A stretch of DNA of 64,000 nucleotides from positions 682,001-746,000 of the forward strand of contig NZ_JAHUZG010000001.1 of assembly GCF_019218285.1 (NCBI RefSeq), written 5' to 3'. This document shows, one piece after another, positions 1-64,000 of this stretch; position 1 is the first letter of the stretch, and each line of letters starts with the position of its first letter. The stretch comes from Antarctobacter sediminis. GTDB lineage: Bacteria > Pseudomonadota > Alphaproteobacteria > Rhodobacterales > Rhodobacteraceae. The position numbers and the translations under genes are program-made. The notes under the pieces were generated by a model. The model saw only the letters and a program-made list of their open reading frames with translations, had not been told where the DNA came from and searched no databases.

Positions 1-560
1 CGCGTCATGCCCTCGGCCCAGCCGGCAAGGTTTTCTGCCGAATGGTCGCGCAACTGTGGCTTAAGGCAGTGATCCAGCACCGCCCGCATCTGCGGATAGC
101 GGCGCAGCAGTTTCAGAAATGGATCAAGGTGGCGCGGGAACCCCAGACAATCAAAACTCAGATCCAGCGAGATGATCTCTTCATAGGCCCACTGCACCTC
201 GGGTTTCAGCATCCAGTTGCTGTCGGGAATATCCTGTATCATCGGACGGACGCCCGCGAATTTCGGATGCCGGGCCAGTCGCCTCAGAACATCCCGCTGA
301 CCGGGATCCTCGAAATTGATCCATCCGACAACCTTCGCCACATGCGGCGTGCAATCGGCGATCCCCAACAGATAATCCGTTTCCTGCACCGAAGGCGCCG
401 CCTGCACCAGAATCGTGCGTGTGACCCCGGTGGCGGCCAGGCCGGGCCCAAGGTCAACCGGGTGGTAGGGGCGCGTCAGAACCGGATGATCCACCGGCAT
501 CCATCCATAATCTCCACGCGCGGGATGCCAAAAGTGATGATGCGCATCAACTTGTGCCAT
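1..560 (-). CDS. Amidohydrolase family (lactonase-like), partial
   Basis: The N-terminal 186 codons of a metal-dependent hydrolase are present and the C-terminus lies beyond the left edge. The protein opens MAQVDAHHHFW; the HxH pair just after the start is the first metal-binding motif of the amidohydrolase-2 family (COG3618), which includes L-fuconolactonase, L-rhamnono-lactonase and 2-pyrone-4,6-dicarboxylate hydrolase. A GGAGG lies 5 nt before the ATG. It is the last visible gene of the sugar ABC transporter operon, 12 bp after a Gfo/Idh/MocA dehydrogenase. Hydrolysis of a sugar lactone made by that dehydrogenase is the simplest joint role, but this is inferred from context; the substrate cannot be read from sequence. 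Confidence 0.8.
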   Translation of the reverse strand, partial: MAQVDAHHHFWHPARGDYGWMPVDHPVLTRPYHPVDLGPGLAATGVTRTILVQAAPSVQETDYLLGIADCTPHVAKVVGWINFEDPGQRDVLRRLARHPKFAGVRPMIQDIPDSNWMLKPEVQWAYEEIISLDLSFDCLGFPRHLDPFLKLLRRYPQMRAVLDHCLKPQLRDHSAENLAGWAEGMT

Positions 561-572
561 ACAATCCTCCGT

Positions 573-1652
573 CTAAAGCACCAGCCGCCGGTTCGTGCGC
601 GGCAGATGGCGCGCCGTCCCGGGACCGGGATGAGAGGGACGCGCGGGCAAGGCAATCTCCTGCGAACGGCCGCTTGCCATCGCGGCCTCGATGGCGCGCA
701 TGATCGCCACATCCGCCATCCCTTCGGCGCCGTCATCCTCGGGCGGGGATCCGCAGAGGATACAATCGCTGAAATAGGCCAGCTGCGCCGCGAAATGATC
801 GCAGTCCTGTCCCACACCGCTCCCGGTTTTCGCACCATCGGAGTATTGGCGAAACATCACATCGGTTTCAAAACGAAACCCCGGGTCCACCTCGATCGTG
901 CCCTTGGTTCCCAGAACCATATAGCTGTCGCGCGCATCCGCGCCGAAACTGGCAACGAACTGCGCCAGCCGCCCCTTCGGAAAGCGCAAGGTCACCGCCA
1001 CGCTTTCCTCGACTTCCGTGAACCGCGGATCATCATCGCCGAGGGATCCCATCGCGGCAACCTCGACCGGTTCGGCAGCAAAGACATGCCGCGCGGCGTT
1101 CAGGCAATAGACACCGATATCCTGCAAGGGCCCGCCCCAGTGCCGCGCCTTCAACCGGTGATTGCCCGCATCCGACTGGAAGGCAAAGACCGAACTGAAC
1201 ACCCGGGGATCGCCAATCACACCCTCCCGAATGCGCGCCAGCACTTCGCATGTGCCCGGATCATGATGCAGCCGATAGGCCGTCATCAAAAACGCGCCAC
1301 TGGCCTGCGCGGCGGCGATCATCGCCTTGCATTCGGCCAATGTCGGGGCCAGCGGCTTTTCAACCAATGCATGTTTTCCCGCCTTCAAGGCACGGATCGC
1401 GAAATCCGCATGCAGCGAATTGGGCAAGGCGATATAGACGGCGTCGATCCTGTCGGAAGCCAGCAGCGCGTCGTAATCCGCATATTCCAGCACCTCGGGG
1501 ATGCCGTGAAACCCCGCCAGCCGCCCGGCCGCATCCCGGTTGCCGCTGACAATGGTGGCAACCTCTGCCTGGCGGACCTGCGCGACCGCCGGTAAAAAGG
1601 CAATCTGCGAAATCCAGCCAGCCCCGACCACCGCATAACGTACCCGTTCCAA
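573..1652 (-). CDS. Gfo/Idh/MocA family NAD(P)-dependent oxidoreductase
   Basis: A 359-aa cytoplasmic dehydrogenase, a usual length for the family. It opens with a Rossmann fold (VRYAVVGAGWIS) and has the EKP motif near residue 97, whose lysine is catalytic in this family. I chose a TTG start at 1652 because GGAGG sits 6 nt upstream and the Rossmann strand begins at once; the upstream frame carries a repeat-like intergenic sequence that would code for low-complexity residues. It lies between the sugar-binding protein and the amidohydrolase in one operon and probably oxidises the imported sugar or polyol. The substrate is unknown. Confidence 0.88.
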   Translation of the reverse strand: MERVRYAVVGAGWISQIAFLPAVAQVRQAEVATIVSGNRDAAGRLAGFHGIPEVLEYADYDALLASDRIDAVYIALPNSLHADFAIRALKAGKHALVEKPLAPTLAECKAMIAAAQASGAFLMTAYRLHHDPGTCEVLARIREGVIGDPRVFSSVFAFQSDAGNHRLKARHWGGPLQDIGVYCLNAARHVFAAEPVEVAAMGSLGDDDPRFTEVEESVAVTLRFPKGRLAQFVASFGADARDSYMVLGTKGTIEVDPGFRFETDVMFRQYSDGAKTGSGVGQDCDHFAAQLAYFSDCILCGSPPEDDGAEGMADVAIMRAIEAAMASGRSQEIALPARPSHPGPGTARHLPRTNRRLVL

Positions 1653-1659
1653 TAGCGGC

Positions 1660-1732
1660 CTCCCTGCTTCCTCTTGGCAAAAATACTCCGGGGGAGGCCG
1701 CAGGCCGGGGGCAGCGCCCCCTTGCCCGGCCT
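1660..1732 (-). repeat. Intergenic hairpin plus GGAGTATTTTT-type motif
   Basis: Between the binding-protein and dehydrogenase genes lies a GGGGGC/GCCCCC hairpin (1707-1721) flanked by AGGCC/GGCCT. On the minus strand it is followed by CTCCCCCGGAGTATTTTTG and a purine-rich GAGGAAG stretch. I recognise this arrangement as a motif recurring between genes in Rhodobacteraceae genomes. The hairpin and T-run could attenuate transcription, and the purine tail leads into the ribosome-binding site of the dehydrogenase gene. The recurrence is from memory and was not counted here. Confidence 0.5.
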
Positions 1733-1789
1733 CACCATGCAAACGGCGACACATTGCAGCGCCGCCGTTCTCCACCTCTGCCTTGCGCC

Positions 1790-2770
1790 TTACTTCACGC
1801 AGGTGTCGATGTTGTCGTTGTTGCAGACATCCAGACCGGTAAAGATCGGATCCTCAACATCTTTGCCCTCGGCAATCTCCTTGAGGATATACATGGCCTT
1901 ATAGCCCATCTCATAGGGGCGCTGTCCGACCAGCCCGTTGCCAAGACCATCCTTGGTCTGTGCCAGCTGCATTGGCAATGTGTCGGCCACGACAATTGTC
2001 AACGCACCGCTGTCCATCTTGCCTTTGTAGGGTTCCGCCGCATTCCGATAGGCATTGTCGAACCACTGGGTAAAGGCCCCCGTCGACAAAAAGGCCGTCA
2101 GGTCCGGGTTCGCGGCAAGGATATCCGTCAGACCCTGCACCGCGACATTGCCATCGTCATTGGTGATGAGCGGGCAACCGGCAATTTCGGTCCAGCCATT
2201 GTCACCGTCCAGCGGACGGCCCGGCGGATCGCCCAGTTCCATCCCGGCAAGGGTTTCGCGGGCCCCCAGCAGACGCTCATTGTGGTTTGCCGCCGCGGCG
2301 CCGCCGGTTTGCAGACAGATCGTGCCGCCATCGGGATGGCGCGCCATGACCAGTTCGGCCAGGTGGACACCGATGTTATAGTTGTTGGTGCCCACGTAGG
2401 TGGTGCGCAGCGCCTTGTCCTCGTCCAATAGATCCGAGTCCCAGGTCATCACCGGGATACCGGCGTCCACGGCCGCCTTCAGAACCTTGGCCATGGCGGG
2501 CGCGTTCGAAGGCGCGACGGCGATCCCGTCCACTCCCTTGGTAATCAGGTCCTGCACGATCTGGATCTGTTCCAGTTCGGTGTGTTCGCCGGGGCCGATG
2601 TATTCGCAGGTCACATCCGCCAGTTCCTCTTGCGCGGCGTAACAGCCATCGCGCGCAAGATCGAAGAACGGGTTGTTCATCGCCTTGGGCACCAGCGCAA
2701 ATGTATACTCCGCCGAGGCCATCATCGGGGCCATGGCACAGAACGCCGTTGCGATCAGTAATTTCTTCAT
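1790..2770 (-). CDS. Sugar ABC transporter periplasmic binding protein
   Basis: A 326-aa exported protein with a Sec signal peptide (MKKLLIATAFCAMAPMMASA). The mature part resembles the ribose/galactose-type periplasmic-binding fold (peripla_BP_4), with an early MNNPFFDLARDG segment like the sugar-contacting start of RbsB-type proteins. The start at 2770 is set by a GAGG motif and the signal peptide. The downstream ATPase and permease of this operon are of the same CUT2 class. The ligand is unknown; a monosaccharide or polyol is likely because two sugar-oxidation-type enzymes follow. Confidence 0.9.
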   Translation of the reverse strand: MKKLLIATAFCAMAPMMASAEYTFALVPKAMNNPFFDLARDGCYAAQEELADVTCEYIGPGEHTELEQIQIVQDLITKGVDGIAVAPSNAPAMAKVLKAAVDAGIPVMTWDSDLLDEDKALRTTYVGTNNYNIGVHLAELVMARHPDGGTICLQTGGAAAANHNERLLGARETLAGMELGDPPGRPLDGDNGWTEIAGCPLITNDDGNVAVQGLTDILAANPDLTAFLSTGAFTQWFDNAYRNAAEPYKGKMDSGALTIVVADTLPMQLAQTKDGLGNGLVGQRPYEMGYKAMYILKEIAEGKDVEDPIFTGLDVCNNDNIDTCVK

Positions 2771-2813
2771 GAGTATCCTCCCTGGTACATGAAGACTGGT
2801 GAAACGGGGATCG

Positions 2814-3872
2814 TTACTTGCCCCCGCGATTGCGAAGCTGTTCCAGCAGAACTGCAAGAATGAGGAACAGTCCGACAAAGAACTGCTGCCAAAGCGCCGG
2901 GATACCGGCCAGCAACAGGGAATTGCGGATCAACTCGACCAAGGCGGCGCCGATGGGCGCGCCCAGTGCATAAACCACGCCGCCCATCAGGTTGGCGCCG
3001 CCGATGACGCTGGCGGCGATCACGTTCAGCTCATAGGTGGCGCCCATGCCGTTGGTGGCCGATCCAGTGTAGCCGATGAACATGAAGGCCGCGATGCCGG
3101 TGCAGATCGAACAGACCATATAGACCGAGACGATCACCCGCTCGACCGGGATGCCCGAAAGCTTGGCCGCATGGGCATTGCCGCCGATGGCGATCACCCA
3201 GCGGCCCCATTCGGAATAGCGCCAGACCCAAAGGAAAAACAGCGTCATCGCAATCAGAACCCAGACGACGTTGGGCACACCCAGCAGACTGCCGCCGCCG
3301 ATCCATTCAAAGATCTCCTGATCGGGGCCGAATTCGTAAACCATCTTGTTGTTCGAGATCACCATGGCGATGGACCGCGCCATCGCCAGCATCCCCAGTG
3401 TCACGACAAAGGGGGCCAGCCGCACATAGGCGATCAGGACCCCGTTGATGAATCCGATCAGCGCCGCGGTGCCGATACAGGCCAGAAAGCCGATCTCGAC
3501 CCCCCATCCGGCTTGCAGAACCAGTGCAAGATTGATGCCACAAAGCCCCAGCAGCGACCCAACCGAAAGATCGATGCCCGCGGTGCAGATCACAGCGGAC
3601 ATGCCCAGCGCCATGATGCCGAAAAAGGCAAGGTTGCGGGTGATGTTGAACATGTTGCGTTCAGTCAGGAAGGCGTCGGACACAAAGGTCATCACGAAAC
3701 CGATGGCAAGGATCGCCACGAAAACCCAGAACGGCTGGGTGCGGATGATGGCCCCGATCCCAGACACCTCTTGGCGCAGGGTGATGCTGTCGTCGATGGC
3801 GGCATGGTCCACGGTCGGGGTTTGCGCGGTCTTGTCATGCGCCGCTTGCGGGGATTGCGTGCTGTCGGTCAT
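2814..3872 (-). CDS. Sugar ABC transporter permease (RbsC-like)
   Basis: A 352-aa inner-membrane permease of the BPD_transp_2/CUT2 class. A hydrophilic N-terminal tail of about 45 residues precedes eight to ten hydrophobic segments. The signature TAGIDLSVGS occurs near residue 120, as in RbsC-type permeases. The start codon overlaps the ATPase stop (ATGA), so translation is probably coupled. It forms the membrane channel of the importer with the adjacent ATPase and binding protein. Confidence 0.92.
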   Translation of the reverse strand: MTDSTQSPQAAHDKTAQTPTVDHAAIDDSITLRQEVSGIGAIIRTQPFWVFVAILAIGFVMTFVSDAFLTERNMFNITRNLAFFGIMALGMSAVICTAGIDLSVGSLLGLCGINLALVLQAGWGVEIGFLACIGTAALIGFINGVLIAYVRLAPFVVTLGMLAMARSIAMVISNNKMVYEFGPDQEIFEWIGGGSLLGVPNVVWVLIAMTLFFLWVWRYSEWGRWVIAIGGNAHAAKLSGIPVERVIVSVYMVCSICTGIAAFMFIGYTGSATNGMGATYELNVIAASVIGGANLMGGVVYALGAPIGAALVELIRNSLLLAGIPALWQQFFVGLFLILAVLLEQLRNRGGK

Positions 3873-4609
3873 GCTGCCTGTATCGCTCCGATGATAAGAC
3901 CCGTGACTTCCTCGGGGCTGGTGTCGTCAATGCGTTTGTCGGCGACCTTGGTGCCGCGACGCAAAACCGCGACACGGTCACAAACCTCGAAGACATCGGG
4001 CATCCTGTGGCTGACAAGGATCACCGCGTGCCCCGTCGCCTTGAGCCGCTTTATCAGGTTCAGAACCTCGGCCACCTGTCGGACGGAAATTGCCGCCGTC
4101 GGTTCGTCCATCAAGACCAGCTTGGGATCGGACAGCCGGGTGCGGGCGATGGCGACCGCCTGACGTTGCCCGCCCGACATCTGTTTCACAAGATCGCGGG
4201 GACGGGTTTCGGATTTCAACTCGCCGAACAGTTCGCCGGCTTTCTGGTACATGGCCGCGTGGTTCAGTTGCCGGAACGGCCAGATCCCCGTTTTGATCTC
4301 GCGGCCAAGGAACACGTTGGCCGCCGCCGTCAGGTTGTCGCAAAGCGCAAGGTCCTGATAGACGATTTCGATGCCGTTTTCGCGGGCGTCGATGGGTTTC
4401 GAGAAATGCACCGGTTTGCCGTCGATGCGGATTTCGCCCGTGGTCGGGGGGAAATTCCCGGCAATGATCTTCATCAGGGTGGATTTCCCGGCACCGTTGT
4501 CGCCCATCAACCCGATCGCCTCTCCGGGGCCGATGCTGAGGTCGACCCCGTTCAGGGCATGGATGGCGCCAAAGCTTTTCGTGACCTGTCTGAGCTCCAT
4601 CAAGCTCAT
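3869..4609 (-). CDS. Sugar ABC transporter ATP-binding protein
   Basis: A 246-aa cytoplasmic ATPase with Walker A GDNGAGKST, the Q-loop region, signature MSGGQRQ, Walker B LVLMDEP and the switch histidine in LVSHRM. It has one ABC domain, unlike the duplicated RbsA type of about 500 aa, so it must work as a homodimer. GGGAGGG lies 9 nt before the ATG at 4609. It is the first gene of the operon ATPase-permease-binding protein-dehydrogenase-amidohydrolase. Confidence 0.92.
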   Translation of the reverse strand: MSLMELRQVTKSFGAIHALNGVDLSIGPGEAIGLMGDNGAGKSTLMKIIAGNFPPTTGEIRIDGKPVHFSKPIDARENGIEIVYQDLALCDNLTAAANVFLGREIKTGIWPFRQLNHAAMYQKAGELFGELKSETRPRDLVKQMSGGQRQAVAIARTRLSDPKLVLMDEPTAAISVRQVAEVLNLIKRLKATGHAVILVSHRMPDVFEVCDRVAVLRRGTKVADKRIDDTSPEEVTGLIIGAIQAA

Positions 4610-4830
4610 GCGTGTAACCCTCCCAAGTTCTGCACTTCGCGCCGTGCGGAACACACGACGGCGCAAACAGCCAACCGGGCGCGGCCAAGGCGCGCCGGGG
4701 GACCCGCGCCTGCAACGGCGCCCCAGAGATCAAGTGCAGTTTTGCCACCTTTGCGGTAGCAGCCTCCCGTTTGTGTACCGGAGTATGCCCAGTTAACGCT
4801 AAACCTCAAAGCCTTTAGAGGTCAAAAGAA

Positions 4831-4847
4831 TGATGCGAAACGCATCA
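4831..4847. promoter_or_regulatory. Palindromic operator candidate
   Basis: TGATGCG-AAA-CGCATCA is a perfect 7-bp inverted repeat with a 3-bp centre, about 220 bp upstream of the sugar operon start. The shape fits a dimeric repressor of LacI or GntR type. No such regulator gene is in the window, so the regulator is unknown. Confidence 0.45.
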
Positions 4848-5025
4848 ATTTTTGACGGGTGAATTCGGGCGCTGTCCCCGGATGGTCCCGACCAGCGTTC
4901 AAAAATGCTTGGCAATACTTGCGGATAAGCGGTTTCCCCAACGGTCTTTTGCACCAGCACGGAACGGTTTGAGCGGCCGGGCCCGCATGATCCCTGTGCA
5001 AAATCATGCAGGGTTTCCGAAAAAA

Positions 5026-5039
5026 TTGACTCAGATCAA
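5026..5039. promoter_or_regulatory. FNR-type box
   Basis: TTGACTCAGATCAA matches the FNR/FnrL consensus TTGAT-N4-ATCAA at nine of ten specified positions. It lies 111 bp upstream of the RTX start codon, so low-oxygen control of that gene is plausible. The site is known from alphaproteobacterial FnrL regulons; its use here is inferred. Confidence 0.55.
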
Positions 5040-5149
5040 TGCTTCCGGCGTGGTTTCGGAAAACATGTCGAAATCGAGATATTTTATTTGCGGAATGTTT
5101 CGAGCGACGAAATCACCAAGTACACCGGGAACGGGAGGGATCAGGAACC

Positions 5150-8100
5150 ATGGCCGACCCAACAACCATCACGACGCCAACCTACAGCGTGACGCATGTT
5201 TTCAGCACCAACGACGTCACAGGCACCTATGACGGGCTGACGCAGGGAGATATTCCGCCCGGCGACCTGCCGATCGTCGATTTCACGGCAACGCCGATGA
5301 TCACCAAGGACGGCGTGATGCTGTACCCGGTAGACAGCGAGTTCGGTTTCTACGTGACCGACTGGTCCGGTGCCGAAGACAAGATCCGTGATTATGACTA
5401 TGCCGAGGGCTATGTCGGAAACCTGACAGGCCCCGCCGGCGAACAGTTGGGGATCGTGGTCTCCGACGCCAAGACCGACACATTCCAGACCCCCGCGGTG
5501 CTGGGAACATGGCTGGGCGGGCTTGGCGGCAATACGGTCAAGGCCTCGACCGAGCACTACAGCGTCATGCAACAGGTGCTGTCCGACCAGCGTTACCCGG
5601 GGGATCCGGATGCCGAATACCCGCTGGACGACAACCTGATCCTGCTTAGCCAGAACCCGGCATGGGACGGTCAATACGTGGCCGACATCCTTGCTGACCC
5701 GGTGGGCTATGGCGTCGTGGACAAGAACAGCGACGGGGTGCTGGACATCCGCGATCTGCTGAACCCGAATGAATCCACCATTGAATATGACATTGCCTAC
5801 AGCAGCGATTACTCGGTGACGCTCAAGGACGATGGCAAGCTGCTGTATCGCTGGGGCAACCTGGTCAAACGCCCGAACGACATCCGGCTGGAAGCGACGA
5901 TGGACCTGCCGGAGGAATGGAACGAGGCGGATGCCTCCAGCGGATTGATCCCGTTGTACAAGGTGACAGAGGCAGAACTGGTCACCAACCACACGATCAC
6001 CAACAATCCAAACGATCAGATCCGCCCCGAAGATTTTGAAAACGAAGCGGCCATCGGCAGGCTGCCAACCTATGCAGTCATTCCCGACTATGATCTGGAC
6101 GGCAACGGCCCGCGCGAAGTCTGGGTGTCCACAGCTGATTATTATGCCGGCGATGGCACATTGTATCCGGCGGGTACGATCCTCAAGGATGCCTGGCTGG
6201 CCGAACAGGCCGCCTTGTCGCCACTGGCGGCGCAGGGGCTTGCCTCGGAAGACATCCTTGAAGGCTATACCAACGCATGGTTCACCACCATGGACCGCGA
6301 ACCCTTCGAGGCCGATATGGACGCCAACGGCGACTATATCTCTGGCCCGCGCTGGCGCTTGCAGCCGGACAAATACGGTCAGGACCTGCCCGGCGTGGTG
6401 ATCCCGATCGACCCAAGCGACCCGCTGCCCGTCACCAGCGGAGAAGAGAAATACGTGGTTGGAACGGATGACACCACGGTCATCAACCTGCTGGACTGGG
6501 GCACACCCGTTTCGCCGCTGTCGATCAGCGCCGGTTGGCACAACAACAGCGGACTGGTGTCGGAAAACGGGCTGAACATGACCGACGGGTTCGACGTGGC
6601 CTTTTACGTCAAGGGCGACATCAAACCGGCAACGCTTTACGACACCACGCTGAACATGGTCTACGAGGAAATCCCGATCCACGACGCGGCCGTTGCAATC
6701 AATGGCACCGCCGGGGATGACCATCTGGTCGGGCAGGGCGGCAACACCTTTACGGGCGGCGCGGGCAGTGACCTCTTCGTTTTGTCCTACGGCAAAGACG
6801 GCGACACGGTTTATGCCACCAGCACGATCACCGATTTCACCGACGGCGAAGACGTGATCGGCCTGATTGATCTGGATGTGGACGACGTAAACTTCCTGTC
6901 CAAGGTCACGCAGGTCGTTGTGAATGGCAATCTTGAAATCTCGGTCAACGGCAACCGGATTGCGGTGCTGCAAGGCGTGACCGAGGCGCTTGGGCTGGAG
7001 GACTTCCTGCTGATCAATCGGCAGCCGGACGTGCCCGTCGACGGCACCAGCGGCGACGACCTGCTGGTCGGAACTGTGGGTGACAACATTCTGGACGGAA
7101 TGGATGGCAATGACACCATTCTGGGTCAGGGCGGCGAAGACGTCCTGCTGGGCGGGGACGACGATGACGAGTTGCTGGCAGAACCGGTCAACGCGATCTT
7201 TGACACCGCCGCCGATCAGGTCTTCCGCATGTACCAGACAGCCTTTGACCGGCTGCCGGACCTGTCGGGGCATCTCAGCTGGACGCTGGGCATCGTGTCG
7301 GGTTCGCTGGACGTTCTGTCCATGGCGGCGACCTTCCTCAACACGCCCGAAGGCATCGCCACCTTTGGTTCCCTGTCCAACACGGATTTCGTCATCGCGA
7401 TGTATGAAAACGCGTTGAACCGCCTGCCGGATGCCGGGGGACTGGCCTTTTGGGTGAACCTTCTGGACACGGGCGCCAAGACCCGGGCCGAGATCATGGT
7501 TTTCTTCTCGGAAAGCCCCGAGTTCATTGCCAACACCGGCCCCGAGGCGCTGGAGTTTTCGTTGGCGGGCCACCAGCAAAGCTTTACCGACGAGGCGTAC
7601 CGCCTGTTTTTGGGCACGCAGGGCGTCGAACCGGATGCGGCCAGCATCGAGGCGATTGCGCTGGAACTGGCACAGGGCGACAGTCTGCTGGAGGTCGCCA
7701 ACGACCTGTTCACCTCGGCAACATCGACGGCGCTGTTCGGTGGCACCACCAACGCCGAGTTCGTGACGCTGGTTTACGACATCTTGCTGGATCGCGGCGT
7801 GGATGCCGGCGGGCTTGCCTCGTGGACCGGGCTGCTGGACGCCGGAACACTGACCCGCCCGCAGGTCATCGTTGCCGTGGCACAAAGCGGCGAGGCCAAG
7901 ACCAAGCTGGCGGATGATCTTGTCGATCACATGCGGGCGCTGGGTCAGGATGACTTGCTGGTAGGCGGGGCGGATGACGACGTGCTGTTTGGCGGCATTC
8001 TGTCCGACACCTTCCAGTTTGATGCGACCGAACCCGGTTCGGATGAGGTGGTTGCCATCGAAGCCTGGGACGTGTTGGAGTTCGCCAACTTCGGCTACGG

Positions 8101-8230
8101 CACGGCGGCGCAGGTTCTGGCCAACATGACCCAGGTGGGCGACGATGTTGTCTTTGCCGATCAGGGCGAAACCATCACCTACCTCAACACCCAACTGGGC
8201 GAGATCACCGAGGACATGATCCTCGTTTGA
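5150..8230 (+). CDS. RTX protein with DUF4214-like repeats
   Basis: A 1026-aa acidic protein, probably secreted by a type I system since no N-terminal signal peptide is visible. The first ~515 residues match no family I recognise, apart from an EF-hand/dockerin-like loop DKNSDGVLDIRD near residue 191. Glycine-aspartate RTX repeats follow (about 518-545 and 631-680, for example GNDTILGQGGEDVLLGGDD). Three DUF4214-like helical repeats lie at about 690-920 (MYQTAFDRLPD, MYENALNRLPDAGG, VYDILLDRGVDAGG), then a last RTX patch at about 930-958. ATG 5150 is preferred because GGGAGG precedes it. No T1SS ABC/HlyD genes are in the window. A surface or extracellular calcium-binding role is likely; the activity is unknown. 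Confidence 0.85.
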   Translation: MADPTTITTPTYSVTHVFSTNDVTGTYDGLTQGDIPPGDLPIVDFTATPMITKDGVMLYPVDSEFGFYVTDWSGAEDKIRDYDYAEGYVGNLTGPAGEQLGIVVSDAKTDTFQTPAVLGTWLGGLGGNTVKASTEHYSVMQQVLSDQRYPGDPDAEYPLDDNLILLSQNPAWDGQYVADILADPVGYGVVDKNSDGVLDIRDLLNPNESTIEYDIAYSSDYSVTLKDDGKLLYRWGNLVKRPNDIRLEATMDLPEEWNEADASSGLIPLYKVTEAELVTNHTITNNPNDQIRPEDFENEAAIGRLPTYAVIPDYDLDGNGPREVWVSTADYYAGDGTLYPAGTILKDAWLAEQAALSPLAAQGLASEDILEGYTNAWFTTMDREPFEADMDANGDYISGPRWRLQPDKYGQDLPGVVIPIDPSDPLPVTSGEEKYVVGTDDTTVINLLDWGTPVSPLSISAGWHNNSGLVSENGLNMTDGFDVAFYVKGDIKPATLYDTTLNMVYEEIPIHDAAVAINGTAGDDHLVGQGGNTFTGGAGSDLFVLSYGKDGDTVYATSTITDFTDGEDVIGLIDLDVDDVNFLSKVTQVVVNGNLEISVNGNRIAVLQGVTEALGLEDFLLINRQPDVPVDGTSGDDLLVGTVGDNILDGMDGNDTILGQGGEDVLLGGDDDDELLAEPVNAIFDTAADQVFRMYQTAFDRLPDLSGHLSWTLGIVSGSLDVLSMAATFLNTPEGIATFGSLSNTDFVIAMYENALNRLPDAGGLAFWVNLLDTGAKTRAEIMVFFSESPEFIANTGPEALEFSLAGHQQSFTDEAYRLFLGTQGVEPDAASIEAIALELAQGDSLLEVANDLFTSATSTALFGGTTNAEFVTLVYDILLDRGVDAGGLASWTGLLDAGTLTRPQVIVAVAQSGEAKTKLADDLVDHMRALGQDDLLVGGADDDVLFGGILSDTFQFDATEPGSDEVVAIEAWDVLEFANFGYGTAAQVLANMTQVGDDVVFADQGETITYLNTQLGEITEDMILV

Positions 8231-8250
8231 TTTGGCCACAGCCAAAAAGG

Positions 8251-8279
8251 GGTGCCGCGCAGATCGCGCGGCACCTTTC
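8251..8279. terminator. Bidirectional terminator between RTX and MauG genes
   Basis: A perfect 10-bp stem, GGTGCCGCGC/GCGCGGCACC with a 5-nt loop, is followed by TTT on the plus strand and CCTTTTTGG on the minus strand. It lies between two convergent genes and can serve both. Confidence 0.8.
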
Positions 8280-8307
8280 GTGTGTCAGAGGGATGCCCGC
8301 GGGCGGG

Positions 8308-9501
8308 CTAGAAATTGTCCGGCGGGGCAACCCGTGCCTCGGCTGCAAGACAAGGCAGGTCGGGCGAGGTGAGGCTGCCAAGAAAAGCCTCGATATCGTC
8401 AATCTCTGTCTCTGTCAGGCCAAGGGGGCGGATGCGCGGATCCTGCTCCGGGTGCCGGACGCCCCCTTGGTTGTAAAAGGTCAAGACCTCGCGCAGCGTA
8501 CCGAAATAGCCGTCATGCATGTAGGGCGGCGTCATGGCGACATTGCGCAAACCGGGGGTGCGAAAAGCCCAGCGGTCGGCGGGATCTTCGGTCACTTCGT
8601 AGCGGCCCAGATCGGCCTCACGCGGCGCGCTGACCGATTTGACAAGCGCAAAATCCACCTGATGCACCACCCCGGGTGCAACCTCGATCGGCAGGGTCAG
8701 GGGCGAGGACTGACGCTGATCTTCACGCATGCGGCCATACCCGGTGTCGTGGAACTGCTGATCGGTGAAAAGCCCGTTGTCGACCGTATGACATTCCGCG
8801 CATCCAGCCTTGCCGGCAAACAACGCGAAACCGCGGCGGGCCGCTTCGGGCATGGCGTCGGGGTCCGAGCCATCTTGCCAGAGATCAAAGGCACTGCGCC
8901 CGGCCACAAGGCTGCGTTGGTACGTGGCCAAGGCCGCGCCGATCCGGTCCAGAGAGGCGGGGGCGCCAAAGGCCGCCTGAAACAACGGCGGATAATCAGG
9001 CAGCGCGCGCAGCTTCGCCACAACATGGCCCGCCGATGGGTTCGCCATTTCGTTGATCGCCACAATGGGGCCGATAAACTGTGTTTCCAAAGCGATGTCG
9101 CGGCCATCCTGAAACAGAAGATCAAGGTATCCGACGTTTAGAAGCGTCGGTGCCGAGCGCTTGCTGCTGCGCCCCTCGACACCGACCGCGGTCTTGAGTT
9201 CCACGTTGGTAAAAGCCTGTTCCGGAACGTGGCACATGGCACAGGAAATCGTGCCATTGATGGAAAGGCGTCGGTCAAAGAACAGTTTGCGGCCAAGTTC
9301 GATCTTGGCACGGGTCGGAGGGTTGTCCTCGGGAAAGCGCAGGGTCGGCAGGCCGGCCGGTGGCGTCAGGATCCGGTCCAGCGCCTTGTCCGCCCAATCT
9401 TCGCGTGGCGGACATTCGGCCGGGGCCGAAAAGGCGGGACCGCCAAGGCACAGCAGCAAACCAAGGGTGAGCCGGCGCAGCGCAGGAGAAAGGATCGTCA
9501 T
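8308..9501 (-). CDS. Di-haem cytochrome c peroxidase / MauG-like protein
   Basis: A 397-aa periplasmic protein with a Sec signal peptide (about 1-25) and two c-type haem sites, CAMCH (87-91) and CAECH (234-238), the layout of the bacterial CcpA/MauG family. It overlaps the SCO gene stop (ATGA). In known methanethiol oxidase clusters a MauG-domain protein accompanies mtoX and SCO1/SenC, where it is thought to help mature the oxidase; the same trio occurs here, which favours a maturation role over simple peroxide removal. Confidence 0.88.
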   Translation of the reverse strand: MTILSPALRRLTLGLLLCLGGPAFSAPAECPPREDWADKALDRILTPPAGLPTLRFPEDNPPTRAKIELGRKLFFDRRLSINGTISCAMCHVPEQAFTNVELKTAVGVEGRSSKRSAPTLLNVGYLDLLFQDGRDIALETQFIGPIVAINEMANPSAGHVVAKLRALPDYPPLFQAAFGAPASLDRIGAALATYQRSLVAGRSAFDLWQDGSDPDAMPEAARRGFALFAGKAGCAECHTVDNGLFTDQQFHDTGYGRMREDQRQSSPLTLPIEVAPGVVHQVDFALVKSVSAPREADLGRYEVTEDPADRWAFRTPGLRNVAMTPPYMHDGYFGTLREVLTFYNQGGVRHPEQDPRIRPLGLTETEIDDIEAFLGSLTSPDLPCLAAEARVAPPDNF

Positions 9502-10208
9502 AACCGGCCTTCCTCCATCAGCAGGGTTTCCACATCCGTCATCAAAAGCCGGGGATCGATCAGGCCCAGACCATAAACGTTGCGGATCACGCCATTGCGG
9601 TCGACCAGATACATGCGCAGCAGATGGTTCAGGGTCTCCTGATCGTCCGACCTGTCTACCACCTGACCAAACCCGTCAATGATCGGCTGCAACGCGGTTT
9701 GCCCACTGGTTGTCAGCACCTCCCAGGGTATTTTTCGGTCGGCGGAGTCGGCGTGGGTGATCGGATAGGCAAAGGAGTCGATGGCCGCGACGGTGTCGCG
9801 TTCGGGATCAAAGCTGATGGTCAGCAACTGCACGTTTTCGTTCAGGATCGGGGCGGCGATGCTGGCGTCGTGGATTTCGAACAGGGTCGACATGGCCAAC
9901 GGACAGCCGTCCGTGTCGCCGCACATAAGATAGACGAAACTGACAAGGGTGATCTTGCCATCAAGGATCTTGGACAGCTGACGTTCCTGCCCATGGACAT
10001 CCAGCACCGTACCGTCAGGCGCGGTCTTGATCGCATGCAGCGGATAGCTGCCCGGTGCGGGCGGGTCGAAATCGAATTCTGGCCCCACGGGAAACAATGC
10101 GGCTAGCGCCGCTGGTTCCGGCTCAGGTTTGAACGGCTGCACGACCCAGGCCGCAAGGGCCGAAACGCTCAGCAACAGGAAAGACAGGATAAGTAGCGGA
10201 GTGCGCAT
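9498..10208 (-). CDS. SCO1/SenC-like copper chaperone with atypical Cys spacing
   Basis: A 236-aa protein anchored or exported by an N-terminal hydrophobic segment (residues 1-22), with a thioredoxin-like fold of the SCO1/SenC type. The copper motif reads CGDTDGCP (Cys96, Cys102), a CX5CP spacing, whereas classical SCO proteins have CX3CP. The start at 10208 follows an AAGGGG element. It lies between mtoX and the MauG-like gene; by analogy with described mtoX clusters it probably delivers copper to methanethiol oxidase. Confidence 0.8.
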   Translation of the reverse strand: MRTPLLILSFLLLSVSALAAWVVQPFKPEPEPAALAALFPVGPEFDFDPPAPGSYPLHAIKTAPDGTVLDVHGQERQLSKILDGKITLVSFVYLMCGDTDGCPLAMSTLFEIHDASIAAPILNENVQLLTISFDPERDTVAAIDSFAYPITHADSADRKIPWEVLTTSGQTALQPIIDGFGQVVDRSDDQETLNHLLRMYLVDRNGVIRNVYGLGLIDPRLLMTDVETLLMEEGRL

Positions 10209-10233
10209 GGAACAGGCCCCTTGATACAGGAAA

Positions 10234-10260
10234 CCGGCGGCGCACAATGCACGCCGCCGG
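10234..10260 (-). promoter_or_regulatory. Intercistronic hairpin between mtoX and SCO
   Basis: A perfect 9-bp stem, CCGGCGGCG/CGCCGCCGG with a 9-nt loop, fills most of the 61-bp gap after mtoX. There is no T-run, so it may protect the mtoX 3' end or lower expression of the accessory genes rather than end transcription. Confidence 0.45.
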
Positions 10261-10269
10261 ACGAGGGGT

Positions 10270-11583
10270 TTACGAGGTATAAAGCTTGGACGAGCCAAAG
10301 CGCATGATATGCGCGCGGCCAAGGTTCAGCTTGTAGAAGTCGATCGAGAAATCCTCGACCAGTTCCGAACCATCCCACGTGTAGGCCTTGAGATACTGTT
10401 CGTCCGCCGCGCCTTTCTTGTCCCAGTTGGCCAACAGCGACGAGGTGAAATAGACCCGTTTGCCGTCCCAGCTTTGGCTGACCATGTTGACCTGCGCGCC
10501 AATGACCTTTTCGTAAATCTGTTTCGGATTGTGCGGATCGGACACGTCAAAGAGCCGGGTCTTGCCGTCCATGAAGGTGTTCACCCACAGGTGCTGATCG
10601 TCTGCGGTGATCGAGATGTCCACGGGCAGCGGAATATCGGCCGGGTTGCCGATATCTCCCACATCCTTGGCCTGCCATTCACCGTCTTCGTCCTCGTAGA
10701 TCAGCCAAAGCTTTGAGGTCAGCGCCGTCGTGCTGAAGGCGTAGTTTGCATTCGCCCCCCAGGCAAAGCGGATCTCAAGCGGCGCACCCGGCACGTTGAA
10801 AACCTTCTTGGGCTGGCGTGTATGCAGATCCCATTGCACGATGGTATTGCCGAAACGCTTCATCGCCTCGGCATCCTGTAGCATCTGGCCAAAATCCATC
10901 ATGTAATTCGACCAGCCCGTAAAGGACGAGGTCAGCATGACATTCTTGCGGATCAGGGCGCGCACATCATAGCCAAAGCCATCCGCCACCGCGCCGTCGA
11001 CCTTGACCGCGCCTTGCAGGTCGGATTCCGTCGGGATCGGGTAGGTGGCGATGTATTCCCCGTCGTCATTGTATTCGACAAGAGCCGTGCGACCGCCATG
11101 GTCCTGATCGTTCGACAGGGCCGTGATCAGCATGCGTCCCGGCACCGCAAAGAAGGTATGCGGCCCGACAAAGCCACCGCTGTCGCTGACAAAGGTTTCG
11201 ATGGTCTTGTGCAGGGTCGGCTTGGCCGGGTCGCTATGGACGTCGAAAATGAAGATGCGATTGGTGTCCAACCCACCGGCCCAGTAATAGCGGCGATCCG
11301 ACGAAAACCCGCCGTGATGCGCCTCGTTCCGGCCCCCGACCGACAGGCTTGCGATCACCTGTCCGCGCGTCGGCGATCCGGGCCGCAGGTCGATCGTCAC
11401 CAGCTTGTCCTGTTCGTCTCCCATGCCCTCGACGCCCAGCGTCCAGACATAGACGAATTCCTCGTGCCCGGTGATCTTGGGCATGTAGGGCGACTGGCAA
11501 GTCTCATCCGCCCGTGCCGCGCCAAAGGCGCTTGCCACCGCGATGGCCGAGGTTGCCGCCATCAGGAAATTTCTTCTGAACAT
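10270..11583 (-). CDS. mtoX: Methanethiol oxidase (SBP56/SELENBP1 family)
   Basis: A 437-aa periplasmic enzyme of the selenium-binding protein 56 family. The N-terminus MFRRNFLMAATSAIAVASA looks like a twin-arginine signal with cleavage near residue 25. Family landmarks include EEFVYVWTLGVEG, EAHHGGFSSDRRYYWAG and GPHTFFAVPGRMLI. Bacterial members oxidise methanethiol with oxygen and water to formaldehyde, hydrogen sulfide and hydrogen peroxide and contain copper. The SCO1/SenC and MauG genes downstream are the known partners of mtoX, which makes this call firmer than homology alone. An IclR-type gene lies 33 bp upstream on the same strand. In roseobacters the substrate would come from DMSP demethiolation. 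Confidence 0.9.
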   Translation of the reverse strand: MFRRNFLMAATSAIAVASAFGAARADETCQSPYMPKITGHEEFVYVWTLGVEGMGDEQDKLVTIDLRPGSPTRGQVIASLSVGGRNEAHHGGFSSDRRYYWAGGLDTNRIFIFDVHSDPAKPTLHKTIETFVSDSGGFVGPHTFFAVPGRMLITALSNDQDHGGRTALVEYNDDGEYIATYPIPTESDLQGAVKVDGAVADGFGYDVRALIRKNVMLTSSFTGWSNYMMDFGQMLQDAEAMKRFGNTIVQWDLHTRQPKKVFNVPGAPLEIRFAWGANANYAFSTTALTSKLWLIYEDEDGEWQAKDVGDIGNPADIPLPVDISITADDQHLWVNTFMDGKTRLFDVSDPHNPKQIYEKVIGAQVNMVSQSWDGKRVYFTSSLLANWDKKGAADEQYLKAYTWDGSELVEDFSIDFYKLNLGRAHIMRFGSSKLYTS

Positions 11584-11616
11584 GTTTCTCCTCCCTGTTC
11601 AAAACGAATAATCATT

Positions 11617-12429
11617 TCAATGAGGTCGTCTCGGCACCTCCCTTGCCGAGGCCAATGCCTCGTTATTGGTGGACTCGGCCTCGACGACCGAACAATGCTG
11701 GATCGCTGCTGCTGCCCTGACGGCCTCCTCCCGCAGGACAGGCAGGATCCGGTTCTGAATCACCGCCTTGATGCGGTGCGAGGGGCCGACAACCCCGATG
11801 CTGAAAATGGCCCCCAGCCGGTCGACGATGATAGGGACCGCGATGCTGCTGACGCCTTCGTCGATTTCCGCATCGCAGATGGCAAAACCCTGCCTGCGGA
11901 CCTGATCCAGTTCACGGGCGATCAACTCGGGTTTGACGATGGTACGTTCGGTAAAACGAAACGGGTTCGCATCCATCAATTCCGAGCGGATCTCGGGCGC
12001 GATGAAGGCGGCAATCGCCTTGGCCGAGGAACAGGCGTGCACCGGGCGGGGGCCCAGGCCCGGATAGATGTACGACACCGCCGGATCACTGGGAATTTCC
12101 ACATGGATCAGATCGACCCGGCCACCGCGATAGCGCGCCAAAAAGGCGGTTTCCGACAGGTCCGACACCAGCTTGGCGAGGATACTGGACACCGCGTTGA
12201 CCACATGGGCGTCGGATTTGCCGGTCAGGGCGATACGGATGAACCGCATTCCCAGCACATAGCGCCCGCCTTCGGCACTTTCCTCGACAAAGCCGCAGTC
12301 CACCAAAGACGCGATGTTTCGATAGATGCTTGCCCTCGGAACATTGGTCATCCCGGACAGGTCATTCACGCTGACCGGCTTTCCGGCGGCGGCGATGGCT
12401 TCGAGGATTTGGATGAGGCGTTCTTGCAC
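11617..12429 (-). CDS. IclR family transcriptional regulator
   Basis: A 270-aa regulator with an N-terminal winged HTH (residues ~1-60, with PRASIYRNIASLVDCGFV as recognition region) and a C-terminal IclR effector domain. Translation probably starts at GTG 12429; the ribosome-binding site is weak. It is the first gene of the mtoX operon, so it probably controls itself and methanethiol oxidation. The inducer is unknown. Confidence 0.88.
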   Translation of the reverse strand: MQERLIQILEAIAAAGKPVSVNDLSGMTNVPRASIYRNIASLVDCGFVEESAEGGRYVLGMRFIRIALTGKSDAHVVNAVSSILAKLVSDLSETAFLARYRGGRVDLIHVEIPSDPAVSYIYPGLGPRPVHACSSAKAIAAFIAPEIRSELMDANPFRFTERTIVKPELIARELDQVRRQGFAICDAEIDEGVSSIAVPIIVDRLGAIFSIGVVGPSHRIKAVIQNRILPVLREEAVRAAAAIQHCSVVEAESTNNEALASAREVPRRPH

Positions 12430-12661
12430 GGCGGAGTCTCACGATTCGGACACTCTTATCGTTATTTGAGAATCGAAATCGGTCAACAACTTCTGCATGC
12501 AAGCCCGCTCAATGGGCTGGACTACGGTTGCGCCAAAGGCAAATCGCGTGCGAAGAATAGATGAAGAAAGGTTCGTAGTATTTTGCTTTCAAACTATAAA
12601 GGCGAAGCTTGACGCTCCGCCATTCAACAGCTTTTGCCGGCAGGCCCCGGGATATTCAGTT

Positions 12662-13015
12662 CTAATTGTCCGAAGTTTCGAGGGCAGGTGCCGCCATATA
12701 CCGAATGGCCGCTTCGATGTCGTCGACCGAACAGTCCTCGCACAGCCCCTTGGCCGGCATGGCACCAAAACCGGTCATGGCGCGCCCGATTACATGGTCC
12801 AACCCCGGTTCCAGACGAAGGCTCCACTGGGCTGTATTGTTCAGTTTCGGCGAGGACACCATGATGTTTTCCGGGGCGTGACACGCGGCGCAATATTCCT
12901 GATACACCTGCTGTCCACGCGCGGTGTCTTGCGCCAGTGCAGGCACCGGAGCCGCAAACCCGATGGTCAATAGCGTCAGGGCAGCCAGAACATGAAGAAG
13001 GATCGTGCGGATCAT
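12662..13015 (-). CDS. Cytochrome c5-like monohaem protein
   Basis: A 117-aa exported cytochrome with a Sec signal peptide ending near ALA28, a haem site CAACH (42-46), a likely axial Met in GAMPAKG (Met86) and the CEDC pair (Cys92/Cys95) typical of the c5 class. GGAG lies 8 nt before the ATG. It sits upstream of the iclR-mtoX operon and just after the terminator of an exported hydrolase gene. It probably carries electrons in the periplasm; a link to MtoX or the MauG-like protein is only suggested by proximity. Confidence 0.88.
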   Translation of the reverse strand: MIRTILLHVLAALTLLTIGFAAPVPALAQDTARGQQVYQEYCAACHAPENIMVSSPKLNNTAQWSLRLEPGLDHVIGRAMTGFGAMPAKGLCEDCSVDDIEAAIRYMAAPALETSDN

Positions 13016-13030
13016 CTTGGGATCTCCTGA

Positions 13031-13064
13031 AAAAAGACGCCGGGCAATTGTTCTGCCCGGCGTC
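13031..13064 (-). terminator. Terminator after exported isochorismatase gene
   Basis: A perfect 10-bp stem, GACGCCGGGC/GCCCGGCGTC with a 9-nt loop, is followed on the minus strand by CTTTTTTC. It lies just past the hydrolase stop and directly before the ribosome-binding site of the cytochrome gene, so it separates the two units. Confidence 0.75.
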
Positions 13065-13072
13065 CGAATGGG

Positions 13073-13777
13073 TTACTTGCCTTCCTTGGCACCAAACATC
13101 TGCTCGGCATAGATCACGCCCAGGCCGTAGCCGCCCGCATGTTCCTTGGCGATGGCCATGGTGCCGGCATAGGTTTCGCCACGCGCCCAGTCGCGCTGAA
13201 GCTCAAGAAGGTACTGGACCCAGGTGATCGGGGTGGCACCGGCGTCGATCATGCGCTGAACAGCCATGTCATGCGCCTCGTCAGTCACACCGCCCGAGGC
13301 ATCGGTCACGATATAGACGTCATAGCCCTGTTCGATGGCCGAAAGCGCGGGCAGGACTACACAGACCTCGGTCCACAGACCGGCCATGACCACCTTTTTG
13401 CGGCCGTTTTCCTTGATGACATTGACGACGTTGTCATCTTCCCATGTGTTCATCGTGGTGCGGTCTATCGGCACCTGATCGGGAAAGACGGCCTGAATCT
13501 CGGGGAAGATGTAGCCGGAAAAGCTTTCGGCTGCGACCGTGGTCAGGATGGTCGGCACGTTGAACAGCTTGGCGCTTTTGGCAAGGCCAACGGTGTTGTT
13601 GCGCAGTTCGGCCACGTCGATTGACTTGGTGGCAAAGGCCATCTGCGGCTGATGGTCGATCAGCAACAAGGTGTGGTTGTCCGGCGTCAGCAGGCTTTCG
13701 GCTGGATCAGCGGCCTGTGCGGCGGTGAAGGACAGGGCAAAGGCGACAAGAGTCGCGCCGATTGTCTTGAGTTTCAT
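13073..13777 (-). CDS. Exported isochorismatase-fold cysteine hydrolase
   Basis: A 234-aa protein with a clear Sec signal peptide (MKLKTIGATLVAFALSFTAA, cleavage near AQA22) and an isochorismatase/YcaC-like fold. The catalytic Asp is in LLLIDHQ (Asp41) and the Cys in WTEVCVV (Cys139). Relatives such as YcaC are usually cytoplasmic, so the signal peptide is unusual. ATG 13777 is preferred over an upstream ATG because AAGGAA precedes it and the signal peptide begins there. It is probably cotranscribed with the mhqD/mhqO-like genes. Substrate unknown. Confidence 0.82.
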   Translation of the reverse strand: MKLKTIGATLVAFALSFTAAQAADPAESLLTPDNHTLLLIDHQPQMAFATKSIDVAELRNNTVGLAKSAKLFNVPTILTTVAAESFSGYIFPEIQAVFPDQVPIDRTTMNTWEDDNVVNVIKENGRKKVVMAGLWTEVCVVLPALSAIEQGYDVYIVTDASGGVTDEAHDMAVQRMIDAGATPITWVQYLLELQRDWARGETYAGTMAIAKEHAGGYGLGVIYAEQMFGAKEGK

Positions 13778-13874
13778 GGCATTTCCTTGGTTGCAGAGAA
13801 GGTTGAGTTGGGAGGGAGGGTGAAACATCCCGCGACCGGTCAGAGATCTATTGGACCGGAGGCGAAATTCGGGG

Positions 13875-14501
13875 TCAGCGCGCCGAAGCAGCGGCGTTGC
13901 GGTTCAGAAAGCCGGCCAGCGCGGTGAATTCCTCGGGGCGGATTTCATGTCCGCCGGGGTGGGTCACAAGATCGACCTGTGCCCCCTGATCGGTAAAATA
14001 CGCGGCCAGGTCCTGTGTCATCGGGAAGGGGCAGATCGGGTCGCGTTTCCCGGCGGTGATCAGAACATCCTTGCCCGCAAGGCCAGGGTTCGCAGCAGGG
14101 CTCCACGGGATCAGCGGATGCATCAACGCCACGCCGTCGAACAGCCCCGCCTGCTGCAAGACCACCGAGGCAAGGATATTGGCCCCGTTTGAATAGCCGA
14201 CACCGAGGACAGGCACCTGTGGGTGGCGCGCCTTGTGCGCCGCGACAAACCCCGCCATCTTGTCCGTCCGCGTGGCGAGGTCGTCCATGTCATAGACACC
14301 TTCGCCGGTCCGGCGAAAGAACCGCTTGGCACCACCTTCGTAGACATCGCCCCGAGGCGATACGACGCCCGCACGCGGTGCCAGTTTGCGGACCAGCGCG
14401 GCCAGTTGCGTTTCGTCGCCGCCCGTGCCGTGAAAGGCAAAGATCAGCGGTTGTCCCGACGCCGGAGCGTGGGAGATATGCACATAAGCATCAAGTGACA
14501 T
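13875..14501 (-). CDS. MhqD-like alpha/beta hydrolase (carboxylesterase)
   Basis: A 208-aa cytoplasmic hydrolase of the phospholipase/carboxylesterase family. The triad can be placed: Ser104 in GYSNG, Asp154 in GKRDPICP, His185 in PGGHEI. It is encoded after an MhqO-like ring-cleaving dioxygenase; the same pairing forms the methylhydroquinone-resistance genes of Bacillus subtilis. A role in quinone or aromatic electrophile detoxification is inferred from that pairing. Confidence 0.82.
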   Translation of the reverse strand: MSLDAYVHISHAPASGQPLIFAFHGTGGDETQLAALVRKLAPRAGVVSPRGDVYEGGAKRFFRRTGEGVYDMDDLATRTDKMAGFVAAHKARHPQVPVLGVGYSNGANILASVVLQQAGLFDGVALMHPLIPWSPAANPGLAGKDVLITAGKRDPICPFPMTQDLAAYFTDQGAQVDLVTHPGGHEIRPEEFTALAGFLNRNAAASAR

Positions 14502-14519
14502 TGGTCTTTCCCGGTTGAG

Positions 14520-14547
14520 GCGCCGCCAGACAGGGAACCGGCGGCGC
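14520..14547 (-). promoter_or_regulatory. Intercistronic hairpin between mhqO-like and mhqD-like genes
   Basis: GCGCCGCC/GGCGGCGC forms an 8-bp stem around a 12-nt loop in the 58-bp gap between the two genes. It has no T-run and may affect relative expression or message stability. Confidence 0.35.
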
Positions 14548-14559
14548 AGAGCCAGTGGA

Positions 14560-15492
14560 TCAGTCCGTCAGGGCCGGCAGGATCTGTTCGATCTGCGGGC
14601 GCAGGCGGGCGTGCTGTGTCGGGATCTTCAACGCCTCACCCAGATGGGCGGGGTCTTCGTCGCGGGCGAAACCGGGTTCATTGGTGGCAACCTCGAAAAG
14701 AACGCCGCCTGGGGTGCGGAAATAGATCGCCCAAAAGTAATCCCGGTCGATCACCGGCGTGATGTGATACCCCGCCTTCACCAGCGCCTCGCGCACCTCA
14801 AGCTGTGCGGCGCGGTCTTCGACGGCAAAGGCCACGTGATGAACCGAACCGGCACCTTCGCGCGCCCGTACCGCGTCCAGCGGCACTTCGAGGTCGACCA
14901 CATCCGCGCCGTTGCCGTTTTTCATGACAAAGCGGGTCAGGGTGCCCGAGCTTTCGCCAAGGTCGTACCCCATGAACCGCAACAAGTCTGCGGTGGCTTT
15001 CTTTTCATGCAGGCGCATGGTGACGCCAAAAAAGCCGCGAATGGCAACATCCGTTGGAACATCGGACCCGTCATAGGGGGCACGCGTATCGCCGGACACC
15101 TCCACAAGGGCAAAGCCGTCACCATCCGGTCCGTGGAACCGCAACCGGTTCTGGCCAAAACGCTTTTCGGCCTGAACGCCGCGCACCTGGGCCTTGGTCA
15201 GGCGATCCTGCCAGTAGGGCAGCGCACCTTCAGGGACCGCAAAGGCGGTTTCCGAAACCGCACCTGTGCCGGGCTTTCCTTTCACGATGTGCGGAAAGGG
15301 AAAGTAGGTCATGATGGTCCCGGCAGAGCCGGTCTCGTCACCGTAATACAGATGGTACACATCTGGGGCGTCGAAGTTGACGGTTTTCTTCACACGACGC
15401 AGGCCAAGCAGCTTGGTGAAGAACCTGTTGTTTTCCCGCGCATCCGCCGCCATCGAGGTGACGTGGTGCAATCCTCTGATCTTGTTGATCAT
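14560..15492 (-). CDS. MhqO-like ring-cleaving dioxygenase (VOC family)
   Basis: A 310-aa protein with two vicinal-oxygen-chelate (glyoxalase/bleomycin) modules. Metal ligands are expected from the N-terminal GLHHVT His, the VHHVAF His and the C-terminal LFEVAT Glu. The length and two-module layout match the MhqO/PcpA-type hydroquinone dioxygenases. I place the start at ATG 15492, since GGAG lies 6 nt before it; an ATG at 15498 is too close to that site. It is divergent from a LysR gene and followed by an MhqD-like esterase. Confidence 0.85.
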   Translation of the reverse strand: MINKIRGLHHVTSMAADARENNRFFTKLLGLRRVKKTVNFDAPDVYHLYYGDETGSAGTIMTYFPFPHIVKGKPGTGAVSETAFAVPEGALPYWQDRLTKAQVRGVQAEKRFGQNRLRFHGPDGDGFALVEVSGDTRAPYDGSDVPTDVAIRGFFGVTMRLHEKKATADLLRFMGYDLGESSGTLTRFVMKNGNGADVVDLEVPLDAVRAREGAGSVHHVAFAVEDRAAQLEVREALVKAGYHITPVIDRDYFWAIYFRTPGGVLFEVATNEPGFARDEDPAHLGEALKIPTQHARLRPQIEQILPALTD

Positions 15493-15543
15493 TTTCATCT
15501 CCGTGCGTCTTGTTCGCTTGTTGAGAGGAGATATAGCGCAGGG

Positions 15544-15558
15544 TTCTGTTGCGCAGAA
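15544..15558. promoter_or_regulatory. LysR operator candidate
   Basis: TTCTG-TTGCG-CAGAA is a perfect inverted repeat in the 114-bp gap between divergent mhqO-like and lysR genes. Its size and position fit a LysR recognition site; binding is inferred. Confidence 0.4.
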
Positions 15559-15606
15559 TGTTCATAATCTTGCATTCACTATTGCGCCGAGTGTAATGGT
15601 CGCCGC

Positions 15607-16506
15607 ATGGGTGAACTGGAACAGATCAAGGTTTTTCTGGCGGTGGCCGAGCAGCAGGGGTTTGCCGCTGCGGCGCGTCAGCTGGGCATGACCCCGGCCT
15701 CTGTTACGCGGACAGTGGCCGCGCTGGAGGAACGGCTGGGGGTGCAATTGCTGATCCGCACCACGCGGCAGGTTTCGCTGACCTCCGCCGGCGCGGTCTT
15801 TGCGGCCCGTGTCGCGCCATTGGCGGAGGAACTGACCGCCGCAACACGGGACACGCGGGATGCGCAGGGCGTTGCCTCTGGCCGGTTGCGATTGAGTGCG
15901 CCGATGTCCTTCGGGGAAAAGGTCCTGCCGGAGGTTCTGTCGCGCTTTTCGCAACTGCACCCGAATATCCGGGTGGGCGTGAACCTGACCGACACTTTCG
16001 TCGACATCAACGAGGGTGAATATGATCTGGCAATCCGGATCTCTGGCCCTCCGACAGATAAATCGACGATTTGGCGCAAGATCCTGCCGATCCCGCGTGT
16101 TCTTGTGGCCTCACCGGCCTTTCTTGAAAAATCCGGTACTCCGGAAACCCCTGAGGATCTGGGGGGCCTTGCGAAACTGGGGTATTGCAACAGCCTGCGG
16201 CCCGAGGTCTGGGAGCTGTCCAAAGGGCCCGCGAGGCGCAGCCTGCGGGTCGAAGGTGCGTTGAACTCGAACAACGGCGATCTGCTGGCCAAGCTGGCAC
16301 TGAACGGTGAGGGCGTTGCGCTGTTGCCGGGCTTCATTATCCGCGAGGCGCTGGCGGATGGGCGTTTGGTCGAGGTGTTGCCAGATTGGTCGACGCCGGA
16401 AATCTGGCTGACGCTGTACTATCCACCCTACGACCGGCTGCCGCTGCATGTGGCGACGTTTTCGGATTACTTCCAATCCTGCGTCAAGGATCACGTCACG
16501 ATCTGA
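15607..16506 (+). CDS. LysR family regulator of the mhqO-like operon
   Basis: A 299-aa regulator with an N-terminal winged HTH (FAAAARQLGMTPASVTRTVA) and a substrate-binding domain of the CrgA/DsdC-like class (SGRLRLSAPMSFGE). It is divergent from the ring-cleaving dioxygenase operon, the classic layout for a LysR protein controlling its neighbour. The inducer is probably a quinone or aromatic compound if the MhqO assignment holds. Confidence 0.9.
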   Translation: MGELEQIKVFLAVAEQQGFAAAARQLGMTPASVTRTVAALEERLGVQLLIRTTRQVSLTSAGAVFAARVAPLAEELTAATRDTRDAQGVASGRLRLSAPMSFGEKVLPEVLSRFSQLHPNIRVGVNLTDTFVDINEGEYDLAIRISGPPTDKSTIWRKILPIPRVLVASPAFLEKSGTPETPEDLGGLAKLGYCNSLRPEVWELSKGPARRSLRVEGALNSNNGDLLAKLALNGEGVALLPGFIIREALADGRLVEVLPDWSTPEIWLTLYYPPYDRLPLHVATFSDYFQSCVKDHVTI

Positions 16507-16563
16507 CAGATCGCCGCGTCGAATTGGGGGCAGGGTGGCTGGACCCCGCCCCACAAGGTTGGA

Positions 16564-17349
16564 TTACCGGTCGCCGAACATGTCGCCCAGCCCACCCAGA
16601 ACCGAACCTTCTCCCTTGCTGCCGCCCGGACCGGCAGCGCGCAGCACACGGTCCGCAAGGCGCGAGAAGGGCAGGCTTTGCAAAAAGACAGTGCCGGGGC
16701 CACGCAGAGTCGCGAGAAAGATGCCTTCACCGCCAAAGACCATCGACTTGAGGTTCCCGGCGCGTTCGATGTCGTATTGGACGCCGCTGGTCATGGCCGC
16801 AAGACAGCCCGTGTCGACGCGCAGGACCTCTCCGGCCTGCAATTCACGCCGGATTACCGTGCCGCCCACATGGATGAATGCCATGCCGTCGCCGTTCAGG
16901 CGTTGCAGGATAAAGCCCTCGCCCCCAAAGAACCCGGCCCCCAGTTTACGTTGAAAGGCAATGTCAGTGGTCGTGCCAAAAGCAGCACAGAGAAAGGCAT
17001 CTTTCTGGCAGATCAACTCACCGCCCATTTCCGCCATGTCGACGGGGATGATCTTGCCCGGGTAAGGCGCGGCAAAGGCCACGCGCTTTTTGCCCTGACC
17101 GTTGTTGGTGAAATGGGTCATGAAGATCGATTCACCGGTCAGCACACGTTTGCCAACGTTCAGCAGCGAATCCATGATCCCGCCTGACGGGCGGGCGCCG
17201 TCGCCCAGCCGCGTTTCGAAACCGATGCCATCGTCCATATAGTTCATGGCACCGGCTTCGGCGATCACCACTTCGGCAGGGTCAAGCTCTACCTCGACGA
17301 TCTGCATGTCATCGCCGAAAATCTCATAGTCCACTTCATGACAGCGCAT
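16564..17349 (-). CDS. TIGR00266/AIM24 family protein
   Basis: A 261-aa soluble protein of the AIM24/DUF124 beta-rich family. Recognisable features are the Gly-rich [19 protein letters not shown] segment and the repeated beta turns ending in a C-terminal Gly-rich tail. ATG 17349 is chosen because the upstream frame lacks family sequence. The biochemical role of this family in bacteria is not established. It appears monocistronic. Confidence 0.85.
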
Positions 17350-17488
17350 GGCAAAGGGCCTTTCAAATTGGGTCAAAGGGAATTGGCGGGAGCCTAGACC
17401 GCCCAAAGCTTTGGTGTCCAGACGGTTCGGGACGGATCAATAACGCCCGGTAACAAGCTGTGAAAGTAAGGTTTTCAGACCTTCCCAC

Positions 17489-18070
17489 CTATGCCGCACC
17501 ACGCAACAGGCTTGCCGCCAGCACGCCCGCGCCCGCACCGAAAAGGTGGGATTCCCAACTGACGCCCGGCTGGCCGGGCAGCACTCCCCAGATCATCGTT
17601 CCATAGACGACGGCCACACCCACGGCCACGGCAAGCGGCCCCGGACGCCGTTCAACCACACCGCGCGCCAGAAGAAAGCCGAACCAACCAAAGATCAGAC
17701 CCGAGGCACCGACATGGATCGCCGGATTGCCCAGCAGCCAGACGGCAAGACCGCCGACAAAGACGATCACCAGCGTTGCCATGATCGCCACCTGCCGCGC
17801 CGTCAGAACCAAGATCCCCCCAAGGACCGCCAGTGGAACGGTGTTTGCGGCGGCATGGGCCACAGAGCCATGCAGGAGCGGCATCAATGCGACCCCGTCC
17901 AGTCCGGAAAGGGTTCTGGGCTGCAAACCGAACCAATCGTTCAACCTGTACCCCGTTACGAGGTTGACCGCTTCGACCCCCCAGATCACCGCCAACAGGC
18001 CGATCAGCCATCCGAACCGTTCAAACGCCACTGGGCTGTCCTCCTGCTGTTCTTGCTCCGGGCCTAGCAT
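17489..18070 (-). CDS. Rhomboid family intramembrane serine protease
   Basis: A 193-aa membrane protein with about five or six hydrophobic segments. The rhomboid catalytic dyad is visible as GASG (Ser123) and the His in SWESHLFG (His175), with the upstream HAAAN motif (His72, Asn76) that builds the oxyanion site. ATG 18070 is chosen; the longer frame would add a basic tail running into the divergent transporter promoter. No clear ribosome-binding site is visible, so the start is less certain. Substrate unknown. Confidence 0.85.
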   Translation of the reverse strand: MLGPEQEQQEDSPVAFERFGWLIGLLAVIWGVEAVNLVTGYRLNDWFGLQPRTLSGLDGVALMPLLHGSVAHAAANTVPLAVLGGILVLTARQVAIMATLVIVFVGGLAVWLLGNPAIHVGASGLIFGWFGFLLARGVVERRPGPLAVAVGVAVVYGTMIWGVLPGQPGVSWESHLFGAGAGVLAASLLRGAA

Positions 18071-18219
18071 ATTCGACAGGATCGCAGAAGCGCCGCAACG
18101 GTTGCCTCTCATACGGATTTTGATGTTTGCTGGGTGTCCGGCCTTTTGCCTGACAGACGGCCATTTGGCCGACGCCAGGGCACGGACGGCAAACAGCAAG
18201 AACGGGCACAAGGAACCCG

Positions 18220-20067
18220 ATGACACGTTTCTATCTGCCATTCGCCATCGGGGCGCTGCTGGTGGTTTTCTGGCTCAGTCCCGATGTGCAGGAAATCGCC
18301 GCCGGAGTCGCGATCTTTCTCTTTGGCATGTTGATGCTGGAAGAGGGGTTCAAGCTTTTTGGCGGCGGTGCGCTGGAGCGACTGCTGGAACGCGCGACAC
18401 GATCGACAGCGCGGGCGATTTCTTTTGGCGTAATCTCGACTTCGCTGCTGCAATCCAGTTCGCTGGTCTCGGTCATCACGATTTCTTTTCTCAGCGCGGG
18501 GCTGGTTTCGCTGATCGGGGGCGTCGGGATCATTTTTGGCGCCAATATCGGCACAACCACGGGCGCCTGGCTGGTTGCGGGCCTTGGGTTGAAGGTGAAC
18601 ATCGCCGCCTATGCCATGCCGATGATCGCGTTGAGCATCCTTCTTGTGTTCCAGAAATCCAAGGCCTTGCGGGGGGCGGGCTATGCGCTGGCCGGGCTGG
18701 GGTTTCTGTTTCTCGGCATTCACCACATGAAAGTGGGTTTTGACGCCTTCAAGGACCAGATCGATCTGACCCGGTTTGCACTGGGCGGCCTGTTGGGTCT
18801 TGTCGTTTATTCGCTGATCGGGACCTTTGCGACCGTGGTCATGCAATCCAGTCACGCCACGATGGTTCTGCTGCTGACCGCGCTTGCAGCAGGACAGATC
18901 AGCTATGACAACGGGCTGGCCTTGGCCATCGGGGCCAATATTGGCACCACGATCACCGCAATCATCGGATCGCTTGGGGCAAATTTTCAGGGCAGACGGC
19001 TTGCGCTGGCGCATTTGGTTTTCAACCTGCTGACCGCGGGCGTGGCGCTGCTTTTTATTGCGCCACTGCGGGACATGGTCGACTGGATCAGCCAGATGGT
19101 GGGCGTCGCCGATGGTGACTATGCCATGAAACTGGCCGTGTTTCACAGTGTCTTCAACCTGCTGGGCGTCCTGCTGATGCTGCCGATGCTAAACCGCCTG
19201 ATCCGCTTTCTCGAAGAGCGCATCCCCGAACCGATGCCTGACATCAGCCGCCCGCAGTTCCTGACAAAGGCTGTGGACAGCTTTCCTCAGACGTTGGAGG
19301 TTGCCTTGCGCAAGGAGGTTCTGCATCTTTATGAAAACGCGGCCGAACTGATCCTGCATGGGTTGAACCTGCATCGCGACGACGTGTTTTCCGGCGAAGA
19401 GATTGGCGGAGTCGTCCGAAACAGCCGCGCTCCGATCGAACTGGACATCGACGCCCGGTACGAAACCCGGATCAAGACGCTGTATGCCGCCATTGTCGAA
19501 TACACGACCCGGGCAGGGGACAAACGGCTGACCCACGAAAGCGCCGAACGGATCTATGCGCTGCGTGACGTGGCCAGCGATATCGTCCGGGCGGTCAAAT
19601 CTATCAAACACCTGCGCAAGAACGTGCAACGCTACACAACCCGGTCACAAGGAGCGGTGACACAGCTATACGATGGTCTGCGGGCCGAGATCGCCCGCAT
19701 CACCGTCGAGATCAGGGCCTTGCAACAGGCCGCCCCCGAAGACCGCAGCGCGCTCTGGCTGGATCAGGAGCGCGCCCAGATCGAGGACGCGGCGCGCAAC
19801 ATGACCGAACGGGTCGACCGGATGATCGGCAGTGGCGAACTCAGCCCAACGGCAGCGACATCGTTCCTGAACGATTCTGCCTATGCCTACAGCGCCATGC
19901 GTGACTTGCTGGCCGCAGCCCGCAGCCTGCATCTGGAAACCGAAGGCGCGCTGGCCGAGGTCGAAAGGATCCTCTCTATCGACGAGGACGAACTGGACAC
20001 AGCCCCCCCTGCGACAGACGCGCCCGGCGACGGTTCGGAACCCGGAGCTGTCACGAAACCGTCATAG
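18220..20067 (+). CDS. Na/Pi cotransporter family protein with PhoU-like tail
   Basis: A 615-aa inner-membrane protein. The N-terminal ~325 residues hold two inverted Na/Pi-cotransporter repeats, each with a QSS motif (LLQSSSLVS, VMQSSHATM) and a GANIGTT motif, as in NptA/YjbB proteins. The C-terminal ~270 residues are soluble, alpha-helical and PhoU-like. YjbB-type proteins mediate sodium-linked phosphate movement, often export. It is divergent from the rhomboid gene and followed by a small coiled-coil protein. Direction of transport is not evident. Confidence 0.9.
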   Translation: MTRFYLPFAIGALLVVFWLSPDVQEIAAGVAIFLFGMLMLEEGFKLFGGGALERLLERATRSTARAISFGVISTSLLQSSSLVSVITISFLSAGLVSLIGGVGIIFGANIGTTTGAWLVAGLGLKVNIAAYAMPMIALSILLVFQKSKALRGAGYALAGLGFLFLGIHHMKVGFDAFKDQIDLTRFALGGLLGLVVYSLIGTFATVVMQSSHATMVLLLTALAAGQISYDNGLALAIGANIGTTITAIIGSLGANFQGRRLALAHLVFNLLTAGVALLFIAPLRDMVDWISQMVGVADGDYAMKLAVFHSVFNLLGVLLMLPMLNRLIRFLEERIPEPMPDISRPQFLTKAVDSFPQTLEVALRKEVLHLYENAAELILHGLNLHRDDVFSGEEIGGVVRNSRAPIELDIDARYETRIKTLYAAIVEYTTRAGDKRLTHESAERIYALRDVASDIVRAVKSIKHLRKNVQRYTTRSQGAVTQLYDGLRAEIARITVEIRALQQAAPEDRSALWLDQERAQIEDAARNMTERVDRMIGSGELSPTAATSFLNDSAYAYSAMRDLLAAARSLHLETEGALAEVERILSIDEDELDTAPPATDAPGDGSEPGAVTKPS

Positions 20068-20112
20068 AAAATCACAACACTTGTCCCGCCGCCGTTTGCA
20101 CGGGAGATGGCC

Positions 20113-20361
20113 ATGGGACTAAAGCGACTCGCCGAGAAAATGGCCGCCTACAAGGCGCGGCTGCAAAAGGGCAAGGCACGCAAGATAAAGTCGGGCCATG
20201 TCGAAAAGATCCTGCACAAGCTCCGCAAGAAATCCGAGGAACTGGAGCGGGAACTGGCCGCTGCGGACTCCGGCTCTGCCAAGGCGCGCCTGTCGCGAAA
20301 ACTTGACATTGCACGGGTTCAGATCGAACGCGGCGAATGGCTTTTGAAACAGGTGGATTGA
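20113..20361 (+). CDS. Small basic coiled-coil protein, unknown
   Basis: An 82-aa, Lys/Arg-rich, Glu-rich protein predicted by eye to be almost entirely helical, with heptad-like stretches (KILHKLRKKSEELERELAAA). No signal peptide or membrane segment. Two in-frame ATGs exist; GGGAG lies 6 nt before the second (20113), which I prefer over 20107. It lies 45 bp after the phosphate transporter gene and may be cotranscribed. I do not recognise a family. Confidence 0.65.
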   Translation: MGLKRLAEKMAAYKARLQKGKARKIKSGHVEKILHKLRKKSEELERELAAADSGSAKARLSRKLDIARVQIERGEWLLKQVD

Positions 20362-20385
20362 GCGGGCCGCCGTCGGAACTGGCTG

Positions 20386-21321
20386 TCACGATCCGGTCCG
20401 CTCTGCCTTTGCCCAGTAGTTGGTGAACCAGTCGCCGTGATCTCGTGCCTCTTGCAACAACCAATGGCGAAAGGCCGTGACCTCATCGCTGTCCCGGGTG
20501 TCGGACGGCCGGACGAGGTAATAGGCGTGATGTGAGGGCAGGCGCACGGGCCAGGGGCAACACAGACGCCCGCTTTCCAGGTAGCCCCGTGTGGAAACTT
20601 CGTCTCCGATGGTCACGCCGTCGCTGCAAGCAGCCGCTTCCAGACACAGGGCGCTGAGATTGTAAAGCCGACCGGCGTCCGCACCGGGGGCCTGCCCGCC
20701 GACAGACCGCATCACCGCCGACCACCAAAAACGGGTCTGATCGTGGATCAGTTCGCTTTCCCGCAGATCGGACAGGTCCGGCATGTCTTGCCGCCCGGTG
20801 CGTTCCGCGTAATCGGGCGCGGCCACGGGAAAGACATGGTTGCGCAGAATCGGCTCGAACCGGCACCCCGGCCAAAGTCCTTCGCCCCAGATCAGGGCGA
20901 TGTCATAATCCCCGTCCTGCGGCAGATTCATTCCCACCTGCGCCACAAGGTTCAACCGTATGTCGGGATGCGCGCTTTCAAACCGGGCGAGCCTTGGATT
21001 GAGCCACAAAAGCAGGAAATCCGCATCACCGACCAGCCGGATCTGCCGCGGACGGTCCCGCGATACGGCGACCAGACCATCCGCCATCCGGTCAAATGCG
21101 GCCCGGGCAACATTGGCCACCTCTGAACCAAAGGCCGTGATCTCGACCCGCCGATGATGTCGTAGGAACAGCGGCTGGCCCAGTTCCGCCTCCAAAGCCG
21201 CGATTTGCTTGCTGACCGCCGATTGCGTGACGCCCAAACGTTCGGCGGCGGTTGTGAAACTGCCGCTTTCGGCCACTTCGGCCAGAACGCGCAAGGCGTT
21301 TAGATTGGGCAGTCGCTGCAT
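20386..21321 (-). CDS. LysR family regulator (GcvA-like)
   Basis: A 311-aa LysR regulator with an N-terminal HTH (FTTAAERLGVTQSAVSKQIA) that starts with the LPNLNALRVL segment typical of GcvA-like members. ATG 21321 fixes the usual LysR N-terminus. It is divergent from the aminotransferase-amidase-binding protein cluster (92-bp gap) and is the obvious candidate regulator of it. Confidence 0.88.
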   Translation of the reverse strand: MQRLPNLNALRVLAEVAESGSFTTAAERLGVTQSAVSKQIAALEAELGQPLFLRHHRRVEITAFGSEVANVARAAFDRMADGLVAVSRDRPRQIRLVGDADFLLLWLNPRLARFESAHPDIRLNLVAQVGMNLPQDGDYDIALIWGEGLWPGCRFEPILRNHVFPVAAPDYAERTGRQDMPDLSDLRESELIHDQTRFWWSAVMRSVGGQAPGADAGRLYNLSALCLEAAACSDGVTIGDEVSTRGYLESGRLCCPWPVRLPSHHAYYLVRPSDTRDSDEVTAFRHWLLQEARDHGDWFTNYWAKAERTGS

Positions 21322-21412
21322 TGGATAACCAAAAGGAATGCTAATGCGGAAAATTACGAATTTGACGGAGATTTTGCAATGTGAATTGCTGACCTGAACG
21401 ACGGAGGTCACC

Positions 21413-22741
21413 ATGGCACAGCTTTACCCCTTCACCGATCCGATCACCGCCCAGCAAGAGCCGCCGCGGCGTATCGTATCCGGCGAAGGGATCCGCGTCA
21501 CCGACAGCGAGGGCGCGGTCTTCATCGACGCGGTTGCGGCGCTGTGGTGCGCTTCGCTGGGTTTTAGCCCTGACCGGCTGAACGAGGTCATGGAACGGCA
21601 AATGGGCCAGTTGGCCTACTACCACAGCTTCATGGGCCGGACCCCGCAGATCACCGAAACGCTGGCAGCCCGGCTGGCGGCTCGGCTTCCGGGGGAGCTC
21701 AGCCATGTGTTCTTTGGCACCTCCGGTTCCGAGGCCGTGGAAAGCGCGGCCAAGATTGCCCGGTTCTATCAGTCGGCCCGTGGCAAGCCCGGCAAGTCAC
21801 GTTTCATCGCGCGCGAGGGCGCCTATCATGGTTCCGGTCAGGTCAGCGCCGCGCTGACGGGGCTTGGGTATTGCCACGACGGGTTTGGCCTGCCGCTTGG
21901 GGATGTGCTGCGCACCGGGCGGCCGCATTTCATCCACGATGCCGAGCCCGGTGAAAGCGAAATTGCCTTTTCCAAACGCCGCGCCAGGGAACTGGATGCG
22001 CTGATCCGCGACGCCGATCCGGGAACCATCGCCGCGTTCATCGGCGAACCCGCCATGGGCGCGGGCGGGGTGATCCTTCCGCCCCAAGGCTATTGGGATG
22101 AGATCCAGAACGTGCTTGTCCGGCACGACATCCTGCTGATCGCGGATGAGATCATCACCGGGTTCGGTCGCACGGGTGAATGGTTTGGGTGTGAGACATG
22201 GGGTATCAGGCCGGACCTCATGACAATGGCGAAACAACTGACCGCCAGCGTCTTTCCCATGTCTGCCGTGGCAATGACCGATGAGGTACAGCGCCGCGTC
22301 GCCGAACAGGCACACGGGTTCGGCACATTTGGACATGGGGTGACCTATGGGGGCCATCCAGTTGGTGCGGCGGTCGCTCTGGAGTGTCTCGACATCTACG
22401 AAGAGATGGACCTACCCCGACATGTACAGCGGCTGGGCGCACAGGTGGCCAACCGCTTGCAGGGGATCGCGCAACTGCCGGGCGTCCGCGACACAAGATG
22501 CACGGGTTTGCTGGCGGCGGTCGAATTCGAACCGGGTGCGGGGTTGGGCGACTCGCCGGGTAAAACCGTGGGGGCCGAGGCCGAACGGCGGGGCGTGTTC
22601 TTTCGCGTGATTGGCGATGTCTTGGCCATCGCGCCGCCCTACATCACCACAGCTGAAGAAATGGACCAGATCATGGACGTGATGCGGGATGCCATCCTGT
22701 CGGTGGCCGAAAGCCGGATGACGGCTGATGTCGCTGTCTGA
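21413..22741 (+). CDS. Class III PLP-dependent aminotransferase
   Basis: A 442-aa omega-aminotransferase. The PLP site is visible: GTSGSEAVE phosphate loop (~102-110), Asp245 in LLIADEIITGFGRTG and Lys274 in MAKQLTAS. Members act on omega-amino acids, diamines or amino ketones with pyruvate or 2-oxoglutarate. GGAGG lies just before the ATG. It overlaps the amidase gene by 14 bp and is first in a three-gene operon, so the pathway probably handles an amide or amino compound brought in by the third gene product. Confidence 0.88.
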   Translation: MAQLYPFTDPITAQQEPPRRIVSGEGIRVTDSEGAVFIDAVAALWCASLGFSPDRLNEVMERQMGQLAYYHSFMGRTPQITETLAARLAARLPGELSHVFFGTSGSEAVESAAKIARFYQSARGKPGKSRFIAREGAYHGSGQVSAALTGLGYCHDGFGLPLGDVLRTGRPHFIHDAEPGESEIAFSKRRARELDALIRDADPGTIAAFIGEPAMGAGGVILPPQGYWDEIQNVLVRHDILLIADEIITGFGRTGEWFGCETWGIRPDLMTMAKQLTASVFPMSAVAMTDEVQRRVAEQAHGFGTFGHGVTYGGHPVGAAVALECLDIYEEMDLPRHVQRLGAQVANRLQGIAQLPGVRDTRCTGLLAAVEFEPGAGLGDSPGKTVGAEAERRGVFFRVIGDVLAIAPPYITTAEEMDQIMDVMRDAILSVAESRMTADVAV

Positions 22742-24161
22742 CCTTGCCGAGATCTCTGCCGTCGAGGCTTTGGCGCGGTTCCGTGACCGCTCGCTTTCAC
22801 CCGTCGAATTGACCAAGGCGGTTCTTGCCCGCGCAGAGGCCACCGAACCGGCCATCAATGCCTTGCCGCTGCGCTATCCCGAGGCGGCGCTGGCTGCCGC
22901 GCAAGAGGCCGAGGCCCGCTATCTTGGCCGGGCGGCGGCCCCGCGGGCCTTGGACGGCCTCTGCGTGGCGATCAAGGATTCGACCGATCTTGCCGGACAG
23001 CCTAGCGCGGCGGGGTCGCTCCTGTCCGGGGATGCGCCGGCCCAGGGCACTTCGATCGCAAATTCGCGCGTCCTTGCCGCCGGTGGTATTCCCCACGCCC
23101 GCAGCGCAACCCCCGAATATTCTTGCGCCTCTGTGACCTGGTCGCGGAAATGGGGCGTAACGCGGAACCCGTGGGACACCACGCGCACGCCCGGCGGGTC
23201 CTCTGGCGGGGCAGCAGCGGCGCTGGCAGTGGGCAGCGCCACGCTTGCCGTCGGGTCCGACATTGCCGGTTCGATCCGCATTCCCGCCGCCTGTTGTGGT
23301 GTCGTGGGCTACAAACCGCCCCGGGGGCGCGTGCCGCAGGATCCGCCATTCAATTTTGATCCCTACTGTCACACCGGTCCAATGGCGCGCAGCGTGGCCG
23401 ATGTTGCGCTGCTGCAAAACATCCTGAGTGGCCCGCATGACCGCGACCCGCTTAGCCTGCCGGGCATGGCGCACCCGCTGACGCCGGGCGCGCCGCTGGA
23501 CGGTCAGAGGCTGCGGATTGCCTGGTCCGAGAACCTTGGCGGATTTGCCGTCGATGATGCAGTGCGCGCGAACTTTCGTGCCAGTCTGGATCTCCTAGCG
23601 GACTTGGGGGCAGCGCTGACAGAAGTGGATCCGGGCTGGGGCCCTGATGTGGTAGAGGCTGCACTGGGCCATCTTCGCGGGGTCTTTGGAAACTGGATCG
23701 ACACGGCGGCAGGTGATCGCCATGACCGGCTGACCAGCTACGCACGAGCCTTTGCAGAGGATGCCCGGGCGCTGCCACCGGGGGCCGAACTTGCGGCGCT
23801 GACCAAGGCAGGCGAGATGGGCGAAACCTTTGGCCGGATCATGGCGACACATGATTTGTTCGTATGCCCGACGCTGGCCTGTCCGCCCGTGGCCGCGGAG
23901 CACGACCAAAGCCGTGACCGGATCGAAATTTCGGGTATCGCGGTCGATCCGATGATCGGCTGGGTCCTGACCGTCCCTTTCAACATGCTGTCCGTCTATC
24001 CCGTCCTTTCGGTTCCGTCCGGGCTGACAGGGGGGGTGCCGCTTGGGCTTCAGATGGTGGCCCGCCCAACGGAGGAAGACCTGTTGTTCCGTGCGGCCCA
24101 GAGCTTTGAGGCCCTGCGCGGGCCTTGGTTCAGGGCGGGCACACCCCGGCCAAATCTGTGA
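22728..24161 (+). CDS. Amidase (amidase signature family)
   Basis: A 477-aa hydrolase of the GatA/amidase-signature family. The Ser-cisSer-Lys triad is visible: Lys83 in VAIKDST, serines 158/159 in TPGGSSGG and Ser182 in GSDIAGSIR. The start overlaps the aminotransferase end, so the genes are translationally linked. The context argues for catabolic hydrolysis of an amide rather than tRNA amidation, since no gatB or gatC is near. Confidence 0.88.
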   Translation: MSLSDLAEISAVEALARFRDRSLSPVELTKAVLARAEATEPAINALPLRYPEAALAAAQEAEARYLGRAAAPRALDGLCVAIKDSTDLAGQPSAAGSLLSGDAPAQGTSIANSRVLAAGGIPHARSATPEYSCASVTWSRKWGVTRNPWDTTRTPGGSSGGAAAALAVGSATLAVGSDIAGSIRIPAACCGVVGYKPPRGRVPQDPPFNFDPYCHTGPMARSVADVALLQNILSGPHDRDPLSLPGMAHPLTPGAPLDGQRLRIAWSENLGGFAVDDAVRANFRASLDLLADLGAALTEVDPGWGPDVVEAALGHLRGVFGNWIDTAAGDRHDRLTSYARAFAEDARALPPGAELAALTKAGEMGETFGRIMATHDLFVCPTLACPPVAAEHDQSRDRIEISGIAVDPMIGWVLTVPFNMLSVYPVLSVPSGLTGGVPLGLQMVARPTEEDLLFRAAQSFEALRGPWFRAGTPRPNL

Positions 24162-24210
24162 CTACAACGAAAACCAAGGGCCAAGGGCCAGTACCAAAAG
24201 GGAGAAAGCC

Positions 24211-25833
24211 ATGATCCGAAAGACCCATCCTGCTGTCGAGATGTACGCCCAAGAATATCGGGCCGGACAGCTCAGCCGACGCGAATTCATCAGCCGGGCC
24301 ACTATGCTGGGCGTCACCTCTGCTGCGGCCTACGGGTTGATCGGCGTGGCCGCGCCAACTGCCGCACGGGCGCAAGCCGTCAAGGGTGGAACGCTGCGGA
24401 TCAACATGGAAACCAAGGCTTTGAAGGATCCGCGCCTGTGGGACTGGACCGAACTGGCCAATTTCTGTCGCGGATGGCTGGACTACCTGACCACCTTCAA
24501 CCGGGATGGCAGCGTCACCGGATCGCTCTGCGAAAGCTGGACCGTCAACGACGATGCCACGCAGTACACACTGAACCTGCGTCAGGGAGTGACGTGGAAC
24601 AACGGCGATCCTTTCACCGCCGCTGACGTCGCCTTCAACTTTGAACGTTGGGCCGATGGCACGGTCGAAGGGAACTCCATGGCGACGCGCGTCGCGGCCA
24701 TGATGGATCCCGAAACCAAGACACTGGCCAGCGGCGCGGTCGAGGTGGTTGACGATCACACGCTGGTGCTCAGCCTTTTGCGGCCCGACATTTCGGTCAT
24801 GGCGGCGCTGTCGGACTATCCGGCCGCGGTGGTTCACCCCAGCTATGACGGCGGCAATCCGATGGACAATCCGATCGGCACCGGAGCCTATCTGCCCGAA
24901 GTCAGCGAGATCGGCGTTCAACAGATTCTGGTGCGTAACCCGGACCACGACTATTGGCGCGAAGGTGGCTATCTCGACCGGATCGAGTTTATCGACCTTG
25001 GGACAGACCAATCCTCGATCCTTGCGGCCGCCGACGGCGATGAGATCGACCTGACCTATCGCACCGATGGCGATTTTGTCGAAACCTTCGACGCCATCGG
25101 CTGGAGCCGGACAGAGGTCGTGACCGCCAATACGCTGGCGGTGCGTTTCAACCAGAACTTTGCGCCCTACGACAAACGCGAGGTGCGCAAGGCGCTGCAA
25201 CTTGCCGTCAACAATGCAACCGTGATGGACATCGCCATCGGCGGAATGGGTATCCCGGCAGAAAACCACCACGTCTGCCCGATCCATCCCGAATACGCGG
25301 AACTGCCCCCGCTGCCGCATGACCCCGAGGCCGCGCTGGCCGCCTTGCAGGACGCTGGTCTGGCCGACACCGTGTTCGAGTTGCAATCCATCGACACTGA
25401 ATGGCAGGCCAATACCTGCAACGCCGTGGCCGCACAGCTGCGCGACGCCGGTATCAATGTCGAACGAAACATCCTGCCCGGCGCGACATTCTGGAACGGT
25501 TGGACGGAATACCCGTGGTCGGCCACCGAATGGGGCCCGCGGCCGCTTGGCGTGCAGGTGCTGGCACTGGCCTATAAGTCGGGGGTGCCGTGGAATGAAT
25601 CCGGTTTTGCCAATGCCGAATTCGACAGCCTGCTGGATCAGGCTCTGGGCGTGGCCGACGCGGACGCGCGCCGCGAGATCATGGTCAAAGTACAACAGAT
25701 CATGCAGGACGAAGGCGTCATGATCCAACCCTATTGGCGGTCGGTCTACAATCATTCCAACGGGCGCTTTGCCAATGTGGATGTTCATCCGTTCTACGAA
25801 CTGTCGCTGCACGACATTCACATGATCGGCTGA
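24211..25833 (+). CDS. ABC transporter substrate-binding protein, family 5
   Basis: A 540-aa periplasmic peptide/nickel-type binding protein (SBP_bac_5). The long N-terminus carries a twin-arginine-like motif SRREFISRA before a hydrophobic stretch, suggesting Tat export. GGGAG precedes ATG 24211. It ends the aminotransferase-amidase operon. No permease or ATPase genes follow, so it must share membrane components encoded elsewhere or sit apart from them. The ligand may be the amide handled by its neighbours. Confidence 0.88.
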   Translation: MIRKTHPAVEMYAQEYRAGQLSRREFISRATMLGVTSAAAYGLIGVAAPTAARAQAVKGGTLRINMETKALKDPRLWDWTELANFCRGWLDYLTTFNRDGSVTGSLCESWTVNDDATQYTLNLRQGVTWNNGDPFTAADVAFNFERWADGTVEGNSMATRVAAMMDPETKTLASGAVEVVDDHTLVLSLLRPDISVMAALSDYPAAVVHPSYDGGNPMDNPIGTGAYLPEVSEIGVQQILVRNPDHDYWREGGYLDRIEFIDLGTDQSSILAAADGDEIDLTYRTDGDFVETFDAIGWSRTEVVTANTLAVRFNQNFAPYDKREVRKALQLAVNNATVMDIAIGGMGIPAENHHVCPIHPEYAELPPLPHDPEAALAALQDAGLADTVFELQSIDTEWQANTCNAVAAQLRDAGINVERNILPGATFWNGWTEYPWSATEWGPRPLGVQVLALAYKSGVPWNESGFANAEFDSLLDQALGVADADARREIMVKVQQIMQDEGVMIQPYWRSVYNHSNGRFANVDVHPFYELSLHDIHMIG

Positions 25834-25856
25834 CCAGACGCCGAATCCCGCAATGT

Positions 25857-25884
25857 CCAACGCGGTCTGGATGGACCGCGTTGG
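25857..25884. terminator. Hairpin between convergent genes
   Basis: CCAACGCGGTC/GACCGCGTTGG is a perfect 11-bp stem with a 6-nt loop, 24 bp after the binding-protein stop. The T-run is weak. It lies between convergent genes and probably ends transcription or stabilises 3' ends. Confidence 0.55.
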
Positions 25885-25972
25885 TGTATTCGCACCATTC
25901 CGCATTGCATTCGGGGCAACGGGCCGGGCCACGCAATACAAACGCCGCCCGGCTTGGATCACGTGCGGCGGA

Positions 25973-26455
25973 TCAGAGATCGCCCACCGGTGTGGCCATG
26001 ATCTCGGGCCACTTGGCGAAGGCACCGGAAATGATGGTCTCGCGGTCTTCGAGGTACTTGTCAAAGATCGCCTTGTTCACGAAGAGATACAGCTTGCCGT
26101 CAACGATGTCGGCATAACGCACGTCTCCGTCCAGTTTCTTGCCCGCGTAGACGCCGAAGGCACAAAAGCCGCCAAACTGCGGCAGCATCGCTGCCGGATC
26201 CGCGTCAAAGGCTGCCTTGGTCTGGGTGCTGGCAAAGTAGTAATCGACCCCGTCATGTTCCGAGGTGAACTCGGCATCGCCGATCCGGGGGGCGTCCGAT
26301 TTGAACATCGAAACCGGATCAAACCCATGCAGGCCCAGCGGATGACCAGTCAGGGTCAACCCGTTGTTCACGTTGTATTCATCGGCGGCGAAAGCAGCCG
26401 GGGACAGCGCGATGAGCGTCGCCGAGAGCGCGGCGGCAAGAGTAATTTTGGTCAT
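25973..26455 (-). CDS. Exported YHS domain protein
   Basis: A 160-aa protein with a Sec signal peptide (MTKITLAAALSATLIALSPAAFA) and a YHS-like region (GHPLGLHGFDPVSMF ... YYFASTQTKAAF), a small fold often linked with metal handling or redox enzymes. ATG 26455 is set by GGA and the signal peptide. It lies downstream of a Tat-exported isochorismatase-fold gene on the same strand. Function unknown. Confidence 0.82.
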   Translation of the reverse strand: MTKITLAAALSATLIALSPAAFAADEYNVNNGLTLTGHPLGLHGFDPVSMFKSDAPRIGDAEFTSEHDGVDYYFASTQTKAAFDADPAAMLPQFGGFCAFGVYAGKKLDGDVRYADIVDGKLYLFVNKAIFDKYLEDRETIISGAFAKWPEIMATPVGDL

Positions 26456-26517
26456 GTGTCTTGGTCCTTTGTCAGGTTGAAAGGATTGGGGGAGGGGTAG
26501 TTCTGGGTGCGGGGCGT

Positions 26518-27366
26518 TCATGCGCCCTTCGCGATCCGGGAGACGGCGTCATCCGTCCACCAGACACCGTTGGCGACCATCCGGAAGTTGATGATCGCGG
26601 CAAGATAGCCGTCGCCTTCGGGCACCTTTGCCCCGGCGGTGGCATCGCGGACAACGGCCACCTCGTACCCCAGTTCCAGCAGCTCGTAGAGATGCGCCTG
26701 GGTGCAGAGATTGGCGGACATGCCCGCAAGGATGACCTTGTCGATTCCGCGCTTGCGCAGTTGAAGGTTCAGATCGTTCTGGGCCGGGCTGTAAACCTTG
26801 TGCGGTGAACAGATGACCGTTTCGCCGTCCTCGATGTACTTCTTGTATTGCGGCATCCAGTCTGCGCCGGAACCGTCGAAATCCGTCAGGTCCAGCGGAC
26901 CGGGGCGGTCGAACATGCCGATGGCGTGCATGGTTTTTTCCAGCGTGCCTTCGAACTGCCACTTGTGGTCATGAGGAAAATAGTAGTGCGGCGAGATAAA
27001 GACCGGCATACCGGCGGCCTTCGCCGCGGCAAAAAGACGTTCGATATTGTCGACGGTGCCCTGTTCGGTAACGCTTTCGCCGACAACACCCCATGTGACG
27101 CCATCTTCGGAAAGGAAGTCGATCTGGGGATCGGTCACCACCAGCGCCGTGCGGCCCGGAACAATGGTCATGTCGACCTGTGGCAGGCCAGGGTCAGCCG
27201 GATCAGCATAGAGTGCGCGCGCCTCGGGCGTGGCGGCCTGGGCGGCTGTCCCGGCGATGGCTGCGGCACCGGTGGCCGCGGCGCCTGCCAGCAAACGGCG
27301 GCGCGCCAGATCCACGTGTTCGGGCGTGATATTGCATCCGCAGGATGCGTGGTCATCATGTTTCAT
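26518..27366 (-). CDS. Tat-exported isochorismatase-fold cysteine hydrolase
   Basis: A 282-aa protein with an N-terminal Tat signal (ARRRLLAGAAATGAAA) preceded by a short Cys/His-rich tail (HDDHASCGC). The mature part has the isochorismatase fold, with Asp in VVTDPQIDF and the catalytic Cys in MSANLCTQAH. It is the second exported member of this family in the window. It probably forms an operon with the YHS protein; substrate unknown. Confidence 0.82.
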   Translation of the reverse strand: MKHDDHASCGCNITPEHVDLARRRLLAGAAATGAAAIAGTAAQAATPEARALYADPADPGLPQVDMTIVPGRTALVVTDPQIDFLSEDGVTWGVVGESVTEQGTVDNIERLFAAAKAAGMPVFISPHYYFPHDHKWQFEGTLEKTMHAIGMFDRPGPLDLTDFDGSGADWMPQYKKYIEDGETVICSPHKVYSPAQNDLNLQLRKRGIDKVILAGMSANLCTQAHLYELLELGYEVAVVRDATAGAKVPEGDGYLAAIINFRMVANGVWWTDDAVSRIAKGA

Positions 27367-27519
27367 GGTCTTTCTCCTTTAGGGGTCGGGGTGGTTGAAA
27401 CGGGCTCCCGCCACGGCGTCCGCCTGAATGGCGGGCACAGCATGACCGGTCGCGGCGCAGGGTTGGCGCCACGGGGTCGGGGAGGGGTGAGGAGGATCGC
27501 CTTTTGAGGCGGTCAGGTG

Positions 27520-27840
27520 TCAGTCGGCCACATCAGGAAGGATGCAGGTACAGACCGGCGGCAGCGCCGGGATCTGCAAGCCGGTGAAGGGCACAAACTG
27601 ATCGCCCTGTGGCTCTTGTGACAGGTTGGCCAAGGCCGGCCCGGACAGCATCAAAAGCGAGGCGATCCCGCCGGTCACCACGGCTCCGATGATCGCGGAA
27701 ATCAGCAGCGAGGCCATTTCCTGCGCGTCGCGGTCCCAATTCACAAGACGGCGGGCAGATCGGTGCGGCGGGGCGGGCCGCAACCGAAGCGGATCAAGGC
27801 GCATCAGGGCAGGGCGGGGGTGTTCGAAGGGCTGGGTCAT
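27520..27840 (-). CDS. Single-span membrane protein, unknown
   Basis: A 106-aa protein with a basic N-terminal half and one hydrophobic segment (SLLISAIIGAVVTGGIASLL, ~44-63), then a Pro-rich tail ending CTCILPDVAD. I recognise no family. It lies 42 bp after the AraC gene on the same strand and before the exported hydrolase genes, so the block may be one transcript. Coding likelihood is moderate. Confidence 0.55.
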   Translation of the reverse strand: MTQPFEHPRPALMRLDPLRLRPAPPHRSARRLVNWDRDAQEMASLLISAIIGAVVTGGIASLLMLSGPALANLSQEPQGDQFVPFTGLQIPALPPVCTCILPDVAD

Positions 27841-27882
27841 GTTGGGTCTCTCAGGGGGCGGTTGCGTTGTCGTGCCCCCAAC

Positions 27883-28971
27883 TTAGGCTGTGGCCGCCCC
27901 TGCCGTATCGGCCCGGCCTGCCAGCCTTTGGGCAGGGCCTGCCACAAGGGCAAGGCCGGTCGTGGTGCCGGTCTTGCGGGCGCGGTACTGCGCGGGAGCC
28001 TGACCCACGGAGCGCTTGAACGCCCGGCCAAAAGTGCTTTGCTCGGCGAAACCGGTCAGAAAGGCGATTTCCGCAAGGCTGCAACCGCTGGAGTCCAGAA
28101 GTTCCTGCGCCATGCGGATTTGCACGTCGCGCAGGACATCGCGATAGGTGGTGCCTTCCTCCGCCAGCCGCCGAAAGAACGTGCGTTCGCTCAACCCCAT
28201 GTCGCGGGCAAGGGCGGCGGCCTGTGGTGTGCCGCTGCTAAGCGTATCCCGCAGGCGTTGGGCCACTTCGGCACGCAACGAGCTTTGCCGGACCAGCGGT
28301 TCAAGCTGTTGTTCCAGATGACCGGTCAGAAAATCGGATACCGCCACATCGCCCAACCGGTTGGGCAGATCCAGCGCCTCGGGTGGAAAGAGGATCGCAT
28401 CCCGCTCCGCACCGAAGGATACCGGACAGCCGAAAAGCTGTGAATAATCCTTGGGGTCGCCGGTGGGCGCATGTCGGAAGGTGACGCCGGCAGGCACCAG
28501 CGGATCACGGACAAAGCCGCGTGCATTTCGCAGGAAGCCGGCAAAAGCACATTCGTTGCGCAGGGTCAGTGCCGGATGACTTTCGGTGCATCCCTGAATG
28601 ACAAGGGCGGGCACGGGGCCTGTCTCATCCAGACGGTAGATCGCTGTATCGGTCAGCAGGCGGAAATACCGCACCATCCTGATCATCGAGGCGCGCAGCG
28701 TAGGCGCAGTTTTCATCGCAAGCCCCAAGACCCCCAGATCGTCCAGCCGGATAGCCTCGGCATAGGCCGAAATCAGGCCATTCCGGTCGGGGTGAAGCGC
28801 CTCGATCCGGGAAATGAGGTCGAAAAAACCCTGATCGCCGAACTGGCCATCGGGTTTCGGGGTCAATTGATGGATCACATGCGTCCCGGACAGAACCTTG
28901 CCATCCGGTGACAGGGAGAGCCCGGCAGCGCGGGTCATGGCAATTGCAAAGGCGGCGGTGACAGAGGGCAT
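27883..28971 (-). CDS. AraC family transcriptional regulator
   Basis: A 362-aa regulator. The C-terminal HTH_18 domain holds the usual two HTH units (AALARDMGLSERTFFRRLAEEG and CSLAEIAFLTGFAEQSTFGRAF); the N-terminal ~220 residues look like the Arabinose_bd/OruR-type sensor. It heads the minus-strand block of exported small proteins and may control them. Confidence 0.88.
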   Translation of the reverse strand: MPSVTAAFAIAMTRAAGLSLSPDGKVLSGTHVIHQLTPKPDGQFGDQGFFDLISRIEALHPDRNGLISAYAEAIRLDDLGVLGLAMKTAPTLRASMIRMVRYFRLLTDTAIYRLDETGPVPALVIQGCTESHPALTLRNECAFAGFLRNARGFVRDPLVPAGVTFRHAPTGDPKDYSQLFGCPVSFGAERDAILFPPEALDLPNRLGDVAVSDFLTGHLEQQLEPLVRQSSLRAEVAQRLRDTLSSGTPQAAALARDMGLSERTFFRRLAEEGTTYRDVLRDVQIRMAQELLDSSGCSLAEIAFLTGFAEQSTFGRAFKRSVGQAPAQYRARKTGTTTGLALVAGPAQRLAGRADTAGAATA

Positions 28972-29002
28972 GGCAGGCTCCGTGTCATTGCGGGGAAAGG
29001 GA

Positions 29003-29025
29003 AAGCCGCCCCGGTGGGGCGGCTT
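29003..29025 (-). terminator. Terminator-like hairpin after PNPOx-like gene
   Basis: AAGCCGCCCC/GGGGCGGCTT forms a perfect 10-bp stem with a 3-nt loop, 7 bp past the stop of the PNPOx-like gene. On the minus strand it is followed by TTTCCC. Confidence 0.7.
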
Positions 29026-29031
29026 GGCGTA

Positions 29032-29628
29032 TCAGGCAGAGGCAAAACGCTGCTGTTCCAGTTCAGCTATCCGGTCGCGCAAACGGCGGATTTCATCGCC
29101 ATGCTCGGCATCGGTCCGGCGGACCGGAATATGCTGCGGACAGTTCCAGTCAAAGGCCGCGATATGGATCAAAACGGCGCGTTCGACCTGTGGAGCATCG
29201 GCAAGACTGAGGGCTTGCATGATCTTCGGATCTTCACAGATCTCGGCCTCACCCAGAAGTTTCAGCCTGCGGCCTTCGGCAAAATCCATCACAAGCAGGG
29301 ATATGCGGCTGTTGCCGCGCAGGTTGCCCGTGCTGATGTACTGGCGGTTTCCGCGGTAGTCGGCATAGGCGATGGTCTGCGGGTCAAGCACCTTGAGAAA
29401 TCCCGGCGACCCACCGCGAAACTGGACATAGGGCCACCCGGTTTCCGAGAGCGTTGCCTGAAAGAACCCGTCCCGTTCTTGTAGGAAACGCGACTCGACG
29501 GCGGACAATCGGGCCCCGTCCCGGCGCTCTTGGGACAAGACCCGGCCATAGATGTCGGCCGACCCATGGCGCGCCTGTTCAGCCCGAACGCGACCGGTGA
29601 ACGCGATATCTGCAAAAGCATTCGCCAT
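29032..29628 (-). CDS. Pyridoxamine 5'-phosphate oxidase-like flavoprotein
   Basis: A 198-aa protein of the PNPOx-like split-barrel family, with a VQFRGGSPGFLKVLD strand region and a C-terminal Glu/Arg coiled-coil tail (IRRLRDRIAELEQQ). Such proteins bind FMN or F420 and reduce varied substrates; this one is longer and lacks the full PdxH motif set. It follows a DUF1348 gene by 10 bp and probably belongs to a TetR-controlled stress operon. Confidence 0.8.
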   Translation of the reverse strand: MANAFADIAFTGRVRAEQARHGSADIYGRVLSQERRDGARLSAVESRFLQERDGFFQATLSETGWPYVQFRGGSPGFLKVLDPQTIAYADYRGNRQYISTGNLRGNSRISLLVMDFAEGRRLKLLGEAEICEDPKIMQALSLADAPQVERAVLIHIAAFDWNCPQHIPVRRTDAEHGDEIRRLRDRIAELEQQRFASA

Positions 29629-29638
29629 TCCGCCGCCC

Positions 29639-30103
29639 CTATAACCCGAGATCCGACAAGCCGGGATGATCTGCTGGGCGCGGGCCTTGCGGCCAACGCA
29701 TCAGGCGGTCGCTTTCATGGATCGGCATGTCGTTGATCGAGGCGATACGGCGCTGCATGAGACCGTCCGGCGCAAACTCCCAGTTTTCGTTGCCATAGGC
29801 CCGGAACCACGACCCGCTGTCGTCGCGGTACTCATAGGCGAACCTGACCGCAATGCGGTTGCCGTCATGGGTCCAAAGCTCCTTGATGAGGCGGTAGTCA
29901 TGTTCGCGGGACCATTTGCGGGACAGGAAAGCGACGATCTTGTCACGGCCGGAAAACTGTTCGGCCCGGTTCCGCCATTGGCTGTCGACCGTATAGGCCT
30001 GCGAGACTTTCTCAGGCTGGCGTGTGTTCCATGCGTCTTCGGCCATGCGGACCTTTTGCACGGCGGTGGTTTCGGTAAAGGGCGGGAGAGGAGGACGTGT
30101 CAT
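29639..30103 (-). CDS. DUF1348 / SnoaL-like protein
   Basis: A 154-aa protein of the DUF1348 family with an NTF2-like cone fold. Typical stretches are [17 protein letters not shown] and [23 protein letters not shown] 30103 gives the normal family length. The divergent tetR gene and paired operator-like repeats upstream suggest control by that repressor. Function of the family is unknown. Confidence 0.85.
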
Positions 30104-30154
30104 TTCAGGGTCTTTTCTGTTGGGGAGGCACATTTTGATACCCACTATATAGGC

Positions 30155-30168
30155 AGACAGGTCTGTAT
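30155..30168. promoter_or_regulatory. TetR operator candidate, copy 1
   Basis: AGACAG-GT-CTGT-AT shares the half-site pattern of a second site 97 bp away. It lies 52-65 bp upstream of the DUF1348 start codon, near where its promoter is expected. Confidence 0.5.
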
Positions 30169-30251
30169 ATTTGTCAAACCCTCTTCACTATGGAGTGATC
30201 CGATCTCCCCTCGATTCCACCGCAAAGACATGCAATATATGCATTCATGAT

Positions 30252-30265
30252 AGACAGAACTGTCT
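30252..30265. promoter_or_regulatory. TetR operator candidate, copy 2
   Basis: AGACAG-AA-CTGTCT is a perfect 6-bp inverted repeat with a 2-bp centre, 20 bp before the tetR GTG start. It fits an autorepression site. Confidence 0.55.
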
Positions 30266-30284
30266 GATAACTTTGGAGCCTTGC

Positions 30285-30878
30285 GTGAAATCTCGCCGCG
30301 ACGATTTGGTCGAAACCGCCCTGAAACTTTTCTACCGCCACGGCTTCAACGCCACGGGGATCGACCGCATCCTTGCCGAATCGGGCGTCGCCAAGATGAC
30401 GCTGTACAAACACTTTCGGTCCAAAGACGAACTGATCCTTGCCGCGCTGCAATTGCGCGATGAACGGTTTCGCAACTGGCTGATGTCCGAAATGGAAAAA
30501 GCCTCTGCCGATCCCGAACAAAGGCTGCTGGCGATGTTCGACGCACTGGAAATCTGGTTTTTGGGCAAGGCTTTCAAGGATATGGGATTTTCGGGCTGTG
30601 CGTTCATCAATGCCGCCGGAGAGTTCGCGGCGCAGGATCACCCGGCCCACCGTCTGTCGTCCGAGCACAAGCAACGCATTGTCGACTATCTTGAAAAGAC
30701 CTGCCAAGAGGCCGGGCTGCCGGACCCCGCGCAAATGGCCGAACGTCTGGCGTTGCTGAAAGAGGGGGCAATCGTCACCGCCCATGTCCGCAACATGCCC
30801 GAAGCCGCCCATCAGGCGCGCGAGATGGCCAGGATCTTGATCGCGGCCGCGCGGCGGGACGGGCAGACCGGCACCTAA
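30285..30878 (+). CDS. TetR family repressor
   Basis: A 197-aa regulator with an N-terminal TetR HTH (NATGIDRILAESGVAKMTLYKHF) and a ligand-binding C-terminal domain with a Cys in GFSGCAFINA. Start at GTG 30285, six nt after GGAG; the longer frame extends into the operator region. It is divergent from the DUF1348-PNPOx pair and two matching palindromes lie between them, so it probably represses both directions in response to an electrophile-type signal. Confidence 0.88.
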   Translation: MKSRRDDLVETALKLFYRHGFNATGIDRILAESGVAKMTLYKHFRSKDELILAALQLRDERFRNWLMSEMEKASADPEQRLLAMFDALEIWFLGKAFKDMGFSGCAFINAAGEFAAQDHPAHRLSSEHKQRIVDYLEKTCQEAGLPDPAQMAERLALLKEGAIVTAHVRNMPEAAHQAREMARILIAAARRDGQTGT

Positions 30879-30980
30879 GCCTTTGGCGAGCCCCGGCTTG
30901 AAAAAATCTTCATCAGGCGAACCTCGGCGCCGGCGGTTTTCACGGTGTCAGAGCCATAATGGCTTGGCCGAGGCACCTTC

Positions 30981-30997
30981 TGTGAATTCAGTTCCAA
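30981..30997. promoter_or_regulatory. Operator-like site upstream of iorA
   Basis: TGTGAATTCAGTTCCAA matches the palindromic site at 34877-34893 at 14 of 17 positions. It lies about 115 bp upstream of the small molybdenum-hydroxylase subunit gene, suggesting common control with the LLM gene by the intervening LysR protein. Confidence 0.35.
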
Positions 30998-31111
30998 TCT
31001 GTTTTGAAGTCCCAAGGGGTTCAGAGATCTGGCAGCGGACCCATCTGCCCCTGCGACCGAGAGGCGCAAGCCAGACCTTAAACGAGCCAGCGTTCCAAAA
31101 CAGGACTTCTC

Positions 31112-31579
31112 ATGATCAACTTCAAACTCAACGGGAAAGATGTCAGTCTTGACGTCGATCCCGACACCCCATTGCTTTGGGCAATCCGCGATGACATCGG
31201 TCTGAAAGGCACCAAGTTCGGCTGCGGTATCGGCATGTGCGGCGCCTGCACCGTTCACATTGACGGCTATGCAACGCGCTCCTGCGTGACCCCGATCTCG
31301 TCGATCGAAGGCAGCGAAATCACCACCATCGAAGGGCTGGATCCGAACGGGGCGCACCCGGTGCAGGAAGCATGGCGCAACCTGCGCGTGCCCCAATGTG
31401 GTTACTGCCAGTCGGGCCAGATCATGCAGGCCGCTTCGATGCTGGCGGACACACCCAACCCGACCGACGAAGACATTGACGCGGTCATGACCGGCAACCT
31501 CTGCCGCTGCATGACCTATCCGCGTATCCGCCAAGCCGTGCGCGAAGCTGCACAGGCAATGCAGGGAGGGGCGAACTGA
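31112..31579 (+). CDS. Molybdenum hydroxylase [2Fe-2S] subunit (IorA-like)
   Basis: A 155-aa iron-sulfur subunit of the xanthine oxidase family. The plant-type cluster is formed by CGIGMCGACTVH (first group) with a later Cys, and the second cluster by CGYCQSGQ and CRCMTYPRI. Such two-subunit enzymes (isoquinoline 1-oxidoreductase type) hydroxylate N-heterocycles or aldehydes. Its stop overlaps the start of the large subunit (TGATG). There is no FAD subunit gene, typical of the iorAB class. Confidence 0.9.
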   Translation: MINFKLNGKDVSLDVDPDTPLLWAIRDDIGLKGTKFGCGIGMCGACTVHIDGYATRSCVTPISSIEGSEITTIEGLDPNGAHPVQEAWRNLRVPQCGYCQSGQIMQAASMLADTPNPTDEDIDAVMTGNLCRCMTYPRIRQAVREAAQAMQGGAN

Positions 31580-33894
31580 TGGGAGAGATGCAGCGACACC
31601 TCGCCGCCAAGGCCGCCTCACAGATGACGCGCCGCGGTTTCCTTGTCTCCATGAGCGCCCTTGGCGCAACCTTTGGGTTCCCGACAGCCTCGCGCGCGGC
31701 CATGGACCCGGGTGCGGCGGATGGCGTTCCCGTCACCGCGAATGGTGAACGGTTCGAGCCGAGCCTGTGGTACTGGATCGACGCTGACGGTACGGTGAAC
31801 GTCAACATCATCCGCGCCGAGATGGGGCAGCACGTCGGCACCGCCATCGCCCGCATCCTTGCCGACGAACTGGGCGCAAACTGGGACGACGTCCGCATCA
31901 CCCATGTGGACACAGACCCCAAGTGGGGCTTCATGGTCACCGGTGGCAGCTGGTCGGTCTGGCAAAGCTGGCCGGTCTATCGTCAGGCCGGTGCCGCTGG
32001 CCGCGTCGCCCTGATCGAGGCTGCGGCAACCAAATGGGGCGTCGACCCCGCCAGCTGCGAAGCCCGCGACGGCGCGGTTCATGCCGGCGACCAGTCGATT
32101 TCCTTCGGGGATCTTGTGGCCGAAGGGCTCGACCGCAGCTTTACCGAGGAAGAGCTGAAAGCGCTGCCGCTAAAGCCCGTGTCCGAACTCACCATGGTGG
32201 GCAAGGACGTCAAGGCGCTGGACATCGACAACAAAACCACCGGTCAGGCGATCTATGGCCTTGATGCCGAGATCGACGGCATGGTCTATGGTGCGCCGCT
32301 TTTGCCGCCCACACGGTATGGCTGCACCGTCACGAACATCGACGACAGCGCCGCGAAATCCGTCAAAGGTTACCGCCAGACGCTGACCATCGACGATCCC
32401 ACCGGCACCGTGCCCGGCTGGGTCGTGGTCATCGGCGACAGCCTTTTCGCCGCGCGCAAGGCTGCCGAGGCCATTTCGGTTGAATGGTCCACCGGACCGG
32501 CATCGACAGTGTCGGAACAGGACATTCTGGATGAGGCACGCCGCCTGATCGGAGATACGGCGACCGGATCCATCCTGCACACCGAAAATCACCAGACGGC
32601 CCCGGTCTTTGATGCGGCTGCCGATGTGATCGAGGCAGAGTACACCACCTCGACCGTTCTGCACTTTCAGCTGGAGCCTACCAACGCGACCGCATTCCAG
32701 AACGCCGACGGCGTCTGGGAAGTGCACACTGGCAACCAATGGCAATCGCTGATCCTGCCGACGCTGGCTCAGGCCATCGGCGGGAGCGAGACCGACGTCA
32801 TCCTGCGCAGTTACATGCTGGGCGGAGGCTTTGGCCGTCGCCTGAACGGCGACTACTGCGTGCCCGCGCTTTTGGCTTCCAAGGCCTTGGGCGGCAAACC
32901 GGTGAAACTGGTGCTGTCGCGCGAACAGGACGCCCATTTCGACAGCCCGCGGTCGGCCTCGGTTCAGCAGATGCGCATGGCCTTTGACCCCGATGGCACC
33001 GTCACCGGCATGGAACACCACGCGGCCGCAGGCTGGCCCACGCAGATCCTTGCCCCGGGTTTCATGCCCGAAGGGGCCAATGGCGTGCCCTATGATCCCT
33101 TTGCCATCGACGGTGCGGATCACTGGTACAGCGTCGGCGCGCATCAGGTTCGGGCAATTTCGAACGGTCTGGCCAATGACACCTTCCGTCCCGGCTGGTT
33201 GCGCTCGGTCGGACCGGGCTGGACCTTCTGGGCGGTCGAAAGCTTCATGGATGAGGCGGCACGCAAACTGGGTCAGGACCCGGTGGCGTTCCGTCTGGAC
33301 CACCTGCGCGCCGAAGGCATCAACGCAGGTTCGGCACCCAATGCCGTGGGCGGTGCGGACCGCCAAGCCGAGGTGCTGCGCCGCGTGGCCGAGATGTCGG
33401 GCTATGGCAAGGGCGATCTGCCTGCGGACAGCGCCATCGGCATCGCCACCACCTTTGGCCAGTCGCGCCAGATGCCGACATGGATCGGCGGCGCGGTAAA
33501 GCTGCACGTGGATCGCGAAAGCGGCGATGTGTCGGTCGAAAAGATCTGGCTCGCCGTGGATTGCGGTGTGGTTGTCGATCCTGACGGCGCAAGGGCCCAG
33601 TGTGAAGGCGCGGCGCTTTGGGGTCTGTCCATGGCTCTGCACGAAGGCACCGAGTTCGAAAACGGCGCGGTTCGGGATGTGAACCTCGACACCTACACGC
33701 CGCTGCGGCTGGAGGATGCGCCCGAGATCGAGATCACCTTTGTCGAGAACGAGCACGCGCCCGTCGGCCTTGGTGAACCGGCGACGACAGTGATCGCACC
33801 GGCCATCGGCAATGCCATCGCCGAGGCTGTTGGCGTGCGGATGCGCAGCCTGCCGATCACGCCGGACAAGATCCTGGCGGCGCTGGCTGGCTAA
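31579..33894 (+). CDS. Molybdenum hydroxylase large subunit (IorB-like)
   Basis: A 771-aa molybdopterin-binding subunit. It carries a twin-arginine signal TRRGFLVSM at the N-terminus, so the enzyme is probably periplasmic and exported together with the small subunit. Molybdopterin-contact motifs include GGGFGRRLNGD (~416) and the C-terminal GLGEPATTVIAPAI, which holds the catalytic Glu expected in this family. The substrate is unknown; aldehydes or N-heteroaromatics are typical. Electrons would go to a cytochrome or quinone acceptor. Confidence 0.9.
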   Translation: MGEMQRHLAAKAASQMTRRGFLVSMSALGATFGFPTASRAAMDPGAADGVPVTANGERFEPSLWYWIDADGTVNVNIIRAEMGQHVGTAIARILADELGANWDDVRITHVDTDPKWGFMVTGGSWSVWQSWPVYRQAGAAGRVALIEAAATKWGVDPASCEARDGAVHAGDQSISFGDLVAEGLDRSFTEEELKALPLKPVSELTMVGKDVKALDIDNKTTGQAIYGLDAEIDGMVYGAPLLPPTRYGCTVTNIDDSAAKSVKGYRQTLTIDDPTGTVPGWVVVIGDSLFAARKAAEAISVEWSTGPASTVSEQDILDEARRLIGDTATGSILHTENHQTAPVFDAAADVIEAEYTTSTVLHFQLEPTNATAFQNADGVWEVHTGNQWQSLILPTLAQAIGGSETDVILRSYMLGGGFGRRLNGDYCVPALLASKALGGKPVKLVLSREQDAHFDSPRSASVQQMRMAFDPDGTVTGMEHHAAAGWPTQILAPGFMPEGANGVPYDPFAIDGADHWYSVGAHQVRAISNGLANDTFRPGWLRSVGPGWTFWAVESFMDEAARKLGQDPVAFRLDHLRAEGINAGSAPNAVGGADRQAEVLRRVAEMSGYGKGDLPADSAIGIATTFGQSRQMPTWIGGAVKLHVDRESGDVSVEKIWLAVDCGVVVDPDGARAQCEGAALWGLSMALHEGTEFENGAVRDVNLDTYTPLRLEDAPEIEITFVENEHAPVGLGEPATTVIAPAIGNAIAEAVGVRMRSLPITPDKILAALAG

Positions 33895-33912
33895 GTCTTT
33901 GTCTACGAAACC

Positions 33913-33936
33913 TCAGGGGGCGGGCGCGCCCCCTGA
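33913..33936. terminator. Bidirectional terminator-like hairpin
   Basis: TCAGGGGGCG/CGCCCCCTGA is a 10-bp stem with a 4-nt loop between convergent iorB-like and lysR genes, followed by TTTA on the plus strand. Confidence 0.7.
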
Positions 33937-33949
33937 TTTACATTGCGGC

Positions 33950-34864
33950 TCAGGCCGCTTCGGCCCCGGACAAATACCCACGCAGCCGTGCCGTGGTGAA
34001 ATCGAGAAACGCGCGAACCCGGTTCGGCACACGTTCGCCACCCAGAAAGACGGCATGAACCTCTTCGGTGTCGCCCTCGGTGGCCCCGGCCAGAACCTCG
34101 ACCAGTCGACCGGCCTTCAGATCCTCGCGCACGTGAAATTCGCCGATCCGGGCCAAACCCATTCCCGCCACCGCCGCCCGGCGCACCGTTTCGCCGTTAT
34201 TGGCGATCAGCGGCCCCTCGACCATGCGATCCACGATGCGCCCGCTGTCCTTCAATGGCCAGACCGCGTTGGTCCGGCGAAAATTGAAACCAAGACACTC
34301 GTGATCTTCCAGATCATGGACCGACGCCGGTGTGCCGTGTTGTTCAAGGTAATCCGGGCTGGCCACGATCATGCGCTTGGCGGTGCCCAACCGGATCGCC
34401 GTCATCGAGGAATCCGGCAGTGGGCCAACACGAAAGGCCACATCGGTCCGGTCAAGGTACAGATCGACGATCTCATCCGAGAGCGAGAGATCGACGGTGA
34501 TCCTTGGGTGCAGCCGCCGAAACTCGGGCAAAAGCGGCTCCACTCCCAGCATTCCGAACCCCACCGAACTGCTGACCCGAACCCGGCCGCCCAGACAGGA
34601 AGAGCCCTGCGACAAATCCCGTTCCACTGCCGCCATTTCATCCAGAACGTCGCGGCTGCGTTCGTAATAGATCCGGCCTTCCTCCGTCAGCGCAAGTCGG
34701 CGGGTCGACCGTTCCAGCAGGCGCACGCCAAGCCGTTCCTCCACCCGCGCCACCAGTTTGCTGACCGTAGAGGGGGTCATGCGCAGCGTGCGCGCGGCCT
34801 CGGAGAAACTGCCGCTGTCCACCACCTGCAAAAAGACCTGCATCTCGCCCGCGCGATTGTCCAT
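33950..34864 (-). CDS. LysR family regulator
   Basis: A 304-aa LysR regulator with an N-terminal HTH (FSEAARTLRMTPSTVSKLVA) and a CrgA-like effector domain. ATG 34864 is preferred because AAAGGTGG sits upstream; a GTG at 34873 overlaps that site. It lies between the iorAB-like pair and a divergent LLM-aldo/keto reductase-MFS operon, with a palindrome next to its promoter. Confidence 0.88.
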   Translation of the reverse strand: MDNRAGEMQVFLQVVDSGSFSEAARTLRMTPSTVSKLVARVEERLGVRLLERSTRRLALTEEGRIYYERSRDVLDEMAAVERDLSQGSSCLGGRVRVSSSVGFGMLGVEPLLPEFRRLHPRITVDLSLSDEIVDLYLDRTDVAFRVGPLPDSSMTAIRLGTAKRMIVASPDYLEQHGTPASVHDLEDHECLGFNFRRTNAVWPLKDSGRIVDRMVEGPLIANNGETVRRAAVAGMGLARIGEFHVREDLKAGRLVEVLAGATEGDTEEVHAVFLGGERVPNRVRAFLDFTTARLRGYLSGAEAA

Positions 34865-34876
34865 ACGCCCCACCTT

Positions 34877-34893
34877 TGTGAATTCACTTCACA
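34877..34893. promoter_or_regulatory. LysR operator candidate
   Basis: TGTGAA-TTCAC-TTCACA is a perfect inverted repeat immediately upstream of the lysR start and about 87 bp before the divergent LLM gene. A related copy lies upstream of the iorA-like gene. Confidence 0.45.
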
Positions 34894-34979
34894 GATAATG
34901 TGGAGCGTCGATCCGTTATCAAGACCCCGGGCCACAGCTATCTCGCACCTATCCAATTCAGGACGGAAAGGGCGCGGAA

Positions 34980-35966
34980 ATGCTGAAAAAGACATCACTT
35001 GACCTGATCCGCAAGTCGGATCGCATGACGCTGGGCATTGAATTGCCGCTGGACAACGATTGGTCCGAGGCCGGAACTCGGAAACGTCAGGCCGAGGGCC
35101 GCCCGTTTGGCGTGCCGGACCTGTCGCGCCAGACAGAGCTTGTCCGCAAAATCGACGACACGGGTTTCAGTGCCGTCTGGGCACGGGATGTCCCGGTCTT
35201 TGACACCGTTAACATGGGCGACGCGGGGTCGGTCCATGATGTCTTTGCGCTTATGGGCTATCTCGCGGCCATCACGCGCAACGTGGCGCTCGGCTCTGCC
35301 GCCGTGGTGCTGCCGATCCGCCATCCGATGATGACGGCCAAGGCCGCCGCTTCTGTCGATGTGCTGTCCGGCGGGCGCCTGATCCTTGGTGTGGCGTCCG
35401 GAGATCGCCCCGTTGAATATCCCTTGTTGGGGCTGGATTTCGACGCCCGCGGCGAAAGCTTCCGCGACGCGGTCGATTACATGAAAATGGCATGGCAAGC
35501 TGGCGGATTGCCGGTTCAGGGCGCGCGCGTGCCGGAATACGACCTGCTGCCGCGTCCGGCGCAGGACAGTATTCCTCTGGTCGTCGCCGGACAGGCCCGC
35601 CAAAGCGACGACTGGCTGGCCGAGCATATGCAGGGGCGTTTCGTTTATCCCGGCGGCGTCGGACGGATGACCAAACAGGCCGAAGCATGGCGGGACGCCA
35701 CGGGCGGGCAGGGTGCGTTCATCTCGGCCTTTCACCTCGACCTGCTGGCCGATCCCGATGCCCCCCAAACACCGCTGCGCTTTGGCGGACGCATGGGCCG
35801 CCACAGGTTGATCGACCTCTTTCGCCGCTTTGCCGCGGCGGGTGTCGACCATATCGCCATCAACCTTCGTCAATCCTCGCGCGATTTGCCCGAGGTGCTT
35901 GATGAACTCTCGACCGAGGTCATCCCCGCGCTTGCGCATAGCAAATCCGCGTCGATGGCTGCCTGA
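34980..35966 (+). CDS. LLM-class flavin-dependent oxidoreductase
   Basis: A 328-aa luciferase-like monooxygenase with the conserved stretch SVDVLSGGRLILGVASGDRPVEY. The group uses FMN or F420 to oxidise small organic molecules. The gene heads an operon with an aldo/keto reductase (18 bp) and an MFS transporter (12 bp). A second ATG at 35025 is possible. The substrate is unknown. Confidence 0.85.
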   Translation: MLKKTSLDLIRKSDRMTLGIELPLDNDWSEAGTRKRQAEGRPFGVPDLSRQTELVRKIDDTGFSAVWARDVPVFDTVNMGDAGSVHDVFALMGYLAAITRNVALGSAAVVLPIRHPMMTAKAAASVDVLSGGRLILGVASGDRPVEYPLLGLDFDARGESFRDAVDYMKMAWQAGGLPVQGARVPEYDLLPRPAQDSIPLVVAGQARQSDDWLAEHMQGRFVYPGGVGRMTKQAEAWRDATGGQGAFISAFHLDLLADPDAPQTPLRFGGRMGRHRLIDLFRRFAAAGVDHIAINLRQSSRDLPEVLDELSTEVIPALAHSKSASMAA

Positions 35967-35984
35967 CAGACAAAGGAAAGACCC

Positions 35985-36809
35985 ATGGAAAAAGTAAACG
36001 CCAACGGACATGACATCCCGGCCCTCGGCTTCGGCGTGTTTCGCATGTCCGACGAAGAAGTCGACCGGGTGATACCGGCCGCGTTGGAGGCCGGATTTCG
36101 CCACTTCGACACGGCACAGATCTACAAGAACGAGGCCGCCCTCGGCACCACGCTTGAGGCCGCAGGGGCCAAGCGAGAGGATTTGTTCCTGACCACCAAG
36201 GTCTGGGTCGATCAATACACTCCCGACCGGTTCATGACTTCGGTCAGGGAAAGCCTGGACAAATTGCGCGTGGATGCCGTGGATCTGCTGTTGTTGCATT
36301 GGCCGGGTCATGACGTCCCTGTGCCGGACCAGGTGGCCATGTTGAACGACGTTCAGTCTGCCGGGTTGACCCGGCTCATCGGTGTCAGCAACCAGAACGT
36401 CCAGCAGATGCGCAGTTCTGTCGCCGCAAGCGCCGCGCCGATCGTGACCAATCAAGTCGAAGTACATCCCTACCTTGACCAGAGCCGTTTGGCCAAGGCC
36501 GCTGCGGATCTGGGCGTGGCCATCACCGGCTATTACGGCATGGCCGACGGGGCGGTTCCCAAGGATCCCACCCTGCAAGCCATCGGTGCCACCCACGGCA
36601 AGACCGCCGCGCAAGTGGCTCTGCGCTGGGTCGTTCAGCAAGGTTTCGTCGCCCTCTCGAAAACGGCGACGCCCGCGCGTGTGGCCGAGAATGCCGCGAT
36701 CTTTGATTTCACCCTGTCCGACAGCGAAATGGCCACCATTTCCGCGCTTGCCCGGCCCGATGGCCGGATTGTCAGCCCTGACACACTGGCCCCCGATTGG
36801 GCCCTTTGA
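35985..36809 (+). CDS. Aldo/keto reductase
   Basis: A 274-aa NADPH-dependent carbonyl reductase of the AKR5/DkgA-like class. The catalytic tetrad is visible: Asp in FDTAQIYKNE together with its Tyr, Lys in LTTKVW and His in LLLHWPG. GAAAG precedes the ATG. It sits between a flavin-dependent oxidoreductase and an exporter, suggesting detoxification of a reactive carbonyl. Confidence 0.92.
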   Translation: MEKVNANGHDIPALGFGVFRMSDEEVDRVIPAALEAGFRHFDTAQIYKNEAALGTTLEAAGAKREDLFLTTKVWVDQYTPDRFMTSVRESLDKLRVDAVDLLLLHWPGHDVPVPDQVAMLNDVQSAGLTRLIGVSNQNVQQMRSSVAASAAPIVTNQVEVHPYLDQSRLAKAAADLGVAITGYYGMADGAVPKDPTLQAIGATHGKTAAQVALRWVVQQGFVALSKTATPARVAENAAIFDFTLSDSEMATISALARPDGRIVSPDTLAPDWAL

Positions 36810-36821
36810 GGAACGTCCAAA

Positions 36822-38012
36822 ATGGCTTCGCCAAAAACTGAACCCACGGCGCGATCCGGATTGATCCTGTTCGCTCTGGCCATCGGTGCCTTCGGCATCG
36901 GCACCACCGAATTTTCGCCCATGGGACTGCTGCCCGTGATTGCCGAAGGGGTCGATGTTTCGATCCCGACCGCAGGTCTTTTGGTCAGCGCCTATGCCAT
37001 TGGTGTCATGGTCGGCGCGCCGATCATGACGCTGATCTTCAGCCGTTTCGGCAAGCGGGCGGCGCTGATGTCGCTGATGGGGATCTTTACCCTCGGCAAT
37101 ATCCTGTCGGCGCTGTCCCCTGATTACTGGAGCCTTCTTGCCGCGCGCATCGTCACCTCGCTCAACCACGGAGCGTTTTTTGGCCTTGGCGCAGTGGTGG
37201 CCGCCAGCGTCGTTCCGAAGGACAAACAGGCCAGCGCCGTGGCCACGATGTTCATGGGTCTGACCATCGCCAATATCGGCGGGGTTCCGGCAGCCACATG
37301 GATCGGCCAGCAGATCGGTTGGCGGATGGCCTTTGCGGGCACCGCCGGTCTGGGACTGATTGCCATTCTCGCACTGTGGGTCGCGCTGCCGGTGGGCAGC
37401 CGGGGCACACGCCCGGACGTCGGCAAGGAACTGCGGGTTCTGACCCGTGCGCCGGTGCTGTTTGCCTTGGCAACGACCGTCATGGGCGCCGCCGCGCTTT
37501 TCGGTGTGTATACCTATGTCGCACCGCTGTTGCAGGACCTGACCGGTGCCACCGAAGGCTTTGTGACCGCCATGCTTGTCCTTGTCGGGATCGGCTTTAC
37601 GCTGGGCAATTGGATGGGCGGCAAGCTGGCGGATTGGTCCCTTGACGGGGCGACGATCCTCTTTCTTGCTGCGGCCGCGGCGCTTAGTGCTCTGATGCCG
37701 TTTGTTCTGGGCACTCAAATCGGTGCGGCGATCATGCTGACCGTCTGGGGGGCTGCGGCCTTTGCCATGGTTCCGCCTGTCCAGACTCGTGTCATGCAGG
37801 CCGCATTCGAGGCACCGGGCCTTGCCTCTTCGATCAACGTCGGGGCCTTCAACCTTGGCAATGCGATTGGCGCGGCGGTGGGCGGCTGGGTCATCCACGC
37901 GGGGCTTGGCTATGCGGCGGTTCCGGTTGCCGCAGCCGTGATGGCCGCAGCAGGCGTTGCGCTGGTGCTGGCGGGACGCAGCCCGGCGGTTGCCCGTCCT
38001 CTGGCCGCGTGA
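36822..38012 (+). CDS. MFS transporter (AraJ/YdhP-like)
   Basis: A 396-aa inner-membrane protein with about 12 hydrophobic segments and the DHA1-type N-terminal motif ALAIGAFGIGTTEF, seen in sugar or drug effluxers of the AraJ/YdhP/YdeA group. It is the last gene of the LLM-AKR operon and probably exports a related small molecule or drug. Confidence 0.9.
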   Translation: MASPKTEPTARSGLILFALAIGAFGIGTTEFSPMGLLPVIAEGVDVSIPTAGLLVSAYAIGVMVGAPIMTLIFSRFGKRAALMSLMGIFTLGNILSALSPDYWSLLAARIVTSLNHGAFFGLGAVVAASVVPKDKQASAVATMFMGLTIANIGGVPAATWIGQQIGWRMAFAGTAGLGLIAILALWVALPVGSRGTRPDVGKELRVLTRAPVLFALATTVMGAAALFGVYTYVAPLLQDLTGATEGFVTAMLVLVGIGFTLGNWMGGKLADWSLDGATILFLAAAAALSALMPFVLGTQIGAAIMLTVWGAAAFAMVPPVQTRVMQAAFEAPGLASSINVGAFNLGNAIGAAVGGWVIHAGLGYAAVPVAAAVMAAAGVALVLAGRSPAVARPLAA

Positions 38013-38090
38013 ACCCAACGCCATGAAACGAACCATTTCCGCTGTCCGCTGGACCGGGGGGAATGACACCGCAAAAGGACGGGCCGACCG

Positions 38091-39074
38091 CTACGCGACC
38101 GCGGCATCCCCCCTGCGCCGGACCTGACCGGGCGTTGTGCCAAAGACACGTTTAAATGCGCGGTTGAACGCAGGTTCCGATTGATAACCAAGATCCGCCG
38201 CGATGGTGCCGATAGGTAGCCCGGTCTCTCGCAGCCTTTGACGCGCAAGGTTCATGCGCCATTCCGCAAGGTACTGCATGGCTGGCGTCCCCACGAGGCT
38301 GGTGAACCGCGCGGCAAAAGCCGACCGGGATTGCCCGGCCACAAAGGCCAGCCGCTCTACCGTCCAGTCCGCAGCCGGATCGCGGTGAATGGCGACAATG
38401 GCGCGACCGATCTGAGGATCGCGCGCCGCCTTGAGCCAGCCCCGATTGGCATCCGGCGAACGGGTCAACCATCGCCTGATGGCCTCGATCACGACAACGT
38501 CCGCCAATCGCGTGATCACGGTTTCGCCACCGGGTCGCAACGCGCCGGCTTCGCGCGCGATGAACCGCAATGTCCCCTGTAACCAACTGCCAGCCTCTTC
38601 GTCCCAAGGGTCAATCCTGAGAACATCGGGCAGCAGCGCCATCAGCATCGGGCTGGAGGCATGATCCAGCCGGGCCAGCCCGTACATGATGCTGGATGGC
38701 TCACCGCCACCGCCGAATTCCACGGTTTCATATAGCTCGGTAACCTTGCGGATTGGCAGTTCTTCCAGCGTCATCAACCGGGCCTTTGGATCGCTGCACA
38801 GCGCGACAGGCGCGCCATGCGTCATCAGCACAAGATCACCCTTGCGCACCTCGAACGGCGCATCATCGCCAACCTTCAACCATGCCCGCCCGTCGATAAC
38901 CACGACAAAGCTCATCACCTCGGGAAAGCCCGGAATGGCAATCCCCCAAGGAGCGGTCATCCGCGACTGGCAATAAAAGGTGCCTGTCAGTTTGAGAAGA
39001 TGCAGGACCTCACCCAAGGGATCGCCGATGGGTTGGGCCAAAAGGGACGGGTCGGGAACATGTGGCTTTGTCAT
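38091..39074 (-). CDS. AraC family regulator with cupin sensor
   Basis: A 327-aa regulator: a cupin-type N-terminal domain (~1-190; AraC_binding/cupin_6) and a C-terminal two-HTH domain (LAFVAGQSRSAFAARF and IGTIAADLGYQSEPAFNRAF). The open frame continues upstream antisense to the NmrA-like gene, but the AraC fold begins near MTKPHVPD, so ATG 39074 is used. No clear ribosome-binding site. It is divergent from the NmrA-like gene. Confidence 0.87.
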   Translation of the reverse strand: MTKPHVPDPSLLAQPIGDPLGEVLHLLKLTGTFYCQSRMTAPWGIAIPGFPEVMSFVVVIDGRAWLKVGDDAPFEVRKGDLVLMTHGAPVALCSDPKARLMTLEELPIRKVTELYETVEFGGGGEPSSIMYGLARLDHASSPMLMALLPDVLRIDPWDEEAGSWLQGTLRFIAREAGALRPGGETVITRLADVVVIEAIRRWLTRSPDANRGWLKAARDPQIGRAIVAIHRDPAADWTVERLAFVAGQSRSAFAARFTSLVGTPAMQYLAEWRMNLARQRLRETGLPIGTIAADLGYQSEPAFNRAFKRVFGTTPGQVRRRGDAAVA

Positions 39075-39117
39075 GGGGCCAGAATGCGTCAGGACTCGCC
39101 TCTCGTCCAGAAATTGT

Positions 39118-39148
39118 GGACGTTCGGATAATATCGCCGGACGTTCGG
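39118..39148. promoter_or_regulatory. Direct repeats, AraC binding candidate
   Basis: GGACGTTCGG occurs twice at a 21-bp period (39118-39127, 39139-39148) between divergent araC and nmrA-like genes. Tandem sites two helical turns apart are characteristic of AraC-type regulators. Confidence 0.5.
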
Positions 39149-39224
39149 GAATGGTTTGTCCAACCTGAACAGTCAATCTTGGGGCATCGACATTGACGAT
39201 CATACAAACCCAAGGAAATGACCC

Positions 39225-40052
39225 ATGCAAATCAACCCCATCCTTGTTCTCGGCGCCACCGGCAAGACCGGTAGCCGCATCACCGACCGCCTCGAAGCGC
39301 AGGGCGTTGCGGTCCGTCGGGGGTCGCGCAACGCGGACCGTCCCTTTGATTGGGCCGCGCCCGAAACATGGGGACCGGTTCTGGACGGCGTTTCGGCCGT
39401 CTATATCTCGTACTACCCGGATATAGCCGTTCCGGGTGCCGTAGAGACGGTCACGGCTTTCGTGGACAATGCCCGCTCCGCCGGGGTGCAAAAGCTGGTC
39501 CTGCTGACCGGTCGCGGCGAACATCACGCCCAACGCGCCGAGGACGTGGTCCGCAACGCTGGCATCCCCTTTACCATCGTCCGTGCGGCCTGGTTTGCGC
39601 AAAACTTCTCGGAGGGTGCCTTGCATGCGCCTGTCATGGCAGGTGTCCTGCCGATGCCCGGCGGCGACGTTCTGGAACCGATCGTTGATGTTGACGATAT
39701 CGCCGATGTGGCCGCTGCCGCTCTGTTGGACCCGGGGCATGACGGTGAACTTTACGAGGTAACGGGACCGCGCCTGATGCGCTTTGCTGACATGGCCGCG
39801 GCGCTTTCGCAGGCCACGGGGCGAAGCATCGCCCATGTGCCGATCACGTTCGAAGAATTCCACGCCGCGCTCACCCGCGATCAGGGCGTGATGATCGCCG
39901 ATGTGCTGACCGGCATTGCCCGGGAAACGCTGGACGGGCGCAACGCCCATCTGGCGGATGGGGTTCAACGCGCTTTGGGCCGCCCGCCGCGGGACTTTGC
40001 CACCTTCGCCACTGAGGCCGCCCGAAAGGGTGCATGGTCCAGCGCCGCATAA
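39225..40052 (+). CDS. NmrA-like NAD(P)-binding protein
   Basis: A 275-aa atypical short-chain dehydrogenase of the NmrA/QOR2 type with the Rossmann start LVLGATGKTGSRI. It lacks an obvious YxxxK pair, as redox-sensing NmrA relatives do. AAGGAAA precedes the ATG. It is followed after 29 bp by a DUF4345 gene, and its promoter is shared with the divergent AraC gene, the likely regulator. Confidence 0.87.
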   Translation: MQINPILVLGATGKTGSRITDRLEAQGVAVRRGSRNADRPFDWAAPETWGPVLDGVSAVYISYYPDIAVPGAVETVTAFVDNARSAGVQKLVLLTGRGEHHAQRAEDVVRNAGIPFTIVRAAWFAQNFSEGALHAPVMAGVLPMPGGDVLEPIVDVDDIADVAAAALLDPGHDGELYEVTGPRLMRFADMAAALSQATGRSIAHVPITFEEFHAALTRDQGVMIADVLTGIARETLDGRNAHLADGVQRALGRPPRDFATFATEAARKGAWSSAA

Positions 40053-40081
40053 CCCGGCCCGCCAACCAAAGGAGCATTGAT

Positions 40082-40504
40082 ATGACACGACTTGCCAAAC
40101 TGACCATTGGCGCAGCCGGTGTGACCGCACTGGGCATCGGGCTTGCCATCACATTCGTCCCACAGGGTTTTTACGCGGGCTACGGTATCACGATCAGCAC
40201 CGCGCCAGCCGCGCTCAGCGAATTGAGAGCCCCCGGTGCAAATCTCGCAATGCTGGGCGCCGTGATCCTTTCCGGCGTTGTCCGACCAGAGATGTCCCGC
40301 CTGTCGGCGGCTTTGGGTGCGCTGGTGTTTCTCGCCTTTGCTATTGGACGCATGATCTCGGTGGTGCTGGACGGCTGGCCCGGCGATGCCATTGCCGGAG
40401 CCATGGCCATCGAACTGGTGTTCGGCCTGTTCTGTGCCCATGCCTGGCAGCAGCTTGGCCGTGAGGTTGCGCAGCTTCCGCAAACCGCCGGACAGCCGGG
40501 GTGA
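40082..40504 (+). CDS. DUF4345 family membrane protein
   Basis: A 140-aa protein with about four hydrophobic segments matching DUF4345 (ELRAPGANLAMLGAVIL). AAAGGAG lies just upstream of ATG 40082. It is probably cotranscribed with the NmrA-like gene. Function unknown. It is the last host gene before the integrated element. Confidence 0.85.
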   Translation: MTRLAKLTIGAAGVTALGIGLAITFVPQGFYAGYGITISTAPAALSELRAPGANLAMLGAVILSGVVRPEMSRLSAALGALVFLAFAIGRMISVVLDGWPGDAIAGAMAIELVFGLFCAHAWQQLGREVAQLPQTAGQPG

Positions 40505-41085
40505 CAGCCGTCGGGGCAGGGGCCATGGAAGCCTTGCCCCGACACATCACAAGGACGGGCGCAGAACCGGTTCAAAAGGACCGCCCGGGCGGCTGGCGGA
40601 ATAGGTGGGATGACTCAGGCCACGCCCGGCCCGCCCGGCTGAGCCATTTACCAAGCGCGCCATACGAGGACCAATCACAGCACGTTCTGCGGACAAAGAC
40701 CTTTGGTCATGATTTCGAGAGCCCTGCAAATGGAGCGCCGGACGTCTCGGTTCGACAGGCGTTCGTGCTATCTGTATCTTGGTTTACACGGCATGACCGG
40801 CTCCACTGTGCCAAGCGGAGTGCCAAGAATTGTGCCAAATCGCCGAACAGCGACTCCCGAGGGAGTTTTCTGTTCTAATCCAATGGGTTGGAAGATTTGG
40901 CTCCGGCGGTAGGGATCGAACCTACGACCAATTGATTAACAGTCTAGGAAAGCCGATTTTTCGTCTAAGACCACAAAGCATCTCACAGCCCCATAAACGT
41001 CATAAAAATAGGGGCTTAACGCTCTTGTTTTTGATTCTTGTAGCCCCTAGTTTTATCGTGAAACGCCACGGAGGGTGCCTACTAA
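40505..41085. other. Junction region from host to element
   Basis: This 581-bp stretch has no credible gene. A hairpin (GTCGGGGCA 40510-40518 with TGCCCCGAC 40535-40543) follows the DUF4345 stop. Host-side sequence ends at the left att core (40896-40944). Beyond it lies element DNA with a TAGGGGCT/AGCCCCTA inverted repeat (41009-41016, 41042-41049) and two TGCCTACTA repeats. Confidence 0.6.
40896..40944. repeat. attL core (tRNA-Asn 3' fragment)
   Basis: These 49 bp are identical to 52063-52111 and carry the last part of tRNA-Asn, read on the minus strand. The sequence then diverges, so this copy is not a functional tRNA. Confidence 0.9.
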
Positions 41086-41095
41086 ATGCCTACTA
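41076..41095. repeat. Integrase arm-type sites, left
   Basis: TGCCTACTA occurs at 41076-41084 and 41087-41095, an 11-bp period. The second copy overlaps the integrase start codon at 41086. The same paired arrangement occurs near the right end, which suggests integrase arm binding and possibly autoregulation. Confidence 0.6.
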
Positions 41096-42291
41096 AAAAG
41101 CTGACAGCCCAGTTTGTACGTGACCTGCCCCTTGCTGAGGGCGGGCAAATCCTTTTCGTGGATGAGGCCCTTCCGGGGTTCGGGGTGAGGGTAGGTAGCA
41201 AGTCAAAAAGCTACTTCGCAGAGGGCAGGGTGCGGGGCAAAACCCGCCGCGTCACCATCGCCAAGACGGACAAGCTGACCCTGAACGATGCCCGCAAGCT
41301 GGCCAAAAAGGCGCTGGCCGAAATGGCGAACGATGTAGACAGGAATGCCGAAAAACGCCTTGAGCGCGCCAAGCTGATGACGCTGGGGCAGGCGGTAGAA
41401 GGATGGCTGTCGGAAAGGAACCTTCGCCCCAGCACAGCGGAAAGCTACGCCACGACCATGCGCCGTGAGTTTGGCGATTGGTATGAAACCCAACTGCGCC
41501 AGATTACCCCGGCCACCTTCCAAAAGCGATACATGCAAATCCTTGACCGCACTTCTGCCGGGGCAGCATTGGCCGTGCGCACATTCAAGTCATGCTGGAA
41601 CTGGGCGCGGGCCGACCTGACAGACGGGGCAGGGAACCCGCTCATTCCCGAGTGTCCCGCCGACATTGTGTCCCGCAAGAAAATCCTGCCGAAACCCAAG
41701 CGCAAGGCGACCTACGTGCACGATTGGGCCGCGTTCTTCGATGCCCTCGACAGTCTCGAAACCAACTCGAACCGGCACCGGGACGCAGGCGAAAACTTCC
41801 GGGCTTTCATGGAACTGCTGGCCCGCTCTGGTTTGCGTCAGGCTGAGGCTGCAAACATGCGCTGGGAACATGTGGACATGAAGCGCGGCACCTTCGTCAT
41901 TCCAGCCGAACGCGCCAAGAACGGGCAAGAACTGGTGCTGCCCATGTCGGACCAAACGCGTGCCCTGTTTGAGCGCCTGAGAGAGCGCACAGAGGGCCTT
42001 CCGTATGTCTGGGGAGACACCCCCCTGCGTGATCCTCGCAAGACCCTGACGCGCTTCCGTGAGGCTCTGGGGTGGGATGTAGGTTTTCACGACATGCGCC
42101 GGAGTTTCGCAGTCGTGGCAACCGTACTCGACGTGCAGCAATCGAAGGTGAAACGCCTGCTGAACCATGCCACAGGCAATGACGTTACAGCGGGCTATCA
42201 AGTACTTTCAGACCCTGAAATCCTTCGCAACTCCGTCCAGCAAATATCTGATTGCATTGACGAAAAGCGAATCGCGAAGATAGCTTCTTGA
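41086..42291 (+). CDS. int: Tyrosine integrase (DUF4102/P4 type)
   Basis: A 401-aa site-specific recombinase: N-terminal DUF4102 arm-binding domain (~1-90), SAM-like core-binding domain (~100-190) and C-terminal catalytic domain. Active-site residues are visible: Arg251 in SGLRQAEA, His335 and Arg338 in FHDMRRSF, His361 in LLNHATG and the nucleophile Tyr371 in TAGYQVL. It lies 141 bp inside attL and would integrate the element into tRNA-Asn. GGAGG lies upstream of ATG 41086. Confidence 0.95.
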   Translation: MPTKKLTAQFVRDLPLAEGGQILFVDEALPGFGVRVGSKSKSYFAEGRVRGKTRRVTIAKTDKLTLNDARKLAKKALAEMANDVDRNAEKRLERAKLMTLGQAVEGWLSERNLRPSTAESYATTMRREFGDWYETQLRQITPATFQKRYMQILDRTSAGAALAVRTFKSCWNWARADLTDGAGNPLIPECPADIVSRKKILPKPKRKATYVHDWAAFFDALDSLETNSNRHRDAGENFRAFMELLARSGLRQAEAANMRWEHVDMKRGTFVIPAERAKNGQELVLPMSDQTRALFERLRERTEGLPYVWGDTPLRDPRKTLTRFREALGWDVGFHDMRRSFAVVATVLDVQQSKVKRLLNHATGNDVTAGYQVLSDPEILRNSVQQISDCIDEKRIAKIAS

Positions 42292-42327
42292 CGTTTTAGG
42301 CCGCAATGGCCATTCTTTGCACGCGCT

Positions 42328-42449
42328 TGATCCACGGAGGGAACGCCGCGCGCCGGAAACCACAGCCTGCGGGCTTGGGAATGAGGCTTAGGCACTGGCG
42401 CAGCGAACCCTCAACCCCGGCACAACCTGTGCCCGCACTCCGTGGATCA
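42328..42449. repeat. 12-bp inverted repeat before the alpA-like gene
   Basis: TGATCCACGGAG (42328-42339) recurs inverted as CTCCGTGGATCA (42438-42449) with 98 bp between, in the gap between integrase and AlpA-like genes. The second copy ends 4 bp before the ATG, so the pair may be an operator used through looping or an excisionase-binding region. Confidence 0.45.
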
Positions 42450-42453
42450 TGTC

Positions 42454-42675
42454 ATGACACTGAAACTCAAGAAGACCACCCGCCACCTTCTGACCAGCGC
42501 AGAAGCCGCCGAAATCATGGGCGTGAGCAAACGCTTCCTTGACCTTGACCGGCACGAAAGCCGCGCCAACGGCACTCCGCCCAAAATCCCGTACACCCGA
42601 CTTGGCCACCGGAGCGTCCGCTATCGCTATGAGGACGTGAAGACGTACATCGACGCCAACGTGGTCGGGGGCTGA
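42454..42675 (+). CDS. AlpA-like HTH regulator/excisionase
   Basis: A 73-aa DNA-binding protein with a MerR/excisionase-type HTH (LLTSAEAAEIMGVSKRFLDL) and a basic wing (IPYTRLGHRSVRYRYEDV). In Gram-negative PICIs an AlpA protein activates excision and replication; in prophages such proteins serve as excisionases. ATG 42454 has only a weak GGA upstream. The stop lies 1 bp before the replication-like gene start. Confidence 0.8.
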   Translation: MTLKLKKTTRHLLTSAEAAEIMGVSKRFLDLDRHESRANGTPPKIPYTRLGHRSVRYRYEDVKTYIDANVVGG

Positions 42676-42676
42676 C

Positions 42677-43420
42677 ATGGACCTTTCGACAATCAAACTC
42701 TGGACGGAGCCTGACTGGCCACGTGATAGACTGGGCAAGCCCTATGACTTCGCCCGCATGGGCGATTACATCACGCGCGGGCTAATCCTGTCTGCGCTTG
42801 TGCCGAAATCAAAGGAAGGACGCAGCCGCTGGGGACATGTCCATGTGCTCGACGTGCTGCATCATCGCCTTTTCCGGGCCACCCGCAGGCAGAAGCGTAA
42901 GGATCATCCCGCATTCGGAGATTACATGTTCACGTGGGACGCTCTCGGCACCTTGGCTGAGCAAGCCGCAATGCCGGTGAAGTCCTTCCGAAACACGATG
43001 CAGGACCTCAAGCGCTGGGGCATCGTCCACGTGGCACAGGCCAGTTTGTCGGAGCCAAACAGCTATCGCTTGACCGACCAAGCTTTTGCCGTGGCCCAGT
43101 GCCTGCAAGCCCTGCCTCTGGCCGTGGAATGGCTGCTTCAAGACCTCGACAGCCTCGACACCCAAAAACGCCAGCGGGTGATTGATCTGGGCGACCGACT
43201 GCCCGCCGGGAATTGGCAAAAGCTGTTTCCCAAGTGGATGGCCGAACCTGAGACGCAAGCACTGATCCAAAAATGGCACAAATCCGACGATGGGGGCGGG
43301 CGCAGGCTCTGCCCAAGTCAAACCGGTTTGCAATCCCATGCCCGCGATCTGGTGGCCGCCGCGCTGGACACATCACCGGAAGAACTGGCCTCGATACCGG
43401 GCCTGAAAGTGGTGGCCTAG
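42677..43420 (+). CDS. Replication-initiator-like winged-helix protein
   Basis: A 247-aa protein with a central winged-helix segment (TLAEQAAMPVKSFRNTMQDL, then a beta wing, ~95-145), as found in phage and plasmid replication proteins. It has no helicase or primase motif. GGGGG precedes the ATG. Four iteron-like palindromes begin directly after its stop codon, which is the usual place for an origin bound by such an initiator. The function is inferred from domain type and this arrangement. Confidence 0.6.
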   Translation: MDLSTIKLWTEPDWPRDRLGKPYDFARMGDYITRGLILSALVPKSKEGRSRWGHVHVLDVLHHRLFRATRRQKRKDHPAFGDYMFTWDALGTLAEQAAMPVKSFRNTMQDLKRWGIVHVAQASLSEPNSYRLTDQAFAVAQCLQALPLAVEWLLQDLDSLDTQKRQRVIDLGDRLPAGNWQKLFPKWMAEPETQALIQKWHKSDDGGGRRLCPSQTGLQSHARDLVAAALDTSPEELASIPGLKVVA

Positions 43421-43506
43421 GAACCGTCTACGGTTCCTGCAATGAACTGTCTACGGTTCCTAGGGGGGAACTGTCTACGGTTCCTTGCGGGAACCGTCTA
43501 CGGTTC
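43421..43506. repeat. Four iteron-like palindromes (candidate origin)
   Basis: GAACCGTCTACGGTTC, a 6-bp inverted repeat around TCTA, occurs at 43421-43436 and 43491-43506; GAACTGTCTACGGTTC at 43444-43459 and 43468-43483. Period is 23-24 bp, about two helical turns. The array directly follows the initiator-like gene. Confidence 0.75.
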
Positions 43507-43685
43507 ATTCTGACTTCACTTCACTTCAAGTCATGCCTTCAAATCAGACTTCATGCGTTCCCGGCAAGCCGGACAACGCGAAGAACCTCCGGCTTACGCC
43601 TTCGGAAGAAAGTAAGGCTCCCCTTCGGGAAGCCCCCCAAACCCCCAAACCCCCTTTCCCCACGCGGGGGCTGGCATCGTCAGGC

Positions 43686-44294
43686 ATGACGCGGCATAGT
43701 CTCGACGTACGACCAACCGTGTTATTAAGGCCTGTTCATTTGACCGACCAAACAGCCCAGGACGATCAGTCTTCCGCGCCAAAGAAGGATTGTTGGGACA
43801 AGCTTGAGGTTATCTCGAAATTCGTGGCACCGGCTGTCGTGGCGTTCGCTGCATATTGGTTAAACAGCCAAGTGAGCACTAGGCAGACTAGCGCGGACAT
43901 GGCGCAGATCGCGGTGGGCATCCTCAGCAAAGAACCCGAGTACGATCTGAGTGACACCGAGGTTGATCCTTTGAGAGAGTGGGCCATCGCCGCGCTTCAA
44001 TCTCCGGGGGCGGTGATCCCATTGACCGAGGAGGCGGCGGACCGTCTCAGACAGAAAGGGCTGCCAGTCGCAGGGTGGATGAAGGACGTGTGGGGTTCGC
44101 CGAGTACGCGTGTGTTTTCCACGGTCGAAGAATGCCAAAACTACTTCAAGGGCGACAAAGGCCTATTGTTCGGTTTGATGACGGAACTGGGTTCGGATTT
44201 TGATCTTGACGAGCACTGCAAGGAACGTGTCCGAGTCTATCAGTCGTTGCAGAGCATGATCCAGTCCTTCGCCGACCCTAACGGTTCGCCCTAG
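43686..44294 (+). CDS. Membrane-anchored protein of unknown function (cargo)
   Basis: About 202 aa, with one transmembrane helix near residues 50-65 (FVAPAVVAFAAYWL) and a soluble, acidic C-terminal part (LSDTEVDPLREWAIAALQ). I recognise no family. The start is uncertain; AGG precedes ATG 43686, and the open frame reaches back into the iterons. It lies in the cargo slot between replication and packaging genes, so superinfection exclusion or another anti-phage role is possible but not shown. Confidence 0.5.
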   Translation: MTRHSLDVRPTVLLRPVHLTDQTAQDDQSSAPKKDCWDKLEVISKFVAPAVVAFAAYWLNSQVSTRQTSADMAQIAVGILSKEPEYDLSDTEVDPLREWAIAALQSPGAVIPLTEEAADRLRQKGLPVAGWMKDVWGSPSTRVFSTVEECQNYFKGDKGLLFGLMTELGSDFDLDEHCKERVRVYQSLQSMIQSFADPNGSP

Positions 44295-44610
44295 CACCGC
44301 GACACCGCGCTAGGTCCTTGCCCCAACAAATTAGTTGGGGTATCAATATACCGCTCCGATCTGTCGCAGGATCATCCACTGCCGTGGGCACGTCCGAACC
44401 AAGCGATGACGCCAACACCGTGAACAGCGGATAGAGGCTGAGCGGTTCGGACAAGCCACGACAAGCCAAGACGACAGGCCAGAGCATTCATCCAGACAAG
44501 CCCCAAGGGAACCCTGCCCGCCAAAGGGGGGACCACCGCAACTATCGGGGGGGCTGGGGGTAGGTAGATAGAGGCTTGCCGCCAAGTTTCAGGTGAGGCT
44601 AACTGGCGTC
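44295..44610. other. Noncoding gap in the element with a hairpin
   Basis: This 316-bp gap has no credible gene. A hairpin CCCCAAC/GTTGGGG with a 6-nt loop lies at 44321-44340, shortly after the membrane-protein stop, and may terminate its transcript. The rest could contain a packaging (cos) site, but nothing diagnostic is visible. Confidence 0.5.
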
Positions 44611-45267
44611 ATGAGTAGCAGAGACGATTTTAGAAAACCGATCGTTCGCGAGATTGCCCAGCGGTCTGGTTACAGATGCGCCAACCCGACGTGTCTTAGG
44701 CCAACGATGGGACCGGACGGCGACCAAGGTTCCGCAAGCATCGGAGTGGCGGCGCACATAACTGCTGCGTCAGAGGGCGGGCCTAGGTACGACCTTGACA
44801 TGACGCCCGAAGAAAGGAGCGCCCCCGAGAACGGTATCTGGCTCTGTCAGACTTGCAGCCGCCTGATCGACGTGGACGTGCCCAGCTACCGGGCTGACTT
44901 GCTTCGTGAATGGAAGACGCTGGCCGAGATGCGCGCCTATCTGGGCCTACGCGGTTTCGCTATCGTGGTCTCAAGAAGCTTCGACAAGCTGGAAGAGAAG
45001 ATGCCTGACCTTATTGCCGAGATGCGGAAGGACATTGCTGATTTTCCGTTTTCGCGAACTTGCGTCGCTATGTCGAGCAAAGCGGCCTTCAACGGCGATC
45101 CTGACAACCCGACGTTGATCTACTACACCGACAAATACGAACATCTCGTTTCCAAGATGAAGGTCATGGAGAATTACGCAGCTTTGGTCGATGTGACGAC
45201 CAAGGTGCACACTCCTAAGTTTGAGCTGACCGAAGACTTCGTGGAATACCTCCAACTGCCCAGATAG
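44611..45267 (+). CDS. HNH-domain protein, candidate defence cargo
   Basis: A 218-aa protein. The N-terminal ~100 residues hold an HNH-like zinc nuclease module: RCANPTC, then VAAHITAASEGGPRYD, MTPEERSAPENGIWLC and QTCSRLIDVD, giving the Cys pairs, His and Asn of the fold. This version of HNH, with GPRYD and NGIWLC, recurs in predicted restriction and defence proteins. The C-terminal ~110 residues match nothing I know. ATG 44611 is preferred over GTG 44593. It is distinct from the packaging HNH gene downstream. Confidence 0.65.
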   Translation: MSSRDDFRKPIVREIAQRSGYRCANPTCLRPTMGPDGDQGSASIGVAAHITAASEGGPRYDLDMTPEERSAPENGIWLCQTCSRLIDVDVPSYRADLLREWKTLAEMRAYLGLRGFAIVVSRSFDKLEEKMPDLIAEMRKDIADFPFSRTCVAMSSKAAFNGDPDNPTLIYYTDKYEHLVSKMKVMENYAALVDVTTKVHTPKFELTEDFVEYLQLPR

Positions 45268-45357
45268 ACCTTCGGTTTGGCAACCCCCTTGAGCCACTAG
45301 GACCGATTCGGACCTATTTTTGTTGACCTGCTCGAATCTGGGATTCATGCCAAGTGC

Positions 45358-46902
45358 ATGGTCCTACGCTTCAAGAAACCCAAGGTGTCAACACCGGTCC
45401 ACCATACTAAGCCTGTGGACGCTCTGGCTTCGTGGCTGGAAGCGAACTTCGTCATCCCGAGCGGTATCAGCCGGGGCCAGCCCTTCGGCCTCCACGACTT
45501 CCAGCGCGCCTTCCTCGCTGACCACCTCGCCAACGCCGACGACAACGGGCCAGCCTATCGAACGGTGATCCTGTCGTGCCCGCGCAAGCTGGGCAAAACG
45601 TCTCTGCTGGCCGCGCTTGTCGTGGCCTACATGAGCGAGGACAGCCCCCTGTTTGTGCCCGGATGGCGCGGGGCTATCGCAGGCCCGACCGAAGCACATG
45701 CCCAGATGCTGCTACAGGCCGTTGCTGATCTGCTGGACGTGAACGGGCGCAGCAACATCAAGTATCGCCGCAGCCCAAAGCCGGGCAGTCTCGTGGGGGA
45801 TGGCGGCACCAGCTTTCAGGCTCTGACCGGATCACCGACCCAAGGTCACGGGCTGAGCCTCGACCTTGCCGTGATCGACGAAGCGGGCCTGCTCAAAGAG
45901 AACAGCGAGGTGATGCAGAACCTCTTGGACGCCTGCGCCGCCCGCGATGGCCGCATGGTGATTACCGGCACGCGGGGCACCTCAGCCCAGTACCGCGAAA
46001 AGCTGGAACGTCCCGACCCCTCGACTTGCGTCCATCTCTACAGCGCCTCACTCGACGCTGATCCGGGCGACCGGAAGCTGTGGCACGCGGTCAATCCCGG
46101 TTTGGGCGACATCAAGTCGGAACGCTTCATGGCCGACGCCTATGAGCAAGCCAAGGCCGCAGGAACCACCGTCGCCTTCATGGCGTGGCAACTCAACGCT
46201 CCGGTTGATCCCATGCGCCAGATTGTCATTGAGTATTCGGACCTGTCCGCCTGCTACGACGAAGACGCAGAACCGATACCGGGTGAGCCGGTTTGGCTGG
46301 GGCTTGATCTGGGCGGCGCTGCCAGCATGACCGCCGCCGTGGCCGTCTTCGAAAGCGGCGTGATCCGAAGCGTGGGGGCCTTCCCGTCCGCAGCCATGAC
46401 ACTGGCCGAACGTGGCAAGCGCGATGGCGTGGGCCTGACGTGGCAGGAATGCGCGAAGCGTGGCGAACTCAAGGAAACGACCGGACACGTCTCCGAACTG
46501 ACCGAGTTTGTCCCGCATGTCCTTGAGATGATCCAAGGTCACCCTGTCGTCAGTGTGACTGGCGACCGCTTCCGAGATGCGGAACTGCGTAACGCTCTGG
46601 CCAAGTGCGAGGTGACATGGCCGCTTCAACTCCGGGCGACCGGTCCGAAGGACGGCAACGCCGACATTCTGGCGCTGCGCCGGTTCTTCCTCGCCCGCAA
46701 GGCCCGCCTGAAACGCAGCCTTTTGCTGGAAGCATCGCTTGCCGAAGCGGATTGCCGGGTGGCCGCAACGGGTGCCCTCAGCCTCGACCGTGCCCACCGT
46801 GATGGCCGCAACGATCTTGCCGCCGCCCTGATCCTCGCCGCAGGTAGCCGAATGCGGGACCTCGACCGACCACAAGCCGAGGTGGAGGTGCACGTGCTAT
46901 GA
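45358..46902 (+). CDS. terL: Phage terminase large subunit
   Basis: A 514-aa packaging ATPase/nuclease of the HK97-type Terminase_1 class. Walker A is PRKLGKTS (75-82), Walker B LAVIDEA (170-176), and the C-terminal nuclease half begins near WLGLDLGG with acidic residues further on. It moves DNA into procapsids and cuts concatemers. No small-subunit gene is recognisable beside it. The stop overlaps the HNH gene start by 4 bp. The ribosome-binding site is weak. Confidence 0.92.
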   Translation: MVLRFKKPKVSTPVHHTKPVDALASWLEANFVIPSGISRGQPFGLHDFQRAFLADHLANADDNGPAYRTVILSCPRKLGKTSLLAALVVAYMSEDSPLFVPGWRGAIAGPTEAHAQMLLQAVADLLDVNGRSNIKYRRSPKPGSLVGDGGTSFQALTGSPTQGHGLSLDLAVIDEAGLLKENSEVMQNLLDACAARDGRMVITGTRGTSAQYREKLERPDPSTCVHLYSASLDADPGDRKLWHAVNPGLGDIKSERFMADAYEQAKAAGTTVAFMAWQLNAPVDPMRQIVIEYSDLSACYDEDAEPIPGEPVWLGLDLGGAASMTAAVAVFESGVIRSVGAFPSAAMTLAERGKRDGVGLTWQECAKRGELKETTGHVSELTEFVPHVLEMIQGHPVVSVTGDRFRDAELRNALAKCEVTWPLQLRATGPKDGNADILALRRFFLARKARLKRSLLLEASLAEADCRVAATGALSLDRAHRDGRNDLAAALILAAGSRMRDLDRPQAEVEVHVL

Positions 46903-47237
46903 CCCGCCAGCAAGACCGCAGCACAATCGACACCGCCCGCTGGGCAAGGGTTCGCCACGCTGTCGCCGAACGTGCTGCCTTCCGCTGTGAGTGCTGCGCC
47001 CGCTTCGTGGGTCTGCATGGTCAGGCCGATCACGTAGTGCCGCGCAGCCGATGCGAAGCCGAAGGCATCGACCCTTTCGACATGGCCAACCTGCAATGGC
47101 TATGCGCCGGGTGCCACAGCCGCAAGACAAATGCCGAAAAGATGGAAGGCCGGACCCGCAAGGACCGCACCGCCGTGCGCCGTTCCCGCGTCGTGGGCCG
47201 GGGTGCGTATCTGTCTGCATTGCAGAACGGGGGGTAG
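46899..47237 (+). CDS. Phage HNH endonuclease (packaging-associated)
   Basis: A 112-aa HNH nuclease with CECC, then HGQADHVVPRSR and NLQWLCAGCHSRKTNAEK. Small HNH proteins next to terminase are needed for DNA packaging in HK97-like phages and are standard in cf-PICIs. It overlaps the terminase stop, indicating translational coupling. Confidence 0.9.
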   Translation: MTRQQDRSTIDTARWARVRHAVAERAAFRCECCARFVGLHGQADHVVPRSRCEAEGIDPFDMANLQWLCAGCHSRKTNAEKMEGRTRKDRTAVRRSRVVGRGAYLSALQNGG

Positions 47238-47239
47238 AC

Positions 47240-47875
47240 ATGACCGGCCCCCTCAGCTTTCAGCTTCGACAAGGCGGCCAAACCACCGATGCCAAGACCG
47301 GCCTTGATCTGCTGGCCGACCGTTTCCGCGAAGGCCAGGACGAACTGGGCATCCCCGTAAGCCGGGAAATGCGCCGCTTCCTCGAAGAACAGATGCAGGA
47401 ACTGGCAAGCCGTCACGGGGGCAGCATCACGACTTCCACCACCTTGGCCCGACGCTCTGGCAAGCTTGTTGCCGCTCTGCGCCGTGCTGCCCGAGTGAAG
47501 GACGTGAAGACGCTGGGCAGGGTGACGGGCCGGGTGAAGCTTCGTGCCGACCGGGCCGTGCATGAAGACGGGGGCAGGATCAAACCGACCTCAGGCCAGT
47601 ATGTCACGGTCCCGCTGCCCGCTGCTCTCAATGCGAACGGCACGCCCAAGAAGCAACGTGCCCGCGACTGGCCCAACACGTTCACGGCCAAGAGCAAGGC
47701 GGGCAATCTGCTGATTTTCCAGCGTAGGGGCGGAAAGCTGATACCGCTCTATGCCCTCAAGAAATCCGTCACCGTGCCAGCGAGGCTAGGTGCGGTTCGG
47801 AGCGCCCGCAATGACGCACCGATTTTCGCCGACCGTGCTCTGAGCGCGATCATTGACCATCTCCTAGAAGACTAG
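47240..47875 (+). CDS. Phage protein, possible head/neck component
   Basis: A 211-aa basic protein in the head module, starting 2 bp after the HNH stop with GGGGGG upstream. The C-terminal half is beta-rich with a Lys/Arg-rich surface (TAKSKAGNLLIFQRRGGKLI). I recognise no family firmly; gp10-like neck or minor head proteins are the closest idea from position. Confidence 0.55.
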   Translation: MTGPLSFQLRQGGQTTDAKTGLDLLADRFREGQDELGIPVSREMRRFLEEQMQELASRHGGSITTSTTLARRSGKLVAALRRAARVKDVKTLGRVTGRVKLRADRAVHEDGGRIKPTSGQYVTVPLPAALNANGTPKKQRARDWPNTFTAKSKAGNLLIFQRRGGKLIPLYALKKSVTVPARLGAVRSARNDAPIFADRALSAIIDHLLED

Positions 47876-47887
47876 AAAGGCGCTACC

Positions 47888-49132
47888 ATGCTGAAAAGTC
47901 AAGAAATCCAACTGGCGCAGTCGAAGCGCCGTGAACGTATGGCCGAAATCCAGAAGGCCGATGAAATCTCCGATGAGGGCCGCACCGAACTGCGTTCCCT
48001 GACCGACGCCTACAGCAACGCGGAAACGGAGTTTCGGGCCGCTGTCATCATCGAAGACGCCGAACGGGCCGCGATGCGCGAACCCGACAAGGCCGCGTCT
48101 GACTTCGACGCCGAATGCCGCGCGTTCAACATTGCCGCAATGGTCGAAGCCCTCGAAGGCCAGAAGCCGCTTTCGGGCCGTGAAGCCGAAGTTTCGCAGG
48201 AACTCGAAGAACGCCACGGCGCTGCCTCGAAAGGCGTCCGGTTTCCTTGGGAAGCCCTGCTTGAAACCCGCGCCGACGCCACAGTGACCGCGCCGGATGC
48301 GTCCAGCGGCGACCTCGCAACCCGGCCAACGATGAAGGCGCTGGAACGAATCTTCGAATCCAGCGCCGCCGCCCGCTTTGGCTTCCGCAACATCGCTGTG
48401 ACCGGACAACCCCGCTTCCCTGAACTGACCGGGGGTGCCTCTGCATCGTGGGTGGCAGAGGGTGAAGGCGCTGACGCAGCCGCGATCACCACCAGCGTCA
48501 CCAGCCCCAGCATCAAGACCCTGACCGCGCGCTACCTGCTGAGCCGTCAGGCGATCCGGCAAAACGCCGTGCTGGAAACGATGCTGCGCCGCGATCTGTC
48601 CGAAGTGCTGCGCGAAGCACTGGACCTTGCAGCCTTCCGGGGCACCGGGGCTGACAATCAGCCGTCTGGCCTCGACACCCTGCTGACGGGAACATCTCTT
48701 GGCGCTGTGATCGGCTACGGTTCAATTGTCGATTACTGCGTCGATCTGATGACCAGCACCAAAGCCTCCCGAATGGACGGAATAAGCGTTGCCGCTGTGC
48801 CCTTCGTTCTGGGCAATCTGATGAAGGCGACCTACGGCTTTTGCACCGAATTTGAGATGGCCAAGAAACTTGTGCCCTCCCTGACGTTCTCAAGTCAGGT
48901 GTCCGAGGTGACCGCCGGTCCTCCTGAAAGCGCAACGATGTATCTGGGTGCGCCCGCTGGTCATGCGTGGGTGCCGACATGGGGCAGCCCGGAACTGCTG
49001 GTTGATCCCTACAGCGAGAGCAAGACGGGCAAGGTGGCCCTGACCGTGTTCAGCTTCACCGACATTCTGGTGCAGCGTCAGGCGACGCACTTCATGAAGA
49101 TAACGGACGTGCACCGGGGCGACGGAGCATGA
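47888..49132 (+). CDS. HK97-family major capsid protein
   Basis: A 414-aa capsid protein. The N-terminal ~125 residues are charged and helical (delta/scaffold domain; EIQKADEISDEGRTELRSL), the rest is an HK97 fold with the G-loop region and LSRQAIRQNAVLE spine helix. AAGG lies before the ATG. It is followed, not preceded, by the prohead protease gene, with a 4-bp overlap. Confidence 0.9.
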   Translation: MLKSQEIQLAQSKRRERMAEIQKADEISDEGRTELRSLTDAYSNAETEFRAAVIIEDAERAAMREPDKAASDFDAECRAFNIAAMVEALEGQKPLSGREAEVSQELEERHGAASKGVRFPWEALLETRADATVTAPDASSGDLATRPTMKALERIFESSAAARFGFRNIAVTGQPRFPELTGGASASWVAEGEGADAAAITTSVTSPSIKTLTARYLLSRQAIRQNAVLETMLRRDLSEVLREALDLAAFRGTGADNQPSGLDTLLTGTSLGAVIGYGSIVDYCVDLMTSTKASRMDGISVAAVPFVLGNLMKATYGFCTEFEMAKKLVPSLTFSSQVSEVTAGPPESATMYLGAPAGHAWVPTWGSPELLVDPYSESKTGKVALTVFSFTDILVQRQATHFMKITDVHRGDGA

Positions 49133-49716
49133 TTGAAAGCCGCGCCGTCTGGGCCGCGTCCCTTGAGGTGCGGCAACAGGAAGGGCGTCCCGCGATCACG
49201 GGGCGCTTTCCCTATGGCGAACTGGCGATCATCTCCGACAGAGGATCAGTCAGGAAAGAGACCATTGAACCGGGGGCGTTTTCCTACGCCCTCGAAGACC
49301 CCGACCGGGAGATTCACCTGCTGTCGGGCCACGACTACGGCAAGCCGTTGGCATCGAAGAAAGCGGGTAGCCTCGAACTGCAAGACAGCGCTGATGCTCT
49401 GACCTTCCGCGCCCTCATTCCAGCGGGTGCAGAGAAGATCACCCACGTTGCCGACGCTCTCGCAATGATCGGCGCGGGCTTGGCTGTGGGTGTATCTCCG
49501 GGATTCCGCGTGCCTCCCAAAGACGTAGTGCCCGACGCTGAGACCCTGAAACCCGAACCCGGCAACCCCGGCGTGATGATCCGGCAACTTGCGGCTCTGG
49601 TGCTCTATGAACTCTCAATAGTAACCCGACCGGCCTATCCCGCAACATCTGCTGAACTGCGCAATATGTCGTGCAATCAGTTGCACGCGCCACAACGGAA
49701 GGTGCTTCTACCGTGA
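49129..49716 (+). CDS. HK97-family prohead protease
   Basis: A 195-aa Ser protease that matures the capsid. Features include the N-terminal beta region (ITGRFPYGELAIISD), His in LLSGHDYGKPLA and the catalytic Ser region VGVSPGFR, then ALVLYELSIVTRPAYP, typical of peptidase U35. It overlaps the capsid stop (ATGA). It would remove the capsid N-terminal delta domain. Confidence 0.88.
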   Translation: MIESRAVWAASLEVRQQEGRPAITGRFPYGELAIISDRGSVRKETIEPGAFSYALEDPDREIHLLSGHDYGKPLASKKAGSLELQDSADALTFRALIPAGAEKITHVADALAMIGAGLAVGVSPGFRVPPKDVVPDAETLKPEPGNPGVMIRQLAALVLYELSIVTRPAYPATSAELRNMSCNQLHAPQRKVLLP

Positions 49717-50273
49717 TAGAGCTACTTGAATCTTCGTATACGTTCGGCACCGACCCCGCTTCGCCTGTGGCAAGTGACGTTGCTCTTGAAGCTGGCAGTA
49801 CAGAGGCAGAGGCCGAAGCCATGCTGAGCGCGGCTTGGCAGCAAGTGGAAGCATTCACCGGCAAGACGTACCGCACCACGACGAGCGGCACCGTTATCGT
49901 GAAGGTTTCCAGCCCGACCGTCTGGACGTGGCCGCGCTATCCGTTCCCTGAGGCTCTGACCATCGAAGCCTATAGCCAAGGCGCTTGGGTGGCATGGTCC
50001 GAAACCTACATCGCCGCCGCTGGCCTGATCGAACTGGAACCCTTCACGCTGTACCGGCTGAGCCATACGGACAACGTGCCCGCTGCCACGATCACCCCGG
50101 CGGTCACGCAGGCCGTCCACAACCTTGCCCTGTATCAGCTTATCCAAGGCCCCAGCCGCAGGGAGTTTAAGAGCCAGCAAGCCGGTGACAGCGGGTTTAC
50201 CCGCGAACAACTCATGCCGGTGTTCTACGGCTCTGGTGCTGGGGCACTGCTGGCAAGCGAGGTGCGTCTATGA
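49713..50273 (+). CDS. Head-tail connector protein (gp6-like)
   Basis: A 186-aa protein of the gp6-like connector type, with an N-terminal helical DNA-packaging module (TEAEAEAMLSAAWQQVEAFTG) followed by a beta section (WTWPRYPFPEALTIEAY). I prefer GTG 49713, which overlaps the protease stop, over GTG 49671. It would form the ring under the portal that accepts a tail. Confidence 0.75.
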   Translation: MIELLESSYTFGTDPASPVASDVALEAGSTEAEAEAMLSAAWQQVEAFTGKTYRTTTSGTVIVKVSSPTVWTWPRYPFPEALTIEAYSQGAWVAWSETYIAAAGLIELEPFTLYRLSHTDNVPAATITPAVTQAVHNLALYQLIQGPSRREFKSQQAGDSGFTREQLMPVFYGSGAGALLASEVRL

Positions 50274-51283
50274 TCTGGCCCTTCCGAAAGAAGCAACCCG
50301 ACCTTGAACAGCGCGCCAGCCTTGGCGTGACCCTCGACTATATGAGCCACCGCCGAAAGCAGGTGCTGACCGACGCAGGCGTGCCATTGACCGCCACCGT
50401 GGGCACGGCAACGCATTACTGGCAGTCCGGCTTCGCCATGCTGAACGATGCCACCGGAACCTTGCGCCCTGACGTACTCGCCCAGATGGGCCGCGATCTG
50501 TGCATGAAAGGCGAAAGCGTCTGGCACATTCGGGCCGATGGCTCTGCCCTTGATCTGCTGCCCGTGGCCTATTGGGATGAACTGGGCCGGGGCAAGTATC
50601 ACCTGCACATTGCCCGCGTGAACGAAACAGAGACCGTCAAGGCGCTGGCCGGGGAGGTGCTACACCTCAAGATCAACATGGACCCGGTGCAGCCTTGGAA
50701 GGGCAGAAGCCCGTGGCAGATGATGGGGCTATCCCCCTCGCTAATGTCGGAGATTGAAGGCACCTTCTCGACAGCCGCAACCTACGCAGGCAAGGGCCTG
50801 CTTCCCTTTCCGGCTGCTGTATCGGAGGAACAGAAGGGCAAGGCAATCTCTGGCCTTCAATCAGGGGCCTTGGCAGTCCGGACCAGCAAGGCCGATTACG
50901 CTCAACAGACCGGCGGACATCAAAGCGAATGGCGCAGGGTGGACCTCTCCGCCGATCTACAGAAGACGGACTTCGCCGAAATCAGCCGCGATCTGCACAT
51001 TCGCCTGCTGACCGGGTGCGGCATTCCCCCGGCCTTGATGACAGAGAACGGCAACGCAGGGGCGATGCGGGAAGCATACAGGCTGTTTGTGCTGCAAACC
51101 ATCCAGCCCCTTGCCCGTCAGTGTCTGCCCGAACTCATGGACAAGCTGGGCCTGACCAGCCTCACCACGGACGACATGATGAGCGCGGACGTGGCAGGCC
51201 GTGCCAGAGCCGTGGGCATTCTCACCGGGGCCGGGGTATCCCTCGACAAGGCTTTGAAGATGGCGGGCTGGGATGATGACTAA
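50270..51283 (+). CDS. Phage portal protein (HK97 family)
   Basis: A 337-aa portal, shorter than the ~400 aa of many relatives. It keeps the core motifs WHIRADGSALDLLPV, VLHLKINMD, GRSPWQMMGLSPS and the clip/stem region GCGIPPALMTENGNAG. It overlaps the connector stop by 4 bp. Its place after capsid and protease is unusual; HK97-type phages put the portal before them. Confidence 0.9.
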   Translation: MIWPFRKKQPDLEQRASLGVTLDYMSHRRKQVLTDAGVPLTATVGTATHYWQSGFAMLNDATGTLRPDVLAQMGRDLCMKGESVWHIRADGSALDLLPVAYWDELGRGKYHLHIARVNETETVKALAGEVLHLKINMDPVQPWKGRSPWQMMGLSPSLMSEIEGTFSTAATYAGKGLLPFPAAVSEEQKGKAISGLQSGALAVRTSKADYAQQTGGHQSEWRRVDLSADLQKTDFAEISRDLHIRLLTGCGIPPALMTENGNAGAMREAYRLFVLQTIQPLARQCLPELMDKLGLTSLTTDDMMSADVAGRARAVGILTGAGVSLDKALKMAGWDDD

Positions 51284-51665
51284 GCTTTCCCCTCTCGACA
51301 TGGCCAAGAGAGCCGCAGCCCGTAGCCCGATCTACAAGACAGCCGTGCTCTATGGCGTTGCCCATGACAATGGCACCACCGCCTTCACCGCCGAGGGTAA
51401 CCTACAGTTTGACCGGCTGGAACAGACCTTCGGCTATGTCGATATGAGCCGGGAAACCACCCTGACCGCTGCCCAGACTTATGAAGGCGACCACCTGCTA
51501 ACCGTGCTGACTGCTGAGGCACCGAATGGCGTGGCCCTGATTCTCTTGGATGGCCGGTTCTACACCGTGCAGAGGGTGCAAGCTGGGGACGCTCTGGGCG
51601 TGTCCGTCACATTCGCCTGCAACAGCATCCCCGACGATGAACCGCCCGAGATAAGGAATGCCTGA
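51273..51665 (+). CDS. Phage head-closure-like protein, uncertain
   Basis: A 130-aa mainly beta protein (MSRETTLTAAQTYEGDHLLTVL) overlapping the portal gene. Size and place fit a head-tail adaptor or stopper, but I do not recognise the family. ATG 51276 is an alternative start. Confidence 0.6.
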   Translation: MMTKLSPLDMAKRAAARSPIYKTAVLYGVAHDNGTTAFTAEGNLQFDRLEQTFGYVDMSRETTLTAAQTYEGDHLLTVLTAEAPNGVALILLDGRFYTVQRVQAGDALGVSVTFACNSIPDDEPPEIRNA

Positions 51666-51958
51666 TGCCCGTGAAGCAACTCGACTGTGAACCGCTGCCC
51701 AACATCCCCGGCAAAGACGCCACCGCCGAACAACTGGCGCAGGCCATGCACGATCTGATCATCTGGGCATTAAACCGGCGACTTGGGGAACTGATTGCCG
51801 CTGGCATGACTGGCGATGACCTGAAATACCTGCACCGCATCGCCAAGCGGTTCGAGAAGGGCACGAACAAGGTAAGCGACTGGGGATGGCTGCAAGAACA
51901 TATGCCCGAACTTGAGGCCGTGAGCATCCAATACACCCGGAACTGCCCCAAGACTTAG
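51665..51958 (+). CDS. Small element-borne protein, unknown
   Basis: A 97-aa mainly helical protein (AEQLAQAMHDLIIWALNRRL), start overlapping the preceding stop (TGATG). It is the last gene of the element; its stop overlaps an inverted integrase-arm-like site. A terminase small subunit or adaptor role is possible by elimination only. Confidence 0.55.
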   Translation: MPVKQLDCEPLPNIPGKDATAEQLAQAMHDLIIWALNRRLGELIAAGMTGDDLKYLHRIAKRFEKGTNKVSDWGWLQEHMPELEAVSIQYTRNCPKT

Positions 51959-51998
51959 TAGGCAAGGAAAGCCCGAACTGCCTACTATCTGCCTACTA
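51956..51998. repeat. Integrase arm-type sites, right
   Basis: TAGTAGGCA (51956-51964, inverted) is followed by TGCCTACTA at 51979-51987 and 51990-51998. The 11-bp period equals that of the pair at the left end. Confidence 0.6.
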
Positions 51999-52062
51999 AT
52001 GCCAAACACCCCTGAAACACCCTCTGCTGGGTGTCTCGTAAATCTCTGATTTACTTGGGATT

Positions 52063-52111
52063 TTTGGCTCCGGCGGTAGGGATCGAACCTACGACCAATT
52101 GATTAACAGTC
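52063..52111. repeat. attR core within tRNA-Asn
   Basis: The second copy of the 49-bp repeat, continuous here with the 5' half of the tRNA gene. The element thus restores a complete tRNA at its right end. Confidence 0.9.
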
Positions 52112-52139
52112 AACTGCTCTACCGCTGAGCTACGCCGGA
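52065..52139 (-). tRNA. tRNA-Asn (GTT)
   Basis: A 75-nt tRNA with an encoded CCA end. The acceptor stem TCCGGCG pairs with CGCCGGA, the anticodon loop reads CTGTTAA with anticodon GTT, and the T arm GTAGGTTCGATCCCTAC is regular. It is the insertion target of the element and remains intact. Confidence 0.97.
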
Positions 52140-52206
52140 ACTTGTGAGGAGGCGTATAACAATCTCGAATCCGGGCGTCCAGAGGCTTTTGTCACAAAAA
52201 TGTGGA

Positions 52207-53136
52207 TTACGTAGGGGCGGGCGAAAAAAATTCGAAAACGGCCTCTGCCGACAGCGCTCCTTGCGGCGCGACACGGGATTTTTCCGCAAGGTCAATGAGA
52301 TGCGCCAGAACGTTCCGCGTGGCGGCGGGCAGAAGCGCGGCGGGGACCTCGGTGTAGATCCGCTCGGCCAGCGTGCGGGCGGTGGCGGGACCGTCGGAAA
52401 GGGCGTTCAGGATCTCGGCCTCCCGGCCACGGCGATGAATCAGCAGGGCCTCAAGACGCTCTGCCGGCGAGTCGACGGGCGCCCCATGCCCGGCGTGAAA
52501 GACCGACCAGTCGCGGAGCTTCAGCCGCTCCAGAGATCCCATGAAAGCGGTCAGATCGCCATCAGGCGGAGAAACAAGCGACGTTGCCCACCCCATCACC
52601 AGATCGCCGGAGAAGAGGACATCCCCCCAGGCAAAGGCCAGATGGTTGGCCATGTGTCCGGGCGTATGCAGCGCCTCGACACGCCAACCGTCCCCTTCGA
52701 CAACATCGCCGTCCGCAAGCGTTTCATCAGGAGCAAATGCGCTGTCGACACCTTCTCCACCGCCTACAAGCCCCCCTTGGGCGAGGGCCTGCATCACCGC
52801 GCTGCGGCCGGCCTCGGCGGGGCCGAAGCCCAGCACGGGCGCACCGGTTTCACGCGACAACGCGCGGGCCAAGGGCGAGTGATCCAGATGGGCATGCGTC
52901 ACGAGGATATGAGTGATCTTCTGCCCGGGACCAACAGCCGAGAGCAGCGCCTGCAAATGCGTATCGTCCTCGGGGCCCGGATCGATGACGGCAAGCCCGC
53001 CCGTCCCAAGAAGATAGCTGTTCGTTCCGCGAAAGGTCATCGGAGAGGCATTGGGCGCAAGCACGCGACGCAGACCCGGCGCCAGCTGTTCGGCCACACC
53101 GGGCAGAGGTCGAAATTCGGGTTGGGGATCCTGCAT
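52207..53136 (-). CDS. Metallo-beta-lactamase fold hydrolase (LACTB2-like)
   Basis: A 309-aa hydrolase with the MBL motif THAHLDH, a later metal His in HTPGH and GDLVMGW, and a C-terminal winged-helix-like extension (LIHRRGREAEILNAL...), the LACTB2 layout. AAGGA lies 7 nt before ATG 53136. LACTB2-type proteins include RNases; the natural substrate here is unknown. The gene is divergent from a histidine kinase. Confidence 0.88.
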   Translation of the reverse strand: MQDPQPEFRPLPGVAEQLAPGLRRVLAPNASPMTFRGTNSYLLGTGGLAVIDPGPEDDTHLQALLSAVGPGQKITHILVTHAHLDHSPLARALSRETGAPVLGFGPAEAGRSAVMQALAQGGLVGGGEGVDSAFAPDETLADGDVVEGDGWRVEALHTPGHMANHLAFAWGDVLFSGDLVMGWATSLVSPPDGDLTAFMGSLERLKLRDWSVFHAGHGAPVDSPAERLEALLIHRRGREAEILNALSDGPATARTLAERIYTEVPAALLPAATRNVLAHLIDLAEKSRVAPQGALSAEAVFEFFSPAPT

Positions 53137-53190
53137 CGTCTTGTCCTTTTGGCGATGGCGGGCGCGGCCGCTGCGGGCTAGGCTTAGCGC

Positions 53191-54480
53191 ATGTCCTTCA
53201 AGTGGCTCAAACAATATATGCCCCGCAGCCTGTACGGCCGTGCCGCGCTTATCCTGATCCTGCCGGTGGTGACGCTGCAACTGGTGGTCTCGGTGGTGTT
53301 TATCCAACGCCATTTCGAAGGTGTGACCGTTCAGATGAGCACCGAACTGGCGCGGCAGGTGAATCTTGTGGTCGAAGACATGTCGCAACAGGCCACGGCC
53401 CTGCGGCTGGGCATCCGCCCGCAAGCGGTGACCGAGGACACTCTGCCGGCTGCGAACCAACGCCGCTGGTATGATTTCACCGGCATCGTGGTGATCCGCG
53501 AACTGACCCAGCGAATCCCCGCGCTGGAACGCGTGGTATTGCCCAGCGACCGCGAGGTCTTTCTCTATCTGCGCAGCGACGGGCAATTGTACCGTGCCAA
53601 GGTGGAACGCACGCGTGTCTCGGCCTCAAATCCGCACCAGTTGTTCGTCAACATGCTGTTCTTTGGCGTCCTGATGACCCTGATCGCCTTTCTCTATCTG
53701 CGCAACCAGTTGCGGCCAATCACCCGATTGGCCTCGGCGGCCGAGGCTTTTGGCAAGGGCCGTTCAGTGCGGTATTCGCCTGCGGGCGCAACCGAAGTCC
53801 GGGCCGCCGGCCATGCTTTCCTTGAAATGCGGGCGCGGATCGAACGCCACATCGAACAGAGGACGATGATGCTGTCCGGGGTCAGCCATGATCTGCGCAC
53901 GCCGTTGACGCGGCTACGGCTGGGCCTGTCTTTGCTGGACGATGATGATCGCGAACCGCTGGAACGCGATGTCGAGGAAATGCAGCGGCTGATTGATGCT
54001 TTCCTTGATTTCGCCCGTGGAGATGCCGAGACCGGCGACTCGGAAAAAACCGATCCCTTTGGGCTGGTGCGGGCCATTGTCGAGGATGCACAGCGCGGCG
54101 GGCAGGCGGTGGAACTTGGCGCACTGTCCGGTGAAGGTGATGCCATGCTGCGGCCGCGTGCCTTGCGCCGTGCGGTTGAGAATCTGCTGGCGAACGCCCG
54201 CCGCTATGCCAACCACAGCCGCGTGTCGGTTCAACTGACCCAACGGTCGCTGCGCATCCGGGTCGAGGACGACGGTCCCGGCATTCCCGCCGATCAGCGC
54301 GAAGACGCATTGCGGCCCTTTGTGCGGCTGGATCCGGCGCGGAATCAGGACAGGGGGTCGGGGGTCGGGCTTGGTCTTGCCATTGCCGCCGATATCGCCC
54401 GCGCCCATGGCGGCGTTTTGCGGTTGGGCCAAAGCGAGGACATGGGCGGCCTGCGCGCCGATATCGTCATCGGCCTGTGA
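53191..54480 (+). CDS. EnvZ-like sensor histidine kinase
   Basis: A 429-aa membrane kinase: transmembrane helix 1 (~19-38), periplasmic sensor (~40-150), helix 2 (~152-170), HAMP, HisKA with His233 in SGVSHDLRTPLTRLRL, and a HATPase domain with N box (ENLLANARRYA), DDGPGIP and GSGVGLGLAI. The HAMP/HisKA type is EnvZ-like. No response regulator gene is adjacent in the window, so its partner lies elsewhere. Confidence 0.92.
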   Translation: MSFKWLKQYMPRSLYGRAALILILPVVTLQLVVSVVFIQRHFEGVTVQMSTELARQVNLVVEDMSQQATALRLGIRPQAVTEDTLPAANQRRWYDFTGIVVIRELTQRIPALERVVLPSDREVFLYLRSDGQLYRAKVERTRVSASNPHQLFVNMLFFGVLMTLIAFLYLRNQLRPITRLASAAEAFGKGRSVRYSPAGATEVRAAGHAFLEMRARIERHIEQRTMMLSGVSHDLRTPLTRLRLGLSLLDDDDREPLERDVEEMQRLIDAFLDFARGDAETGDSEKTDPFGLVRAIVEDAQRGGQAVELGALSGEGDAMLRPRALRRAVENLLANARRYANHSRVSVQLTQRSLRIRVEDDGPGIPADQREDALRPFVRLDPARNQDRGSGVGLGLAIAADIARAHGGVLRLGQSEDMGGLRADIVIGL

Positions 54481-54621
54481 CCAAACCGTCGGTCAATTCC
54501 TGAAAACTCGACAGATACGCCACGGTTTCGCCGTTTCCCGGTCACTTAGCCGCAAGAGGTTTGGCCCAGAGTGGTCCCATCACGCCACCCCAAGTTTACG
54601 CGTTTCTACAGGAGTTTCGAA

Positions 54622-54897
54622 ATGGCCGTCATGACCCTTGCCGCCGCTGCCCTCAGCCTTGTCACCCTTGGCGGCAGCGATGCCGATACCCCCAAGGGGC
54701 TGGTCCTCGCGCAGGCAACCCCCTTTGTCACAACCCAGGGCATCGCTGCGCCGCAAGGCGACTATATGACCACGCCCGAAGGGTGCACCTATCGCCGGAC
54801 ACAGGCACCCGGTCAGCCAGTGCGCTGGATCATCGTGGTCAATCCGCACCACGTCGGCAAAACCCTGTCGCCGCGGAACTGCAAGGCGATGCTGTGA
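54622..54897 (+). CDS. Small secreted protein, unknown
   Basis: A 91-aa protein with an N-terminal hydrophobic segment (MAVMTLAAAALSLVTLGGS), probably a signal peptide, and two Cys (GCTYRR, NCKAML) that may form a disulfide in the periplasm. AGGAG lies 7 nt before ATG 54622. No recognised family. Confidence 0.7.
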   Translation: MAVMTLAAAALSLVTLGGSDADTPKGLVLAQATPFVTTQGIAAPQGDYMTTPEGCTYRRTQAPGQPVRWIIVVNPHHVGKTLSPRNCKAML

Positions 54898-54911
54898 CCC
54901 TCTGAAACGCC

Positions 54912-54943
54912 AAAGCGCGCCGGGGTTCACCGGCGCGCTTTTT
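54912..54943. terminator. Bidirectional terminator
   Basis: AAGCGCGCCGG/CCGGCGCGCTT, an 11-bp stem with a 6-nt loop and TTTTT on the plus strand, lies between the convergent small secreted-protein and entericidin genes. Confidence 0.85.
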
Positions 54944-54962
54944 CATGCTGCAAGGGCAGGGG

Positions 54963-55076
54963 TCAGAACCAGCCTTGGACCGTTCTGGCACCAGAGGAAA
55001 TGTCCTCGCCGATGCCTTCGACGGTGCCACATCCTGCCAGCCCGGCAGCCAGCGCAATTGCAATTACAACTCTCAT
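54963..55076 (-). CDS. Entericidin-like small lipoprotein
   Basis: A 37-aa ORF beginning MRVVIAIALAAGLAGCGTVE. It has a lipoprotein signal with lipobox LAGC (Cys16) and the entericidin signature CGTVEGIGEDISSGA. GAGG lies 5 nt before the ATG. EcnA/EcnB-type peptides are membrane lipoproteins of a stress-linked antidote/toxin pair in E. coli; only one copy is seen here. It follows the YejA-like gene on the same strand. Confidence 0.85.
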   Translation of the reverse strand: MRVVIAIALAAGLAGCGTVEGIGEDISSGARTVQGWF

Positions 55077-55120
55077 CTCTGCCTCATGTCCGGTCTTGTC
55101 GCCGATGGTAGCGGGCGGGG

Positions 55121-56944
55121 TTATTCGCCCTCCCACCACCATACATCAGGCTGAAACCCGAGCCAATCGCCGTAGATCGGCAGACGGTCGGCCGCATAGG
55201 TCAGTTCCTTCACATGCGCGATACGGCTGACCGCGTATTTGTCCTGAACCGGGATCACGTAGCGCCCCGAAATCAGCACCCGGTCCAGCGCCCGCGTGGC
55301 GGCAAGGAATTCGTCACGGGTTTCGGCGGCCAGAAGGGCATTGATCATCGCCTCGGCTGCGGCGGATTTCATGCCCATCCAGTTGCGCCCGCCTTCCTGA
55401 TCGGCCGCCTCGATTCCCCAATAGGCGAATTGTTCGTTGCCCGGGCTCAGCGACAATCCCCGCCGAAAGGTGGTCATGTCGAAATCAAAGAGGTTCGTCC
55501 GCTCCTTGTATTGCGCCGGGTCGATCATGGTCACCTGCGCGGTGATCCCGATCCGTTCCAGCGCGCGGATAAAGATCTCGGCCATGGCGACATTTTCGCT
55601 CTGGCCCTGCTGCAACAGGATCTCAAAGTCAAAGGGCTCGCCCGAGGCGTTTTTCATCACGCCGTCCTGAACCGTCCAGCCAGCTTCGGCCATGAGGTCG
55701 ACCGCCGCGGCAAGGTTCTTGCGGTTGCGCGGGCTGCCATCGGAAACGGGCAGGGCGTACCCCTCCAGCGCTCCGGGCAGCAGTTCGTCCGCGAAAGGTG
55801 TCAGCAGGTCCTTCACCAGACCGTCGGCTGCCCCCTCGCGCATCCCCAACAGCGAGTTGCCGTAATAAGAGGTGATGCGCGGCTGCGCGCCGCCGGTCAG
55901 CGTGTCGTTGATATATTCAAAGTTGAAGGCATGGATCATCGCATCCCGCACCCGCCAATCCGCGAATTCCGGACGCCGGGTGTTCATCACGAAACCGGTG
56001 ATGCCCGTGGGCCGCTGGTGCGTGATCTCGGACTGGACGACGTCACCCTTTGTCACCGCCGGGAAATCATATTGCGTCTTCCATTTCTCGGCATTGGTTT
56101 CACGGATCGTATTGATGATCCCGGCCTTGAATGCCTCGAACAAGGCGGTGTCATCGGCAAAGAACTCCAGCCGGATCTTGTCCAGATTGTTCGTGCCCCG
56201 GCGGAAATTCACATCCTTGCCCCAGTAATCGGGGTTCCGGTCCAGTTCGACATAGCGGCCCGGTTCATAGTCGCCGATCGTGTAGGGGGCCGAGGTGATC
56301 GGAACGAGGTCGAGGCTGGAGTTTTCAAAGTCCAGCCCTTCCCACTGGGCCTTTTTCAGGACCGGGCGCATCCCGATGATCAGCGCCAGTTCGGGATTGT
56401 CCTCGTTAAAGGTAAAGCGGATGGACCGGTCGCCGGTCTGTTCCATGCTTTCGATCTTGTCCCACAGGCCACGATAGCGCGGGTGACCCTTGGTGCCCAA
56501 TGTCTCGTAGGACCACATCACGTCTTCGACCGTGACCGGGCTGCCGTCGGAAAATTCGGCCTCGGGCCGCAGGACAAATTCGACCCATTCGCGATTCGGC
56601 CCGACATCAATCGATTCGGCCAACAGTCCGTAAAGTGCGAAAGGTTCGTCGTAGTTTCGCCCCATCAGGCTTTCGTAGACGAGAAAGCGCAATTGCCATG
56701 GGGCCGAGCCTTTCAAGATCAGCGGGTTGAGGCTGTCGTAGCTGCCTAGCTCGCCCGTGATGATGATGCCGCCGGTCGGCGCATCCGGGTTCGCGTAGGG
56801 CAGCGACACAAAATCAGGTGGAAGCTGCGGATCGCCATACATAGCTATGCCATGCTGCGGTTCTGCCCACAGGCTCCCTGCGGAGAGAATCGCTCCCGCG
56901 GCGACGATTTTTGCCGTCAGGTTTTGGAAAAAATTTAGGTACAT
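55121..56944 (-). CDS. Peptide ABC transporter binding protein (YejA-like)
   Basis: A 607-aa periplasmic binding protein of SBP_bac_5, YejA branch (HGIAMYGDPQLPPDFVSLPYANPDAP). The signal peptide starts at ATG 56944 (MYLNFFQNLTAKIVAAGAIL). YejABEF imports oligopeptides including microcins. The cognate permease genes are not downstream; a 37-codon entericidin gene is. The ribosome-binding site is weak. Confidence 0.88.
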   Translation of the reverse strand: MYLNFFQNLTAKIVAAGAILSAGSLWAEPQHGIAMYGDPQLPPDFVSLPYANPDAPTGGIIITGELGSYDSLNPLILKGSAPWQLRFLVYESLMGRNYDEPFALYGLLAESIDVGPNREWVEFVLRPEAEFSDGSPVTVEDVMWSYETLGTKGHPRYRGLWDKIESMEQTGDRSIRFTFNEDNPELALIIGMRPVLKKAQWEGLDFENSSLDLVPITSAPYTIGDYEPGRYVELDRNPDYWGKDVNFRRGTNNLDKIRLEFFADDTALFEAFKAGIINTIRETNAEKWKTQYDFPAVTKGDVVQSEITHQRPTGITGFVMNTRRPEFADWRVRDAMIHAFNFEYINDTLTGGAQPRITSYYGNSLLGMREGAADGLVKDLLTPFADELLPGALEGYALPVSDGSPRNRKNLAAAVDLMAEAGWTVQDGVMKNASGEPFDFEILLQQGQSENVAMAEIFIRALERIGITAQVTMIDPAQYKERTNLFDFDMTTFRRGLSLSPGNEQFAYWGIEAADQEGGRNWMGMKSAAAEAMINALLAAETRDEFLAATRALDRVLISGRYVIPVQDKYAVSRIAHVKELTYAADRLPIYGDWLGFQPDVWWWEGE

Positions 56945-57023
56945 TTCAGCAACGACCCCTGTCTGCCCTTGTTTTGTTAGCCGCAAGCGTATCGCTCGTT
57001 TTACGCCTTTTCAAACTTTTAGC

Positions 57024-57052
57024 TTGGACTCACGCAGCGAAAAGCTTATACA
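57024..57052 (+). promoter_or_regulatory. Sigma-70-like promoter
   Basis: TTGGAC (57024-57029) and TATACA (57047-57052) are separated by 17 bp, the optimal spacing. Transcription would begin near 57059, just before two hairpins. Confidence 0.5.
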
Positions 57053-57058
57053 GAGTGC

Positions 57059-57133
57059 ACTGCTCGATAGGTTTCTTGCCTGTATGAAACCTGCCTCAAT
57101 GACTGAACCCCGGCCTTGCGCCGGGGTTTTTTT
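57059..57133 (+). ncRNA. Candidate small RNA with Rho-independent terminator
   Basis: About 75 nt with no ORF. A first hairpin AGGTTTC/GAAACCT (57069-57075, 57086-57092) and a single-stranded linker precede a strong terminator, AACCCCGGC/GCCGGGGTT followed by TTTTT (57106-57133). A well-spaced promoter-like pair lies just upstream. No gene precedes this terminator on the plus strand, so a short independent transcript is the simplest explanation. Confidence 0.5.
57106..57133 (+). terminator. Rho-independent terminator of candidate sRNA
   Basis: A 9-bp GC-rich stem with a 5-nt loop and a run of seven T residues, the best canonical terminator in the window. Confidence 0.85.
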
Positions 57134-57315
57134 CTGCCCAATCGTCGGGCAAGGCAATCACGCTTTACGTCACGTTTCCGTTCACAAAAGCCCGGTCGCG
57201 GGAACCCGCCGACGCGCTCTGCGTAATCTTCGCGTGCAGTGTCATTGAGCAGGTGCAAGCCCGCCCCCGCCGATCTATGCTGCACCTGCAAAATTCTGGG
57301 AATTGGGGAGCAGAC

Positions 57316-58089
57316 ATGTCGCTTCAGGGAAAGACCGCCGTCATCACCGGATCGAATTCAGGCATCGGGCTTGGCATCGCGCATGAGATGGCCAAGGCAG
57401 GGGCCTCGGTGGTGATCAACTCCTTCACCGACCGCGAAGAGGATCACGCGCTTGCCAGGGCCATCGCCGAAGAACACGGCGTCGAAGCGCGCTATATCAA
57501 GGCGGACATGTCCAAGGGCGAGGAATGCCGCGCGCTGATCGAACAGGCCGGCGCCTGCGACATCCTGATCAACAACGCCGGCATCCAGCACGTCGCCGCC
57601 ATTGACGAATTCCCGACCGAGAAATGGGATGCGATCATCGCCATCAACCTCAGCTCGGCCTTTCACACCACCGCGGCCGCGCTGCCCAAGATGCGCGCCG
57701 CTGGCTGGGGCCGGATCGTCAACATCGCCTCGGCGCATGGTCTGACCGCCTCGCCGTACAAAAGCGCCTATATCTCGGCCAAGCACGGCATCGTCGGCAT
57801 GACCAAAACCGTGGCCCTTGAAACCGCCGAGGAACCGATCACCGCCAATGCGATCTGTCCGGGCTACGTGCTGACCCCGCTGGTCGAGGCCCAGATTCCC
57901 GACACCATGAAGGAATACGACATGGACCGCGAAACGGTGATCCGCGATGTCATGCTGGCCCGTCAGCCATCCAAGGAGTTCGCAACCGTCGAACAATTGG
58001 GCGGCACTGCGGTTTTCCTCTGCTCTGACGCGGCGGCGCAGATCACTGGCACGACCATCAGCGTCGATGGCGGCTGGACTGCTCTTTAA
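57316..58089 (+). CDS. bdhA: 3-hydroxybutyrate dehydrogenase
   Basis: A 257-aa short-chain dehydrogenase. It has the cofactor motif TGSNSGIG (11-18), NNAG, and the triad Ser139, Tyr152, Lys156 in the BDH-typical stretch SAHGLTASPYKSAYISAKHG. It interconverts (R)-3-hydroxybutyrate and acetoacetate with NAD, in polyhydroxybutyrate turnover. GGGGAG precedes ATG 57316. A patatin-like gene follows; this pair is common in PHB-forming alphaproteobacteria. Confidence 0.92.
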   Translation: MSLQGKTAVITGSNSGIGLGIAHEMAKAGASVVINSFTDREEDHALARAIAEEHGVEARYIKADMSKGEECRALIEQAGACDILINNAGIQHVAAIDEFPTEKWDAIIAINLSSAFHTTAAALPKMRAAGWGRIVNIASAHGLTASPYKSAYISAKHGIVGMTKTVALETAEEPITANAICPGYVLTPLVEAQIPDTMKEYDMDRETVIRDVMLARQPSKEFATVEQLGGTAVFLCSDAAAQITGTTISVDGGWTAL

Positions 58090-58098
58090 GACCGGCCA

Positions 58099-58120
58099 GA
58101 AGGGGGCCTGCGCCCCCTTC
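58099..58120 (+). promoter_or_regulatory. Intercistronic hairpin between bdhA and patatin genes
   Basis: GAAGGGGGC/GCCCCCTTC is a 9-bp stem with a 4-nt loop, 10 bp after the bdhA stop. There is no T-run, so partial termination or 3' protection is likely. Confidence 0.5.
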
Positions 58121-58167
58121 AACCGCTTCTGACCTCCCCGGACTCAAGACAACGAAGGACACGCGCC

Positions 58168-59208
58168 ATGGCCCAACCGGTGCGGATCAACCTTGCCCTC
58201 CAGGGCGGTGGCGCACATGGCGCCTTTACCTGGGGTGTGCTGGATCGGCTGTTGGAAGAGCCGGACATTGAAATCGCCGCGATCAGCGGCACCTCCGCCG
58301 GGGCCCTGAACGGTGCTGCGTTGAAATCCGGCCTCTTGCAGGGCGGTCACGAAGGCGCGCGAGAAATGCTGACCTGGCTCTGGGAACAGATCGGTGCGCT
58401 GCGGGACGAGGCTTTGCCCGACTGGCTGCAAGGGTGGATGCCACACCCGGAGGTGGTCAGCAAAAGCCTTGAATATTCGCTGCCCTACAGCTGGGGCGAG
58501 GCCGTGGGCCGCATGGTGTCGCCCTACGCCTGGGGACCGTTGTACCACAACCCGCTGGAGCGGATCGTTGAACGGTTCGATTTCGGCCGCGTCTGCGCCG
58601 AGCAGGGCCCAGAGTTCTATGTCAGCGCAACGCAGGTGCGCGATGGCAAGATTCGAGTGTTTTCCGGTGACGAGATCAATCCCAAGGTCATCATGGCTTC
58701 GGCCTGCCTGCCGACAGTTTTTCAGGCGGTCGAATTGGAGGACCCCAAGACCGGGACCGTCGAACCGTTCTGGGATGGCGGCTATACCGGCAACCCGGCG
58801 CTGTTCCCGATGTTCGAGAAACATCTGCCCGATGACTTGCTGGTGGTGAACATCAATCCGCTGCGGCGGGACAAAACGCCGGTCAGCCCGCCCGAGATCC
58901 AGAACCGGATCAACGAGATCAGCTTTAACTCGTCGCTGTTGCGGGAACTGCGGGCGATTGATTTCGTCCAGAGGCTCCTGCACTCGGGCGCTCTGGTCCC
59001 GGGATCAATGAAGGACGTGCGGGTTCACATGATCGCGGATGACGCGCTGATGAACGCATTGTCCGTCGCGACCAAGATGGTGCCGGTGCCTACGGTCATC
59101 GCCCAGATGAAAACCGCCGGACAGCGGGCCGCGGGCCGGTTCCTCGATGCACATAAGGACGATCTGGGCCAGCGGCAAACCGTTGACCTGCGCGCCATGT
59201 TCACCTGA
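58168..59208 (+). CDS. Patatin-like phospholipase
   Basis: A 346-aa hydrolase with the patatin oxyanion motif GGGAHG (13-18), Ser43 in GTSAG and Asp203 in FWDGGY, the Ser-Asp dyad. No signal peptide. Such proteins next to bdhA are thought to act on lipid or PHB-granule substrates, but the substrate is not known from sequence. It is read after bdhA with an 78-bp gap. Confidence 0.9.
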   Translation: MAQPVRINLALQGGGAHGAFTWGVLDRLLEEPDIEIAAISGTSAGALNGAALKSGLLQGGHEGAREMLTWLWEQIGALRDEALPDWLQGWMPHPEVVSKSLEYSLPYSWGEAVGRMVSPYAWGPLYHNPLERIVERFDFGRVCAEQGPEFYVSATQVRDGKIRVFSGDEINPKVIMASACLPTVFQAVELEDPKTGTVEPFWDGGYTGNPALFPMFEKHLPDDLLVVNINPLRRDKTPVSPPEIQNRINEISFNSSLLRELRAIDFVQRLLHSGALVPGSMKDVRVHMIADDALMNALSVATKMVPVPTVIAQMKTAGQRAAGRFLDAHKDDLGQRQTVDLRAMFT

Positions 59209-59214
59209 CACGGT

Positions 59215-59994
59215 TCAGGACGCCTTGCGAAACTGCGCTTCCAGCGACTTTTTGGCGTCCTGTCCGTTGGGATAGACAAGCCCCGCCGAAATCACCAGTT
59301 TGGCGGCATCCTCAAGGCTCATGTCCAGTTCGATCACGTCTTCCTTGGGGAAGAACAGCAGGAACCCCGAGGTTGGGTTGGGCGTGGTCGGCACAAAGAC
59401 CGACATCAATTCGCCGCCAGTGACGGCCCGCTGCGCGACTTCACCCTTGGCCGTGGTCGAGATAAAGCCGATCGCCCAAATACCCTTGCGCGGGTATTCG
59501 ATCAGGCAGGCCTTTTCAAAACTGCGCTCGGACTGGGCAAAGATCGTTTCCGCCAACTGCTTGATGCCGGAATAGATCGACCGCACCACCGGTGTCCGTT
59601 CCACAAGGCTTTCGGCGAAACTGATCATCGACCGGCCAATCAGCCCCTTGGCGATCCAGCCGACGATGATGGTGAAGATCAGGAAAACGACAACACCCAA
59701 ACCACGCACGTTGATTTCGATCCGGCCATCTTGGTTTCGGTCCAGAAGGTCGAATAGCCACGGCAGACGCGGGCCATCCGGGCCGGTCAGCCAGCGGTTC
59801 AACAGGGCGTTGGGCTGATAGCTGTCGGGCACGAAGGGCCAGACGAAACCGTCGACCCAGCCGACCACCGTCCAGATCAACCAGACAGTGAGACCGACGG
59901 GGGCGATCACCACGATCCCGGTCAGAAAAGAGGTCCGCAGGCGGGCGAACAGGCCCGGCCGCTTGGGCGTCGTTGGTTCAAATGGCGTGGTCAT
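59215..59994 (-). CDS. DUF502 membrane protein
   Basis: A 259-aa inner-membrane protein with two hydrophobic segments (~24-47, ~102-118) and the DUF502 C-terminal domain (FVPTTPNPTSGFLLFFPKED). Between the helices lies DRNQDGRIEI (85-94), an EF-hand-like calcium loop I do not associate with this family. The role is unknown. It converges with the patatin gene. Confidence 0.85.
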   Translation of the reverse strand: MTTPFEPTTPKRPGLFARLRTSFLTGIVVIAPVGLTVWLIWTVVGWVDGFVWPFVPDSYQPNALLNRWLTGPDGPRLPWLFDLLDRNQDGRIEINVRGLGVVVFLIFTIIVGWIAKGLIGRSMISFAESLVERTPVVRSIYSGIKQLAETIFAQSERSFEKACLIEYPRKGIWAIGFISTTAKGEVAQRAVTGGELMSVFVPTTPNPTSGFLLFFPKEDVIELDMSLEDAAKLVISAGLVYPNGQDAKKSLEAQFRKAS

Positions 59995-60072
59995 CGCAAG
60001 TCCCGGTACGATCCTTCGAAAGGTAGGAGGAAGCAGCGCAGTCTACAATGGGGCGTCGCGATTTCCCGGCAA

Positions 60073-60987
60073 TCAGGCGGGCAGGGCGCTCATTTCTTTC
60101 GCAATATCCGCCGCCAGACGCGCATTGTTCAGGACCAGCGCAATATTCGCTTCCAGCGACCGGCCTTCGGTCAGCTCGTAAATGCGTTGCAGCAGGTAGG
60201 GCGTCAGGTCCTTGCCCGCGATTCCATGTGTTTCGGCGTCGCGCGTGGCCTCGGCGATGATCGGCGCCAGGGTCGCGCGGGGAATTTCCGCCTCGACCGG
60301 GATCGGGTTGGCGATCAACTGACCGCCGGGCAGGCCCAGACGCAGGCGCATCCGGTGCGCAGAGGCGATTTCGGCAGCGCTGTCCGCCCTCAGCGGCGCT
60401 CGCAACCCGGCCTCACGGGACCAGAAGGCAGGCAGTTGATCCTGCCCGAACGCCATGACCGGCACGCCCAGCGTCTCAAGCCGTTCCAGCGTCTTGGGCA
60501 GGTCAAGAATGGCCTTGGCTCCGGCCGCAACCACGGTCACAGCGGTCTGGGCCAGTTCCTGCAAGTCAGCCGAGATGTCAAAGGTCGTTTCCGCCCCGCG
60601 ATGCACACCGCCGATCCCGCCGGTGGCAAAGACCTCGATCCCGGCAAGATTGGCCGCAATCATCGTGGCGGCCACGGTGGTCGCGCCAGTGCCACCACGG
60701 GCCATGCAAACCGCCATATCGGCCCGCGACAGCTTGGCAACCTTCTTGGACTGGGCCAGCGCTTCCAGCTGATCATCTTCAAGACCGACGTACAGCGTGC
60801 CGTCGATCACCGCGATGGTGGCCGGGGTGGCACCAGCCTCGCGGATCACCGACTCGACCCGGCGCGCCACGTCAAGGTTCTGGGGCCACGGCATGCCATG
60901 GGTGACGATGGTGCTTTCAAGGGCAACCACGGGGCGGCCTTCGGCGAGCGCTGCGGCAACGGCGGCGGAACAGGTGAAGGGGGTCAT
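60073..60987 (-). CDS. psuG: Pseudouridine-5'-phosphate glycosidase
   Basis: A 304-aa enzyme that splits pseudouridine 5'-phosphate into uracil and ribose 5-phosphate. Typical motifs are ALESTIVTHGMPWPQN, VARGGTGATT-like CMARGGTGATTVAATM and FATGGIGGVHRGAE. The start overlaps the psuK stop (ATGA). With the kinase it completes pseudouridine breakdown. Confidence 0.95.
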   Translation of the reverse strand: MTPFTCSAAVAAALAEGRPVVALESTIVTHGMPWPQNLDVARRVESVIREAGATPATIAVIDGTLYVGLEDDQLEALAQSKKVAKLSRADMAVCMARGGTGATTVAATMIAANLAGIEVFATGGIGGVHRGAETTFDISADLQELAQTAVTVVAAGAKAILDLPKTLERLETLGVPVMAFGQDQLPAFWSREAGLRAPLRADSAAEIASAHRMRLRLGLPGGQLIANPIPVEAEIPRATLAPIIAEATRDAETHGIAGKDLTPYLLQRIYELTEGRSLEANIALVLNNARLAADIAKEMSALPA

Positions 60988-61880
60988 GTGCAGTCTCCTC
61001 CGGAAACATAGTCTGCCGCGACGGCCAGCGCCTGCCGCAAGGCGGCCTGACGGTCCAGCCCGTCGCGTTCGGCGGCAATATGGGCCGCCATGAAAGTATC
61101 GCCCGCACCGGTGACACGGGTCACGGTTACGGGCCTTGGGGTTTCGGTCACGACACCGTCACGTATGGCATCGCCGCACGGCGCGCCGCCATTGGTCACC
61201 AAAGCACGCGCGGCCCCGCGAGCCACAAGTGCGGCAGCGGCCTCGGGCGCGCTGGTCAGCGGCGCCTCGCATAGCAGGCAGGCCTCTTCGAGATTGACAT
61301 AAAGCGTCCCGCGCCCCGCCGACAGAAAGGGCAGCAGCCGTGTCGCCTTGCCAGGGCTGGCCGGTGCGATCCGCAGATCCGCCAGCGCAAAGGCCGGATG
61401 TTCTGCAATTTCCGCCAGCAAGCCCTCTGTCAGGTTGCCATCCAACGCGATTGGCCCCTGAAAGGGCGCATCGGGCGTGCCCAGCGGTCCATTGATCAGC
61501 GGCGATAGGATTCGGTCGCCCGCCGCCTCCAGCGAATGCGCATCGGCAATCGCCGCCACCAGCCCGTTTGACGCCTCGATCGCCATGTAGCGGTCCGTCG
61601 GAAGATCCTTGGCGCGGGTCAGATGGGTGATATCCAAACCCAGCCGCGCACATGCCAGCGAAAGCTCTGCGCCTTCCGCATCTTCTCCCACCACGGAAAG
61701 CAAGGCCGGATGAAAACCAAGGCCCGCCAGTGTCATGGCGATGTTCAGGGCCACGCCGCCGGGGATCCGCGTAATGCGGCCCGGTTTGTCATTGCCGGAA
61801 ACCATCGGGTCGGTACAACGGCCGATCACGTCCCAGAGGACGGAACCGATGCAGAGGATATCAGGATCGCGCGGTGTCAT
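60984..61880 (-). CDS. psuK: PfkB family kinase, probable pseudouridine kinase
   Basis: A 298-aa sugar kinase of the PfkB/ribokinase fold with the second PfkB signature VTRVTGAGDTFMAAH and anion-hole GAGD, and the N-terminal GG pair in IPGGVALNIAM. Overlap with psuG identifies pseudouridine as the likely substrate. ATG 61880 has a weak ribosome-binding site. Confidence 0.88.
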   Translation of the reverse strand: MTPRDPDILCIGSVLWDVIGRCTDPMVSGNDKPGRITRIPGGVALNIAMTLAGLGFHPALLSVVGEDAEGAELSLACARLGLDITHLTRAKDLPTDRYMAIEASNGLVAAIADAHSLEAAGDRILSPLINGPLGTPDAPFQGPIALDGNLTEGLLAEIAEHPAFALADLRIAPASPGKATRLLPFLSAGRGTLYVNLEEACLLCEAPLTSAPEAAAALVARGAARALVTNGGAPCGDAIRDGVVTETPRPVTVTRVTGAGDTFMAAHIAAERDGLDRQAALRQALAVAADYVSGGDCT

Positions 61881-61932
61881 TGGAGCGTTATTGGCGCGAA
61901 GGGCAGGGCGGTGCAAGCCGCATCCGACCGGC

Positions 61933-62823
61933 TTAGCGCGGCAGCATGTCCTCTTCGTCGGTCCGCATCTCCAGCCAGTCCCGAAATGCCAGCAAAGCCG
62001 GAGGTGTCGGGCGATCCGCGGGCCACACAAGGTAGTAAGATCCAAGGCTGACCGGCGACGCCTCATGAGCGGGCAGCAGACTGCCTGCCGCACGTTCAGT
62101 GGTACTGAGATAATCGGGCAAAAGCGCAACGCCCAGCCCATGCAGGGCCGCCTGAAGAATGGCGGTGAACTGATCGAATGTCGGCCCGGGCAAGGGGCCA
62201 GGCGCCATGCCCTGTGTCGCAAACCACGAGGCCCAAGCCTGCGGCCGTGTCTGGATATGCAGCAAAGGCATACGCCGCAACGCATCCAGAGATTGCGGGC
62301 CGTCCGGCAGCAAGGAAGGCGCGGCAAAGGGCTGCACGGTTTCCCTCATCAGCCGCAGATGATGCGTATCCGGCCAGTCCGGAGTGCCAAAATGCAAAGC
62401 CGCATCAAAGGGTTCGGCACCGAAATTGAAAGGACGCAACCGCGTGGTCAGGTTTACCGTCACCTCGGGATGGCGGCGCGTGAAATCCGGCAGCCGGGGC
62501 ACCAGCCAGCGCATCCCGAAACTGGGCAGGATCGCCAGATGCAGCGCACCGCCCGACGGATCAAGCCTTAGCGCCATTGCGGCCTCGGTCAGGCGATCAA
62601 GCGTTTCGCGCACCGTCGCGGCAAAACCTCGCGCTTGAGGAGTGAGGCGCAAGGCCCTGTTTCCACGCAAAAAAAGCGTCACGCCCAACTGTTCTTCCAA
62701 CGTCTTGAGCTGACGCGAAACCGCGCTTTGCGTCAGGTTCAGTTCTTGTGCAACGGCGGTGGCGCTGCCCAGACGGTCCAGCGCTTCGAGTGCACGCAAT
62801 GCGGGCAGGGGTGGCAGATGCAT
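61933..62823 (-). CDS. LysR family regulator (GcvA/GcdR-like)
   Basis: A 296-aa LysR regulator with HTH ATAVAQELNLTQSAVSRQLK. GAGGA precedes the ATG. It is divergent from glutaryl-CoA dehydrogenase with an 86-bp gap; a LysR gene in this spot is the usual gcdH regulator. Confidence 0.9.
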   Translation of the reverse strand: MHLPPLPALRALEALDRLGSATAVAQELNLTQSAVSRQLKTLEEQLGVTLFLRGNRALRLTPQARGFAATVRETLDRLTEAAMALRLDPSGGALHLAILPSFGMRWLVPRLPDFTRRHPEVTVNLTTRLRPFNFGAEPFDAALHFGTPDWPDTHHLRLMRETVQPFAAPSLLPDGPQSLDALRRMPLLHIQTRPQAWASWFATQGMAPGPLPGPTFDQFTAILQAALHGLGVALLPDYLSTTERAAGSLLPAHEASPVSLGSYYLVWPADRPTPPALLAFRDWLEMRTDEEDMLPR

Positions 62824-62909
62824 TCCGATTCCTCATGAATACCTGCGATAATGTCGTTTTTCCATGAACAGGCTGCAAGCTATACTGATCCACAACAAAG
62901 GAGTGCCCG

Positions 62910-64000
62910 ATGAACGAGATGACCCCGGCCAAGCCCAGCCTGAAACCCAAAGACGCGCCGGATCTTGGCGGTTTTGATTGGCAGGACGCGTTTCGCCTTG
63001 CCGATCAGCTGAGCGAAGAAGAAAGGATGTTGGCGGATGCAGCCCGCAACTTTGCCGACGAAAAACTGGCCCCGCGGGTGATTGACGCCTTCGAAGAGGA
63101 AACCGTGGCACCCGAGATCTTTGCCGAAATGGGCGAGATGGGTCTGCTGGGCGTGACGGTGCCCGAGGAATACGGCGGTCTGGGTGGCTCTTATGTCTCT
63201 TATGGTCTGGTCGCCCGCGAAATCGAACGGATCGACTCCGGGTATCGCTCGATGATGTCGGTGCAATCCAGCCTCGTGATGTACCCGATTTACGCCTATG
63301 GATCCGAGGAGCAGCGCAAGAAATACCTGCCTAAACTGGCAAGTGGGGAATGGATCGGTTGCTTTGGCCTGACTGAACCGGACGCCGGCAGCGACCCGGG
63401 CAGCATGAAAACCCGGGCCGAAAAGATCGACGGTGGCTATCGCCTGACCGGGTCCAAGATGTGGATTTCAAACGCGCCGATTGCCGATGTTTTTGTGGTC
63501 TGGGCCAAGTCCGACGCCCATGACGGCAAGATCCGCGGTTTCGTACTGGAGAAAGGCGCCAAGGGGCTGTCCGCTCCGAAGATCGGCAACAAGCTGTCGC
63601 TGCGCGCTTCGGTGACCGGTGAAATCGTCCTTGATGGCGTTGAATTGGGCGAAGAGGCTTTGTTGCCGCATGTTCAAGGTCTTAAAGGGCCGTTTGGATG
63701 TTTGAACCGGGCCCGTTACGGGATCGCATGGGGGGCGCTTGGCGCGGCGGAGTTCTGCTGGCATGCAGCGCGGCAATACGGACTGGATCGCAAGCAATTC
63801 GGCAAACCGATTGCCCAGACGCAGCTGTTCCAAAAAAAGCTCGCGGACATGCAGACGGAAATCTCGCTGGGGCTGCAAGGCTGTCTGCGGGTCGGTCGCC
63901 TGATGGACGAGGCAAAGGCCGCACCGGAAATGATCTCGATCCTCAAGCGCAACAATTGCGGCAAGGCGTTGGACATCGCACGCATGGCGCGCGACATGCA
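62910..64000 (+). CDS. gcdH: Glutaryl-CoA dehydrogenase, partial
   Basis: The first ~363 codons are present; the gene runs off the right edge. It is an acyl-CoA dehydrogenase with FAD motifs [17 protein letters not shown] and MWISNAP, and the GcdH-type [19 protein letters not shown]. It oxidises and decarboxylates glutaryl-CoA to crotonyl-CoA in lysine and tryptophan breakdown, passing electrons to ETF. AAAGGAG lies before ATG 62910. The C-terminal region is not in the window. Confidence 0.93.

Follow-up and report, generated by a model that had tools for sequence, protein, structure and literature searches.

Is the island at a tRNA-Asn gene of Antarctobacter sediminis, which carries head genes of viral type and no recognised tail genes, a complete phage satellite or what remains of a prophage? 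We analysed the 64,000-nucleotide stretch that contains it (the window, to which all coordinates refer). The head-only island spans 40896-52111 (11,216 bp), and the Pfam/PHROG annotation places all of its genes on the + strand.

Architecture of the island

40896-40944, attL: exact 49-bp repeat that copies the tRNA-Asn 3′ end; spacing to attR 11167
41086-42291, +, tyrosine integrase with arm-DNA-binding domain (PF00589 2e-14, PF13356 5e-10, phrog_1 1e-43)
42442-42675, +, AlpA/excisionase-like HTH protein (PF12728 7e-6, TIGR01764 2e-6, phrog_66 2e-4); alternative start, ATG at 42454
42677-43420, +, putative replication initiator (via a relative in L054)
43420-43506, putative origin with four iterons, GAACYGTCTACGGTTC, directly 3′ of the initiator gene
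43485-44294, +, cargo 1, no assigned family; uncertain start (ATG at 43686); the congener G002 has a replacement here
44593-45267, +, cargo 2, HNH nuclease-like (PADLOC PDC-M68A 6e-23, SAVED_HNH 8e-15; phrog_21516 5e-26)
45250-46896, terminase cassette (TerL and upstream intergenic region), differs from G002
45358-46902, +, large terminase subunit (TerL), HK97 type (phrog_9 1e-49; PF20441 7e-5, under cut-off)
46899-47237, +, HNH endonuclease adjoining TerL (PF01844 3e-7, phrog_589 2e-16)
47240-47875, +, 211-aa protein between HNH and capsid, no assigned function; conserved in 4 elements
47888-49132, +, major capsid protein, HK97 family, with a long N-terminal region (PF05065 2e-14, TIGR01554 8e-13)
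49129-49716, +, S78 prohead protease (PF04586 1e-16)
49713-50273, +, probable gp6-like head-tail adaptor; ORF open from 49671, start of orthologues near 49713
50270-51283, +, portal protein (PF04860 1e-11)
51273-51665, +, predicted head-closure/stopper protein (predicted fold, AF2 pLDDT 84)
51665-51958, +, small protein, no assigned function; last gene before attR, conserved in 7 elements
52063-52111, attR: exact 49-bp repeat at the tRNA-Asn 3′ end
52065-52139, −, tRNA-Asn(gtt), intact (ARAGORN)

The 49-bp direct repeats of the original prediction are exact copies of each other, and the gene set ends cleanly at attR, as it had claimed. attR overlaps the 3′ part of the tRNA-Asn(gtt), which stays intact; tRNA 3′ ends serve phages too as attachment sites. 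The six genomes of the genus that we compared (the host's own included) have the right flank at tRNA-Asn in common and differ in their left flanks, and in none of them does the window's left flank adjoin a clean empty site.

Pfam and PHROG family matches bear out each of the integrase, TerL, HNH, capsid, protease and portal genes that had been named. An AlpA-type regulator and a replication module are features of Gram-negative PICIs. The claimed AlpA-like protein does find matches here, although its PF12728 and TIGR01764 scores lie slightly below the curated cut-offs. The claimed initiator has no direct family match in Pfam, PHROG and TIGRFAM-type profile searches of the window protein, and its profile retrieved nothing informative from solved structures. 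Its putative identity comes from a 33% identical relative (L054, 15320-16078) that matches phrog_678 ‘replication initiation O-like’ at 1e-5. The accompanying iterons are found as described: four copies against at most three in any of 20 shuffles, and they are present in G002 too (L014). PICI origins have the same layout in the available text of PMC6092414.

A predicted cargo slot is likewise present and holds two genes. Cargo 1 matched nothing in Pfam, PHROG, TIGR-type or PADLOC profile searches, and DNA identity to G002 drops to background there. Cargo 2 resembles the N-terminal HNH domains of CBASS/SAVED-type effectors (PADLOC profiles); phrog_21516, which it matches, is a family without assigned function. 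Across the element lineage the cargo is variable and includes HNH effector-like and TIR genes.

Head, neck and packaging genes

Among solved structures, the TerL family profile hits PDB 6z6d (‘Terminase large subunit’) at 1.8e-76, which we take to be HK97's large terminase subunit, and the TerL matches among phages are HK97-type at 26-30% identity. In HK97, too, an HNH gene adjoins the terminase. Through its HNH region, the island's HNH protein also matches one PHROG named TerS (phrog_4581, 3e-8). A TerS would be expected beside a terminase of the HK97 type. Pfam and PHROG identified none in the island's 14 proteins, and further profile searches gave no candidate. A diverged TerS may hide, for example, in 51665-51958, whose product has no informative match in the same searches. 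An orthologue of the 211-aa protein matches phrog_6367 (no assigned function, 3e-6); the AF2 model of the window protein was unusably poor (pLDDT 40) and was discarded. Adjacent head ORFs share 4-11 nt at each of four junctions (46899, 49129, 50270 and 51273), which agrees with the claim of open, tightly overlapped head genes. Searched alone against solved structures, the portal gave nothing informative.

The original prediction also named a connector. The protein at 49713-50273 belongs to a 17-member family and has no direct family match; its profile aligns with those of gp6-like adaptors of other elements over 136 columns with a probability of 31% (other pairs compared, 0.1-0.6%) and retrieved nothing informative from solved structures. 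This profile match, though weak, makes a gp6-like head-tail adaptor probable and lends the connector claim a degree of support. The next candidate, at 51273-51665, is a predicted stopper. The best PDB matches of its model in Foldseek are the SaPI1 neck, the P1 connector and SPP1 gp6/15/16 (E 1.4e-3 to 3.5e-3; TM 0.43-0.47 by query length), and 54 viral models match at E up to 0.001, the best being a putative head-tail joining protein (8e-6). At profile level, the window stopper showed no link to the phrog_161-type proteins that other elements encode.

None of the island's 14 proteins matches a tail or lysis family in Pfam or PHROG, and five of six proteins of the host's own prophage, taken as a control, do. 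In the relatives, 115 out of 130 representative non-core ORFs have families listed, and none of these is a tail or lysis family; the listings cover the best 25 of 35 and the best 25 of 95 PHROG families, the best 25 of 39 Pfam families on the left side and all Pfam families on the right side. The claimed lack of tail, lysis and repressor genes, the features of an intact prophage, thus describes the island as far as recognised families go; in the wider family a repressor is not always lacking, since repressor-like HTH proteins are found in some relatives.

The family of related elements

Of 394 genomes sampled from the host's family, Rhodobacteraceae, 44 have a portal match, fragments included; the only strong matches outside the family are in G674 and G1115, from the class and phylum samples. 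We read 40 genome loci around a portal match, and 32 of them have TerL-(HNH)-capsid-protease-portal in this same order. The eight without the module are two remnants, one reduced to the capsid end, protease, portal and stopper (G082, L053) and one to part of a portal (G104, L238), a contig end (L015), the GTA-like L022, and L021, L232, L233 and L234, whose portal matches are weak or partial. Beyond the portal match, neither L022 nor these last four have any of the module's head genes, and L021 has one weak integrase match. Two scans of IMG/VR, from each of which we took the 80 best loci, gave 152 loci, and 133 of these have all five module genes; at least 10 pairs among them share identical DNA.

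The 28 repeat-bounded genome elements measure 9,765-12,116 bp (median 10,427, SD 491), and 26 of them sit at an intact tRNA, ten tRNA kinds being used. The 12.1-kb outlier carries an IS66 transposase; the others are 9.8-11.2 kb long. Twelve further IMG/VR contigs bounded at a tRNA fall at 10.1-11.15 kb; they share no 1-kb stretch at 95% identity either with the 28 or among themselves. Two metagenome contigs extend beyond one unit, each of them a tandem pair made up of different elements, and terminal repeats, as expected of excised circles, were not seen among the metagenome contigs examined. The junctions in L214 and L215 may be those of circles or of tandem copies.

Two portal-family members found no match at E 1e-3 by tblastn in 50,697 phage records. 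Tailed relatives of the element, the observation set beforehand as refuting, were found neither in the phage records nor in the family loci read. The 12 genes common to the element and G002 have dN/dS values of 0.10-0.29, indicating purifying selection, with synonymous sites near saturation in the case of TerL. At the terminase cassette, 150-base windows (45246-46895) are 44-63% identical to G002, and the flanks 76-92%.

Interpretation and comparison with known systems

Together, the 28 repeat-bounded elements, their constant size, the purifying selection and the lack of any tailed relative in the phage records and family loci read argue against a decayed prophage and for a head-only satellite that is being maintained, as had been predicted. 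Very likely, the island is a complete integrative satellite that builds the head and packages its DNA itself, the particle to be joined to a helper's tail and released by helper lysis. That it is the persisting remnant of a tailed phage whose tail, lysis and repressor genes have been lost is highly improbable. Single copies do decay, as L053 and L238 illustrate, but the repeat-bounded elements keep one gene order within 9.8-12.1 kb, and this one ends cleanly at attR; we rejected decay on such family evidence (sizes, repeats, order and dN/dS).

That the host's gene transfer agent (GTA) supplies the tails, the stopper docking them and GTA lysis releasing the particle with no live helper phage, is about as unlikely. 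It would account for the clustering of strong relatives, most of which lie within the host's own family, although phage host range would equally give this restriction. G000 and G002 contain clusters that, from gene order and recall, we take to be RcGTA-like, and in G002 this is the only other PF05065 capsid locus. The GTA neck 6tba is among the stopper's fold matches (rank 13), but ordinary phage necks outrank it, and the neck proteins have no convincing sequence match to GTA. Indeed, tblastn of the stopper, adaptor and neighbours against the host prophage and GTA-like regions gave nothing convincing as to a helper, the best single match of a neck protein being E 0.004 over 39 residues. The host also carries a siphovirus-like prophage (L279). 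Its GTA-like cluster (L278) is separate from the island, which ruled out a GTA remnant. Slimmer still is the chance of an autonomous head-only element whose particles enter cells tail-less, as they might in vesicles, or of a capsid-based DNA carrier: the analysis identified no helper, and integrase, putative initiator, packaging and head genes are all the island's own, but adaptor and stopper genes make most sense with a tail attached, and no lysis or export gene was recognised.

For the satellite reading, we infer excision, replication, packaging, helper dependence and tail capture from the gene content. The integrase and AlpA/excisionase-like protein would excise the island from tRNA-Asn, and the initiator would act on the iterons to replicate it. 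The HK97-type TerL and HNH protein would cut and package about 11 kb of DNA into small procapsids built from the element's own capsid protein, protease and portal. Adaptor and stopper would close the head and present a docking face, where a pre-made helper tail would join, and helper lysis genes would release the particle.

Such an element would work like a cf-PICI, a group reportedly treated by Alqurainy et al. 2023. We do not class it as one, because it is smaller and has no recognised TerS, and because the comparison is by descriptions, not sequences. In the available text of PMC10690885, PMC10803314 and PMC11389934, cf-PICIs share with it an integrase and specific attachment site, their own capsid, protease, portal, TerL, HNH and connectors (here a stopper by predicted fold and an adaptor by weak profile match), and the absence of tail genes. 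By contrast, their gene list includes a small terminase subunit (PMC10690885), they average 14 kb (PMC10803314) against about 10.4 kb in this lineage, and the island encodes a putative initiator in place of a primase. With no TerS recognised and the shorter length, the claim of exactly the cf-PICI set overstates the match. The host groups named in the available text of PMC10803314 include no alphaproteobacteria; that of PMC10690885 calls cf-PICIs widely distributed across Bacteria.

The Streptomyces satellites MulchRoom and MiniFlayer, as PMC10690885 partly describes them, also encode head and packaging, and MulchRoom has an integrase and a tail of helper length; they differ in TerS, scaffolding protein, direct terminal repeats, virulent helpers and actinobacterial hosts. 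Classical PICIs, in the available text of PMC6092414, are likewise small, with an integrase and an origin directly 3′ of the initiation gene, but use helper virion proteins. P4-like satellites package into a helper capsid whose size Sid redirects (PMC6092414 and PMC10690885, in part); the island has no Sid-type family match and has its own capsid, protease, portal and terminase instead. RcGTA resembles the island in its HK97-type head genes and in the general fold of the stopper (6tba). GTAs have tail genes and neither integrase nor att sites, whereas the island has an integrase and att repeats and no recognised tail genes. HK97-type phages share the TerL type, S78 protease, HK97-family capsid and HNH beside the terminase; the element differs in being tail-less, in its TerL-HNH-capsid-protease-portal order and in a portal too diverged to match any of the phage records.

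In the available text of PMC10803314 and PMC10690885, satellites that build their own heads come mainly from enterobacteria, Pasteurella and Firmicutes, and from Streptomyces, respectively. The lineage here is alphaproteobacterial and head-only, with its own portal type that no phage record searched was found to match. Some thirty islands like this one, found in related bacteria, point to a widespread family of parasites that complete their particles using another virus's parts. Elements of this kind are easily miscalled incomplete prophages. With their near-fixed size, exchangeable terminase cassette and variable cargo, capsid-size limits, packaging specificity and tail choice become testable in environmental bacteria.

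Bounds and gene content

The repeats that the original prediction took for attachment sites proved to be exact 49-bp direct repeats at 40896-40944 and 52063-52111, the right copy overlapping an intact tRNA-Asn in its 3' part. Gene calls with Pfam and PHROG matches bore out the predicted gene set, and no match to a tail, lysis or repressor family came from any of the 14 window proteins in either database. All genes of the element lie on the + strand, in this order:

First half, left to right (+): integrase, AlpA/excisionase-like HTH, putative initiator, four iterons, two cargo genes
Second half, left to right (+): TerL, HNH, 211-aa unknown, capsid, S78 protease, probable adaptor, portal, stopper, 97-aa unknown

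The AlpA/excisionase-like protein matches its families just under the cut-off. The putative initiator has no direct family match, and a relative 33% identical to it matches replication-initiation families at 1e-5. The iterons lie directly 3' of the initiator gene, the same layout as that of PICI origins, which excerpts of PMC6092414 place directly 3' of the initiation gene. Cargo 2 is similar to the HNH domains found in effectors of SAVED/CBASS type, and the Pseudophaeobacter element carries as cargo a TIR-like protein (L013:11651-12505; PADLOC 1e-10); judged by sequence, both would be consistent with satellites bearing anti-phage genes.

A family of head-only elements

The closest portals occur in five genomes (the congener G002, 90% identity; G331, 81%; G082, 66%; G121, 59%; G242, 56%) and three named contigs (a Rhodobacterales MAG, 67%; Thiosulfatihalobacter marinus, 57%; Pseudophaeobacter flagellatus, 57%). 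From these names the host family is taken to be Rhodobacteraceae. TerL, capsid, protease and portal keep a constant order in 7/8 of these relatives, with no HNH match in the Pseudophaeobacter locus, and the sole exception, G082, holds a remnant (L053). Direct repeats of 46-47 bp are present in six of the seven module-bearing relatives, and in five of them an intact tRNA-Asn, -Pro or -Thr marks the end; the repeat of locus L055 contains tRNA-Asn sequence, no intact tRNA being called in the locus, and at L011 the repeat, next to tRNA-Tyr, is 19 bp long.

Portals about 30% identical could belong to ordinary prophages. This reading is disfavoured by the loci themselves, 20/21 of which show TerL-HNH-capsid-protease-portal; the other (L015) is cut by a contig end. 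Direct repeats bound 16 of these 20 head-only loci, and acceptable ones were sought and not found at L020, L062, L065 and L070. Among eight loci read from class and phylum searches, L235, L236, L237 and L239 show the same module, two of these four coming from hosts that do not belong to the family of the window's host (tRNA-Met, tRNA-Asn); L238 is a partial portal; and L232-L234, which lie on short or truncated stretches, match the portal weakly and in part and have no further gene of the module. L021 and L022, the latter a GTA-like locus, are weak portal matches without the module. In total 40 loci were read, window included, with the module present in 32 and absent in 8.

A single-protein portal search matched 44/394 genomes of the family, fragments included; flanks read for 25 of the 44 show the module in 22 and not in G007, G082 and G104. 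The portal profile (1e-10; at most five candidates scored per genome, making the counts minima) matched at least 5/385 class-sample and at least 6/398 phylum-sample genomes, nine altogether: five of the family and, outside it, G674 and G1115 strongly and G461 and G580 as weak partial matches. Genome G004 carries two related head-only elements, L016 and L018, both among the 21 distant loci, at different tRNAs (Leu, Thr) with 3.3 kb in common at 96% identity; a further portal, L015, lies at its tRNA-Asn.

In IMG/VR, profile scans confirmed 430 portal relatives and at least 485 capsid relatives. In the 152 loci of the best 80 of each (median length 9.7 kb with flanks of at most 10 kb; longest parent contig 34.3 kb), all five head genes are present in 133. 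At least 10 pairs share identical DNA, and L010/L151 are the same DNA as the G002 element. Twelve loci are bounded at a tRNA (10.1-11.15 kb), none near-identical to the 28 bounded genome elements or to each other. Two contigs (L194, L116) hold tandem pairs of different head-only elements, ~10.2-10.3 kb apart; at L055 and L083 a second integrase-like gene directly follows the first element, as in tandem integration.

Close relatives with tail and lysis genes, which the original prediction had named as evidence against it, were looked for, and none was seen among the families listed for the relatives' ORFs or the loci read. The scan covered 115/130 representative non-core ORFs from the 28 bounded elements (3 integrases, 2 left-side and 10 middle ORFs fell outside); representatives included neither all clusters nor all stand-alone ORFs under 85 aa, and ORF picking let in some ORFs of the wrong frame and overlooked some of the core genes, so that small-gene counts are approximate. 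Right-side ORFs matched 16 Pfam families, a complete list with no tail or lysis family, and the 25/35 PHROG families listed include head closure Hc1, adaptor Ad1 and repressor-like regulators. For left-side ORFs, the 25/39 Pfam and 25/95 PHROG families listed include initiators, primases, gp6-like adaptors and a transposase. As a positive control, the host prophage L279 yielded tape measure, major tail, distal tail, tail fibre and amidase in 5/6 proteins. This siphovirus-like prophage (G000:C2:462001-482000), with its tape measure, tail fibre and amidase, is a possible helper. The host genome also holds a head-tail cluster (L278, G000:C1:1048001-1068000) that, from its gene order, we take to be RcGTA-like.

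Size, attachment sites and exchange

Bounded elements (28/32) span 9,765-12,116 bp (median 10,427, SD 491). The 12.1-kb outlier, L069, has an IS66-type transposase and is the only one of the 28 that exceeds the window's element in length; a tRNA-Leu lies within the L069 bounded stretch (L069:5322-5409), and this element may be composite. A T=3 head at the packing density of HK97 (39.7-kb record, T=7 head) would hold ~11.1 kb, close to the observed size ceiling; P4 is a counterexample, using a T=4 head for ~11.6 kb, so the T=3 fit does not settle the capsid class.

An intact tRNA (Asn, Pro, Thr, Tyr, Leu, Glu, Ser, Arg, Cys or Met) has one of the two repeats at its 3' end in 26/28 bounded elements; L055 and L069 have a tRNA-like repeat at which no intact tRNA was called. 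Repeat length falls to 14-19 bp in some elements (shortest in L236), yet these repeats too sit at the tRNA end. At the tRNA-Asn of six congeneric genomes (L250-L253, L014 and the window) the right flank is conserved and the left flanks differ, and the site looks like a hotspot. There G004 has the portal of a distant head-only element, and G003 a 697-aa protein, integrase-like by eye only.

The comparison with G002 gave a dN/dS of 0.10-0.29 for 12 genes (AlpA and cargo 1 are not among them), with synonymous divergence of TerL near saturation. Most of the element is 61-97% identical at the DNA level, with drops over cargo 1 (about 43600-44345) and, to 44-63%, over TerL and the preceding intergenic region (about 45250-46896). 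TerL is 76% identical between G002 and G331 and 44-55% between the window and seven others compared, whereas portal identity among window, G002 and G331 is 81-90%. TerL and its upstream DNA therefore appear to be exchanged as one cassette, perhaps a terminase with its cutting site.

An integrase-type gene stands last, adjoining the tRNA, instead of first in L016, L019, L060, L061, L063, L071, L237 and L239, among others, including at least 5/7 of those whose gp6-like adaptor lies upstream of TerL.

The neck and the likeness to known satellites

The 130-aa protein after the portal has a confident predicted structure (pLDDT 84) whose fold resembles stopper and head-closure proteins (SaPI1 neck, P1 connector, SPP1, Pam3, lambda, GTA, R4C). 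The match to solved structures is moderate and fold-level (best E 1.4e-3, TM by query length below 0.5), that to models of viral head-tail joining proteins reaches 8e-6, and the protein is predicted to be the stopper. The protein between protease and portal is probably a head-tail adaptor: its 17-member family gave no direct family match (three relatives tested) and aligns with gp6-like adaptors over 136 columns at 31% probability, against 0.1-0.6% for other pairs compared. Those gp6-like adaptors lie upstream of TerL in seven other elements; both types occur together in 0/28 elements, and neither was called in 4/28. The element's genes cover the head's side of the joint, and none past it was recognised, which suggests that a tail would be provided in trans.

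For cf-PICIs (doi 10.1016/j.chom.2022.12.001) we follow the content given in excerpts of PMC10690885, PMC10803314 and PMC11389934; the last describes three capsid radiations, so the label already spans separate origins. Excerpts of PMC13345588, PMC11773190 and PMC12324425 hold nothing on this head-only lineage, and searches of an open-access library, at the level of listings and abstract openings, turned up no report of such elements in Rhodobacteraceae or Alphaproteobacteria, earlier mention in subscription papers or supplements being possible. Mechanistic steps beyond gene content we infer, and cf-PICI membership is unproven; the element would work like a cf-PICI, and it very probably belongs to a large family as a real, complete and maintained satellite of the head-only kind.
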